A stretch of 64,000 nucleotides of DNA from Physcia stellaris (taxonomy: Eukaryota > Ascomycota > Lecanoromycetes > Caliciales > Physciaceae), in the NCBI GenBank assembly GCA_018902385.1, contig JABSSW010000004.1, positions 806,001 to 870,000 on the forward strand. Direction: 5' to 3'. A model generated the notes under the pieces. It was not told the DNA's origin. It ran no database searches and saw only the letters and a program-made list of their open reading frames with translations. The first letter of the stretch is position 1, and each line of letters opens with the position of its first letter. Below, one piece after another: positions 1-64,000 of this stretch. Position numbers and translations under genes: made by a program.

Positions 1-3000
1 TATCATATGTTTGATTTTACGAATTATTCACATAATGTCGACTATTTTCAATTTTGTTAATCAATAATTCTTTTCGACGTCGTTCAAACATCGATTAAAA
101 AACATAATTGATTGAATGATTGTACGCGAATACGTAACATCGTTAAATGAATTATTTAGCACGTGATATATTATTGTTGCAAAATTTCATTGTTTGAAAA
201 CATTCAAATCAATATAAAGTCGACGTTTTTTGTCGAAATGAATCAAAAACGTTAATGAAACGAATGCGATTTGCAAGTTTCGAAAAACGATATATTTTTC
301 GAAAATAAAATCGTACAATTGCGTTTTAATTGTTTGTTTTTTTCGTGCAAATTCGTTTGCAATAACGCTTTTCGTGAACGTGATTTTACGTTTTTGTAAC
401 GATTGTACACGTTGAACGTAACGAAATATTGATGAACGTAATCAATTCGTAAATTTAATGAAAATTTCGAAATCACGCAAATTAAATGAAAAACGTAATG
501 AAATAATGACGATTATTTTTTCAACAATAATAAACATGTTTAAATTATCAACTCGTTGATTTAACAAAATAACAAAAAAATACGTTAAAAACGATTTCGT
601 GACAGTTAAATTAATACGTTTCGTGCGAAACATTTGAAAAAACGTGCGTAAATGTTTCAAATGTTTTTGTAAAATTTTGAAATGAACGATAATGTCGTTC
701 ACGTACGTTTTAACGAATTGTTTGTACGAACGTAATAATTTGTTCGTTTAACGTTGCACGTATGAAAATGAATTTTTGTAATTTATAAAAATTACATTGA
801 ATTTTTTTTGTTCACGATGTGTCACAATGATAAATTATGACGATTTTTGCGTTGCACGTTGAATTGATGAAATCAATTCACGACATCAATGATAAAAATG
901 TAAAACGAATCGACAATTTCAATTATAATATCAAATTACAATGAAAGCGAATAATTATCGTTTTCAATGATGTTTTTTAACTTTTTTATGTTTATCATTA
1001 CACGTTTTTTTTATTTGTGAAAATGTCGCGTCAAACAACGAAAATTGAATAATTGAACGAAATAAATTAAATCGTTTAATGCAATTTGTTTTGTTGATGT
1101 AATTTGTCGAAAATAACGTCAATAAAATTGCGATTTTTGATTTTTAAAAAATATATTTTGTTGAATTTAAATACAATTTCAAATTTAAAATTAATAAATA
1201 TTTATTCATTTTCAAAAATGTTTACAATAAAATCAAAATCGCGAAATATGTTTTGATAACTGTTCATTAGATTAATTAATTCGAACATTTTAATTTCGTA
1301 CACGATAACGTCATTAAATAGCACGTGTTTTAAATTAAAATCGATTTGTGACACAATAAACACAACGAATTGAATGTTCGAAATGAACGATACAATAAAT
1401 TCGTTCAACGATGTAATCGATTCGTGCGAAACGTGCGAAATTGTGTTTAATGTAACATACGTTGCAACAAAAATATCAAAATTGATAATCAATTGTTTTT
1501 TTCATGAACGATTGTTCATTCAATCATTGACAATTTTATACGATTCTTTTGACATAATCAAATAACATTCAATTTGATTGTATTCGATAATCATGTTTAA
1601 TCGTGCACGTTTTGCAAACGTAATAAATTGAAATGTGACGTTACGAACAAAAATCTTGAACAAATTGTTATTTACAACGTGAACATACACGTTGTTATCG
1701 TATTTTAAATCGTATTGACAATGAAATTCGAACAAAAAATCTTTATTTTCAGAAAAAAATCGTGATACGTAACAGATATTTTCGCAAAATCATCGAATTG
1801 TAAAATGTATGTTTGACGAAAACGAATCGTACGTTTGACGTGCGAAATAATTCGACTAAACACATTAATTGACACACGAAAATTTTCACATTTAATTATA
1901 GTAAAACGACGTTTTTCGAAATTTATTTTGATGTTTTGTGAATAATTAACATCATTAACGAACAACATGTTAATTGCAAAATCGTCAATAAAATGCATTT
2001 CAATTTCAATAACATCAATAATTTCGCGTTTTGATTTGAACATTTCATCAAACGTCATGTTAACAAACATGAATTTGTTTGATTTGACAATTTTGTCATT
2101 TACGTTTCGCACAAATATAAATGAAATTAATTTTTGAACAAATACATCAAATAACAATTAAATGAAAAATTTACGATCAATCATAATAACAAAGCAATCA
2201 ATATCGATGCATATTTTGATATTTTCGATATTATTATTTAATTTAACAATAGTTTGATCGTATTGATATTCACGAAAAACATAATCAAAATTAATTTTAT
2301 CAAAACGTACAAAAGACTGAATAACGCGACGATTGATTAAAAAAAACGTGTGAAAATTCGTAAATTTTTTTGCGAAAAATTTCAATGAAAATCGAAACAA
2401 TAAACGAAAATGATAATTTTATTATCGATACAACGTGATCAACGTATTCAAACGTGCTAAAAAATCAATACGCATTGCGTAAATGTTTGAAAAATTGATT
2501 TCTAAACGTAAAAATACTGCTACAATGAATACAATTGTGTGCATCAATGTTGACTTTTGTAACAAATGAAAAAAAATGACATTTTGTGCAATTTTAACGT
2601 TTTGATTGTAATCATCGAATAAATTTGATTGATTTTCGTACGAAAACACGCTATCGTCAATATTTTGATATTTAAATAATTAATGAACATCGTTATTCGT
2701 TAAACACGTTAATTTGATATGTTGTTTAAAAACGTTGTGCGTACTTATAATTATTATAATCATTTCGTTGATTATTGTTGAATGATTTAAAAAATTGTCG
2801 TGATGACGTAAATTGTTGTTGATTCGAATTTGACACGTTGACGTTTGTTAAATCGACGATAATTTGTAATCGATTCGACGACGTAAATAACGTGCGAACG
2901 TTTGAATATTGATTTTGATTGTTTGAATAATCGATTTGATAATCAATTGATTTGTAAATTTGATAATTTGTTTGTTGATAGTTTTGACGAAATTGTTGTT

Positions 3001-4500
3001 GAAAAAACTGATTTTGATAAGCATTGTTCGTATAACGAAATCGAAAAAATTGAAAAAATTGACGTTGAAATTGAAACGATTGTCGTTGAAATTGCGATTG
3101 ACGATTGTTATTGTTATATTGATCGAATTGTTAAAAACGAACATTTTGTTTAAATAATTGATTACGATTATTTTGAATATTGATATTGATATTGTTGCGC
3201 AATTTAACAATTTTAATTTATCAATCGTGTTTGAATTCGTTTATGTCGTTGAACATTTCGTTGATAATAATATTATTTTTAAAACGACGCAACGTGTCAA
3301 TTCGTACATCAATGTCGATGTTATTGTAAATGAAATCGAATTGATTGAATACATTGATTATGTCAGCATTTTTGATTAATCGAATGATTTTTTGTGCGTA
3401 TTCACGAAATTCACGTTGTATAACGACATTTTTCAATGTGTAACGTTGTTACATTAAATTATTCATAACAACGTTAATAAATTGTTTGAATTTATTGTGT
3501 AACAAACTAATTTATTCAAATCTTTTTTTTTGTTCAATTATAATCATTTTAGTTATTCGACGTTCGACGTTAAACAATTCATTTGTTCATCATTTTAACG
3601 CAATATTTTTTAAATTAAATCACAAATTGTTTTTAATTAATTGTTCGTCACGTGTAAAAGTCATTTTTTTCGTTCGTACAATGAATAAATGTAGATTTCG
3701 AAAATATGTATTTTTATCAATGTTAACGATAAAATTTGTTTTATTAACAAACGATTTGTCATCGTAATAAAAATCGAAAAAATCGAAATTCGCAAAATTT
3801 CATTTGATATTGTTGTCAATATTATCATCATTTTGATTTAATAATTCGAAAAAATCAAACGAATTAAATAAGTTAACGTCATCATTATTATCATCACGTT
3901 CACGAAATAAAGTTTGAATAGTTTCGCGTACAATGATTGCAATGATACGTTGTTGTTTCACAATGAAATCGATCATATTTCGTGTTGATTGTTGTTGTAA
4001 TTCAATAAATTCGTGATGAATCATTTCGTCAACAGACGTAACATTAATTGCACGTCGAAAAAATGAATTAATCACAAACGAATAGTTTAATGTTTGTAAT
4101 AAAACAAAACGTAAATCGAAACGAATAAAAACGTTTTTCGTGTTGATCATTGATTTGTTTCGACGTGATATTCGTCAAATTTTGACAAAAGAATTTTGTG
4201 ATTTTTGTGACGATTTTGATTTGAATGATGTGTCATTGAACGAATTATACGAAAACGTTACAAAATTGCTAAACGTTAAACGTTGACGTTTTTAATTAAT
4301 TTTTGAAAATATTTCGAATTACAATAAGTCGTAATAACGTTGCAAAAACTTCGAACGATTTTAACAAACACACGAGATTGTTTTCAATTCGTAAATCAAT
4401 CAAATGATTTCTTGAAATCGAATTTAAATCGAAAAAATTAAAATCGTAAATCAATTGATTTAATTGAATTGAATACAATGTTCAAAACAATAATTTCTGT
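1..4500 (-). mobile_element. Ty3/Gypsy LTR-retrotransposon fossil, cut by the left window edge
   Basis: Very AT-rich, mutation-saturated minus-strand relic. Read from right to left it shows gag-like remnants (about 4,150-2,850; the piece at 3,221-3,436 matches the gag of the nested element at 43.4-43.5 kb), an aspartic-protease region (about 2,400-1,705), the pol linker (1,492-1,202) and reverse-transcriptase sequence around and after the catalytic Asp box (702-442). RNase H, integrase and the downstream LTR would lie outside the window. The order gag-protease-RT and the kinship with the 41.3-51.2 kb element place it in Ty3/Gypsy. It is broken in many places and old. I could not recognise its upstream LTR, so the right boundary is approximate. 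Confidence 0.75.
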
Positions 4501-5639
4501 TTCGAATGTTTCGAATGATCACGATATTGATGCAAAAATTTTGAAATCGTACAATCGAAACGTTTTGCTGACTATATTCGATTTTATTGAAAAAAATATC
4601 AATTTGAATTAAAATACGTTGAACAAAACAATAAATAAATAGAATTAATCAATGATAAAAAACGAACATGCGAATTGATACAAAATTGAACGACGTGCAA
4701 ATCAACGATACGTACGATAATCAACGTACGAATTGTAACGTATCGATCAACGTGCAAATTGCAATGTACAATAATTAATGAATTGAAACAAAATAATATA
4801 TTGTAATTAACGATTTGAAACAAAAAATACTGAATAACAAATGTTTGAACGTCAATGATACAACAAAAAGCGAACGATAAAATTGCGAATGAAATTAAAA
4901 ACTGAAAAAAATAAAAAAGAAAAAGAAAAAATGCTTTGAATCATTCATTTAATCATTAATTATGTTACATTGTGAAACAAATGCGTTTGCAAATGCGAAA
5001 TTTTTTGATTAATAATCGAAAAATACGTACACAAAATGACGAAATTGTTGACAAACTCGTTTCATCAAACAAAAAAACACTCAATTGATAAATAATCATT
5101 CATTTTTTGAACAAAATTCGATGTTTGATGAAATAAATAAATCAAATTGTTGATATTGTTGACAACGACAACGATGTTGATTAATCAATGTAAACAACTC
5201 GTAAATCATTTACGTAAAAATAACGCAATAAATCAGTCAAATTGCAATACGAAATCAAATACAAAAAAGTTGCAACAAAACGAACGAACGAACGAACAAA
5301 CGAATTGATAATTGATTGATCGAATATGTCAAATCGTTTGATGTTGATTTTGATGTTGTTGTTTTAACAAACAAATGTTAAAAAAATATTTAATCGATTT
5401 GTCAACAATCAATGATGCAAAACAAAATTTGATAATGTTATTATATGTTATGATACAAATATAAAATCTTTCTATAATAAAATATTCTGTAAATTCGCTT
5501 GACGCGAATGATCGATCGAAAAAAATTTTGATCAATTTTGCGTTCGTATTTTTTAAAATCGATAATTTTCATCAATTGAAAATTCAAATTTTCAATGCGA
5601 TAAATCATCAAATTTTTTCGATCAATCATCAAATTCGTT

Positions 5640-6180
5640 GCGTTTTTGCAATTGTTGCATCGTTTGCATTTCAATCAACAATCACATATGATTTTCGTTT
5701 ATTTAATTGAAATTGTAAAACAAATTGAACGCATTTCAACGTTGCAAAAATAACAAAAATCGATTCATTATCGCAATAGTTATGAAATTTCGAAAATTAC
5801 ATCATTGTCAAATGTTTGTTCGCGAAGTGTTTCGTTTCAATTTTCGCAATATTTGCAATGCAACGATGCGTTTTTCATTATAATTCAATGCGCATTCGTT
5901 CGATTTTCAATTTGTTTGATTTTTTGAATAGAATTCATTTCAAATTTCAAAATGAATTTTTGTTTGTAAATTTTATTCATTGAATGCAAATACAATTAAC
6001 GTGCGAAATAAATGAAATCGCGAGAAAATTTCGCAATTTTATCAGATTTAGTTTTAATTCTGAAGTTTCGCGCGAATTTTTTTGAAAAAATTCACGAACA
6101 AACTTGTTTGTAATGTAAAAAAATGAATTGATTAATTAAAAAAAATTGTTGATTAAATATTACACGTGTCAAAACATTAT
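5640..6180 (+). repeat. Dispersed repeat copy 1 (partner at 16,440-16,740)
   Basis: This stretch and 16,440-16,740 share an ordered series of matches in the same orientation, for example the word TTTCAATCAACAATCACATA followed by an ATCGATTCATTATCGCAATA block. A third partial match lies at about 15,100-15,170. The copy here is the more degraded. Family unknown; it could be part of an LTR or of a non-autonomous element. Confidence 0.6.
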
Positions 6181-6544
6181 GATTTCGAAATAATCATTTA
6201 ATCATTTAATTAATTATGTCAATATGTTAATGTCATAACATAAATACAAAACGTTAAAATTGCAAATAATATATGAACGTCAAAATTCAAATTACGTTAA
6301 TTTCGAAATTGAATTAAAACATAATTTGTTTATTTGTCAAATTACATATTATATTATTTATTTGTCAAATTTATTTGTCAAACATGTTCGTAATTTCATT
6401 AATTTTTTTTTCGCGAACGTCGTTTTGACGATTCGTTGTTGTTTCGCAATTTGAAAATTTTGTTAAAAATTTGATTGATCAATTTGTATAATTGCAAAAT
6501 TCAAAAATTTCACGATTATTATTTTTCATTTTTTAATGTTTTAT

Positions 6545-6660
6545 TGTCAATTCAACGTTTAATAAAATTTGACGACAATTTTTGAAAATATTTTTGACAT
6601 AATTCAACTTTTTATACGATGTAAATTTTGATTGTAAAAAACATCGAAATAACGATAAAA
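6545..6660 (+). repeat. Direct repeat, about 110 bp, copy 1
   Basis: Shares AAAATTTGACGACAATTTTT and the following roughly 80 bases with 8,717-8,830 in the same orientation, about 2.17 kb apart. The differences I see are mainly C/T and G/A. It could be terminal repeats of a small element or two copies of a dispersed repeat. Confidence 0.55.
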
Positions 6661-7689
6661 ATTGAATTGTTGAATTGAAATCGTGAAATAAAAAACAAAT
6701 AAATATATATTGAATTCGTGACGTCAAATGTTAATCGAAAATAATTTCGATTAACGTCAACATGATTGTTAAAAACAAAAAAAATGTAAAAAAATGTATT
6801 AATTCTATGAAACGAATTCTGTTTATAAACAAAAAACATTAATTTACAAACGATCAATTTCAATTGACAATTATCGATCAATGATTGATCAACAAACAAA
6901 AATTTCTGTTAATGTTTTGATTCAATGCTTTAATAATTTGTTTCAATCAAAAAAATAAAACATTGTTTCAATGTCATCAACAATCGATATCATCGATTCG
7001 TAATTTTCATTCATTTTTTTATTCATTTTTAATTTTTTTTTGTTAATTTGTTTGAACGTCGACTTATTTGATCAATCGACGATGAAAAAATTGCGACAAA
7101 TTTTCGATTTAAAATAAGAACGTCGATATCAAACGTCAACATTGTTTTCGATTTTCGTGAAATGACAACGACGAATCGTTGATCAAACGAAAAGTGATTG
7201 ACAAAAAACGTCGACGTCAATGAAATGATTGTGAAAAACTTTTCGTCAAAAATTACGAAAAATTTTCGCAATTCAAAATTTCTAATCACAAATTGAAAAT
7301 TTTTGTTAATTAAATCGATTTCGTAATTATTGATTAAATTCATGACATTGTTGAATTTCAAAAAAATTTTTCATACGTTATGTTGTGAATTTCAATTTTT
7401 TCATCGTACAAAATATTCGATTTTTCGATGAGATTTTCGCTTGTTCACGAAACGATTCAATTTTCAAAATTTGATTTGATTTGTGTCGTTTTCAACGAAA
7501 ATTGAATTCGATTTTGTTGATTTGAAACGACGATAAAAATTATCGTCAAACGACGAACAAAATTTCAATTGAACGATAATGAAAACAAAATAAATTCGTC
7601 AATTAATCGAAAAAATTAATCGATAAACAAATTTTTCGATGCGTTCAATAATTGAAAACGAATCAATATATTAATTTAATTGATTTGTT

Positions 7690-7865
7690 CAAATTTGCAA
7701 AAACATATGTAAAATAAAAAATTTGATTTTTGAATATTTCAATTTACAATTCAAACGAATTTCGATTTTAACATTCGATGATTGATAAAATAACGATGTT
7801 AATTCGATGTTAATTTGATGTTAATTTTGTCAAATGTTGAATTCGATGTACGTTCGTCACATTAT
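7690..7865 (+). repeat. Dispersed repeat (partner at 17,305-17,450)
   Basis: Both copies share TTTGCAAAAACATATGTAAA at the left and TTGTCAAATGTTGAATTCGA near the right, in the same order and orientation. With the 5,640/16,440 pair this gives two collinear blocks on either side of the minus-strand Gypsy fossil, with different spacing between blocks in the two places. Confidence 0.55.
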
Positions 7866-8493
7866 TTTTCGTTTTTTTTTCAATTTCGTTTCGAAACGAT
7901 CAATTGAATTTTTTTTTTTTAACGATGAACGTTTTGCGCGATTTAAATGCGTTGTTGAATGACGTTGAATTGAATGATTGATAAAATGAACAAATAAATT
8001 CGAAATGTTGTGAAATCGATTTCGTTCGCGAAATCGATTCGTCAAAAATCGTGAAAACATCAAATCGATTTACGATGAAATGAACAATTTGATCATGTTA
8101 ATAAAATCATCGTAACAATGTTTAAAATTTTGATATTTTCGCGTATGCGAAAATTGATATGTACATTGCATGCGACAAAACGTGAATGTAATGAATGTTT
8201 TGAAAAATAATCAATTTATACAATTCGTCAAAAATAATTTCGACGAACATTAATAAACAAACAATTGAACGCGTCAACAATTTTGAAAATTTTTGCAACA
8301 TCAAATTGATATCAAAAAACGAACAATTTGATCAAAATTTTTTCAACGATCAAATTGATATTATCGAAACGAACAATTTGACAAATCGATAAAATTTTCT
8401 GTTCTTATAAGATTAACGCGTTGATTTATCGCATATACGACGTTTAATTTTCGTTAATAATTGCATTCAACGAAATATGCATGTATTAAATTT

Positions 8494-8632
8494 TTTGAAA
8501 AACAAATATTTTGAACGAATTTTACAAATAATTTCGCGAATGTCATTAATAAACAATTGAAAATTTTGAAAAACAAATATTTTGAATTTTACAAATAATT
8601 TCGCGTGTTATTAATAAACAATTGAAAATTTT
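8494..8632 (+). repeat. Tandem duplication, about 70 bp x 2
   Basis: Two adjacent units, about 8,494-8,563 and 8,564-8,632, both begin TTTGAAAAACAAATATTTTG and end TTAATAAACAATTGAAAAT. They differ by small indels. A local duplication within AT-rich debris; no function inferred. Confidence 0.7.
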
Positions 8633-8716
8633 GTTGACGAATTTGTAAATGTTCGAATTTTTTTTTGACATTTGTTGTTTATTTATATCATTGCATAACA
8701 TTTTTTATATTATTCA

Positions 8717-8830
8717 TTGTTCAATAAAATTTGACGACAATTTTTGAAAATGTTTTTGACACGATTCAATTTTTCATGCGACGTAAATTTTGATTGTAAA
8801 TAACGCGAAATAACAACGAAACGAATGAAA
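8717..8830 (+). repeat. Direct repeat, about 110 bp, copy 2
   Basis: Partner of 6,545-6,660. This copy keeps more C and G than the other, so it has lost fewer cytosines to the mutation process that marks this region. Confidence 0.55.
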
Positions 8831-8899
8831 AAATTAAAAAATTATTTGAATCAATTTGAAAATGAATAACGAATTGAATGTTAACGTTTTTTGATCGAT

Positions 8900-11800
8900 C
8901 GTAAACAATAACGTTCACGATTTAATCATTTCGCAAAACAAATTTTGTTGTTTTTGAATTAATTTCGTGAAAAACATTCACGATATTTTGAACATTTTGA
9001 AATTCGTCGTCGTCGACATAATATCAAATGCGATCGTGAAATTTTCATTCGAATCAATTGCAACGATATTGTAATCGATAATAATGATATCGAAATTGCA
9101 ATATATTATCGAATTTTCATTCAAACATTTCGTTTACAATAATTGATTTTGAAAAATCGTTATGTTGTTTTTTCAACGAATTTTTAAAATTTTTTTTAAC
9201 AATCAAAAATGAAAAATTGAATGAATGTGCATGTCGTCGAACAATTTCAATTCATAAACGAAATTTTTTTTTTTGATTATTTTGTATGAATTCAATTTTT
9301 TGTTATCGAATTTGTTTGATAAACGAATCGTTTTTATATGACGACGATTTAATCAAAAATAATTTTTTATTTCAAAATTTATAAACAAACGAAATTTGTT
9401 GATTCGAACAATCATTTTTTGTTTTGCATCGACAATATTGATTTTGACGTATTCGATAATACGATTCATTTTTTCGACAATGAATTCGTTTTGTTTAATC
9501 AACAAACGTTTTTTTGTGATTTCGTAATCATTTAAATTTGATTCGAAAATCATTCGAAAATGATATTTTTTATTGATGAAAAATGAAATGAATTCGATGA
9601 TTGTTGAAACATCGTTATTGTCAACGAATTTCATGATATTTATTCAATCAATTCAATCGTTTTGACGATAATTGCAATACAAACGTAATCGAATTTCAAT
9701 ATTTTGATTAATTTGTTCGATTTGATTATCAATTTCAAATTGAAAAGCAATGAACAATTTACATTTGATTTTTAATCGTTTACAAAAAAAATTTCAAACG
9801 CGATTTACAAATTGATCATTTCGATTTGAAATAATAAAAAAAAATTCATGAATACGAAATACGTAATATATTAATATTTTGACACAAATTTGAATTGTTA
9901 AATCATCGTCATCGATTACGCAAAAAACGTAATGACGTTTTTTGATCAAACGATCGATAATAATACAAATGACATTGTTGTTTTTGAAATCAAATAATTC
10001 GATTATGAAATTCATCGATATATCAATTTATCGTTGATTAAAAATCGACAATGAAATTAATAATTCGTGACGATTATCGTGTGAAAATTTCGATCGTTGA
10101 CATTTGTGACAATTACGAATATAACGTTTGATAAATAATTTCATATTAAATCAATAATAATAACGTTTAATGAATTTTTCAATACGATTCATGTTCGAAT
10201 GTGCACAAAAAAATTGATCGTAAACGTCACGAATTATTTCAATCATAAAATTTAATCGATTTGATATTCATAAATTTTCGTTTTTAAATAAAATTTCGTT
10301 TCGATTCGAACAATTTCACAAATTTATTTTTTCGTTGATGATTTGATCATCGATCAAAATTTGACGATAATTAATACAATTTTCAGTTTTTCGATTAATT
10401 TGTATAACACGTTCGTATAAATCGTTTATCGCGTTTATTGAACACAATTGTAATCGAAAAAAAAACAAAATTTGTTTTTTATAAAATTTTCGTTCGTCGT
10501 TTTTCGTAAACGAAAAAACATTCGAATCAAAACAAAATTTTTGTTTTTGATCGAATTGATATTGAATTTTGATGTTGTCGTTTTCGATTCAACGAACGAA
10601 AAAAATTCAAAAATTTTCAAAATTTTCGAATTTTAACGTTTTCGTTTTGAACGAAATTAAAAAATTGATTTTTTTGAATTTTCGAATTGATATTGAATTT
10701 TGATGTTATAATCAATCAAAATTTCGATTCAACGTATTTGACGAAAAATGAATTTTTTGTTTGTTATAAAAATTTTCAAATTTTGTGATCGATGTAAATT
10801 TCGACGAATTCGTCGATATTTTCGAATTCGAATTTTCAAATGTTTTAAACATCGAATAATGATTAAAAATTTTTTGTTATATATTTCGTAATTGCATTCG
10901 ACAAAAATCATTTTTTGTTGAAAAAAATTATCGAATGAAAAATTTCGTCGTCGTCGTATTGAAAAAAAATTTCATTTAAACATCAATTCGAAAAATCGAT
11001 TTTTAAAATTGTTTTACGATTGCGATCGTAATGTCGAAAAATTGAAATTTCGATTATTTGTTTTTTCAAAATTTCGAACGTTTCATTGATCAAATCGATT
11101 CATTCGAAATCAATTTTTTTTTGATCATTCGAATTAAAAATTTAACGAATTTCGAAAATGTTTTGATGAAACGTCGATAAAAATTGCAAAAATTTACAAA
11201 CGTTTGCATTTTTTTGATGCAAATGAAACGAATTCAATTGACAATATTTTGCATTTTTTTCGAATTCATGCGCGAAATTTTTGTTGATAATATGACGTCG
11301 AAAAAAAAATTTCTGTTTGAAAAAATTCGCATTTTTTGATATCGATTTGAAATTCGATTTTTTTTAATTTTTGAAATATTTGAATGAAATGTCGTTCGTG
11401 TTGTTTTCGAATTTTGTTGTAAATAAAAATATCATTCAAATACATTTGACAAAAATGATTGATGTATTCGAACAACAAATCGTTCATGTAATGTTGTCAA
11501 TTGATCGAATCATTGATTAATTCAAAAAACAATACATGATATTTGTAAATGTTTAACGAACATATGAAAATAATGAAATTTTCGTTTTGTGAATTCATTC
11601 GAAATTTATTGAAAACAAATATAATATTCAATTTGAACAAAAATTTACAATCGATAATTTTTGCGAAAATTTTTTCGATCAACGAAATAAAATAATTATT
11701 ACGTTTGATTATGACGTTCAATTTTCGATAATCGACACACAAACGAAATTGTTCGTTCGATTTGACGACGAATAAAATGAACGAAACATAAAATGTTTTG

Positions 11801-14610
11801 TTTAAATTGATAAATTTTTTTTGAAAATTATCGTGTAAATATTTTTGAAAAATTTCGAATTTTTTAAACGATAAAAAATAAACTCGATTTCGAAATAATT
11901 GATTCGAATTTTTCGTCAATTCGATTTTGTGATCGTAAAATTTATGCGAAAATAATTTGTCGATTTTTTTCGAATTGAATACGTTTTCGAATCGTTTAAA
12001 AAATTCAAAAATTTTACGTTTCAATTTTTCGACGATTGTTTTCATGATTTTAAAAATTTTTTTGAAATTCAAATCGAAATCAATTTTTATTTTGATTAAA
12101 TTTTTTTTGACGTTGTCGATAATTTCGTTTAGTTTTTTCATAATCAAAAAAAATGTTTTGATTTTTTTTTTTTTTTTTTAAATTTCGTTAACGATTGAAA
12201 AACAATCGCGTCAATAAAAACGACATTTAATGATGCGTCAAAATCGAAATTTTGTTCGTCGTTTTCATGTTCGAAAATCGTAATTTTAAATTTTCGATTA
12301 AAACGTCGCGTAAATTTTTTGAATAAATCGAATTTTTTGATCGAAACGTTGATCAAATTCGATTTTTGTGTTTTTTGTATTGTTTTTATTTTTTTTTTTT
12401 TTTGAAAAATTTATTCGAAAAATAATTTTTGTTTATTTTTTCGATGACATATTTGAAATCGAAATTCAAAAATTTTTTTAACGACGATTTTTTTTCGATT
12501 CAATTTTCAACGATAAAACGAAAAAAAATCGATCGAAACGAAATCGAAATTGATCGTTTTTGAAATATTTGATATTTTTGAACGTTCGTAAAAAACGACG
12601 TGAAAAATCGTTCAAAAACGATAAATAAAATGTTTTATTCGATTGTTTGTTTGAATTGAATAATTTTTGAAATATCGATGATCGAAACGATAAAAAAAAT
12701 GTTTCGTCATAATCACAATGATTTGATGTGAAATAACATTCGTCATTGATCATGTTGAAAATCATTTCATGTTTGTTCATTCATGATTTATTTAAAATCA
12801 ACGAATGTTGTTTTATTTTGATAATAAACAAAAAAACGAAAAATTTTGAATGATTTTGTATCGTCATTTTGAACAATATTTGATAAATAATAAATTTGAT
12901 TTTTGTTTTTCGAAATTAAAAATTTTTTTGAATTTCGATAAAAATATTGAAATTAATTTTAATTTATGACATATTTTTTGCGCAATTTTTTCATTAATGA
13001 AAACATATTCAAAAATATCGATATCAATTAAATCATGAATCATGATTTTTCGATTGTCAAAAAACAAATTTATTTTTTTAATTAAAAATTTACAAAGAAA
13101 TTCGTTAAAAATGTTATGTTGAAAATTTCGTGAACAAATTTTGATAATTTTTTTCGCGTTTTCGAAAAAAATAATTAATTTTTCGATTCGTCAAAAAAAA
13201 AAAAAAAACAATGAAAATATTGTTGCATAATCGAAAATTGTTGCAATATTTTGAAAATTGAATATTTTTTTTAATCAAATCGTTTATTCATTCAAACAAT
13301 GATTTATTCGATTTGCATTTTTTTCATCAATGTTTTAAATTATCACAACGACGACATTTTTTTTTACAAAAAAACGAATTATGACAATTTTGTAAATTTT
13401 TTTCGATTGAATTGATGTAATTGATGATCAATTTCGCAAAATATTTTTCGTTTCGACGAATTCGAAATGTTTGTTTATGATTCGAAAATTTGAAAAAATT
13501 ATCGTCGTCATTTTGAATACGTCGATGACGATTATCGATTGTTTGAATTTTTCGATAAAAAACATCAAACGAAATGAAATTATTCAAATTATTCATAATC
13601 AATTTGAATTTAACGATAAATTTTTTTTTCAAATCATGAATTTTGTCGTCATCAAATTTGTTGAATAATTGATTAATCAATAATAAAAATTTTGAATAAA
13701 ATTCGTTGTACACATTCGAAAATTTCATTTTAAAATCGTCGTATTGACGTCGAATATTGCGATCATGATTTGCATCGACGTAAATGATATCGAACAATTT
13801 GAAAATTTTTTCGTAATCGAAAAAATAATGACGTTGAATTTTACGTCGAATGTGAACGTGTTCGACGATTTTGTTTTTTAATTATTGAACGATTGCAATG
13901 ATTTGTTGTTATTTAATAAAATATTAATTCGCATTGATTTTCAATTTATTTACGCATTTATTTTTTCAAATATTATATCGAATGTAATCGAAAACGTTTG
14001 AATTTTTGTGTTCATAAAAAATAAAAAATCGATGTATTTAAAAATCAATTTTTTGTTTTTCGAACGAGTTTTGAAAAAATCAATTTTTTCGTCATAATTA
14101 ATTTCTGAGAAAACATCGACATTTTGATCATTCGAAAAAAAAATTTTATTTTTTTTTTACGTTTGATTTTTCGATTATTATGAACGACAAATTGTTTGTC
14201 GATTTTTTTACGAAATTTACGAATTTTAATTCGATTGATTTCGAATTGCTCGTTAATTTCGTCGAATTTCAAAAAATGTTTTAAATTTCTCGTTTTTATG
14301 TATTTTTCGCGATTGTTTCAAACACGAATGATATTGATGTTTTTGTTTTTATTTTTTCGAAAAAATTTCAAAATTTTCAAAATCGTGCAAATTGTTCAAA
14401 AATCGTTTTTTTAATTTCGAAAAACTGAATATGTCAATTGATGTCAAAATTATAATGAAATTCGAATTTACAGAATCGAACATTGTTGTGATCATGTAAA
14501 TATCGAAAAATTTTTCGAAATTATCGATTTTTTTGTTAAAATCAAAAATATTTAATTTTTTTATTTCGTTGAATCGTTGACGTTCTTTTAGACGAATCGA
14601 AAATGTCATG
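8900..14610 (-). mobile_element. Ty3/Gypsy LTR-retrotransposon fossil, second family
   Basis: Minus-strand relic whose parts run from right to left in Ty3/Gypsy order: gag remnants (14,609-13,327), reverse transcriptase (12,147-11,266, with a recognisable VDYRKLN box and a YLND form of the catalytic Asp box), RNase H (about 10,911-10,729), integrase core (10,015-9,794) and the integrase C-terminal part (9,634-9,353). Integrase lying after RT/RNase H is the Ty3/Gypsy rather than the Ty1/Copia order. It is broken in many places. I did not find its LTRs with confidence, so both ends are approximate. The repeat blocks at 5.6-7.9 kb and 16.4-17.5 kb flank it but are not clearly LTRs. Confidence 0.8.
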
Positions 14611-14631
14611 ATGATAATACACTTTCTATAA

Positions 14632-16690
14632 AAAAAAATTCGTTTTTTTTCTTATCAAGAAGTTTTTTTCCGATCGAGACATCAATCGTAAAGATTCAAA
14701 AACATCAATTTTCATTGCATTCTCATTTACAATCAATCATTATGCACACAAACTCATGAAATCATCAAATTGTAAAGTTATTTCAGCGCATTTCAACGCA
14801 TCAACAATCATTAAAAACGAATATATATCAAAAATGTTGTGAAATTCAGAAATATCGAAATTTTCGAGTTCGTCAAGTTTGCTCGCAGATCAGAATCTGA
14901 TTTCGACTCATTTCAGAATTTTTTGTTAAATTCGATGTTTTCATCAATACTTAATTCAGATTTTCAAAGAGAAAAACGATCATTGTTCATTGAATTTAGC
15001 ACGAACATCAAAACAACTTGAATTCATACAGTTGCTGTGCAGTTTGCACATCAATCATCAACAACATGAAGCTTTGATTTATTGACATTCAATTATAGAA
15101 CAAATTAAACGCATTTCAATGAATCAAAAATAACGAAAATCGATTCATTAACGCGAATGTTATAATCGATGTAAATTATATGTTTTGCTGAAAAACTTGT
15201 CGAATGACCGAAATCTCGCAGAATCTCATTTGTTTATCTATTTATCTATTTATTTATTTATTTATCAACTTGTTCATTTGCACGTTCGTTATGAAAGATC
15301 TTCTCGATTTTGATTTGTGTATCAATGTTTTTTCACGAAAACAAACTTTTAAACGCGCAAAGAAACGAGAAATGCGACACAAACAACAATCGAATTCTCG
15401 CTCTCGATTTATTTTTTACTTTTTCTTTTTTTTTTTTTTTTTTTTTTTCTATCGGCGATTGAAATCATTTGCTCGAAAAATGAATGTTTCAATCAACAAA
15501 CAATCTTTTATCGGCGTAATGTCGAACAATACATCGACAATCTGTTCGATTTCGTCAAAAATATATTTTACTCAACTCGACGTTTCACTTTCGATGTTTT
15601 CTCATTGAATGAAGAATTAAGAAGTCGATCGAAACGATTGACAAAGCACGTTCAAACTGAAACTAAATTTGCAAAAGTTGCATGATTAACTTATACAATT
15701 TTTGATGTTTTCGAATTCATGAATTTCGATCGAGTTTTCAGAACTCGATACAACATCATTAAAAAAAATTTATTCAAAGTCATCGTCAATTCAGAACGTT
15801 GCGATGAATTTTACAAACAGACTTTTCACGATGTCGACGACGAAAAAATTGAGATTGCAATTCGCTTTCAAATCGAATATCATCGAGCGATTATTGAAGT
15901 CGAATCAGAAAACAACAAAAAAATGCAAAATGATTCGAATTGAATATTTCTAAAACGTTTCAAGAAACGCAAAAGATGAATCATGATCGATTTTCTCAGA
16001 AAATCATTCGTGTATGAGTTCAAATTATTGAAGACGTTTTCAATCAATTCGACTTTTTTGAACAAAATACGTTCGTATTTGATCAATATTATCGTTTTTC
16101 GTTTTCGTTTTGAGCGAGAACAGTTAAATAATTTTAATTTATCAGCGTTGTTGAAGATTTGCGAAAAAAGAAATCATATTGCAATCTTTAGAAGTCAACA
16201 TATGTACATAGTTTTCAGAATGATCGATATCAGAACAAATACATTTTGAAATTTTATTGCGCTATATTCAAACGAGAATCATGATATGTTTCGAAAATGT
16301 GATCAAATGATTGCAATTTTTGCAATTCAAATTTCATGTTTGACATTGAAACTTTTCAAATTATTGCAGATTTGCGACACTTTTTTTCGATTTGTTTAGT
16401 TCAAAGTTTGTTTGACGTTTCATCATCGAATTTATTGCGTCATACAGTTGTTTCGCATTTTGCATTTCAATCAACAATCACATATGATTTTCACGTATCT
16501 AGTCAGAATTGTAAAACAGAATGAGCGCATTTCAACGTCGCAAAAACAGCAAAAATCGATTCATTATCGCAATAATTATGAAATTTCGAATATTACGTCG
16601 TTGTCAAATCGATGTTCGCTTCGAATTTTGCAATCTTATCAAATCTGACTCTAACTTTAAGAATTCTCGACAAAGTTTTTTTTAAAAAAA
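14632..16690. other. Less degraded AT-rich island
   Basis: This stretch sits between two heavily mutated elements but keeps visibly more CT, AG and CC/GG steps than its flanks. It contains a TTTA/TCTA simple repeat (about 15,229-15,270) and a long T tract (about 15,425-15,450). Open frames at 15,204-15,608 and 15,719-15,943 (plus) are low-complexity or unlike any family I know. It may be a younger insertion, or a sequence with too few copies to be mutated strongly. No gene called. Confidence 0.4.
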
Positions 16691-16740
16691 CTTTCGAATT
16701 TACTTGTTGAAAATAATAAATGATTTAAACAAGAAAAAAA
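16440..16740 (+). repeat. Dispersed repeat copy 2 (partner at 5,640-6,180)
   Basis: Same orientation and order as the partner copy, and less mutated: several CT, AG and GA steps kept here read as TT or AA in the partner. Confidence 0.6.
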
Positions 16741-17304
16741 TTGATCGAAATATCAAAAATTTAAATAATTGTTTGAGTCAAAAATCGTTCGAAATGATAA
16801 AAATATTGATTATCATTAATGATAAAATTTTTGATTGACTTTTTGATGTTTTTTTGTAAAAATGTCATTTTTTCGAAATGATTTGATATGTGTTTGATGA
16901 TGTAATCGAATCATTTCTGAAACAAAGAAATTTTGTCAAATAATAATGAAACGAATTTGAATCGACATTCGAAAAAATTGTTTTCATGACATCGATTATC
17001 GTTGAAATTCGTTTATCAAAATATTCAATTGAATCGACAAACGAGTTTATTATGTTTCGTTTTTTCGCATTTACAATCAATTTGTTACGTTTTGTTGTTT
17101 TTTTTGAATGATCAAACGATACGAGTTTATTATGTTTCTTTATCAATTTTTGAATTTTGAAACAGAAAATTTTGTTTATTTGAATGCTCGCGTATCATAA
17201 ACGAGCATGAAAAAAATGATTTCGATATAATGTGAAATGCTATGCAAAAATATAATATTATTACATAATTACACGAAAATATCGAAATGAAAAACAAATA
17301 CATG

Positions 17305-17450
17305 AAATTTGCAAAAACATATGTAAAAAATTTGATTTTTTGAATACGTCAAAACGAATTTCGATTCTAACATTCGATGTGATAAAATAACAATGTTAAT
17401 TCGATGTTAATTTTGTCAAATGTTGAATTCGATATACGTTCGTCACAAAT
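17305..17450 (+). repeat. Dispersed repeat (partner at 7,690-7,865)
   Basis: Second copy of the block described at 7,690-7,865. It abuts the point where the LINE endonuclease reading stops, so it may be, or lie inside, the sequence that cut the LINE. Confidence 0.5.
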
Positions 17451-19740
17451 GATATTGTTTTTGAATAACGACGTCGTGTATGTAAAATCGATTGTGTTTT
17501 CGTTTTTGTGTTTGTTTCAAATAATCAATTCGATTGATGTGATTTTTTTCAATTTGTATTTTTTCATTGTAACAATGAATTCATATGCGTCGACGTTTGT
17601 TTTCACATGTTGTTCGTTTCAATTGAAATAATGTAAATTGAAATTTTCTACGACGATGTGTTTTTTTTTTGAGTTTCTTTTGCAACGTTTTTTTGAAATT
17701 AAATAACGTATTGTTGTTTTCGTTTTTTTGCATGAATTGTACATGTTGTGAATGTTAATAATTTTGTTGTTCGTCGTTTGTATTTTCAACGAAATCAAAT
17801 TTTTGTTGTGAAACGTGTGAATGTAAATCGTTTTCGTTATTTTTTTATTAACGAACAAACACATTTTCGTAATCGCGTTTAACATGTACAAAAATTCAAA
17901 ATGTTGCGAAAATTTGTTATTTGTCGTGAATTGAAATGAATTTTTTCAAAAATTTTGAATGATCAAAACGTCGTATTTTACGATGTTTTTCGTTTCGAAC
18001 AACAATATCATGATTTGAATTTTCGAGTTGTTGACGTTGTATTGTAATATCGACAATATATCGTTTTTTAACATTTTTTCGATGAATTGAATTTCGTATG
18101 TTTGTTCGTAACGTTCTTTAAAAATGTTCGATTAATCGTGATGAAAAAACTGTTTTTTTTTTATTTTTCGATTTTTCTTTTGATCGTTGACGATTTTTTG
18201 TTTTTAATCGATGACGTCGATTTGTCGTTTTGTTTATTTCGAAACTTTTGCGAATTCGATAAAATTTGTGAAAATATCAATGTTTTAATCGATTGAATTA
18301 TTGATATTGTCGATGCATAAATGTTTGTTTTTTTGCGTTTATTGATTTCGTCGAATAATGTTTTTTTCGTTTGAATTTTTTCGATTTCTCGTCGTTGTAT
18401 ATTTTTCAATTGATTGAATTTTTTTGTTTTTATCATCGATTTTGAATTGTTATCGAACGTGTTCATTGATTTCGTTATCGTTTTGTTGACGACGATGTAT
18501 TGTTGTTTTTGTTTCGAAAATTTCGTCGACGTGATCGAAAATTAATATTTGATACGTTCAATTTTTTTTTGTTTTTTTTTGCAATTTTTTTTCATGAATT
18601 GTGTGTTTTTTCGCATACACAATATTTGATTTTGTAATTTTGTACACATTTTTTTTTGTAACATGCGTTTTTGCGCAATAATCGCATTTTTTTTCGTGCA
18701 TTGAATTATAATGTGTTCGTGTTGATGACATTTATAACATTGAATCGTTTTGCAAATTTTGTTAAACATCGAACAAATTTTCAATTTCTCGTCAATTATA
18801 ATATTGTTATTCAACATCGCGTTTTTCATTTTCGAAATAATGATTTCGATGATTATGATATGATACAATTGTTTTGTTGTAAATTTGTTTTTTCAAAACA
18901 CGTACAAAATTTTCATTTTTTTCAATTTTTTCACGTTTTCGTTTTTTTTTTTGATTTTACGCATCGTCGTTTTTTTTTTCGATCGTCGTTAAATTGAATT
19001 TTTTAATTTTCATTTCGTTCATTATAATCGCGTGAATTTGAATTATCGTTTTTGTTTTTTTGTCGAAAATCGTCGTTTACGCATTGTTGTTTTTCAATTT
19101 TTCAATTTTTTTTGCGTTTATCGCGTTTATCGCAAAATTTTCGTTAAAATTTTTTTTGATCGCACGAATATGTTTAATTTGTTTGTTTTTTTTTTCAATG
19201 CAAACGTTGATGTTTTTGATTATGCGTTTCGTTTCGTATTTGTTCAATTATTGTTTTTTGTTCGCGTCGTTGAAACGAACAATGATTTTCGTATTTTTGT
19301 TAATCGTAATTCATGATGTTGACGACACAACGACGACGATTGTTCAATTACGAAAATTCATTTTGTTCGCGAAAAAAAAAAATTGAATAAAATAATCAAT
19401 TTTGTAATGTCGCGACGAATGACGACGCTGTTTTTTTTCATTTTGATTTGATTTTTATGAAATTGATTGATTATGAAATCGATTCGTTTAACGAATTTTT
19501 CATTGATTGTCGAAAATTGTGAATTTTCAAAATAAATTACGAATGTTTGAAATCATTTTTGAACGATTTTTTGTAACGATTTTTTTTTATTTTTTATGCG
19601 TTTAATGCATTTTCGAATATTCACAAAAAGCAAAATGTTTTGTTCGTTGATGTTTTGATTTTTTTGACTCAATTGCGATCATGACGTTCTTTTTATCATA
19701 TTCAATTACGCATTGATTGATGCGCAAAGAATAAACGATT
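17451..19740 (-). mobile_element. LINE (Tad1-like) fragment: ORF1 and start of ORF2
   Basis: Minus-strand non-LTR retrotransposon remnant. ORF1 shows a CCHC knuckle (C-x2-C-x4-H-x4-C, in the open stretch 18,868-18,542) followed by a degraded Cys-containing stretch and a basic tail, as in the gag-like ORF1 of fungal LINEs. A further ORF1-like basic part lies at 18,466-18,161. From about 18,062 to 17,619 an APE-type endonuclease can be read: an LQYNVNNSK start, a VLIIQ segment, NIHNMYN, and HIVVENFNLH where the family has a GDFN box. Reverse transcriptase is absent because the sequence stops near 17,450. The fragment therefore lacks its 3' part, the reverse of the usual 5' truncation of LINEs. 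Frames are interrupted and the copy is inactive. The clade is inferred from these motifs. Confidence 0.7.
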
Positions 19741-19967
19741 CAAATGACGCGTCAACTGGGTCAATATCACGTTTCGTTGTTGAGTTATTTCAAAAATTCG
19801 ATTTGTGGCATAAAATGTGTTTTTCAACTCGTGCAGGTATGTCCGATTAGTAAAGCCGCTCAAGAAGTCGCCTCAACCCTAATCTGCCCCATCTCCAAAT
19901 CCCGGTAGCTCCAGAGCATCGCCTCCAACACCATCCACCCTCCCAATCTTCCACGGTCTTTACAAAA
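19741..19967. other. AT-rich/gene-DNA boundary and COX17 upstream region
   Basis: Base composition changes from repeat-type to gene-type between about 19,740 and 19,840, leaving only about 130-230 bp before the COX17 start codon. The COX17 promoter therefore lies against, or partly inside, the presumed heterochromatic repeat block. No TATA box seen. Confidence 0.6.
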
Positions 19968-20387
19968 ATGTCAGCAACAATGTCCAACGCCCCACCAGGT
20001 ACCCCTCCCCCATTCTCCAACCCCCAATCCTCCAACCAGAAGAGCCCAAGCTAACAGCTCCAAAAGCCCCACCAACCGCCGCGAACATGGCCACAGACCT
20101 AAAACCCACGGGTCAGGCCGCCGCTGCTGTGAAGGTATGTCCTTTTCTCCCTCCACTAGGCCCTTATCCTCCACCCCTATCCCCAGCCCTCTTCACGCAT
20201 CGGGCGAGGGAGGTGGGGAGAGAGGGAAAGTAACTAACAACAACAGCCCTGCTGCGTATGCAAGGACGAGAAAGCCGCGCGCGATGAATGTATGCTCTTT
20301 TCTAACTCCGAGGACCCGGCGAAGGAGTGTGGGGGCATGGTGGAGCGGTATCGGAGCTGTATGCGGGGGTTTGGGTTTGGGGTTTGA
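19968..20387 (+). CDS. COX17: Cox17, mitochondrial copper chaperone for cytochrome c oxidase
   Basis: Copper chaperone of the mitochondrial intermembrane space. It passes Cu(I) to Sco1 and Cox11 for assembly of cytochrome c oxidase. The model has three exons: 19,968-19,998, 20,040-20,134 and 20,247-20,387, giving 88 residues. Exon 3 encodes the family core: the Cys-Cys-x-Cys copper site (PCCVC), then two C-x9-C motifs forming the coiled-coil-helix fold, and a GFGFGV end. The second intron (112 nt) carries a TAACTAAC branch region close to its AG. The first intron is only 41 nt, so the N-terminal model is less sure; an in-frame ATG in exon 2 (20,087) could be the start instead. The gene lies directly beside the AT-rich block and is convergent with ALG6. 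Confidence 0.9.
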
Positions 20388-20759
20388 GAGGGGATAGGAG
20401 GGGGAGATGATGGTGGAGGAGAGAGGGACGAGGAGGGGAGAGGAGGGCATGAGGGTTAAAAAGAAGAAGGCATGGATGGCGCAAGAGACAAGGGATGTGA
20501 TTCCATACGGATGCTTCACCAGCAGGGACAAAAATGCATAACGGACTGTAGGAGAATTGTACGATATGAGGGGGTATGGGCACGGCGTTCCTAACCATTG
20601 CAGGCGTGGAATAGACGGTTTCTAGACGGGGAAGTCCATACCGAAAGAGACAGGAGCATTGTGGTACTGAATCACCAATCAATTCTATACAGAGACGTCG
20701 TGTCTATATGCTACTGTACATAAGGGTATCTCTAAACGACGGAATCTCCCAGCGTATGA
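20388..20759. other. Intergenic region between convergent COX17 and ALG6
   Basis: 372 bp between the two stop codons, expected to hold both 3' UTRs. The first part is purine-rich (runs of AGGGGGAGA type). Long open frames here on the minus strand are antisense shadows without coding character. Confidence 0.6.
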
Positions 20760-22655
20760 TCACTGTTTCTTCTTCGTCTCACCAGCCTCCACCATCCTCC
20801 TGAACCCGAAATACTCATCCAGGATCCCACTCCGCAGGATCAGCTGCCATGTGCACCAGAGATAGCAGATCCCAAACCCGGCCGCACCAATGAGCACATT
20901 CAGCACCACCCAGAGATCCGGCTTTCCCTCAGGCGTCTTCACAAACGCCTCCAATCCATGCCAGACAAGCATCATTGCATAAAAGCCCATATGCAGCACC
21001 CTCGTTGCTGGCGTCAGTCCTCCACTCTTCGGCTGCTGTCCTAGATACAGACTCCATTCCGTAGGCGGCAGACCCAGTAGATACGCCCATAGTAGGCTCA
21101 GCACCGCATACGGCACCCTCAGTTCATCCCTCTTGAGCAGCGGGAACATGGTCCATACCCCGAGCATATTCGCCCAGCCGATCCACGCCCTCATCTCGTG
21201 GCCCAATCCGCCATCACCGCCGAGCAAGATGGTCATTGGCAGCAAAGGCAGCAAGACGCTCTTCTCGTGCACCTGGAAGCTGCACAGGAAGAACCCCCAT
21301 GCCGAAGAAGCCATCGCCCAGGGTAGAAGTTCGCGGCGCGGAAAAGAAGTTATCATCATGCTCGCGGGGAGGATACTGACGATGGTGATGAGGAGCGATA
21401 TTTGCTGGATCATGTGCTTGGGATAGGGCGTTAGTTTGTGGATAGTGTGGAGGGCGCACCAGAAATTGGCGACTTTATCTTCAAAGATCCCGCGCGCGAA
21501 GGGAAACATACGATGGATGTATTGAGCGAGTTGGAGGATGGCGGGATAGTAGAGGGCTTTCGGATTGGGTGAGAAAGGGAGCGAGGCGAGGAGAGGAGGC
21601 AGACCGGTTTTGTTATCGGGCGTCGGGGAGATGCCTCTGTGTGTATCGTAGACGCTGCCGAGTACGAGCGGGGCGAATATAGCGGCGAAGGAGAGAAGCG
21701 TTATTGCGGCTATGGCAATGAGCCGGAAGAGATTGAGGTGTGGCGCGATGCAGATTCCTAAGAGGTATGCCGCGATGGCTGGGGCATAATATAGCGCCAT
21801 CTGCTTGAAGCAGAGCGATGCGACGAAGAAGACACACGCCCAGAGATGCCTGCCTGCCATTATGCTAGCCATACTGGCCAGGACAAAACCGAGCATGACG
21901 GTGTTATACTGAAAGTGGGCGTAGTCGATCAGGATCGTAGATGGTTGCATGAGAATGGCTACCAGGGCTATTGTGCTTTCCCATTTAGAGACTCCACGAA
22001 GGGATGCCAGAGTGCGATTCAGGATTATGGCCGCAGGGACGTATGACAGGTATTCGGATACCAGGACTGTAGCGCGCATATAGACTTTCGAAAGCTGGTC
22101 CTCGAAGCCACGGGAGGAATGGAAAGCAAACCATGTTGGCTGGATAACAGAACCTCTGCGTGATGTCTCGTCAGCGCTGCCCGGCTCCTGCTATATCAAT
22201 CCTACATTTTCCCAAACAGCCAGCTGTGGTAGGCGGTCAAAGGGGGATAATCCAGGCCCCAGTATTCCAAATCATAAAAATACCATTGGGAGATAGGTAG
22301 ATGTATCGTCAATTCCATCCAATGTCTTTGAGCCTCGAAGTCGCCGAACATTGGGGGAACATTAAAACCTAGAAAGCTATTCAGCCTCTGTCCGATTGTA
22401 GACCACATCATACGTACCGGAGTAGCCCCAGAAGCCAGCAGTCCATCTGAAGAGCCCGACGGCCATCAGGATCAATGGTATGGTGACCCATTGTGACGTT
22501 GATCTCCGCGCAGGCCAAAGGACAGAGACGAGAGGGAAGGCAGGGCGCGCAGCTGTAGTTTTGGTACCTGTGACTAGAACATTGCTCGTAGGAGCGTTTG
22601 CAGTAGACGAATTATCCTCCTTCCTCTTCTTTCTGGGCTTTCTCGGGGAAGACAT
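20760..22655 (-). CDS. ALG6: Alg6, dolichyl-P-Glc:Man9GlcNAc2-PP-dolichol alpha-1,3-glucosyltransferase
   Basis: ER membrane glucosyltransferase that adds the first glucose to the lipid-linked Man9GlcNAc2 oligosaccharide before N-glycosylation. Three exons on the minus strand: 22,655-22,418, 22,368-22,206 and 22,155-20,760, with introns of 49 and 50 nt. They join in frame to 598 residues, close to the family's usual 500-600. Exon 1 has a Lys/Arg-rich cytosolic N-terminus and a first membrane segment. Exon 2 carries the family block with [14 protein letters not shown] and [15 protein letters not shown], the conserved acidic and aromatic lumenal loop. Exon 3 holds the many membrane helices and [11 protein letters not shown] chose the ATG at 22,655; an upstream in-frame codon at 22,667 is TTG. 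The related Alg8 is the main alternative, but the exon 2 block reads as Alg6. Confidence 0.93.
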
Positions 22656-22835
22656 TATGGCTGTCAATATCTTCGGTTTTCTCGACGCGCCGAGCAGATG
22701 GATCGCGGAAACTGATACGCTGAGTCAGCGGTTTTGCTCTTACTCAGGGTCTTCTTCCGAAGTCGTGGAACGGTAAATCGGCTCGCAATGTTCATGAATA
22801 TATTAATTCAAATAAGGTAATTTTCATTATCAACA

Positions 22836-22979
22836 CCCTTGGTGGTCTAGTTGGTTATGGCACCCGGCTGTAATGGATTTCTGTTACCGGGTTGTCGGCG
22901 GTTCGACTCCGGTAAGCAACTTCTTGACTATCACAAATTTCCTTGGACAATGCCTAACATTGTCAATAGCCCCAAGGGA
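22836..22979 (+). tRNA. tRNA-Tyr (anticodon GUA) with two introns
   Basis: Folding by eye gives a full tRNA once two insertions are removed: acceptor CCCTTGG (22,836-22,842) with CCAAGGG (22,972-22,978), D loop AGTTGGTTA, anticodon stem CCCGG/CCGGG around GTA (22,870-22,872), and T stem GGCGG/CCGCC with loop TTCGACT. The discriminator base is A (22,979) and the first pair is C1-G72, the known identity pair of eukaryotic tRNA-Tyr. Insertion 1 (22,874-22,885, 12 nt) is at the canonical position after base 37, where tRNA-Tyr genes normally carry an intron. Insertion 2 (22,912-22,969, 58 nt) follows base 63 in the T stem and looks like an mRNA-type intron. The A box (22,843-22,854) and B box (22,900-22,910, GGTTCGACTCC) are both intact. 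Without removing insertion 2, neither the T stem nor the acceptor stem pairs. Confidence 0.85.
22912..22969 (+). other. Candidate spliceosomal-type intron inside tRNA-Tyr
   Basis: 58 nt beginning GTAAGC, with CCTAAC 14-19 nt before the end and ending AATAG. The length, donor, branch site and acceptor match the mRNA introns of neighbouring genes (46-64 nt). Exact removal turns CTCCG/CCCCAAGGG into a perfect 5-bp T stem plus a perfect 7-bp acceptor stem. It lies 3' of the B box, so Pol III promoter elements are undisturbed. Splicing itself is inferred. Confidence 0.7.
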
Positions 22980-22995
22980 TCAATATAAATCATAA

Positions 22996-23003
22996 TTTTT
23001 TTT
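22996..23003 (+). terminator. Pol III T-run terminator for tRNA-Tyr
   Basis: Eight consecutive T residues, 17 bases after the tRNA 3' end. This is a standard RNA polymerase III stop and implies that the whole gene, including the 58-nt insertion, is transcribed as one unit. Confidence 0.75.
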
Positions 23004-23729
23004 CCATTTTTAGGGTCTGAGGGACTGGAAAGCCTTGCAGAAGGTACGTGCGTTAGAGTGACTGATTATTGTTATTCATCGAGAACAACGAGAAGACCAA
23101 TGAAACGTGAACTACCCCTCTTATCACACTTCTCGCTCGTATGCTGTTATTATTGATTGAAGGACTTGCATGATCCTTCCAGTGTTGCGATATCTCAGGA
23201 GGTTACGGATACCATTTCCAGACCTACGTTATTAATCTAGGGATAAGATCAAGAGCCGAACAGTTCGTCATGTCATATTCTAAGTGTGTTTGTTGGCTAC
23301 TACCATCTATTCCTCAACTGCACACCGGTCAGGGGAGGCGAAAACTATACATGAAGCACGGCCGTGGGCTACCAAACGCTTTACCATTATGGAGCTTTTC
23401 TGCTTTCGTACGCAACCAAAGAAGTTTCGGATACTTCCTGGTGTCCTTGAATTGTTCACGGTACTGAGTTTGGGAGCCTTTCGTTGGACTCTCAGACCCT
23501 TCAGAATGAGCTTTTGTCATCGCAGCTCCATTTTCAACTATTGCAGGGTCAGTCGGCTAATCTATCGCTCCGAGAGTTGAACAAACGATCTACGCAACGT
23601 GAATGTATAATTTGATGCAAGTATGACATATTTCAACTCGAGTAGGTCCAGACATATCAATGCCAAAAAGACGGCTTAGCGATCTAGCTCCCGCTGTGCC
23701 GGCTTCGAAATTTAGCCCCGAGATTCTCT
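23004..23729. other. Intergenic DNA without a recognised gene
   Basis: Balanced base composition, no simple repeats, and no open frame resembling a known family. The plus-strand open stretch at 23,284-23,580 lacks recognisable features. Confidence 0.4.
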
Positions 23730-24170
23730 AAGTTTTCCTGAGCAGTGCGCGTGCAATCACATCTTTGATGAAAGCGTCAAGATGTCCCATGTCGTAGTTA
23801 CCGTCCCGTACGGTCTCCACGAAGATGATGGCGAAGCGAGTCAACCCTGCGGGGTCCGTATCGACCTGGAAACAATCATACCATTTGAAATCCGATAGTG
23901 TGTGAGGCCTTTATTCCCAGTATAGCTGCTAGCTTCGAAGGTCCAAATCCAATGAGTCTATGTGGTGATTTGATAGATAGACGAAACCGAGTAAGCATCG
24001 TAATCTGACTCGTACTGACGTCCTACTCCTGCAGTATCCACCTTCAGATTAATGGCCGGAATGTGTATACCTCCAGACAATGATTCCATTGACAGGAGCA
24101 TGACCAACGTATAGAAAAGGTATGACGTGGAGCCAGGCTCTAAACCAGTCTTGATAACCTTCCCCTCCAA
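23730..24170 (-). other. Coding-like relic or short spliced gene, unrecognised
   Basis: Two minus-strand stretches have coding character: 24,170-23,958 (about 70 residues, with a hydrophobic part near its start) and about 23,910-23,730, which ends at a TAG and reads ...FKWYDCF...FAIIFVETVRDG...ALLRKT. They are in different frames, and AG acceptors lie between them, so an intron is possible. I do not recognise the family. It may be a degraded gene or an unannotated small gene. A TTG rather than an ATG opens the first stretch, which weakens the gene model. Confidence 0.25.
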
Positions 24171-24279
24171 AACTATGACGTGAAAGACCGAAGCAAAAGC
24201 CAGGAGATAATGAAACCTACGATACTCCTTGGAGAATGGAAACGGAGAATGACTAGAGACACCTCAAAAAGAATACTTG

Positions 24280-24841
24280 GATTTTAACAATACACTGGTC
24301 TCATCATCTCAGCTCCATCGACCAGAATGCTTTGCGTAGTGCAGCCTGGGACAACTTTATTCTTTGAATGCTGGACTGCAGGCGATGACCATCCTCCGAT
24401 ACCGATCAATGCCCGACTAAAGCACGTTTCGGTTCCTACTTATGTGCTCTCAACGAACGCCTCGGACATCATGGGAATAGAAACATGAAACGTACTCGAA
24501 ATACTGGAGAGTAAGGCTGATGATACAGTGAGTGAAGCTCAAACGAAAGGGGAAGTTGGATGCTTGTTCGGTGAGCCCGGTGCTTATGGAAATGCCAGAG
24601 CCTAACGTTAGCACCTGCCAGTCTGCTGGAGGAAGACGTTATTCACGAGGTACCACGGCTTGCCCTGTATGCTATTTCTCAGGTTGAAACTCCTTTTAGT
24701 GCGCTGCACTATACGCCAGATCTTACGGCATACTCCACGAGGCCCATTAGATCAAACAGAGCTAGATATTACTGGATACTTCGCGAGCTCTATGATCGTG
24801 AGGATGATGGTCGACCGTTGCAAGGCAGTCGTTCTAGATAA
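24280..24841 (+). other. Coding-like relic or spliced gene, unrecognised
   Basis: Plus-strand stretch with coding character. One part reads from about 24,285 through LCVVQPGTTLFFECWTAGDD (ATG at 24,331). After an in-frame TGA (24,486-24,488) the same frame continues open. A good intron candidate follows: it starts GTAAGG near 24,513 and ends CCTAACGTTAG near 24,615. Removing it joins in frame to a second part reading SLLEEDVIHEVPRLALYAIS and YYWILRELYDRE, ending with TAA at 24,841. The intron fit suggests a real gene, and the in-frame stop suggests it has decayed. Family not recognised. Confidence 0.3.
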
Positions 24842-25912
24842 ATGAGCGTCTTAACAATCCTTGGTCTACGGAAACTTCTCGCCCAGGCTTACATGAGATG
24901 AAAAGGAAAAGGGCATACTAAATCGCTCTGATAAAGATGCGATAGTCGTGTAGCGAGACATACCTAGGTATTTAGCAGCTAAACTCAAAGGTCCCATCAT
25001 TGACTCTTCTCCAATGGTGTATATCATCAATTCAATTCAAGAAGGAACAGTTACTCGCTCGAACTTCCCATAGAATGATTTACCTACGAATTTAGGTATT
25101 TTGGAAACTTGAGGATCAATCCTCTTTTTCCGAAGCCGTCACCACAAACTCCCTATGCTCTGCTCTGCCTTGAGGCTCCCCAGCACCGATTTTTCTAGTT
25201 GTTGTGGGGATGGATTAGACCGAGGCAAGGACATAACTTCGGTGTCTGATTATTAAGGTAGACCCTGAGACCCTGCTTCTCGGCTGCGTTAGCGCGCGAT
25301 AAAGCTCTTAGCTCCACGGCAAGAAGCGGTCAACGAAATTTTCGTCAAAATCTCGAGCTCCCACACACTTTTCCTTCCCCTCACCCTTCATCTGCACCTC
25401 GCATCTCTACGCACCTTTACTCGCCCTTTACCTTTCAGTTACACTCCAACCAGACCGTCGGCCAAGCGCAGTTTTCGAGTCCTGCTAGCGACTCCAATTG
25501 GGCATCTGAGAAACATCTGTGGTCTTTGACTGTGGGCTTGTGACTCGAGGGCTTATCTGTGGGCTGGGAATATTTCTGTGACATTGGCAATTGTGAGCTA
25601 GATTCTGTTACTACCGAGGGCACTCGACCGTCGAGACATAATCACATTGAGATACCCGAGGCATTACGCTAGAGGGCTGATCTGTGGGCTTGTGGGCTTC
25701 CGAGGCTAAGAGGGCTTATTCAGGAGATACAGAGGGCTTCTGCCGCACATACAAAGTTCGATAACGAACTTTGAGCTTGATCAACACTGTACAGAGGGAT
25801 CGCATCTTCGAACAGACTCGAATAGTATGTTACTCGATTTCTGTCCCCTTGCGCTTTTATTGTCAACCGAGAAGTCTAATTTAGCCTAGGAGACCGTTTG
25901 CCCAAAGCAGCA
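24842..25912. other. Intergenic DNA and nucleolin-gene leader
   Basis: About 1.07 kb with no gene recognised. Around 25,500-25,730 there is a loose cluster of GAGGGCT and GTGGGCT words (at least eight), probably in the promoter or 5' UTR of the nucleolin gene. Pyrimidine-rich stretches at about 25,365-25,440 are typical of strong fungal promoters near the transcription start. Confidence 0.4.
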
Positions 25913-27524
25913 ATGGCAAAGTCGAAGAGTTCCGGCAAAGAGGCCGTCAAGGCTGCCAAGATTGGCAAACACACTGAGGTCAAAGACATCTCCTCGGTCA
26001 AAACAGGCGCGGTAACTAAACCTTCCCAGACGCCCAAGTCTAAGAGCAAGGAGATGGCAAAGGAGGTGGCCACAAAAGCCGATAAGAACTCCAAGAAGGC
26101 AAAGAAGGCGCCGACTCCTGTATCCAGTAGTGAGACGAGCGAGAGCGAGGAGGAAGTGGAAGCCAGCAGTGCAAGCTCTGCAAGCAGCGATGACGACTCC
26201 GAAGTCGAAACCCCAGCTGTGTCAAAGAAAGCCAACGGCACCAAGCTCAACGGCTCTGCTAAGCCAACAGCACCACTTGATGACAGTTCGGATTCCTCCG
26301 AGTCCTCCGCCTCTTCCGAGGACGAGGAGGAGAAGGAACTCGTGCCAGTCCCAGTAGCCAGCGAATCCGCGAAAGAGATGATCCTCAAGACATCAGAGTC
26401 CAGCGATGACTCTGAGGAGGCATCGAGCGATGAGAGCGACCAAGGAGATGATGCCGCTGTATTTAAGAAGGCAACTAAAGAGGTATGAGATAGATTACAA
26501 GTGCTAGTGGAAGCCTGTTAATGTTAATTCGTCTAGGAGTCGGTCGACCCTAAGAGCGAAGACTCAGATGCTTCCTCTGATGAGAGCGAGAAAGAGGCGC
26601 CTGTACCCAAGAAACGTAAGGCAGAGCCCGAAGCTACGCCTATGGCAAAGAAATTCAAAGCCGAGGCCCCTGCTGGCGATGATGATAAGCCGCAGAACAA
26701 TCTCTTTGTCGGCAATCTGTCCTGGAATATTGACGAAGCGGCGCTTACTGCAGAGTTTGAGAAGTTCGGTGAGCTCCAGAGCGTTAGAATCATAACCGAC
26801 AAGGAGAGTGGGCGTTCTCGAGGGTAAGAATCACTTCGAAGTCTAAGCTCGAAGTCGACTGACGATTTGCAGATTCGGCTACGTCGAATTCGTTGAGTCA
26901 TCTGCTGGTGCCCAGGCACAGAAGGAGCTTCACGGCACCAAGCTTGACGATCGTGAATTGAACATCGATTTTGCCAATTCTAAGAAGGATCCCAAGGAAC
27001 GCTCTAATCAACGCCAGAACAAATTCGGCGATCAAACAACCGCACCTTCGGAAACCCTCTTCGTTGCCAACATTGCTTTCGGTGCGACTGAGGACATTAT
27101 CGGTGAAGCGTTCGGAGCCCACGGTCAGGTACAGTCTGTTCGCCTACCTACCGACATGGAGTCTGGACAACCCAAGGGATTTGGCTACGTTACCTTCGGT
27201 AGCATCGAGGATGCCACGACAGCAATGCAGCAGATGTCCGGTGCTGTGATCGAAGGCCGCCCAATTCGTCTTGACTTTGCTGGACCTCGACCTGAGCGTG
27301 GAGGCGATCGTGGAGGCCGTGGTGGTCGTGGGGGATTCGATCGCGGCGGACGTGGTGGCGGACGTGGTCGTGGCGGCTTTGATCGTGGTGGACGCGGTGG
27401 GCGTGGAGGCTTTGACCGCGGTGGGCGTGGAGGCTTTGACCGCGGTGGACGTGGCGGTGGACGCGGAGGGTCTACCAACCGTGGAGGCTTCGGAGACTTC
27501 AAGGGTAAGAAGATGACCTTCTAG
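25913..27524 (+). CDS. Nucleolin-like protein (NSR1/GAR2 type), pre-rRNA processing
   Basis: Nucleolar RNA-binding protein needed in yeasts for pre-rRNA processing and 40S subunit production (NSR1 in budding yeast, gar2 in fission yeast). Three exons: 25,913-26,482, 26,537-26,823 and 26,873-27,524; introns of 54 and 49 nt; 502 residues. Domain order: a long Lys-rich then Ser/Asp/Glu-rich acidic N-terminus (about residues 1-240, likely casein-kinase-2 sites and basic nuclear localisation signals such as KKRK); RRM1 from about 244 (LFVGNLSWN as RNP2, GFGYVEF as RNP1); RRM2 from about 346 (LFVANIAFG, GFGYVTF); and a C-terminal GAR domain of RGG/GGRGG repeats with interspersed GGFDRGG (about 430-490). 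This is the complete nucleolin layout. The ATG at 25,913 is the first in frame. The GAR coding repeats are prone to length change. Confidence 0.95.
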
Positions 27525-28466
27525 ATGCCCGGTTCAAGATCCAGGCACATGGTAAGTAGTGAAAGGTGAGTTGCCTGACCCTTCTGCTGTGAGGCTTGTG
27601 ATCCTGCTAGGTCCTCCTTATTACGACGTGGAATGGCCTTCAAAAGTTTGTTTTCAGTGGCTCACAATACATACATCTGTATTACGCTGTACGATATCTT
27701 ATGGTCTCACTCTCGGCTCAAAGATGGAGAAGTCAGGCATGGCATTCTGTGCTATACTCAGAATAGTAGACCCACTACATAGAAAGGTCCAAGTCATAGA
27801 CTGCAAAGCGTGGTCTGATATTCCTATTGTATATCATGTGACTATTTAAGCATGATCTCGATTCGAAACGTGCCTGGATCATCAGACCCTGCGCGGGCAC
27901 CTGGCCTGGCTGTCTCCAGCTGGATGCTAGTCGTCGCTTTGTGCCAGACAAGGGTACCATATCCTGCGAATATTATGCAAGCAGCTCCCTGTAGACCTCT
28001 ATACTGCTCGTCAAACACTCCACACCTCACCCAGAACTATCTAACATTTTCCTAATAAGATGGAGAAACAAAGAAGGTTGTAAAGTACGTGTAGGTATTC
28101 CAGCCAAGAGGTAGCCCCACGCTCCGCCAAGTCATCCCGCTCGACCATCTCTCTAGGTGATCAGGGTCCAGCCGTCATCACTCGCCATATCAGCCTTCTT
28201 TGACGACGCAACAGTCCTCCAGCACAGCTATTGTGGATGGACACAACCTACATTGCTTCGAGGACCCCGAAGATCTGTCGAAACAGTCATGCAGAAACAA
28301 CGAGTCAAATGCAGCATGTGATTTGACCTCACCCTCTCTCGTACTTTTCGCAAACGGCCACCCTCGCCGAGCAGCCCTCGGGGCTCGCTGGCTAGACAGC
28401 CTTCAGTCGCCTACCTTCGCCCTTAGAGTACAGCATCTCGAGCTATAGTCTATAGAGAAATCAGTC
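27525..28466. other. Intergenic region
   Basis: About 940 bp between the nucleolin stop and the next start codon. No gene supported: the open frames here lack an ATG at a plausible place or have no coding character. It should hold the nucleolin 3' UTR and the promoter of the following gene. Confidence 0.5.
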
Positions 28467-29822
28467 ATGCAGTCTCCATCTTCAAATATCTCCGCCAACC
28501 CAACTGGTACTCCAAGCGCTCGTGCTCCGTTCCAGGCGCAGCGTGTCCCTGGGATCACTCGATCAATGTCAGGTATCAGGCGCTTGAGGTCAGACGGTAT
28601 GTACCTCTACACTAAACTCTAGGTATCTCGACCACCGTTGTCCTGCATACCTCCTACATCATCGTTCATACATAGCCAGTCCATCAGCCCTGCAATAATG
28701 GATAGTATATACTCATACGGGTGTTACGCAGAATCGTGGATCGAAGTTTCCTCTCAGCCTTCCTCATCCTCCCTTTCTTCCGCCGCGAATGACGATAACA
28801 TCCCTCCCGGCTATCGCGTGCACCACGACATCAGGCGAAGACGACGATTGAACAGGGCAGTCTCCCTTCCCTACGGTGCACCTGTTCGATCAGCAAGTAC
28901 AACTGGTAGTAGTCAGGAGGAGTATGAGGAAAGCGAGAGCGAGTCAGATCGTATAATGACGAGCTCGAATGAAGGCCTTGAGCAGCAATCTTCGGAAGGT
29001 GTTAGCCCAGCCGCCCAAACGTCCTCAGCCTCCGAACAAGGGGAAGAAGATGACGATGATGAGAACTCTACCGCGCTAGGCGTTGTATCTCACGAGCAAG
29101 CCTTTACACCTCAACCGAACGCTTTCTCTCATCCACCACAGGCGCAGACGGCTAGACCTACCGAAGTCCGCGAATCTTACTTTCCGACACCTCGCGAACC
29201 ACCAAGGCTTACAGCTCGTTCATATCCCCCTCAACGATCACGATCTCACACGCCATACAATATTATATCTCCGTCTCATCAAGCCGACCATGATGCTGCT
29301 TTGCGCGCAAGCCTTTCTACTCTGCTCTCGTGTGCCGCAGCAGCTAGAGGCCTACCCAAGCGGGAGCAAGCCCCAGCTCTGCCGAGACGTCCTACGCCCC
29401 CATCTACCAGAGTGGAACCTATGACTCTGCGCATGGTCCCGGAATCGGTAGCTGTCGGGCAGGTCCCAGAAGCACCTCGCTCAACCGCGCGCACGCGATC
29501 ACCAAGTAATTCCACAGGGCAGTCCGGGAATGAAAAAGGGAAACGGAAAGCCTCGACGTCGAAAGACCGGCGAGAGGCAAGGAAGAAGCAGAGGCCGAGC
29601 ATTGATGAGATGAACGTTTCGCCGACTTTGATGACTTGGGTTGTTAGTGCAGGAGTTGTGGTGCTATTCAGTGCTATCAGCTTTTCAGCGGGTTACGTTA
29701 TAGGACGAGAAGTTGGTCGATTGGAGGCTGGTTCCAATGGTGCTGGCCAAGGGTTTGTTTCTAGCAGCAAGGGTTTAAGGAAGCTTCGATGGGGCACGAG
29801 CTCAACCGTCATCCGGGTATGA
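28467..29822 (+). CDS. Conserved Pezizomycotina protein with C-terminal membrane segment
   Basis: Unknown function. The model has two exons, 28,467-28,596 and 28,732-29,822, joined in frame to 406 residues. I prefer it over a single exon from the ATG at 28,698 because splicing brings the motif ESWIEVSSQPSSSSLSS to a short N-terminal exon, and that motif looks like a conserved block known from fungal proteins (from memory). The intron (135 nt) starts GTATGT and ends GCAG. Most of the protein is disordered: Ser-rich, an acidic stretch (EQGEEDDDDE), Pro/Arg-rich, then a Lys/Arg-rich segment. A single hydrophobic helix lies at about residues 344-368 (WVVSAGVVVLFSAISFSAGY), followed by a short basic tail. 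This suggests a tail-proximal membrane anchor with a long cytosolic or nuclear N-terminus. Confidence 0.75.
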
Positions 29823-30214
29823 GGTGATGAGTGAAGATAACGAACGTCTCACAGGAAGGCATAGGATGAGGTCTGGAGCGACGGAGTGTGGGACGAATCC
29901 TTATGCTGGCGTTTATCTGTTATGGGTTTTCACTCATTGGGCCATTTGTAACCAAAATACCCACAGCTCAAACAAATGGAATGGAATGTATCACAAGCTA
30001 TCGAAACTCGAGATTCCCCATCCCTTGATAAGCTGCGTATCTCCAAGACTTGAGCCTATAAGTCTACCCCCAAGTCTATTCTATCTTACATGTAAGCTTT
30101 CATATTTCACGCTAGCCAAATTGAGCGGAATCACTCTTGGTATTTCCGAAGCTCGCGACCTCAACTTTCACTCACTGTCGAGCTTTACACCACAATTCTG
30201 CAATCTTCACGAAC
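29823..30214. other. Intergenic region
   Basis: About 390 bp between two plus-strand genes: the 3' UTR of the membrane protein and the promoter of mL54. No separate feature seen. Confidence 0.5.
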
Positions 30215-31017
30215 ATGATCTGCCAGCGCTGCCTCTCTCGTCGCCAACCCATGTCCTCGCTCCGCTTCTTCTCAACCACCACCCGCCTCCCATCACCAGC
30301 CAATCCACCTGCCGCGACATCTACCTCCGCCGCCCAGCCATTCTCCACCCCCTTCACACCCTCACCCGCTCGTAATCCAGAATACAAAGATGCGGTCTCG
30401 CAATCGGTTCCCTCCGACGCTACTGTCCGACCAACAAAGCAGGCGACGGCCGAACCAAAATCCAGTGTCAAGGCGGGCACAGTGCTGAGGGGATTGGGGT
30501 ATATCAAGGGTAAAGAAGCACCGATAGCGAAAGAGGACCATGAGTATCCGGATTGGCTTTGGGGATTGCTGGATGGCAGGAAGGATGCTGGGAAGGAGGG
30601 AAAGGAGGAGGGGGATCTATTTGGTTAGTTTCTACGTTCCTTATAATGCGTTTGCATCTTTATGATGAATGTCTTGAGCTGCATTTCCAACCCCATACAC
30701 GACATCGAATTGTGCTTGGTATGCGATGTCTTCTGACTATCTCACGAATAGCAAAATCGAAGAAGCAGCGCCGGATAGCGGCTAAGGCCGAACGAAAGGC
30801 TTTGAAGGCTAATCCTAGCCTTGCTTTTGCCGCTCCTAAGATCCCTTTGGAACATCAGAGTATAGACCTACCTGCTGCAACGCCAAATGCACAGGATACG
30901 AGCGAAACGGAAGCACAGAGAAATGCTAGAGAGGCACGAGAAGAGTTGACAGGGGCTATGCGGAAGAGCAGGAGAAAGAGCATTAAAGAAGGAAATTTCT
31001 TGAAAGCAATGCGATAG
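30215..31017 (+). CDS. MRPL37: Mitochondrial large ribosomal subunit protein mL54
   Basis: Component of the mitochondrial ribosome large subunit (yeast Mrpl37, family L54/mL54). Two exons, 30,215-30,623 and 30,752-31,017, separated by a 128-nt intron ending AATAG; 224 residues. The N-terminus (MICQRCLSRR..., Arg/Ser-rich, few acids) is a typical mitochondrial targeting sequence. The L54 core lies at about residues 86-120: KAGTVLRGLGYIKGK, then EYPDWLWGLLD. The second exon encodes a Lys/Arg-rich tail ending RRKSIKEGNFLKAMR. Fungal homologues are longer than the roughly 105-residue yeast protein, so the length is acceptable. Confidence 0.9.
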
Positions 31018-34000
31018 TGAACATAGGCGAAGGGGACTGCCTGGGGACAAAGACGGCCTTGGGGATCATCCAAGGGGCAGGATCATGTAGAAGATGTACG
31101 TTCTATGCAAACTTAATCAGTACTGCAAATCGCGTCCGCTAATATAATTATAGGCGACTAAGAGCTGATGCAGTCACCCGTCAAAGACAAGACGATCTTC
31201 TATACGGCGGGCCTCCGTTGCTCTTCCATGCTCATGGTGGTGATCTCAGATGTTCAAGCAAGACTGTCCAGTACCGTTGTCAAGGTCCCAAAACTAGCGT
31301 TCGTACCATAAACAAGCCGAGTTACTATGTCTCGTACGTTTTACCTACCTTTCACAAGCCAGGATAGCATTGGATGAATGTATCGCCGTGGAAGTGAAAT
31401 TTCTCAACTTTGACTCCAGACATGGCAGTTGAAACCATTGGCAGCTTGTGCCGCTGCATCCAAGGTCTGCTCATTGCTGTTTCCTTTTGAGTGCCTTACC
31501 ACAAGTTGGCCATGGACATCATTATCCAGCAAAGTATTCCGTATGTATTCTTTTAATCTTCACAGCTTTTTTACATAAGGCTTGAGTCGATGGGCTTCAA
31601 CACACGCCACTAGAGGTTGTAGCCCCTTAACACCTCCATCCATACCACCTCCACTCATACCACCTGCATCAATCGTTCACTTCTACAACCGTAGGCCAAG
31701 GATCGGATTGAGGGTGTACATCTCGAATCATTTGCGGGGATCCGAATAATCAGCACTATTGACTAAATGTAAGCAGTTTTCCTTCATGGGGCTCCCTGGA
31801 ATGCCAGCTCCATCTGTGCTTCAACCAGCGATACCTGACCAGCCCGCGTATGTAGTCCGTAGAGGACAAAGCGCACGCAATGGATATCCTTGACCTGAAC
31901 TTCTTGCTTCAGTGGCTCGTCTCGCATTCAGCAGTATTTCGGCAATCGATCATTGGGCTCCGTAGCCCCGAACTCTTTTGTTGTTGGTTGGTACTTGGTA
32001 CTTCCGCTTTCCTTCTCCTTGTATCTTCGTAGGTGTTCTCTCCCTAATAATTCCTTTTTCTTGACTCTGAAAAGAACTGTGATATACTCCGCAAGCTTAG
32101 CACTCTACTAAGCCCTTAGTAAGAGGTAATAGTAGCTTTAGGCTTCACTGGCTTCTGCTGTTTCCTATGTCATGATTCGCATTGTCAGATTTATGCCCTG
32201 TGCTGATTCTTGGCTTCGTAGGGCGTTGCTTATTGCCGGAAGAAGAAGATTTATCATGTTTTTGACTTTAACATGGAGTAGGCGTGGCCATTATCTAATT
32301 TCTTGATACTGCTCGGATTCGCAATCGACGACATTCGACTAGCGGTGGGACCATGGAATTTTATTTGACGTATAATGCGTCAGATCAATTACTCAACGAC
32401 TCATTGGCGGTTATGTATCGTGTCTTAAAGCGCAGACTTACACGGTGGATACGGCTATTCTATTTGAAGCTGGACGAAGCAGGAAAATGGAGAGTATATC
32501 TGGGCGTGGAGTGTTGGTTCGTTGCTGTCGATTCGCCAAACGGATAGAGCGATATTACGCACATCACTCGTTTGGCAATTGATGGAAAAGATCCGCTGCA
32601 TGATCTCCTTCGCTCAGATTTCTCAAGAAGAGTCTGAATCGTCATGACTATCCGTTTATGTTACCAGGCCGTGCGTAAGCAGGATAGCTTCTGACAGGAT
32701 CTCATACTTATCATGACATTTCCTTTGTAAAGATCCCACTTCGCTCCATGTTAAACAGTCTCCATCCTAGATACAAGTTTCCCATACGCTTACTCAGCCT
32801 GCATCAATGCTAGCTCCTGTGTCCTTCATAACTCTAGATATGCCTCGCTGAGTTTGTAGAAGACTTAGACGTCGGAATACGGGCTAAAACCAAAAATTGC
32901 GAGGCAATTGCGAGGTGTTGTGGGAGGAATGCGTTGATCAATGAATGAATGGCAATACAACTCTTTAGCTAATAGCTAGGCAACGGTAGATCGATCTCCC
33001 GAGTATTGCGCATGATTGAGCAGGAGATAAGCCTGGAGAGTGAGTCAGTCGCACTCTTGTTCAGGGAGTCACTTACTGAGTTCGCCTCTTCCTCTCTCTC
33101 TCTCTTTATATCCAAACCTGTATTCTCTCCCCCTTCCTCTCTTCCTCTCAGGCAATTTCCGCACCATCATGAACGATTCCGACTCGCTGCCACTCTCAAA
33201 GAAGCCCGCCTCTAGTTCTACTCTAAACCCACCAAAACCCTCCATCCCAACCCTCCAAAAATGTCCCCCCTCCCCACCCAACCCCCCCTAAACCTCCCAA
33301 GCCTCGAATCCCCCCCTTTCCCCATCTCCTCCTCCCCTTAACCAAGCGAATCCGAGAACAAGTCCCCATCATCAAGGACGCGATTTCGGTCGAGGCTTTG
33401 AGATGTGCGTTTGAGGTGTTGGGGGGTGGGGGTGGGGATGGGGAAGGGAGGGTGGAGATATTTTGATGGGGTGGCGTTGGGGTAGAGGGAGCTTGTGTTG
33501 GCGATTGGGGGATTTGTGAGGGTGGGAAGGGAGGATGGTTGGGGGAGCGGGAAGATGGGTTTGTGGGTCAGGGGAAGGAGTGCCTGTCTGGTTGGAGTTG
33601 GGTCGTGGGGGAAATGGAAATGGAAATGGATGCTTGGTTGGTTGGATCTAAGGGGGGTTTGATATGGGTATCGCTTTTGGAGCGCGGGGCTTTGGGGTAC
33701 TGGGAGCTTACTAGCTATGATACTGTCTTGGTGCTTTCCCTACTTTTCCCAGGGAGTCGAAATAGGCGAGGAAATTTGGTCCTGACGCCACGATCATCCA
33801 TTGAATCCGGGGTTTGAGTCCGTTACACAGCTTCCCTGAAACCTAAGTGCTCAAAGCTCGTTCCCTTTCTTATCGGTACGAGAGCTCTATTCATCAAAGT
33901 GGGCTACAATATCCATGATTTCGATCCAATCTACTATCCGCACACGATATATCCAGCTTCACAAGCCAAAGCGCGTTCTCAGGCTTATCTATACCCCCCC

Positions 34001-34060
34001 GCCATAATCGCCGCATTAACAGCCAGCGTCCTCCTCTCCTCCTCCCTTCTTTCCACGTCT
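31018..34060. other. 3-kb region without a convincing gene
   Basis: Between mL54 and the phosphoesterase pseudogene I see no recognisable gene. Candidates considered: a 64-codon frame at 32,353 and a proline-rich stretch around 33,170-33,470 that would need a frame change to reach a coding-like segment (LTKRIREQVPIIKD...). The second half has strong strand asymmetry: a C-rich tract at about 33,225-33,330 is followed by a G-rich tract at about 33,410-33,560. Confidence 0.35.
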
Positions 34061-34812
34061 CTACACAAACGGCCCACGATACAGATTCCTCTTTAAAGGA
34101 TCGGTGAATTGCCTCGTTTTTGCGCGCCGGAGCCGATTTCGCAGGCCTCGTCTTCGAACCGATGATGTCGATCCCGTAGCCCTCGTGGATGTGCCCCAGG
34201 CAAGTGCATCCTGGGCTTGGCTGGCTCTGCGGATCGCGTGCAGGAGACTCGGACGGCCTTGGTACGGGTCAAGGGTGCCGTGCGTCTGGGATCGGGTTCG
34301 TGGCGATGGATTCGATGCCGCGGGCGGTCTTCGTGGTGGGATGAGGGGGTTGGAGGGGGATACATGGAGAGGAGTGTGAAGTTCGCGCTGGGAGCGAGGG
34401 GGAAGGTGGAAGTGCCTTCTTCGTTCAGGAAGATTACGCCGGCGGTGCTTCCGGTCGTTGCCAGGGTGTGGTCTTGCGGGGCTTCTGGATACGCTTCTGC
34501 TGCGCTGCAGCGGGCTTCCCGGTGTTCGCTGTCGAGTTCTAGGCCGTGGGTCCCGGCGATGCACGAGTTTCAGCGATGCGTCTATCATGCTGAGCATGGT
34601 GATGGCTTTTTGAAGGAAGTGACTCCGCCCACTTCGGTCAGGTCGCCACAGTGCAGTAGAATATCGGCTTTAGGTGTAATGGGTTGCAACGGCGGTGATC
34701 TATCGGCTTTTTCGTCAAATTGAATATTGAGCGTGTCGGAGATCATGAGGAAGGATGTCGTTATTTTCGAAGGCGGTACCATAGGTTTTCTTTTGATGGA
34801 CGATACTTTCAT
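34061..34812 (-). pseudogene. Calcineurin-like metallophosphoesterase pseudogene
   Basis: Minus-strand relic of a host metallophosphoesterase of the MPPED/YfcE-like type. From the ATG at 34,812 the frame reads FLMISDTLN..., then LLHCGDLTEVGG. Active genes have SDTH and GDLTE, so the first metal-binding His is Leu here. Near 34,613 and again near 34,565 the frame shifts by one base. The next frames read IAGTHGLELD where GNHDLELD is expected, losing the Asn and Asp, and later HIHEGYG in yet another frame. At least three frame changes and damage to two metal-site motifs make a working enzyme very unlikely. The end at 34,061 is the stop of the last coding-like frame. Composition is normal, so this decay differs from the AT-rich mutation of the repeats. 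Confidence 0.8.
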
Positions 34813-35399
34813 TATACTCAAGTGGTGTTTTCTTTCTCAATCTGGCTCGAAGAAGCCTTGGGTATAGCTGCTGTTTCTGCTTCCGGAAATTTCAAGCATA
34901 GCAGATGGTAGGAAGGGTTCGCCCACAATTTAGACTTACTGTACTCGGCTGTGTGATTCACAAATGGGTTTGATTGAACAATAGAGTTCGGAAAAGGGCA
35001 GTCGGGTTTCAATTTGCATGCGTTGCAAGCGTAACATTACGCTCCAGCTAATGTTGCTACTCATGTTCTCCGAGGTTGGCATATGGCTAGAGGATTAATT
35101 TAGATTCTTTGATACTGCAGATTATCTTAATCTGCAAGTATTAACAGCCCTTTCCCCGCAGCTGTATAGTGTAAGGCGTTTTGACCTCTGCATTTATTTC
35201 TTAGTCGAATAGTAAGCTTACAGAAGGGCTCTGATCCGAACGGTAGAAAGTCGAGCAGTACCGCTCATCAAAAGACATTCGAAAAAGTCCCGAGAATACC
35301 TGTCGTGAACACTCCACAGATTTAAAACCACTTGGGGAAAAATGCCATCATAAGAACACTATGGATTATCCGTTCCCTAAAAAGCTGCTATGGTGGAGT
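34813..35399. other. Intergenic region
   Basis: About 590 bp with no gene supported. It contains the former promoter of the phosphoesterase relic and the downstream region of the secreted-protein gene. Confidence 0.45.
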
Positions 35400-36577
35400 T
35401 CAACGACCACTCTCCCAGCTCTCCCTACAACGATCAGTACGAACTCCCCTGTTGAAGACGGGAAATAATGACAGACCTAGCCCAAAAGCGGTGCCAGCCT
35501 TCCCGATCCTAGCACACATATCATCAAGCGCAACCATGGCCTCCCAAATATGGGCAGTGGACTCGCTGTCCTCCGCACCAGCAACATAAACTGTGTATCC
35601 ACACTCTGGGATCCCTGTAAGAGAGCAGCTTCAGCATCCCAAGACACTTTTCAAAGAAAAGCATGGTTTGAAGAAATTTAGTGGTGATGAGAGAAACGTA
35701 CTAGGCCACACAGTCCACGGCACCATGGTATCCGTCCGCCTGCTTCTCTCATGCACGAAGTGCTCATAGGTTTCCGACATATGCATGGTACTGTATATAT
35801 GCTCGCAATCACGCGGCGCGGTGCGAGCTCGAGGATGTTCACAGCGTACATGGGGGTTGTAAGCCGTCAGTTCCATCCACATGCGACCATTGCGTCCTGA
35901 TATGCCCAAAAACTCTTAACCAAAACTCCATACGAGAGGAGATCTATGTTCTGGAAGATTTTTTTAATAAATACATACCTAACCCGGAGACCACGCCACC
36001 CTCTGCCCTCGCGTGGGTGCCTCCACCGACGCATTTCTGCGCCAGCGCTGCGCCGGCGTTGTAAGCCTCCTCCATAGTCCACTCGTCGACGAAAATTTCC
36101 TCAATCTGGAGGGTGTAGGCAGTGCGACCATCCGCTTTGGTTTTCGTCAGTTCTCATCCATGTTGCCGAAACGGTGAAAGGAAAATAATAACAATGGAAA
36201 TGCGAATTGATTAAGGGAAAAGGAGAAGAAGCTGTACCGCTGGAAACACGAGCAGGGAGTCGCACATCGAAGGAACCGGGGCTGTCGCGGTGGCCGAACG
36301 ATAACGGATGGGTATCATGACCCAATCCGTGATCTAGAGCGTCAAGGCAGGAGCGGAATGAGAGATCCGAACCATATTCTTCGCCGCTGCAGTGGAATTG
36401 CGTGTCATTGAGTGATGTGAAGTTGGCGTTCAATTGTGAAAGATCAGGGACATCGGAAGCATTGTTCGGGAGCGCGTCCCGTCCGATGTGAGGATGGGAT
36501 ACTGAAAGCGCATACGCGGCCACATGAGAAAAGGTACTGCTCGAAAGTGCAGTAATTGCGAGACGTAATAGCCACAT
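35400..36577 (-). CDS. Predicted secreted protein, four exons, unknown function
   Basis: Not a family I can name. Four exons on the minus strand join in frame: 36,577-36,238, 36,134-35,979, 35,914-35,702 and 35,614-35,400, with introns of 103, 64 and 87 nt and GT-AG ends; 307 residues. The start at 36,577 gives a clear signal peptide (MWLLRLAITALSS... ending near HVAAYA). The mature part has Cys residues spread across the exons (GEEYGSDLSFRSCLDAL, AQKCVGGG, HVRCEHPRA, PRDCEHIYSTM, IPECGYTVYVAGAED) and an NFT/NDT glycosylation pair. A Cys-flanked SCLDAL block, a GGxV block and a C...STM block resemble small secreted proteins common in plant-associated ascomycetes, but that is inference. The last exon could end differently if a further intron exists. 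Confidence 0.6.
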
Positions 36578-37418
36578 GATCGTCAGTCCAAATCTCTGCG
36601 AAGGCGTCAATGGCACTTTACTGGATGAACCAAGCCAGCCAAGGCAAGACAGCAAACTGTGACCGTCGCTGATGGATCCAAATAGCTTCAACGGTCGAGG
36701 CTCCACCTGTATGGCGCTTCCCTGGTGTCGGGAGAAGAATAGAGATTACTGCGAATCATGCGCAATCCTCATAGCCGCCCAAAGTTGATCCGACAGTGTG
36801 AAGCTCTCTCTAAAGGTTTACTTTGATTTTGGTACGTGACAGTTCGCGTTGAAGGAAAGCCATTGCTATCGAAGCTTGCTTCGAATCAGCAAGCTCGCCA
36901 CGGCACTTGTAATGATGACATAGTGTTCCAAAACCTGACCAGCTCATCGTCCTGATTCAGGAGCTGTGTTGGGAAGACAATAGAATAGAAAATATTGAAA
37001 GTTATGGGTGACTACGATCGCATGACTATGAATCTCGTCGTTCTTGGAGTAAGATACAGGCAGAATTGAAGCAATTATGCATACGGGTCCCAAGGCGCTA
37101 AACCCAATTGGCCGGTCCATACAACTGGACCCTAACGTGTCTAATTGCAACACCTGCGGAGATTTTTCGACAAGAAAGAGAGTAACGTGGAGAGATATTT
37201 TAAGTGTACTGATGTGCCTGTGTGGACAAGATTCAAGACTAGTGCCATTTATAAGCCAGTGGAGCGCCATGCAATGTTCTCCTGCCGAAAGTGGGTATCA
37301 AAAAGAAGCAAAGCAGCTAAAAACGAACGCTGAATCAATCCTTCAAATCCCCCAGCGCCACGCTACAATCAGAACGCAATGAAAACTATCTTCTGTGGGT
37401 CTTCTACCATGGTAGCTT
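36578..37418. other. Intergenic region
   Basis: About 840 bp upstream of the secreted-protein gene and downstream of the next minus-strand gene. The frames open here (36,944-37,270 minus; 37,077-37,382 plus) overlap each other and show no family features, so no gene is called. Confidence 0.4.
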
Positions 37419-39239
37419 TCAACGGGTTTCCGCTGCATCCTTGCGATGAACCTTAGCACGGCCCTTCTTCTTCCGTGACGTGGTTCCATTCCCACGACTG
37501 TCTGGTGTTGGCGTGGTATTCCTTTCGCCCTCCCTCTGAATGGCTAAAACGATATCTGCTGGGGCGTGAGGTGAAAGGCTCTTGCTTGCACTACCAAAGC
37601 CTAGTTTGTCACGCAAAGTCGCCCCTCCAGGCACCAATTCCTTGTTTGGGCTTGCCGCGCCAAAGTACGACTGCGCTGGCCTTACAGGAGAGGAGGACTT
37701 CTTTAAGATCGAGGTTGGTAATGGCGAGGAATCATCTGGTAATGTCATCTCATCGGCTTCACCCGCCAGAAAGCCCTGATGGCGGTCTGGGTGCAGGCGC
37801 TGTGTTTTGCGGCGAGCTGATACTGGGGGCCCTAGAATATTGACTCCGGATGATACAACAACGACATCGTCAGAGTTGGCAGGCACCTCGATGATCGTTT
37901 GCTTGATGTTATTACTGGCATACATGTCTGTTTGATGATCGGGGATCTTCAGCAAAGGCGAAGGCAAGGACGGGCCAGAGGGTGTGATGGGTGACCATTC
38001 GTTAGGACTAGGTAAGGGAGTTTGTTGGCTTGCAGGTGGTTTTGTCAATTCTGCCGTATCTCCTTCGAGCTCTGGAACAGGTGGCGGTCGAAGTGGGTTT
38101 CGGGGTGGAGGAATGATAGAAGCATATTCCCTGGACGACTCGAACGGCGATTCGGATTGTTGTCCAGCTTCCACCGAGTCGGGACGCCTCATAAAAGCCG
38201 TCAGATTCAGAGATGGTCCTTGTAGCTTAGGCCGAATCGGCACAGGACCTGCCGGTAATTCAGCTATTGGCGCTGGATCCGCAGGAAGTTCGGGAATTCT
38301 ATATGAGTCTGGTGGAAGCTCTGGGTATGGTGCTGGATTGAATGGGAGCTCGGGCACAGGAGGTATATCATCGGAGAGCTCGGCAGGCAATGGTGGTTGA
38401 TCCGAAATACTTCGGGGAGGTAATCGTGGGTGGGTGGGAAAAAGTGTCGTCTCTGGTAGGGTGGTGGTTGATGGCGTTTTCTTTGGCTTGTGGTGCTCCA
38501 GGGCAAAATCCTTGGCAATGCTACCGCTCGAGCTGTTTGGTGTATCCCATCCATAGATTTCGGCGAGCCTGTTGCCACTGCCAGTACTACTGTTGCTGTG
38601 TGAAGTTGTCGTCCGTGAGATGGGTGCAGGCTTTCTGCCTGGGGTTTCCTTGGTAGATCCTGCAGATAGAGACGGTCTGTGCTTTTCTTTTGGTTTCTCC
38701 TTTTCCTTTTCTTTCAGAGCTTGTGGAACACCATCCCACTTTGTATTGACCTTAGGTACAGTTGGAGGCAGCCTTGCGGATGATACACCAGGCATACCGA
38801 CGGCGGTAGGACGGCCTTTCTTTCCTTGAGTCTTCTTCCGCATTTGGTTCTGGTAGTCTTCGAAAGCTTGTGCCGAAGGTTCCTTGACGTTCAAGAAGTT
38901 GAAGAATGAGCCACCTTTTTTCTCCTTCTTTGCCATGTTCGACGATCCTCTGGAAGGAAGCATGGTCGCTTGTGATGACTCTGCCTTCATAACATCCACC
39001 GGGAACCTGCCACTGGTTGGACTGACTGCGTTCGAAGCTAACCTTGGCGAGGAAGGGCTAGTAGATGTTGAAAAGCGAGGGGTGGTAGGATTTGTGAAGG
39101 ATGAGGCAGCAGGAAAAGTTGAAGCGGCGTTCAGCGAATCTCTGGTGTTCGTTGTCTTTATCGAGTTGGTCCTATAGGTAAGTTTAGGTATGTAGGGCTG
39201 TTTTGCCGATCTGGACGCTCCGGTATCGAGAAGGGCCAT
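37419..39239 (-). CDS. Proline/serine-rich disordered protein, conserved-fungal type, unknown function
   Basis: Single-exon gene of 606 residues starting at the ATG at 39,239. No enzymatic domain recognised. The N-terminus is Ser/Thr-rich and likely disordered. Around residues 100-135 a basic segment (MAKKEKKGGSFFNFLNVK...) followed by a short predicted helix (AFEDYQNQMRKK) is the most conserved-looking part. A NRLAEIYGWD motif follows near 225. Residues about 285-345 form an irregular repeat of xPELPxDPAP type units, and PPVPE, PLPSP and SPLL motifs could bind SH3 or WW domains. The C-terminus is Lys/Arg-rich (SRKKKGRAKVHRK), a possible nuclear localisation signal. A scaffold or cytoskeleton-linked role is possible but not shown. 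Confidence 0.7.
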   Translation of the reverse strand: MALLDTGASRSAKQPYIPKLTYRTNSIKTTNTRDSLNAASTFPAASSFTNPTTPRFSTSTSPSSPRLASNAVSPTSGRFPVDVMKAESSQATMLPSRGSSNMAKKEKKGGSFFNFLNVKEPSAQAFEDYQNQMRKKTQGKKGRPTAVGMPGVSSARLPPTVPKVNTKWDGVPQALKEKEKEKPKEKHRPSLSAGSTKETPGRKPAPISRTTTSHSNSSTGSGNRLAEIYGWDTPNSSSGSIAKDFALEHHKPKKTPSTTTLPETTLFPTHPRLPPRSISDQPPLPAELSDDIPPVPELPFNPAPYPELPPDSYRIPELPADPAPIAELPAGPVPIRPKLQGPSLNLTAFMRRPDSVEAGQQSESPFESSREYASIIPPPRNPLRPPPVPELEGDTAELTKPPASQQTPLPSPNEWSPITPSGPSLPSPLLKIPDHQTDMYASNNIKQTIIEVPANSDDVVVVSSGVNILGPPVSARRKTQRLHPDRHQGFLAGEADEMTLPDDSSPLPTSILKKSSSPVRPAQSYFGAASPNKELVPGGATLRDKLGFGSASKSLSPHAPADIVLAIQREGERNTTPTPDSRGNGTTSRKKKGRAKVHRKDAAETR

Positions 39240-40718
39240 GGTGAGCTGTTACTGGGGGATCGATGGCCTCTGTAGAATCATCTGTCCGCAATGCCTCGTG
39301 GATAAAGCTCTGTGTTCGTGCTGATGTGAGAGAAGTGCTGAGGACTGCCGTGGGGGCAAGGTTTTCCTGAGTTGGTGAAGCCGTTATTTTGCATGTCGAG
39401 AATAGTCTAGGCTCTTGATCAATGGCATAATGATAAGATATGATCGATCTCACGAACAAAGCGGTAGGATGGAGAGAAGGATAGGTGTAAGCGCCGGTCC
39501 AGGCATGGAGGTCTAGAAGCCTAGAAGGATGGAGAAAAGAGAAGCTTGTGTGGGAAGGGGAAAGAGCCGCTGTGCCGTGTATCACAAGCCACAAGCCGTC
39601 GAGTCGCTGAATGGGGAAAATAGGTTGATGCAGATAAAAGAGGATGAAGGATTGCGCGTTGACCCGCATCAACGGTTCGAACTTCTCCCTACAACTGTTT
39701 CAATATTTAATGGGCCGAGGCGTGCACCGAATTCGACTGCAGGAAGCTGCATTTGTCACCAACTTCCTTTAAGTTCCCTATGCATTTGATTTGTTCGACT
39801 AACTCGGACAATCCGCAAGCCAGAACAAGCGTCAGTCGCGTGCACACCATCATCCCGACCCGCGGTTTCTGGGAATTCGAGATGCCTGTTGGAGCCTTTG
39901 ATTGGACGATGGGAGATCTGAGGCTAGGCGAGCATGCGCGATCGAGATTAGACTTTGACGCAGTGCAAGATCTGCCGACCCCGAATTCACAGGCTGCCCA
40001 CGCCCGCCAGGCTATTTATTCACAGGTAAATGCGCTGTTCGAAGGTACATTTATTCTCCTGAAATCTACCTTGCCCTCCCGAACAATAAATACGTCGATA
40101 TTAAACTCTTCGGAAATTCCTCTTTTGAGTGCGACCATCGTAGGTGATGTGGGGTGTGTGTCTTGCTTTTGGCCCATTCAAGGATTTTCTCGGTTTTCAG
40201 CTCGGCGCCACGAACGCCTCCATGCCCCAGACCCCCGCTGTCTGTCCTTTTCGACCCATCTGGCCCAAATCCCACCGTCTGGTGCAACTCCACGTTCGCT
40301 GGCTCAGGTATCTACGAGAGCGTTCTCTACCTAGCTACCCGGTTTACGATGGAGTTTTGTCTTTGAGTAACTTGGGTTTCCCAGTGGGCATCCAGCAGGT
40401 TCGGCTTGGTTGAGAAGCGCAAGTGGTCTCCATGGTCGAATCGCGCTTCCTCTTGTCATCCTTGCTATCAACGGCGTACGCAGGTACGTAGCACGGTAAA
40501 TCTTCGCTTCTTACAAAGTACAACTGCCGTGTGTCGGCCGTGCTTTGGTGAGCTTGGCTAGAGTAGTCTGGTACCGAGAACCTGAGCCATCCATCCTTCG
40601 CGGGGCCGGCCCATCGCCAAATGAGAGAACACTTGGGTAGCCATGACGTAGATCGGTGCTTGAAACGATTTTGCAAGCAGTCTCCTCGCTTGCTGATCTA
40701 TGTAGTAGTCGGTCGCCT
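39240..40718 (+). other. Region between the proline-rich gene and the MULE; possible small gene
   Basis: About 1.5 kb. A plus-strand stretch starting with the ATG at 39,882 has mild coding character (MPVGAFDWTMGDLRLGEHAR) up to a GTAAAT donor at 40,026. Open sequence follows from about 40,201 after a pyrimidine-rich TTTTCAG acceptor, in two competing frames (one contains WCNSTFAGSGIYESVLYLA). No family recognised. If real, it is a small gene ending just before the transposon. I give it low weight. Confidence 0.25.
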
Positions 40719-40727
40719 TTTTCAGAT
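40719..40727 (+). repeat. 9-bp target-site duplication, left (TTTTCAGAT)
   Basis: Identical to 54,091-54,099 on the far side of the element. A 9-bp duplication is the hallmark of Mutator-like (MULE) transposition. Confidence 0.92.
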
Positions 40728-40860
40728 GAGCAATTTACTGAAATGTCACTCCCGAGACTAGTATTTACTGAAATGACAAATCTCCCGTACGAAGACTTGT
40801 GTTAACGAGAATGACGAATGATTTAACTTTGTATGAATGCGTCATCAATTTTCAGATTTT
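40728..40860 (+). repeat. MULE terminal inverted repeat, left
   Basis: Matches the reverse complement of 53,958-54,090. Contains two copies of TTTACTGAAATG(T/A)CA, at 40,734-40,748 and 40,764-40,778, 30 bp apart, likely transposase binding sites. The outer half keeps CC and CT steps; the inner half is AT-biased. Confidence 0.92.
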
Positions 40861-41198
40861 TTTTTACTTTTTTATCATCATTGTTTCAGCAATTTTTCGC
40901 AACAGTTTTAATTCTCGTTTTCGAGATTTTCGAAATTTTCATTTTTTCGAAACACAATATTTATCAATATCATTATCATGTCAGATTATTCGTTAACGAT
41001 GTTTACATACACGCGAAACAATCAATCGTGCTTTATGATATCGACGAGCGTGTTTTTGACACGATTCAATTGTTTTGAAAATCACATTCACGTCGTCAAT
41101 TTCGTAACACGTGTTTTTGAATGTAAACAATTTATTGCATTTTTATTGTTGTAAATGATTTCACATTCGTTGCTTTTACACTAATTATGAGATTGTTT

Positions 41199-41240
41199 AC
41201 ATGTTTTATTATTATGATCGACGTCATCGCAAATATTACA
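41199..41240 (-). other. CCHC zinc knuckle of the MULE transposase C-terminus
   Basis: The minus strand reads KKKSIRCNICDDVDHNNKTC, a C-x2-C-x4-H-x4-C motif preceded by lysines. MULE transposases commonly end with such a knuckle, in which a Gly usually precedes the His; here it is Asp, consistent with G-to-A mutation. It is separated from the rest of the transposase by the retrotransposon that starts at 41,301. Confidence 0.75.
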
Positions 41241-41295
41241 ACGTATCGATTTTTTTTTTCGTTGTTGAGCAATCAATTTTTGAATTTCGAAATTT

Positions 41296-41300
41296 ATTTT
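41296..41300 (+). repeat. 5-bp target-site duplication of the nested LTR element, left (ATTTT)
   Basis: Repeated at 51,177-51,181 directly after the right LTR. A 5-bp duplication is usual for Ty3/Gypsy integrases. Confidence 0.75.
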
Positions 41301-41444
41301 TGATACGGGCACAGATAATTGCTTGATGATTGTTAACTCGCGCTAGATTGACTAGTTGTACTTAAGAAAATTTCTATTTTAGTTAGCAATTCAATCGACT
41401 TACACTCATTGATATCGATTTTTAGTAGTTGGCTATTTCTAATA
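41301..41444 (+). repeat. Left LTR, 144 bp
   Basis: Begins TGATACGG. Aligns without gaps to 51,033-51,176. I count about 19 differences in 144 bases, all transitions, which fits mutation by cytosine deamination rather than slow neutral change. Its last bases appear mutated relative to the ...TAGCA end of the other copy. Confidence 0.9.
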
Positions 41445-44400
41445 AATGATAGCATCATAGATTCGATTTGTATTACGTATTTGACATCATTGATTGTCGA
41501 TCGAATACGTCGTTTTACATCAAATCGAGTTCGTCAACAATCAAACGCATTGTTTCAGCAGTTTCATTAACTTGACAGATCATTTGTCAGTTGTCAACTT
41601 TAGATCGTCGACTTAATTGTCGTGAAAAATCAATTTATTCATGAATTCGACACGTCATTCACAATCGAATGAGTTGACAAAACGCTCGAATCATAACGTG
41701 CGCGTTTATCAGCTTCAATATTTCGTTGTCGAAAAGTTTGAAACAAAAAAAATTTTCGTCGCATCGACTTTACAAGACAACTTAAACAACGAAGTTGTTT
41801 TTCAAAAATTTTTCGCAAATTTCAATTCAAACAATTTTACATCAACAATCTCGTTCTCAAATCAGCAATCGATTTTTATTTAGCTTGCGACTTCTCATCT
41901 TGTCAACTCTTTTCGAATTTGTTAAATGACGAATCACGTCAAACGAATTTGTCGTTCGAATATTTTTATTTTAACGTTTGCTTCTTTTAGTGTTTGTTTT
42001 TTCGAAAAGTCTCGTCATTTGTTTCAGGCAGTTTTTCGTTCATCTTGTTGATTTATTTTTGCTATTTTTATTTCATTGCATTTCGTTGTCATCGTTTGAC
42101 GCAATATTTGCTTTAATTGACAAATCATTGCAGTGTATCAGCTTGTCATTACATGACAGACATTTTTAGCTAGACAGTCAAGTTGATTTCGTCTGATATT
42201 TCAATCTCGCGTATTTCAATTCAATCGATGAGCAAAAAAATCGTCGTCATTGCGTGACATTTTTATGAATTTGAATTAACAAATCATTCGTTGACAAAAA
42301 TTTTATCAAAAAAAATCATTCAGACAGTGATAATTTTTGTAAGCATCAATTTTCGATCAGCAAAATCGTCAACAATTCGAAAAATCAAAGTAGCGTCAAT
42401 CGAATTTTTAAAATATTCGTCAAAGTGAATTATCAACATTGCTATTTTTAAAGCGATCGCTTCACGATTTTTTAAAGAAATCGAAAAATACAAACAGACA
42501 TTTGTTTATCAAAGCTTTCAATCTAGACAAAAAATCGAAACATTTGACGACAATTCGACATTTAATAATATTTCAATCATTTCGAATCGTAAAACAGCGA
42601 TATTTCAGATTATCGTTTCACGTATAAAAAGTCGATTTCGATACGAAAACGATATTTTCGTAATCGAACGAAATCAAGTTCAAGTTAAAATTTCTCGTGT
42701 TTCAAATTATTCATTTATTATCGATTCAAACAATCGCTTTATTATCGATAGTCAACAAGTCAACAATAATTTGTTTATCGATAACAATTCGACTATTACA
42801 CGCGAAACGTCAGTCGAAAAAGTCATATACGATCAATTCATAAAATTTAATTCAATAATTGTTTTCATGAATTCAATTTTTCAAGCAGTTATCACGACTG
42901 TCGTTAGTGTCGTCGTTATTCAGATTATCGAGAATATTAGAGCAAAAATACGTCAGAAAATGCAACAGATCAATCAGCGAAATCAACAGAAATCAATTGA
43001 ATTATTCGATTCATTCGATTCATCTGAAGATGACAATGATGACAATGACAATAATCAATTTCAGTCGAAGCATTTAAATTTTTTCGATTCGTTTCATGAC
43101 GACAAATTTGTAATTATCGACGCAATTATGAAATTTATTAGCGAAAACATCGTCTTTCGTAACGTTCATTTGTTCATGACTAAAGCAAGAAATTTCGTTG
43201 TTACAAAAAGCGAAAACATCGTACGTCGCAATCTTTTTCAATGTTTAAAAAATGACGTTTTGAACTGATATACGTCACTTTTTATCGACATGAAAAAGAA
43301 TTTCTTGTTATTAAGTCAAGGTCTAAATCAGTGAAAAAAGTATTTAGTAAAAAAATTTCGGAAATCGTCAACTAAAGTCATGAAAAAACTCGTCAAAAAA
43401 TCATACAGTATGACGAATGCACAGCATGAACGTGAATTTAAAAAATACGCGCAGAAAATAATTCGATTAAACAAGTCAATTGAATTGTCAATATTCAATC
43501 AATTATTACAAATTTGAAACGAATTCGACGTTGATTTTCAATTACACGTCAATAAATTTATCAATGACATCAAACTGAATGATTTTTTACGAGACTTGAA
43601 TGATCGAAAACATTCATGATGAAAATTGATTAACAAACAATTTTTCGAACAAATTGATCGACGAAAAATCAATGTCAAAAATAAAGACATTCGCGAGCAA
43701 CGAAAAAATAAACAATCACAACGTGACATGTCGAAAATAAATTATCGCGATCGCGATCAGTCAAATGTCGAATATGACGACAATGTTGTTGATGAATATA
43801 TTCAGAACGATTATTTTCGACTTGACATTCAATCAATTTTTATTTTTGCTCAATTTTCGAATTTCGTATCGCAAGACAATTATGTTTCGCAAAATTATGT
43901 TCAAATTTGAAATCAAAATCGTGTTTACATGCAACAACAACAATCAACAAGTCAATTTTCAAACGTACAACAATAACAATCGATTTTGTCAGTTTTTTCA
44001 TCACGCAAACAATTGACAACTGATTTTTCGAATCAAAATCAACGAAATCAGCAAAGAGAAAACGCGTCAAATTCGAATCGTCGATCATTTGTATCTTTTA
44101 ACGTCAACGCTCGTTCGTTTCAATCAATGTATTATAACGTCAACGTCGACGACGCTGACGTCAACGATGAAAACGTCTATTATGATGACAAAGCAATAAA
44201 CGATATTATTTTCGTCTGACACATTGTCGCGAAACGTTTTGTTGTCATCGAAAAAAATCAAAATCAATTTGAGTTTGTTTTTTTGAACGATTCAATCTTT
44301 CATTACGATTCGATGACTATGAACGCGTCGAAATTTTCATTTGACGTTGACGAATCAAACGTTAATCACGTAATTTTTCTTGATTACACGTGTCGAATGT

Positions 44401-44624
44401 GCAAGATTGATTTTTATTTCAACAACAAGTTATATCGTCACGTTCGTATTTGTCGCAAGAAACGTGTCAGTAATTTGTCGACTACTGAGTCAATGAACGC
44501 TTTTCACAAACATTCAATCGATGACAAAGTATTATCGATCGTCGAATTTACAATTATTATTATTTTCGACGTCGATTTTAATTTTCGTAAATGACATTAT
44601 GTTAAACTAAAAATCAGTCACAGT

Positions 44625-45353
44625 TTGAATGACAAGTTAGTCAAAATCTGCGCGAATATCGATTATACTATGTTTTTGATTGACAGAAAATATCTATTGA
44701 AAATTAAATTCGATGTCACAATTCACAAAACAAAGCAGTCGATTCGAATACATGACATCGACGACAAATTACATGACAGCTCAAAATATACAGAGTTGAA
44801 CTTTTACGTTGTCGATACGTTATCAAATCAGTCATCAATTATAGCTCACTTTCGTCGTGAAATTCATTTAATGAATGATTTGAAAATTCACGTTTTGCTC
44901 GATGTCGATATTCTAAAATTCGAGCAAGTAATATTTGACATGAACAAGCGTACTATCATCTTTCTCGTTTGTAACAATTTGACAATTTTCATGAAATTGA
45001 TTTTCAAAAATCAGCGCATTGTGCGAGCAATAAAATCAATTAACAAAATCATTATATTTTCGCATATTTGTTTAATTGTATTTGTCAAAATACGCGATCA
45101 AAGTCTGTCAACAAATAGAAATTACAGCTTCGAGTTTAAACAGAATTTTCAGCAATTAAAATTCGAAGATGATTTTTTCAATCACATTATCGATGCTCAT
45201 TTCGTCGTCGTACAAATACGAAACGCTATCAATAAATCAGTAATTTTGTCAAAACATGCAAAGATTGACATGCTACGCGACTTCGAGAAAAAAAATTGTT
45301 ATCATGTTTTTTTTGACGATCGACATTTAACAATCGTCTCGTCACGTAATTGA
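44625..45353 (+). pseudogene. Aspartic protease region of the nested Gypsy element (fossil)
   Basis: Open stretch of 242 codons resembling the retropepsin segment of a fungal Ty3/Gypsy family, including an IHLMNDLKIHVLLDVDIL block that corresponds to the usual VDDLKA.MLLG.DIL. It forms part of the broken gag-pol of the element. Confidence 0.7.
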
Positions 45354-47267
45354 ACGAAAACGTTACGTAATGTGATCATGATGAATTTAGTCGACGTCTT
45401 CGCTGATTTTATTACGTTTAACATTTTTTCGATTATCATTTTTATGCAAGTCAACTCGTCAGTTAACTCAGTATTTGATGTATCGATATTCGAAATTATT
45501 GTGTCATTTATTTCGTTGAAAATCGTCATGTCAAACGAGATCATCGTTTTTGACGATTCGTCTGTTTACAATCGACTTTTCACGATAGCGAAAGTTTATT
45601 TCGAAATTTGACGTGACATCGACGACACGATCAATGTGTTCGAAAAACAATGAATGTTTATATTTATTTTATTTGACGTTAAGTCGGAAATCAACAAAAT
45701 GTATTCATTTAATTCGAAAAATAAAAAAGTAATCGACAAGAAGTTCGATCGATTACATAAAAAAAACAAAATGACGTGAACTAGTCAATTTATCTCGTAT
45801 GATTATTCAATTTTCGTAATATGACGTATTGTCAACGAACAACGCAAAAGTCGCGTTGTAATAAATATTCGTGAATTAAATAAAATTTCGATGTTCGACG
45901 TTTATTTCATGTCGTTACAATCAAACATTCTGTCAACAGTTATCGATTGCTCGTACATATCGATGATGAACTGTGTCGATTTCTTTCATCAATGATTAAT
46001 ACGAATGATGAATAAACACAAGTTGACAGTGATCAGTCATCGAGACAACGAACAATGAAACGTAATTGTCATGAATTATCGCAATTCTTTTGTTTACGTT
46101 CAGCGACAAATCGATTCGATTTTATGAAAATATCGACACTTTGCTAGAACGTATGTAAACGACATAGTAATATTTTCGAACTCGTTAAAGAAACATTTAC
46201 GACATTTGAATCAAATTTTCGCTTTTTTCAAACGCATGAACATAATTCTCAAAATTAGCAAAATTTTTTTTGATTATTTTATCATATCACTGTTAAATCA
46301 ACGAATCGATAATTTGAAATTGATTATCGCGACGAATAAATTTGAAATTATTTTCGCTTTAATTTTTTTTCAAATTCTTAAACAGCTGAAAATCTATTTA
46401 AACAAAATCGAATGATTGCGTCAATACGTATCATATTATGCTCAAAAAGCGCTGTCATTACAAAAACGTAAAATTCGTCTGTTACGTCATGCATTTAACA
46501 AAAAGCGATTTCGTCAACAACATAATCGACGTATTTCAGTCGATAATTCGTCGTCGATCGAAATAAACGTCTTTAATCAATTACAAAGCGTTTTCAATCG
46601 ATCAACGTTTTTGATTCATTTCGACAAAATTAGAATTCTGTATATCGACGTGAACGTCAACAAAAAACGCGATTTTGATATTATGATTTATCACGTTAAA
46701 TTTAAAAACGAACAAAAAATGATGATTATCAACATTTCGTTCAAGCGAACGAACGTCGAACTCATTATGTTTTTAAACAAAATATTATCGTCAGCAAAGT
46801 TTCGTTACTGATCAACGAAATTGAAAATGACATCATTAATATGATTTGTTCGTAAATTTCGCTTGATGATCATGAACAATCAACATTCAATTGTCATTTA
46901 CATCGATCACGTCGCAAACTCGATTATTGTCAATCAAATTAAATTGATATTCAACAATGTAAATAAATTGAATTTCAAATTAATAAAAGTCAGCATTTAT
47001 TTTTTTCAATTTCGTCTCAAAGTTTTTCATAAAGTCGAAAAGTCTAATATCGTATCAAACGTTTTAAGTCGATTTTCAATCGTACGTCATTTCAATTCAG
47101 ATACAAAAATCGATAATTTTGATTTGAAAATTTATCATTTTCACATCGATAAATCAAATTTCAACGAGAATTCGATACGAATTACGTTAATCGAAATGTC
47201 ATCGAACTTTCGCAAGAAACTCATTATCGAATATCAAAAAAACGTTAACTGAAAAGTCATTCTCGAT

Positions 47268-47921
47268 TTGCTGAAACGTTTCGTCAACGACGACGTTAAA
47301 AATCGATTATCGAACAAAAAATCGACGATTATCGAAAAAATGTCAAACGCGAAATCATTCACGATCATTTTCACGTCGACATTTTTTAGCGAAAACGAAA
47401 TCACAGAAATCGTCATTTTTGTGTCGTTTACAGCGTTTGTTTCGTCGTCGAATAAAATCACGATGTCAAATAAAAAATCATTTTCGAATTCAACATATTT
47501 GATTTCTGAAATCGATTTTCAGCTTATCGACGATTTTATTTACTATGTAAAAAGCGATTCATTTAAACTATGCATATCGGAAAATAGTATACACGACGTG
47601 TTCAAGTTAGCACATGACGACAATTTTCATGTCGATCATCATCGAATTTACGATCGATTAAAAACAGTTTACGTACGACGACTTTTCAAACGATTAATCA
47701 ATTACATTCGTCATTGCTTTTCGTGTCAATTGAATCAAACTAAACGACATAAATTTTATGAGAAATTAGCATCGATAAATATTTTCAACATGTTTTATCA
47801 TACGATATCGATTGATTTTGTATTGATTTTATTTAAACAAAATCACGAATTCGATTGTTTCATGTTCGTTATTGACAAATTCACTCGAAAAACACTATTG
47901 ATTCAAAGAAAAAGCACATGA
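47268..47921 (+). pseudogene. Integrase N-terminal region of the nested Gypsy element (fossil)
   Basis: Contains the HHCC zinc-binding pattern (His residues near HDDNFHVDHH, Cys pair in HCFSCQ) followed by the beginning of the integrase core. Its place after RT/RNase H confirms Ty3/Gypsy order. Confidence 0.75.
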
Positions 47922-49738
47922 TCAATCGACGAATGAACAAACGTTTTGATCGACCGACTGTTGCTGGCAGATTGAAATATTTCAGCAAAAATCATTTTCG
48001 ATCGAGATCGAAAATTCTGTTTCGATTTCTGGCGAGTCATGTTCAAACGTTTAAACATTAATTTATTCATGAACACGATTTATCATTCACAAACGAATGA
48101 TCAATCGAAACGTACAAATCAAACAGTGAAAATTGCGCTTCGATTTCTTATTATCGTCAATCTCAATATGAATTAAATGAGCGCGTTGTCAATTTTGCAA
48201 TTCAATTTGAACAACAATGTACATGCAATCATTGAAAAATTTTTTAATCAAATCGTTATCGATTTTCAATTCAAAGAAATTATGATCGCGATAGTCGTGT
48301 CATTTGCTTTACGACAATCGTCAAACACGATTATTTCAATCGCTAAATCGAAATTCGAAAAGAATCGCTTTGTTTTTCAAAAAAAAATTGACGATATCAT
48401 CGCTTTCGCAACAACGAAAATTAAAATTTTTTATGATAAACGTCATCAACGTTTAAAATTTAATTTCGAAAATAAAGCGTATTTTCGTTTGCATCACGAA
48501 TATTCTTTTTCGTTTCAAATCAATGTTAAACTGTCTAATCAAAAAATCGAATCGTTTTTGATAAAGCGCAAAATAAAAAATTTGCTTACGAATTGAATTT
48601 GTCGCTCAAATGACAAATTCATTCAGTCATATTCATCATGCAATTGAAATCGACGTCAAAAAACGTCGATTTTTATAATCGATTTCGTTCGAATCATCTC
48701 GACGTCGTCGAGATGAAAAACACATTTAACATTTTCTGAAAAAAATTTTACGAAATAAAAAAGCTGATGAAAAAAAGAAATCGAAAGTACGACAAAATCA
48801 AAATAATGAAATATTTGATAAAATGATTAAATTATGAATTTGAATTTGATGAATGAAAATCATTATCAATTTTAACGAATTTCATGATTTTGATGAAGAA
48901 TTACGAAAAAATCAATTTTCAATCAATTACATCAATTTCAAACACGACTCGCGTTATCGATTTTATATCATCGATTTCGAAAAATTCAAGACGCAAACGA
49001 AATAAATTCAACAAAATTGTCGTCGAAAATCAACAAAAGCGCAAAAAAATCGACTCAAAAAAATCAACGCATTTTGAGTAAATGCGTACGTTGATTTCGT
49101 CGACGAGTAAATTTTATCATTCTCGTTATTTAAATATTATTAAACAGTCTCGCTCAATATTTTAGCGTTTCGTTTAATAGACATTGTCGCGTCGTTAATC
49201 GAATATCGCGAATTTTCATTTTGAATTTTCATTTTGAATTTTCATTTCGAATTATCATTTTTATTTTTTATTTTCGCTTTGCTCGTCGCTAAGATTGATT
49301 TATCGTTATTCAAATATGATTACATTCAGTTTTCAACATCGTCAAATGCATTTTTTAATTAATTTTAATTGAAACGCGTCAGTCGTTTTCGAAATTGCAA
49401 AAATGTTTCACGATCGATTTGTACATCAAGCATTTTTCGAATACGATCTTTATAATGTGCGCTCATTCAGTGAAAATTCAGTTTGATTGAATGCTTTGTC
49501 AAAAAAAATAGTACTCTTCGACGATTTTCTTTGAATCGTGAAAAACAAATACGACATTTTCAGCAAAGTCAAAAAACAGCGTTTTTCGACTGACTTTGCT
49601 AGCAAAAAAGAAATTCATGATAATCGTTCGCATAAAGAAAAAATCGTCAAATACAATGACGACGCAAAAACGTGATATTATCGTCAAACGTTTATTCAGA
49701 ACGACGATTCATATATCTTGTGAAAAAATGAAAACGAA

Positions 49739-50842
49739 ATGACATATGATAATTTATCGAAAAATCAACGTGATATCATGACAAAATTGTCAATTGCAAT
49801 GCAAAATAACAATGATTTTATCGTTGTTGAATTCAACGATGCACTAATCATAAATCTTGATAACACGTTTGATTTCGATTTAATCAGTTTTGTCAATTTC
49901 AATACTGTTTTTGTTATCGTCAGTAGCAGCAAGACAAAGTCGACATTTTCAATCGTCGTTAACAAAAACGACGTCGATGATGAAAACTCAATGTCGACGA
50001 ACAAAGTCGACAAAATTCAAAAAAAGAAACGAATTACGAAACGTGTCAATGCATTCAAACGACGCAAACAAATTCATTTATTGATTCGCGATTTGATGAA
50101 TGACGAAGTCGTGAAAAACGAAATTTTGATAAAAAGGTCGACAAACAATCAAAAAAAATCGAAAAAATCGAAAAAGTTTGACAGCGACGAGAACGCTGAT
50201 AACGCGCAAATCAGCAAAAAAATAATGTTCGAAAAAAACATGAAATCAATCGACATTGACAAAACAATTGACAAGAACATCAAGATTGATTTCATCAAAA
50301 CGCTCAAGTCGAAAAAGAATGAAAACAGCGAAAACAAAACAATTGACAAAACAATTGACAAAAGCATCAAGATTGATTTCAACAAAACGTTCAAATCGAA
50401 GAAAGATGAGAACAACGACGAATTGCTCACTGATATTCAATTGAGCAAATTTCGATATCATGATTTTTTGTTCAACGAAGAACTAAAAGACGTCGAAATT
50501 CTTTTGAATTTCGTACGAAAATTCGACAATCAGATTTTTGAACTATTTCAGCGCATCGAAATCATTTTAACAGATTTCGATGAATGTACGATGTCAATTG
50601 TTGAAAAAGTCGCAATCGACGAGTTTATCGAGACGTATCGAATCTGTCGAAATCAAAAAACGAAAATGAAAATCACACTGATCAACAAGCGTTCTGATTT
50701 AGTCAAATTGATAATTCAACATATCGATTCAATCGTCAAAAATGTTGATCGCAATTTTTTAAACGTTTGTTACGTCGTCGTTCGCAAAAAACGCTTTCGA
50801 TCGAACATTAACATCGAACACGATGTTTTCAAAGAATATTGA
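49739..50842 (+). pseudogene. Extra ORF between integrase and the right LTR (fossil, unknown function)
   Basis: A 367-codon stretch downstream of pol and before the 3' LTR. It is Lys/Asp/Asn-rich, with a basic middle part (KKSKKSKKF) and an imperfect repeat of about 40-50 residues built on the core TIDK.IKIDF..T.KSKK.E. The C-terminal third looks more like a folded domain. I see no signal peptide, no membrane segment and no resemblance to an envelope protein. Its true role is unknown, and its present sequence is distorted by mutation. Confidence 0.5.
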
Positions 50843-51032
50843 GCAAGAATTTTAAAATTATGAATGATCAGAACGCTGACGTTGAAACTAGCGAAAATTA
50901 CAAATTCGTTGACAAAAAAATCACGAAGAGTTAAAGCGCTGAACTATGACGCTTAGCAATGAATATGAGACACAAACAAGATGAACATGAAACATCAACG
51001 TGAACGTTGAACTTTTTTTCGTTGCGAAGTGT

Positions 51033-51176
51033 TGATACGAACACAAATAATTGCTTGATAATTGTTAGTTCGCGCTAGACTGATTAGCTGTACTTAAAAA
51101 AATTTCTACTTTAGTTAGCAATTCAATCGATTTACATTCATTGATATCGATTCTTAGTAGCTGATTATTTCTAGCA
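51033..51176 (+). repeat. Right LTR, 144 bp
   Basis: Begins TGATACGAAC and ends TTTCTAGCA, so it keeps the TG...CA ends typical of LTRs. The target duplication ATTTT follows directly at 51,177-51,181. Confidence 0.9.
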
Positions 51177-51181
51177 ATTTT
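51177..51181 (+). repeat. 5-bp target-site duplication of the nested LTR element, right (ATTTT)
   Basis: Second copy of the 5-bp duplication. Together with 41,296-41,300 it fixes the insertion point inside the MULE transposase. Confidence 0.75.
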
Positions 51182-52221
51182 CAAATTCGTCGACATCAAA
51201 AATGTTTGTTTTTTTCGAATTTCAATTTGAAAACGTTGTTTTCGTGATCGATCACGAAACGTTTTTGTAAAAGAAAAATTACATGAATGCTCAAAATCGA
51301 ATTGAAATTTATTCGTTCGAACAACAAATACAAATGTTTGATGTTGAGTTTGTCAAACGATTATAAAATAATTTCATGATAAATATTTTTGAAAATTCTG
51401 ATTTTGATGTCGAAAAAAAACGATGACGTGATCGCATGATATTTCAAAAATTTGAAATTTGAAACAATTACAATAAATGAATCGATTTTGAACGTTGATT
51501 CATACATCGTACAAAAAACTCGTTGTTGTTTGAATTTTATTTCGTTGATCAATTGAAAATAAAATATGAAAATTTTTTGCGTGCAATTTCGATTTATCAA
51601 ACAATGCGTTAACATGAAAAATATATTTTGTTTTTGCATTGAACGTCGCAATCGTCGTACAAAAACGTTCGAATCGCTTGATCATGATTCGATTTCATAT
51701 ATTTACGAATAAATTCAATACGTTTTTCGAACGCGAATTTTTGAATATGTTGTTACACATTTCAACGATATTGTTGATATTCATGTTTCAACGATGATGA
51801 AATACGTAAATCGCGACATAAAAATGTTTAAAAATAATTTTTAATTTGATTGCTGCGACAGAAAAATTTCGACGAAGTTTGTTCATATGATAGTCGAATT
51901 GCTGATGAATTTTGATTTTGATTACGTTTCAGAAATGATTTTTAATCAAAAAAACGTCAATATTTTCAGCAAATGATTAACAAATGATTAACAAATGAAT
52001 TGAATAAATCATTTATTTTGCGAAATATTTTCGAAAATATGTTTGCAACATTTGACATAATGAATTCAATCGTCGAATTTCAATTTGACGTGAAATTTTT
52101 CGAATTTTTTGTCACGATTTAATATTAATACGTTTTTTTTTCGCGCAAATTCGAATATAACATATTTCAAATGATCAAAAAAATATTTTCAAAAACGAAA
52201 ATTTTTCGATTTCACGATAAT

Positions 52222-52614
52222 TCAAACGACAATAATCATTTCGTTATTGACGTCAATATCAATCGTTAACAACAACGTAAAATTGAATTTGTCAATCAAA
52301 AAAATATCGTTCACGATCAAATAACGTTTGCAATTGACGTAATTTTTACGAAAAACAAACAAACAAATAAAATATCGAAAAAAATTGTCGTCAAATGCGT
52401 TGAATTTCAAATGAAAATGATTTTTTGAATCGATTTTTGTGAATAAAAATATATATTCAAATAAAAATTGAAAAACGAATCGATGTGCTTTCAAATTATC
52501 GACACAAAAAATTGATTTGATTCGATAAATCATTTGATAATTGACGTTTTCGTCATAATTGTGAACGATGCATTTTTTAATTGCGATTGATTTGATGTTG
52601 ACATTCATTTTCAT
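52222..52614 (-). pseudogene. MULE transposase core, degraded
   Basis: Minus-strand open stretch of 130 codons whose last part reads YLIVNDIFLIDKFNFTLLLT. This corresponds to the start of the MULE/FAR1 transposase domain, where active copies read a form of LLNDNTYNTNRFNLPLL and the Asp is the first catalytic residue of the DDE triad. The preceding region also matches the layout of fungal MULEs. Upstream coding sequence runs towards 53,985 and downstream towards 51,182, in several frames, so the gene is dead. The family call rests on this block, the 9-bp target duplication, the long inverted repeats and the C-terminal knuckle. Confidence 0.7.
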
Positions 52615-53957
52615 GAATTTAAAAACGATTTTTTGAATTCATTTTCGTTTGAATGCAATCGTCGCGTTTATGTCGTCGATATCGAAACAATTATGATTGA
52701 ATTGAATGAAAATTATAATTGAATGAAATTTCAAAGAATTTACAAAATGTTCAAATGTAGCAACAATTTTTCAGTTGCAATTAAAATCGACACATTTATA
52801 TTTTGCACGACGAAAATTTTTTCTATTCATTTTATACGTGAAATTGATTATGATTGATCAATTTTGAATAATTTTTTTCAAATTGTTTCACGAGACGAAC
52901 ATCATGTGTTGATGCAATTTCTCATGATTTTGTTCAAAAATTTTCACATTTTGAGCGACAAAAAATTTCGACAAAAAATCGTTGCGATTGATTCAATTGA
53001 ACATGACGAAAAATAAAAATGTTTGAATTTATTGCAACAAAAAAAAAACGATGTAAAATTGAAATTTAAAATCAAAACATCAAAAAAAAAAAAATTATAC
53101 ATATATTATTTCAATTGCACATAATCAAATCGCACGACTTGATTTGTGATCAAAAATTTATTTCGCAAAGATTTGAATCATTCAAAAACAAATTTTTCGA
53201 ATCGTACATCGATTCGACTCTTTTTCACACGTCATTTTTCGCACTTTTTTCGAGTTTTCGCACGAAAATATTGAAATTAAACGACATCAAATCAAAACGA
53301 CGTTTGTACAATTTATTTTTGATTTCGATTTGCGTGTATTGTTGAATCGAATAAACGACACGAACAACGTTTGAGTCACGATCACGTCGTCGACGAACGA
53401 GAAAATTTGAAAAATCAACATCACGTTACAAATTATTTTACAACTAAAAATCGTTCGAACGTCAAAATGATTTCAGATTTGAATGTCAATTGAAATCAAA
53501 AATGAATTGTACAAACGTTACAACGATTTGAATTCGTTTTCGTTTTCGATGATTGTCGACGACGTTGTTTTGAAAATTTGTTCGAATTTTTCGCTCGTTT
53601 AGCGACGACGAAACGTTTGACGATCAAAGAAATTTTCATGTTGATAACGACAATTAGCAAATTGAAATATATTTTATCAAATAGTCAATTTCGTCGTCGT
53701 CGATTTCGAAAAAATTCGTTTTGAAATCAACGCGCATTTCAACGACTTTTCGATCAATCGTCGACGACGAAATATTGCAACGATTCGTGTGATTTAAAAT
53801 TTGATGACAATAATTAATATAATTAAATATTTTTGATCGTCAAATCGATTTTTCGTTTGTTCAAAGCGAAAAATGCGATGAAAAGTTGATTTCGATTCGA
53901 ACGAAAACTCGATGTGACGAACAAATGCGAAAAAAAAAAATAATCGAGAAATAGAAG

Positions 53958-54090
53958 AAAATTTGAAAATTGATGACGCATTCATACAAAGCTAAATCAT
54001 TCGTCATTTTTGACTTACACAAGTTTCGTACGGGCCGTGTGACATTTCAGTAAATACTAACGTCGGGAGTGACATTTCAGTAAATTGCTC
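53958..54090 (-). repeat. MULE terminal inverted repeat, right
   Basis: Reverse complement of the left repeat, with scattered differences. Carries the two TGACATTTCAGTAAA sites at 54,040-54,054 and 54,070-54,084 with the same 30-bp spacing as on the left. Confidence 0.92.
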
Positions 54091-54099
54091 TTTTCAGAT
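54091..54099 (+). repeat. 9-bp target-site duplication, right (TTTTCAGAT)
   Basis: Exact copy of 40,719-40,727. The perfect match means the duplication itself has not been altered since insertion. Confidence 0.92.
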
Positions 54100-55292
54100 T
54101 GTCTCGCTGTAAGGAGTGCGAATGACAATCTTCATGTAACGAGTAACGCTTGAATAACGGTGCCTGACAGCTCCAAGCCGATGGAAGCGATCAGCACATG
54201 GCATTAGCGATCGTCACTGTCAGAGATTAGAGGCTGCTGCAGGACCCTTGGCCCCAAGGGTACTTTAAGGAATTGAAACCGAGGGCAGGTGGTAGCGACA
54301 TGAATCGACGAATCGCAGATTTCCGCAGTAGAATACATAACCTGATGAGCTTGCTGCATTCTGCTGCATGTGCCTGCAGGATACTTCTGGGAATCAAAGA
54401 GTCGCTCTTCACGCTTCAGCGTCGCCAAACCAGCGTTACACCCCACCAGGTACTGCACACAAAATGGTCTGTGGGGGTCTCCATTCCATTGCTTTGGTAC
54501 ATCTGACGCTGATAGTAAAAAAGCGTCCATGTGGCGATACAAACCTACCTTGGTGAACAGCCAACCTATCGAATAGATGAGCCAACGTGGTGTTGGCACA
54601 TGCAGTGGGCTCTGACAAGATTGAGCTAGATCATGACTAGCATTCTTTTTGCAACCACGGTCATATAGTAGTATCAATATCACCGCATCAGCCTCCATTA
54701 TTGAGAGACGCAGTTCCCTGCTTAGCGCCAACTCGGGCGCACTCGGACGAGACTGCTCACCACATCCTCCACAACGCTGCAGGACCAATGGTCTGTAGGA
54801 CTCTGCAGGATGCCCTGGCATTACCCACTGATATTATCCCGTGGACAGCGGCAACGTGGAAGAGGTGTGCCGCGCAACGATATATGTGCAGTTCTGCACA
54901 CGAGGCCAACCGTCACTTCCAGGTGATTGGAAACGGTCTCTGCAACGTCTCTGCAGCTCGAGTAAATATGCCCGAGGGAACACGAATTTCCGATGCTCCC
55001 ATTGGACATTCGTCTTCTTCGATACTCTTAGTAGTAATCGACTATTGCTAGAGATGCCAATAAGGGTCGAGTTGTCACTTTCAATCAGGGGGCTACCAGA
55101 TGAGATGCACGTCGTAATCTTCAGAGCGGCAGCAGAGTTAATTGCTTTACGCAGGCCATCTTGCTATGGAGCGATCTGTTAACCATCTAGGCGATGCACT
55201 TGATCCAATTTCGTGCTGTTATCGCTCTTTTCCATTTGCATCGACTCTCAAAGAACATACTCGCCTTGACGACGTTTGCCTTGCAGTTCGTA
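54100..55292. other. Region without a recognised gene, between MULE and RBR ligase
   Basis: About 1.2 kb of balanced composition. A 205-codon frame on the minus strand (54,821-54,204) and frames on the plus strand (54,701-55,182) overlap antiparallel and show no family features. I cannot decide whether any is a gene. It should contain the 3' UTR of the RBR gene. Confidence 0.3.
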
Positions 55293-56268
55293 TCATTTAT
55301 CGACATCGGCCATGTCCTCGTACTCCTCGTCGTCAGTCACATCATCAGGGCAATCACACAGGCTTTCATCTGCACCGCACTTATAACAAAAGTCGTGGCC
55401 ACATATACAGCTATGTTTTGTCAGTAGTGGCTTGTTTGCAAATCAGGGATTCTTACGTTACATGGCTGCATCCGTCAACATGTTCGATGAACATCTTACA
55501 TGATCTACACCGCTGCCAGCCCTGGTCCACAGCTGTGTTGACAGCAGCTTCATCCTCTGGGTAAACAGAAATCTCCGGGCAAGGCACAACCGAGTGTCCG
55601 GTTCCATGGCATGTCACACAGGTCCAGGCACCGCATCCCGGGCACTGAGCGTTAATGTTTCTCTCTTCGTCCAAGCTAACGTCTAAGGTGAGGCTTGGTG
55701 CTGGTGTTGGTACTGGTGGTATGAACTCCGAACAACCTTCCGCCGAGCAGTACATGCGATCTTTGGTGGTAAACTCCACCGCTTTCTTCTTATATTTGTC
55801 ATGAAGGTCGTGACTGAGGTACACACTCGCTACAGCGACAGGAATCCTCCGACAGCAAGTCGGTGGGAAGAGTGACTCGTCCTTTGCGGCCAAGTCAAAC
55901 GCGCTGCTGGTGCACGTCGCGCAGATAGAGTGCTCGCATGAAAGTTTGAGTACTTCGGTGCAGTCAAGGCAGATGGCGCAAGTCCCTTTGCTACTGATTT
56001 CGGGGAGTATTGCACATTGTCTTCCTTCCGGGGCTTCGACAGGCCACATGAACAATTTCGATTGAGCTGACTGGTTTATCAAGGCATCGTGCAACGCCGA
56101 AGCATGAACAGCAAGCCAGCGGCCATCTGCAGATAATATCTCGAGATTACCCTGCCGTAATCTTTAGCCAAAGCCACGCACGAGCTCATGGAATACTACC
56201 TGAGTCGTTCTAATGCGTCCATCCTCGACCAACTCATTGTAAGCCATATTTTGCCGAAGCGAACTCAT
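55293..56268 (-). CDS. RBR-type (RING1-IBR-RING2) E3 ubiquitin ligase
   Basis: RBR ligases take ubiquitin from an E2 onto a RING2 cysteine and then pass it to substrate. The model has three exons on the minus strand: 56,268-56,200, 56,151-55,457 and 55,410-55,293, with introns of 48 and 46 nt; 293 residues. Domains in order: RING1 (CAICLD...CEHSICATC...CC), IBR (CSAEGC..., CPGCGAWTCVTC, H, C) and RING2, which crosses the last intron (CRSCKMFIEHVDGCSHVT then CICGHDFCYKC). The catalytic Cys would be the one in the T-CICGH junction. An acidic tail (DDVTDDEEYEDMADVDK) follows. The 5' end is uncertain: an ATG at about 56,439 opens a coding-like exon (MASKASDVQDKSPSIDVDYI), but the GT-AG pair between it and 56,268 does not keep frame, so the true N-terminus may be longer. 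Confidence 0.85.
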
Positions 56269-57131
56269 GGCTAGCGTCTTGGGTACTCCTGTTAGTAATT
56301 TCCACAGGAGAAGTAGGTGACACAAACCAGTCTCTCATTCTTGTCGTTCATCAATGGTGTCTTCTCGTTTGATGAATCGATGTAATCTACATCTATGGAG
56401 GGGCTTTTGTCTTGAACGTCGCTTGCTTTAGACGCCATCTTGGTCTTCGGCTTCAAGTTTATGAGGCTCCAGAATAGTGCAGTATTTCACAAATAGTATA
56501 TCCCACACTATCATGTGTGCCGTTGGGGGTAGTACAGTAAATGGGACTCGCTGTAAGGTGCTTAAGATTTGTAATGTGCAAGAAACGATACGCAGCGCTT
56601 TGATGCTGTCTAATGACTGTGTCGTGGTGATGGTTCTGTTGCCACCAAAAATACTTGTTGGGTCATTTACTTTATTGAGCCCTGACTCAAGCGGGTATTC
56701 CCGCACTTCAGAAACTGTGATTGTGGTCTGTGTTGGCTGTGACTTCCGAGCCAAACGTGCAGCAGATAGCCAAAAACCAAGAAATAAAAGATAGCCGGTC
56801 GAGCTGACTCAAATAGTCGAGATACATTCACGCTGATACACCAACACTTTCACTGACTAGCTCTCTCCTCACAAGACATCACGGCTTATTTCAATTTTTA
56901 CCACATATTCGCGGCTTTTTCCTAAGTTCACAAATACTCCGATCGACTCTTCGAATCGAACAAGGTATTTCTACACAACCAACAGCTACCTCACTCCAAA
57001 TCTCCGAACCGGAGTCACGGATTTCCCCATCCACGGACAAATGAACGACGATCTCACTCGACGTCTTCCCCACTCTTCCTACTCGAAGAACAACCCCAAC
57101 TCAACAGCCCCCATCAACATTTTCCACCACA
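56269..57131. other. Intergenic region and likely 5' exon of the RBR gene
   Basis: Contains the possible upstream exon of the RBR ligase (about 56,439-56,320, minus) and the divergent promoter region shared with the small membrane-protein gene. The minus-strand open frame at 56,754-56,428 has no ATG start and is not called. Confidence 0.4.
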
Positions 57132-57449
57132 ATGCTATTCTTCATCAGAACCCTCCTCATAATCTACGTTCTCATACCCTGCTACTTCAGCTTCTGGACC
57201 GTGCTCAAGCTACTCTCAGCTCCCCCGTCGTGGGAACCCAAGCGTAGGGACTGGGAAGCGGTCGCTGGGTGTTACATCTTGATTGGACCAATGGTTCTAA
57301 GTTGTATGATTACTCTCGTGCAAGGTTTACACCCTGTGCTTGTTATTGCGGATTCGTTGGGTCTGGGTGTATTGTTGTTATTGAGGCTGGGGGGACGGCT
57401 GGTTAGGGGTCGGAGAGTGTGGTGGGGGTGGAGGGGAGTGGTAGGCTAG
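57132..57449 (+). CDS. Small predicted membrane protein, unknown function
   Basis: 105 residues from the ATG at 57,132, no intron. Three hydrophobic segments: FIRTLLIIYVLIPCYFSFWT near the N-terminus, CYILIGPMVLSCMITLVQG in the middle, and VLVIADSLGLGVLLLLRLGG near the C-terminus, followed by an Arg-rich tail (RLVRGRRVWWGWRG). The layout suggests an integral membrane protein of the ER or another organelle. I do not recognise the family. The sequence upstream is pyrimidine- and A-rich, as expected for a fungal leader. Confidence 0.5.
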   Translation: MLFFIRTLLIIYVLIPCYFSFWTVLKLLSAPPSWEPKRRDWEAVAGCYILIGPMVLSCMITLVQGLHPVLVIADSLGLGVLLLLRLGGRLVRGRRVWWGWRGVVG

Positions 57450-57891
57450 GGGGGTTGATTTTGGTTGTGGAACGGAAGGGGAGGATTTGTTGACAGGTGA
57501 AAAAGCCACTAGTATGGAAAGAAAAAGATATACTTAGACCAAGCTCGAGCTAAGTTGAGACTCAAACTTCCTACAATCGCGCATTATTGAAGCCTACTTA
57601 GGTGAACAAAAGTCACTGTTTGTGGGAGTAGCGTAATGAAAAACCACAAACATAGGGCGATGCTGATCTTGATGGTCACCTTGACCAAACAGGGCAATCC
57701 AGATAAACACTGGCCTCTCCCAAACTAAATTCTACCGGACGAAGAAAACCGGGTCACCTGCAAATCCGACGCTGGAAATACAAAAAGCCTGAAATGGCTT
57801 AGTCCACGGCTCTATCGGTATCTCCGAGATCTTATCGAAGCCGACAATATTGCGAGCTCCTCACTCATTAACATACACTCTGCTCGTCGAC
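57450..57891. other. Intergenic region
   Basis: About 440 bp: the 3' region of the small membrane protein and the promoter of the next gene. No feature seen. Confidence 0.5.
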
Positions 57892-58671
57892 ATGTCGCCT
57901 TCACCCGGCTTGAGAGTACCCACCGCTCAAACACAATCTAACGACTCCATGGTCGATGGGAATACCAACACTGACCGTTCCTCTTCACCACCTGCTCCCC
58001 CATATTCGCCAATAACTCCAGTGATGACGACCTCCGATCTTGTAGCAAGCAATGCCGGCTTTCAATACGCTCCTCCTGAAAGCCCGGCCCAACCTCCGCC
58101 TCTGATGCCGTTCTCGGAGAACGACAACTCCGATGCGATGGCCTTGCGTTCGGCCATCTCCATCCTCCAGATCCAAAGACAGCAAACCCTCCGTGACATG
58201 AAAACGCTGGAGGAGCAGAAGAAGCTTGCAGTCGCTGATCCAGAAGGCTTTGCCGATGCGGTAGCGGCTGGTCATATCAAGACTACGGGAAGTGGAGGTT
58301 TATTCGTGGGGCCAAATCCAGACATCAAGACGGAAGCTCTCCCAGACCACCGTGATACAGACAGCATGGACACAGACGATGATCAAGAAGAGAAATCTAT
58401 GCCATCAAAGTCGAAATTTGCGGACTTTCCAGGTGCACAAAACGTTGTGCGCTGTCCGCCCGTCAACTGGGCGAAGTATCACATCGTGGGAGAACCCTTG
58501 GATAGACTGCATGAAGAGCAAAGAGCGCGTCCCTCGCCCGGGCAGCCTCATACGGACGATGATACTGGGAGAGCGCCTGAACATGTTATTGCGGCGCCGT
58601 ATAATCCCTGGATAGATAAGCTGCCAGAGTCGTCGATAAAGACGAGGAGTTTGACGAGAAAGGAGGGCTGA
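57892..58671 (+). CDS. Conserved ascomycete protein, unknown function
   Basis: 259 residues from the ATG at 57,892, single exon. The frame is open upstream to 57,850, but only by a TTG. The N-terminus is Pro/Ser-rich and disordered. A helical stretch in the middle (ALRSAISILQIQRQQTLRDMKTLEEQKKLA) is a likely coiled coil. An acidic patch (DSMDTDDDQEE) follows, then a conserved-looking block VVRCPPVNWAKYHIVGEPLD with RLHEEQRARPSPG, and a C-terminal block HVIAAPYNPWIDKL. The pairing of a short coiled coil with a WAKYHIVGEPLD motif recalls an uncharacterised family in Pezizomycotina (from memory). No catalytic signature. A nuclear role is only a guess from the acidic and basic patches. Confidence 0.75.
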   Translation: MSPSPGLRVPTAQTQSNDSMVDGNTNTDRSSSPPAPPYSPITPVMTTSDLVASNAGFQYAPPESPAQPPPLMPFSENDNSDAMALRSAISILQIQRQQTLRDMKTLEEQKKLAVADPEGFADAVAAGHIKTTGSGGLFVGPNPDIKTEALPDHRDTDSMDTDDDQEEKSMPSKSKFADFPGAQNVVRCPPVNWAKYHIVGEPLDRLHEEQRARPSPGQPHTDDDTGRAPEHVIAAPYNPWIDKLPESSIKTRSLTRKEG

Positions 58672-59855
58672 GCATAGCATAGAACATTATTGATACTGGC
58701 ATCCGTGGCGCTATCTTGAGTGGGGCGTAACCGGGACTTGTGGGTCATATCTTATGTTAGCTCGCCACAACCAGCGAGAACTGGTACTCGGACATGCTTA
58801 TCAACTAGCCAAGTCATGATTTTCTCGAACTGGGACTATATCTGGCTCTATATTCTAACAATAGGCTTGCTCTCAGTGACTATTTGGCTTCTGGCGCGAA
58901 TGAAGGCGGAACAGGAGCTAAATCTTGTGACAAATTAGAGCTGTCACGTAAATAAGAGATGGTGTTTCGATGCTGGCAAGTACCAATTAACTTGATGGTG
59001 GTATTCTTGCAATACAGTCCACTCATGGGATTCTGAGATACGAGGCTTACGGCTGATAATACTCTGGTCAGTTGGTGGGTTCTAGAACCTGCCATCTACG
59101 CACTGCACAGGTTATTATGAGAAACAGCCGTATATTCTTCTGGAATCGACAAGTCTTTCAACTTCTTCCTTGTACTACATACGAATATTATATCTCTATT
59201 CTCCCGCCTGAAAAGGCTTCGTGCAGAGAACGTATGCAGACGCAGCCAGGCTCCAGAATGTCAATACCAATAATGAACTCTGCGAATTTCATTATCCACT
59301 TTCAAACAGGAATTACAGCTTTGTATTAGTGGCAAGTATGAGACCTGCGGTACACAGGCCTCGTTTTGGGTCAGGTGCCCAAAGGCGAGGCCATGCAGAT
59401 TTTTTAGAGTCTGTAACTGTTGTGGAAACGAATATTAGAAGCTTTTTCGGGGAATCTACAGATGAGGCATCACTTCATCAGGTATCTGAATGTTAACACT
59501 TAAGAGCACTTGTGGTGAACAGCCACTCGAGAAGGTTCGATCAAGCAAAATTCATGGACGCATGATTTCGGCAAAAACACTTCAGCCCGTTGAATTCCAC
59601 AGAAAATTTTCCGATTGTTGCATCAAATGGACATCATAAGAAGTCAGAAGCTATGAAAGCAGATCAGAAGAAGTATTACACGGCATTAGGGAAGCCAAAA
59701 AGCATCGTATACAGCGATATTGTAGCAAGCATACTGCTTTAATGTTACTCATAAGTATCCTATATCTCTGCACGCAAGCTAGTCCTTTCAAGCTAAGGAA
59801 AGTACATCAGTCAAGGGTCCCTAAGAGACCGGGGAAAGGCCCTCTGCTGTCTGTC
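58672..59855. other. Intergenic region, about 1.2 kb
   Basis: No gene supported. A 40-codon frame from the ATG at 58,818 encodes one hydrophobic segment (WLYILTIGLLSVTIWLLARM) and could be a microprotein, but its only support is that segment. The rest looks like ordinary spacer DNA. Confidence 0.35.
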
Positions 59856-60200
59856 CTACAGCACCCTCACATCTTCCCACAGTTGCAAAATCCGCCTGAA
59901 GTGCATCGCCTGCTGCTTCCAATCATCATCGATCGCAGGGAGAGGCGGATTGACCCAGTCATCGCGATATTCATCCAACAAACCCCAGCCTTCTTGAAAG
60001 GTCCGGCAATTGCCCCGAGCAGCTAGCTTGCAAAAGCGGGGGTGGGCACTCATTTGTTCCATGATTTCAACGAGTCTGTTGAATTCACGCTGGACCTTCA
60101 CTATCTCATGGTCTCCCGTGGGTTTGCGGTCCCTAGAGCTTATCACCTCCATCTTGCAGCGGAGTTCGAAGTACGGGCGCATGAGGGAGAAATCAGACAT
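59856..60200 (-). CDS. Small hypothetical protein
   Basis: 114 residues from the ATG at 60,200. Soluble and probably helical, with patterns such as FNRLVEIMEQMSAHPRFCKL and QAMHFRRILQLWEDVRVL. Coding character is fair: balanced residue use and amphipathic helices. Just before the ATG lies AACCAG, which could be an intron acceptor, so there may be an upstream exon. The frame is open to 60,254 without another ATG. No family recognised. Confidence 0.45.
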   Translation of the reverse strand: MSDFSLMRPYFELRCKMEVISSRDRKPTGDHEIVKVQREFNRLVEIMEQMSAHPRFCKLAARGNCRTFQEGWGLLDEYRDDWVNPPLPAIDDDWKQQAMHFRRILQLWEDVRVL

Positions 60201-61094
60201 CTGGTTCGAATGTTGGGTAAAGGTATGCTGCCAAGGCTCGTGTGATCTTGTCAAGTGTTTCGACCGATAAAATCAATTATATGGTGAAAGTGGAGGTTGC
60301 TTGGGTTGCTGGTATGTGAAAGAGAAAGAATACTCCTGGGATTTTTGAAGGTCGAGTATTTGTAGGAAACCTAATGCCTCACTGACTCGAAAGTAACTGA
60401 CAGGAAAGTATGACATCTCGTTTCGGACAGATTTGCCAGCTTCATTCATGCTTCATAGGCTTTAGGCAAATCATTCGATTACGCCTTCCAGTATCTCAAC
60501 GAGCAACTATGTCAGACTAGCTTTAGGTCGGGTCAAGTCACATGCATAAGATCCGTTCCTTATATCCACACACGAGGAGCGCCTTGAGGGATCACCTTCT
60601 ATGCTCATTGCTGCTATGCAACCAACCCATTCTCCTTTCTCTCAATGTGTGAGGATGTTCGGCAATAGTGTTTCTGTCCTCGTCGCTAATCTCGACTAGA
60701 CCTCCAGCGGCTTCCTGTAATGCTTCTCACCGCAGTAAACCTCTCAAGCCTACCAACCTGCTCCAGCACAAAGGCAGGGGCAAGGTGATCACCATGCTCC
60801 AGATCCAAAGTTGAATACCTATCTAGCCTGTTCAAGGCTTGTTTGCCAATCTTCTCGGTTGATTTTATGGGTGTTTTGTCGATGCGACGAACGCAGAAAG
60901 CTGATGTGTCCGCTGGTTGTTTGCTTAACGTGTTTGCACGGCAATCTGGCAAAAGCCTCCAGAGTCATCCACGCTTTCACTGACTGACCACCGATCTACA
61001 TATTCTCCCTTCCTCCCTCTCTTCTTCTCAAACATTCACTGCAACTTTACAACTCTTCAACAAAAGCTGAAGTCGCTACTACCCAACGCTCAGA
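60201..61094. other. Intergenic region, about 0.9 kb
   Basis: Promoter of the divergent neighbours. A minus-strand open frame at 60,952-60,686 (88 codons, no ATG) has slight coding character (VLEQVGRLERFTAVRS) but no start or family. I do not call it. The leader before 61,095 is pyrimidine-rich (about 61,005-61,030). Confidence 0.35.
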
Positions 61095-61628
61095 ATGTCC
61101 TCCAGCACCCCCAACTCAGAAAACGACCTGCGGACAGCCACTCAGCCCCTTATAAACCTCATACGCCACAAACTCCGCAACACCTTTCCCCCCCTCTCCC
61201 CCGACGGCCACAGCATCTTTACAACCTTTCAACTCAACAGAGCAATCCGGAAACGGACACAATCAATCAATGCAAGTGGTCTCGTCGACGCTACAGGCTC
61301 CGAAGATCTCAAACAGGCGTTCGCGGAGCTGGAGCGCCTTGCCATCGGATGGCATTATGGAGGTGGCGGGGAATTAACGGATAAGGTGGCCCTGACATCG
61401 ACTACGCGGCAGGTAGTGGTAGCGATAAATTCTTTAGGAGGGAAAGACAAAGACAGGAAAGATAAAGACGAGGAAGGGAAAGACGAGGAAGGGAAAGACG
61501 AGGAAGAGGAAAACGGAAAAGGGAAAGAGGAAGAAGAGAAAGACGAGAAAGAGAAAGAGAAAGACGACCAAGAAAAAGTTGAAAAAGGGAAAGACGAGAA
61601 AGAGGGGGGGAGCAGTGTAGATGTTTGA
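61095..61628 (+). CDS. Hypothetical protein with Lys/Glu/Asp repeat tail
   Basis: 177 residues from the ATG at 61,095, in good context after an A/C-rich leader. Residues 1-115 look like a folded domain (PLINLIRHKLRNTFP, FQLNRAIRKRTQSI, KQAFAELERLAIGWHYGGGG, STTRQVVVAINSLGG). The rest is a highly charged run of K-D-E units (DEEGKDEEGKDEE..., then KDEKEKEKDD) encoded by a GAC-GAG-GAA-GGG-AAA type minisatellite (about 61,445-61,600) that probably varies in length between strains. Unknown function; the tail may form a single alpha-helix or bind basic partners. Confidence 0.6.
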   Translation: MSSSTPNSENDLRTATQPLINLIRHKLRNTFPPLSPDGHSIFTTFQLNRAIRKRTQSINASGLVDATGSEDLKQAFAELERLAIGWHYGGGGELTDKVALTSTTRQVVVAINSLGGKDKDRKDKDEEGKDEEGKDEEEENGKGKEEEEKDEKEKEKDDQEKVEKGKDEKEGGSSVDV

Positions 61629-62654
61629 GGCCTTGAATAAGACGGGCTGGCTTTGGATTGGGGGGGTTTCGATAGGGATTTGAATGTGTCTGGATCCGGT
61701 TCAAGATAAATGACTGCGTTTTTCTCGATCAGGTGTCAATATCGTAGGGAATTCATCAAGACTACATGTATGTTACAGCAAAATGTAGCGGGAATGAGCA
61801 TAGGGGTATAATGCGATGTCTTTCATTTTGCTTGACGTTTGGGGGTTTTATTTATGATATTTTAAAGCTATGTGTTGTAGAAGCCCGATGCATTTTCTAG
61901 TCGTATGAATCAAGAGGCTGTGAGATTCATATCTTAAGATTACTAGGATTTGCGCAAAGGGAGCAAATCCTGCCACGATCTCACGCTTTCTTTCATGCGT
62001 GCAGTCCGACCCCTGAGAGGCTAATAAACCGTACGGTGCAAGATCGTTAACGCTTTCTAAGCATGACATAAAAGCTCTCGTGCCACTGTCGCATTTTCAG
62101 TAGCATCTCACTCTTCCTGCCAAGACCCGGAGACGTGCTTCTCGCCGTGGGGTTGTACGCGCTAATAATAGTGGGAGGATGATCCTGAGCGGTTTTAATG
62201 CTCGTGGCTTCGCTCTTGGCTTGGTGTAAAATAGAAAAGCCAGGATGTGCCCCACACGCTTCTTGCCAATGGTATGTATCTCTGGTGGTGTTTGGGTCTC
62301 GAAGGCGTTCGTTCTTGATTGTTGATGTGACGCTGCCATCAAATAGCTACTGTAGCGAACAAGCGTGTGGGGTTGAGCTGACTGACACGAGGTCGCTGCT
62401 TTGCCCTTGATCAAGTTAGCTTCAGGAACAGCTGAAGACGAAGGGAGCGGTCGAGAACGCCACAACCGGCGTGAGGAAGCGTTTCATTGGAGCATTTGTT
62501 TCTATCAGCAAATAAGTTCGTGTTCGTGGGGAGGGATTTAGTCGGGTCACTTCTTTCAGTAGTGTCCTGCGTCCTAAGCACGACCTCTTCTCGTATTGTT
62601 GCTGCGCAGGAGGATTGCTGAGCTTTCGTGGACTTCGATGGTGAGCTTGCGGAC
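61629..62654. other. Intergenic region, about 1 kb
   Basis: No gene supported. Minus-strand frames (62,465-62,097 and 62,069-61,848) lack family features. It contains the upstream region of the secreted-protein gene. Confidence 0.4.
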
Positions 62655-62662
62655 TATATAAG
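62655..62662 (+). promoter_or_regulatory. TATA box of the secreted-protein gene
   Basis: TATATAAG lies 144 bp before the start codon at 62,799, with a CT-rich stretch following. TATA-containing promoters in fungi are typical of strongly regulated genes, which fits a secreted effector-like or cell-wall protein. Confidence 0.6.
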
Positions 62663-62798
62663 CCTCTCCCTTACGCTTTTTTATCATCGTCATCATCATC
62701 AAGTAGTCGTGTCAGTGTAATTTCTTGGTGCGCCGCAACCACTTGCAATCCTCACACCAGTTGATCGCGTTCACTCCAAGTACCACAAAGTCACCAAG

Positions 62799-63610
62799 AT
62801 GCAAACCATTTCTCTCCTCCTTTCCGTTCTCCCCCTCGCCCTTTCCGCCCCGGCACCAGTTCCTGACGCCGCAAGCCTCAAGCCGATACAGATCTCCAAA
62901 TTCAGTTTCCAGCAATCCAAGATCGACTTCACCTTCAATGACCCCAACACACATATCAAAACGACTTGTACCGCCTCCAGCATCGCAAAAAGCTACACCG
63001 CCTGCGAAAACCCCAATGTGTTATTCAAGTTCGCATCCGGCGACAAAGCAAGCGACTTCCACATCTCTTTAAAAGAGACATCCACCTCCTCGGACAACTA
63101 CGTCGTGAGCCTCGCCTCCAGCGAAGTAACCAAGTCCCCCAAAAATTCGACGTCCCGATCCAGAACTTCTATACCTTCCAACCCTTCCAGTTCCCCGGAA
63201 TCTCTACTTTCTCGCCCTCCGGTCGCCCCGGGAGTTCGCCGTACGCGTATCTCAATTTCACAGTGACCGATGTCAATGGTAACGGGAAGGCGACGACCAC
63301 ATGCTCGACGCAATGGCTCAGCAGCGAACTGCCACCGACGGGGGATATCCCTTGCGTGGACTCGAGCTTCGTGTTTCGCGTCACCGACTTCAAGGGGGTC
63401 GGGCAGTTCACTTTGGCATTGCGCCATTCGTATCCCTTGAAGGCGGGCGCGGGCCCCAAGATTACGACTTCGGGGTCTGTCACGGTGGACAACCAGTCAA
63501 CGGATCCTAATTACCAGTGTGTTTTTGGGGGCAGTGGTGTTGGGTCTTGTGGGATTGCGGAGGGAAAGTCGCCGCTCATGGCACCGATTACGAAGGTTAC
63601 TGGCTTTTAG
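62799..63610 (+). CDS. Predicted secreted protein, AltA1-like layout; frame change needs resolving
   Basis: Signal peptide MQTISLLLSVLPLALSAPAP, then a beta-rich, Cys-containing domain (IQISKFSFQQSKIDFTFND, TTCTASS, YTACENP). A second similar part follows (FYTFQPFQFPGISTF, YLNFTVTDVNG, TTCSTQW, IPCVDSSF, YQCVFGGSGVGSCG), ending at 63,610. The two halves are in different frames. They can be joined by a GT-AG intron at 63,126-63,163, which keeps frame and gives 257 residues, but at 38 nt it is shorter than the other introns here. Otherwise, the second frame reads naturally a little further upstream (PQKFDVPIQN), which suggests a one-base loss near 63,130-63,140 in the genome or the assembly. 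The pattern of two short beta-strand blocks around Cys pairs resembles AltA1-like secreted proteins; this is inference. Confidence 0.6.
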
Positions 63611-64000
63611 GCTGGGGATAGGGCGTGGTTTTGCGAGCTCATGGAGAGCGGTTGGTTTTTTGGAGGTTGTGGACAGGGGTCCTGTTCAAAGCTCGCTCGC
63701 TTGACAAAATGGAGCATCTGACATTGAAGAGCGGGCTTTGCATTGCCTGAATGATTGAGTGTAATTTGAAATGAAGATACGACCCAGTCTTTTTATGGTT
63801 TAAAGATCATCCTTGATCACCTAATCCCTTCCCCTGGTATTTTCTTTTTCGAGACTCTTCTATTGGGGAAAAGGCGTGAAGGGCGCGCTTTTCGCCAGCC
63901 TTGTGTAGCGCTCTCTGAGCCTTCCTGGGTCTTCTTTATGTGGTCCCTGACGGCGTGACATGACTTGATGATGTCTTCCGAAGATTTAATCTTAGAGCGT
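63611..64000. other. Downstream region to the window end
   Basis: About 390 bp with no gene seen. It contains the 3' region of the secreted-protein gene. Confidence 0.5.

Follow-up and report, generated by a model that had tools for sequence, protein, structure and literature searches.

The tRNA-Tyr gene analysed here is interrupted after base 63 by a 58-nt insert that is very probably a U2-type spliceosomal intron in a Pol III-transcribed gene, and tRNA introns of this type would number at least five in the genome (Tyr 63/64, Asn 3/4, Ala-UGC 5/6, Arg-CCG 9/10 and Ser-UGA 9/10; perhaps also Phe 15/16). The GT...AG pattern common to five genes, together with the equal spacing between the branch-like A and the end of the insert, is hard to explain except by mRNA-type introns. 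We also consider it likely on the whole that the nuclear tRNA set of the fungus has been colonised by spliceosomal introns, some of them inside the internal promoter or 5' of it. If no copies exist beyond the single loci found, decoding of the whole codon families UAU/UAC and AAU/AAC would then need the spliceosome to act on Pol III transcripts, and several tRNAs would need two unrelated splicing machineries.

Anatomy of the tRNA-Tyr locus

The locus lies in the window, which is the whole 64-kb stretch of DNA that was analysed, and consists of the following parts.

22797-22804 and 22811-22816, plus strand: upstream promoter-like elements, AATATATT and AATAAG, respectively (sequence reading)
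22836-22873, plus strand: exon 1, with the 5' acceptor, D arm and anticodon GTA (sequence, ARAGORN, covariance model)
22843-22854, plus strand: A box TGGTCTAGTTGG in exon 1
22874-22885, plus strand: canonical 12-nt tRNA intron at 37/38 (sequence reading, ARAGORN)
22886-22911, plus strand: exon 2, ending at base 63 (sequence, covariance model)
22900-22910, plus strand: B box GGTTCGACTCC in exon 2
22912-22969, plus strand: 58-nt mRNA-type insert after base 63, GTAAGC...CCTAAC...AATAG
22912-22917, plus strand: GTAAGC, 5' end of the insert
22946-22964, plus strand: perfect 7-bp inverted repeat GACAATG-CCTAA-CATTGTC within the insert, the loop CCTAA being most of the branch-site motif
22954-22958, plus strand: CTAAC in the insert, with the branch-like A at 22957, 12 nt before the last G
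22970-22979, plus strand: exon 3 (bases 64-73, 3' acceptor, discriminator A)
22996-23003, plus strand: T8, Pol III terminator-like (sequence reading)

The joined tRNA-Tyr is 74 nt long, with A73 and complete pairing in the acceptor stem (7/7) and the T stem (5/5). ARAGORN calls tRNA-Tyr(gta) when the 58 nt are left out and returns nothing for the locus as it is. An Rfam scan of the locus as it stands gives no match, and nothing was found when the whole window was scanned with Rfam at the gathering threshold and with ARAGORN. R1, a covariance model covering tRNA positions 8-62, was built from 22 tRNAs of the genome other than Tyr; its top match in the window is at 22843-22909 (E 5e-7), and the next match has an E value of 1.1. 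Removal of the insert in either of two registers gives an identical tRNA product; only one register has GT...AG ends. The locus combines a complete cloverleaf after removal of the inserts, the anticodon GUA, A and B boxes and a T run, a kind of sequence established as a Pol III terminator and predicted to act as one here; expression of the gene is predicted.

These results bear out the anatomy given in the original prediction. The ARAGORN calls before and after removal agree with the proposed tRNA-Tyr(GUA) with two insertions, the claimed acceptor and T-stem pairing and discriminator A are seen in the joined gene, the positions and signals of the 12-nt and 58-nt insertions were re-read from the sequence, and the intact A and B boxes upstream of the longer insertion and the T8 downstream of it are placed by coordinates.

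The neighbour of the tRNA-Tyr gene, on the opposite strand, is an ALG6/ALG8-kind gene (PF03155). The named organisms among the best 120 relatives of its protein are lichen-forming Lecanoromycetes with ~64-71% identity, and one match has 97%; this homology suggests that the host is a lichen-forming ascomycete.

Copy number and other interrupted tRNA genes

The genome assembly comprises 43.97 Mb in 147 contigs and may be incomplete. On the question of other tRNA-Tyr loci, raised with the original prediction, BLAST, sequence patterns (for one pattern among the 100 of 172 places listed) and RF00005 gave no second tRNA-Tyr in the 44-Mb assembly. BLAST with the full 144 bp and with the joined 74-mer matched the tRNA-Tyr locus alone. 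The patterns CTGTAA-N5-35-GGTTCRA and TGTA-N22-52-GGTTCRANYCC occur at 40 and 24 places (all listed), of which 30 and 24, respectively, were cut out; R1 scored 29 and 23 of them, Tyr itself being left out, and no other tRNA-Tyr was among the scored loci. Beyond known tRNAs, only a repeat family exceeded 13.5 bits. This family, CTGTAAGTAAGCACTTTCCACCC (L014, L021, L029 and L033; 17-23 bits with R1), has tRNA-like features and is perhaps a tRNA-derived SINE. The third pattern, TGTAA-N8-38-GTTCRANYC, occurs at 172 places, and inspection by eye of the 100 listed gave no further Tyr. The genome search with RF00005, in which 63 of 1546 candidates were scored, listed 34 matches and no Tyr among them.

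ARAGORN accepts 32 of these 34 matches as complete tRNAs and gives an anticodon-loop intron in 22 of the 32; the other two matches, L089 and L087, are interrupted genes. Perfect B boxes occur 240 times in the genome, and 91 of the 100 listed were cut out, the other nine being eight known tRNAs and Tyr; imperfect B boxes were reached only through RF00005 and the patterns. On the 91 loci, R1 produced a single strong match (L181, 44.5 bits) and Rfam, with E up to 0.1, produced three (L181, L127 and L123), so that L123, with only 10.9 bits in R1, was detected by the Rfam scan. A tRNA-Phe pattern occurs at 129 places, and of the 100 listed two likely-looking ones were examined, which yielded L187. 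The interrupted genes found in this way are listed below.

L089, tRNA-Arg(CCG): split 9/10 by 53 nt, GTATGT...GACTAAT...TTTAG, with the 5' acceptor and bases 8-9 upstream
L087, tRNA-Ala(UGC): split 5/6 by 54 nt, GTAAAT...CTGAC...TATAG
L181, tRNA-Asn(GUU): split 3/4 by 49 nt, GTAAGC...GCTTAC...CCCAG
L123, tRNA-Ser(UGA): split 9/10 by 57 nt, GTAAGG...CTGAC...GCAG
L187, tRNA-Phe(GAA), G000:C18:152560-152960, minus strand: split 15/16 by 51 nt, GGACGC...GCTAACTGATCAATAG

Four tRNA genes besides Tyr therefore carry GT...AG inserts, of 49-57 nt, and the claim of a single case does not stand. RF00005 covers only positions 9-63 of the unspliced L089 and L123 and only 5-66 of L087, and R1 scores L089 at 47 bits and L087 at 41 bits. 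For Tyr, Arg, Ala, Asn and Ser, ARAGORN reports a complete tRNA only after the insert is removed, all five joined tRNAs have 7/7 acceptor pairs, and all five have a GT...AG register at the exact junctions. BLAST with the joined tRNA-Asn matched the L181 locus alone. The joined Ala gene regains G3-U70, the alanine identity pair, and in its T stem T53-A61 replaces G53-C61. A second, anticodon-loop intron of 12-18 nt is found at or next to 37/38 in Tyr, Asn, Ala, Ser and Phe; compared with these canonical nuclear introns, the extra inserts differ in position, length and signals.

The Phe locus scores 18.2 bits with R1, has no Rfam match in unspliced form and is complete once the 51 nt are removed. 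Its insert has a 3' end like that of the other inserts (CTAAC...TAG) and a 5' GG in every register, never GT; the site may be non-canonical, the gene decayed or the sequence in error. tRNA-Phe was left out of the five counted GT...AG cases for its GG...AG register. Among five inserts (Ser left out), the similarity of all 10 pairs is inside the range of shuffled scores.

Several other candidates were rejected or relabelled. L087 was considered as tRNA-Cys and rejected, since ARAGORN and G3-U70 indicate Ala-UGC, and L158 and L125 were rejected as tRNAs since ARAGORN detects none. The ARAGORN labels Val (L081), Ile (L072) and SeC (L080) are by eye better read as Ile(AAU), Lys(CUU) and Leu(CAG), respectively. 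A tRNA-Ile pattern occurs at three places, one of which is a known tRNA. Relatives were sought with one DNA pattern, which has no match in viral contigs and one in genome contigs, L092, on a bacterial MAG contig where ARAGORN detects no tRNA.

A few tRNA-like loci are recorded as side observations. L127 (G000:C3:1054599-1055049, minus strand) is tRNA-like, with 46 bits to RF00005 and ~93 extra nt in the anticodon arm, and has no sensible anticodon (ACT according to ARAGORN). L076 (G000:C8:346755-347066) is Met(CAU) in ARAGORN and has a long anticodon-arm insert; Ile(UAU) is an alternative reading. The 5' flanks of L066, a tRNA-Leu(UAA), and L070, a tRNA-Ser(CGA), are closed by AACCCTAACCCTAA, two telomere-type repeats.

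Insert signals and promoter position

U2-type introns follow the consensus GTRNGY at the 5' splice site and have a branch site CTRAY shortly before the AG. GTRNGY is strictly present in 3/5 tRNA inserts, with deviations in Ala (GTAAAT) and Ser (GTAAGG), and CTRAY in 4/5, the Asn insert having CTTAC. The distance from the branch-like A to the last G is 12 nt in Tyr, 11 in Arg, 13 in Ala, 11 in Asn and 12 in Ser; the Arg insert has a second CTNAY word 19 nt away. Tyr and Arg have both motifs, as do 0.3-1.1% of shuffled inserts, and GTRNGY combined with CTRAY at 8-25 nt before the end is found in 0.6% of shuffled Tyr inserts. Three mRNA introns mapped in the window are 49, 50 and 49 nt long and start with GTACGT, GTAGGA and GTAAGA; one of the three strictly matches GTRNGY, and two have CTNAY (CTGAC, 15 and 10 nt from the end). 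The proposed match in size between the Tyr insert and neighbouring mRNA introns needs a small correction, the 58-nt insert being somewhat longer than these. Strict intron motifs are not enriched in the window (7+3 versus 10+16 in reversed controls), so the case rests on the exact boundaries.

The boundaries were compared with chance by fixing GT at the 5' end and seeking an AG that restores all pairs in dinucleotide shuffles of the flank (n=20000). Full pairing is restored in 1 shuffle for Arg, 36 for Ser, 41 for Tyr, 210 for Ala and 9303 for Asn. The Asn split itself is weak on this test because only three bases are needed; this gene is supported instead by its 5' site GTAAGC, the promoter motif and the absence of another tRNA-Asn match. 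The GT...AG ends, the branch spacing and the length fit removal by the spliceosome.

The inserts could alternatively be tRNA-type introns at unusual positions that are cut by a relaxed tRNA splicing endonuclease. Ectopic tRNA introns of this kind exist in Cyanidioschyzon merolae, where they are attributed to recognition of the bulge-helix-bulge (BHB) motif by the endonuclease, and in the Guillardia theta nucleomorph, where many are without a defined BHB motif; as in these genomes, several tRNA genes here are interrupted away from 37/38 (the available text of PMC3978253). The anticodon-loop introns in 22/32 intact tRNA genes make an active endonuclease likely in this genome. Against such cutting, the positions 63/64, 3/4, 5/6, 9/10 and 9/10 are away from 37/38, and a simple test for the BHB central helix at the junctions of five inserts found the 4-bp helix in none of them (best 3/4 pairs); unlike in C. 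merolae, the inserts have no BHB in this test and carry spliceosomal signals. Endonuclease introns are not expected to have GT...AG ends and a branch-like A at 11-13 nt from the 3' end, and 0/22 anticodon-loop introns are GT...AG as cut by ARAGORN, whose cuts may be off by a base or two. We therefore regard endonuclease cutting of the extra inserts as improbable.

AATAAG is located between -50 and -15 in 11/32 intact tRNA genes (at -36 to -22; 0.9 expected by shuffling), and this motif, which a TATA-like stretch often precedes, resembles an upstream promoter element of Pol III genes. It precedes exon 1 in five of the six interrupted genes, at -25 in Tyr, -34 in Ala, -43 in Asn (outside the -36 to -22 range of the intact genes), -30 in Phe and -21 in Ser, with a chance expectation of about 0.01-0.03 per interrupted gene (0.008 for Ser). 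Counted from the body as if unspliced, AATAAG is at the expected place in 0/5 (Arg, Ala, Asn, Phe and Ser). The motif was chosen after inspection of the first five flanks, and Ser, found later, is an independent test. Arg has no AATAAG before exon 1, and the looser AATAA (20/32 intact genes, 5.6 expected) occurs in Arg 30 nt before the body, against the pattern. Tyr, Arg and Ala have a TATA-like AATATATT 5' of exon 1. Since AATAAG precedes exon 1 in 5/6 interrupted genes, exon 1 and the insert seem to belong to the transcription unit. Three of the interrupted genes, Tyr, Ala and Asn, keep an intact A box; in Arg and Ser its bases 8-9 lie in the upstream exon, and in Phe the split at 15/16 runs through it. 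T runs are in place at the interrupted loci.

A slightly less probable reading, which we likewise regard as improbable, is that the interrupted genes are dead or are tRNA pieces brought together by chance, with functional tRNAs supplied by loci absent from the assembly or missed by the searches. The tRNA inventory is partial, as RF00005 scored 63 of the 1546 candidates and several isoacceptors were not located; copies of Arg(CCG), Ala(UGC), Ser(UGA) and Phe were sought by RF00005 and patterns only, and the Phe insert begins with GG. However, the exons are intact with full acceptor stems, the promoter motif and T runs are present, BLAST with joined Tyr and Asn gives one locus each, and exact GT...AG junctions would not result from decay.

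A group I intron is preceded by a U as the last base of the 5' exon. The last 5' exon bases at the five inserts are G, G, G, C and G, never U, and GT...CTNAY...AG is not a group I feature, which makes it highly improbable that the inserts are small degenerate group I introns, as has been argued for the short introns (56-81 nt) of SSU rRNA genes in Phialophora and lichens, although the size range overlaps and a 67-nt Phialophora intron is reported to splice in vitro (PMC3160393, in part).

Proposed processing and relation to known systems

With spliceosomal introns as the preferred reading, a maturation pathway may be proposed. TFIIIC and TFIIIB would assemble on the A and B boxes and the upstream TATA/AATAAG elements, and Pol III would transcribe the leader, exons and inserts as far as the T run. 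The spliceosome would remove the GT-AG intron in the nucleus, and it would probably act first because the acceptor and T stems, which would form only after this step, are needed before end processing by RNase P and RNase Z. The short 37/38 intron, where present, would be cut separately by the tRNA endonuclease and ligase; its presence at or next to 37/38 in Tyr, Asn, Ala, Ser and Phe implies two machineries on one precursor. The introns most likely originated by ectopic reverse splicing.

Certain RNAs made by Pol I or Pol III are known to carry spliceosomal introns. As the original prediction stated for fungal U6, the U6 RNA of Schizosaccharomyces pombe is made by Pol III and contains an intron of mRNA type (PMC8917221, in part). 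Unlike that U6, the host here is tRNA, with inserts in several genes and at several positions, some of them inside the A box or upstream of it. The U6 of the present genome has a match spanning all 105 model positions and no intron. In lichen rDNA, a 57-bp spliceosomal intron is spliced from Pol I rRNA in yeast (PMC8527467, in part). The present inserts resemble the lichen rDNA introns as ectopic spliceosomal introns in non-coding RNA, in what protein homology suggests is the same kind of fungus, and differ in that the host RNA of the latter is made by Pol I; the word tRNA does not occur in PMC8527467. A tRNA gene with a spliceosomal intron, in fungi as claimed originally or elsewhere, is not described in the open-access literature searched, which mostly excludes subscription papers and excludes all bioRxiv preprints, hence the novelty is unproven.

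If the reading is true, the spliceosome handles tRNA precursors with a broken fold, Pol III tolerates A boxes that are ~50 nt off the 5' end or cut through, and intron spread reaches beyond mRNA. It would also account for essential tRNAs that escape tRNA finders in such genomes. A dependence of tRNA supply on mRNA splicing capacity could arise and growth could be slowed, as has been suggested for the lichen rDNA introns. With several separate insertions in one genome, one could test directly how the introns were gained, in what order processing runs and whether it is coupled to the supply of tRNAs.

Elsewhere in the window, at ~42429-50842 on the plus strand, open frames encoding N/I/K/D-rich proteins resemble transposable-element genes lying in an AT-rich, mutated block.
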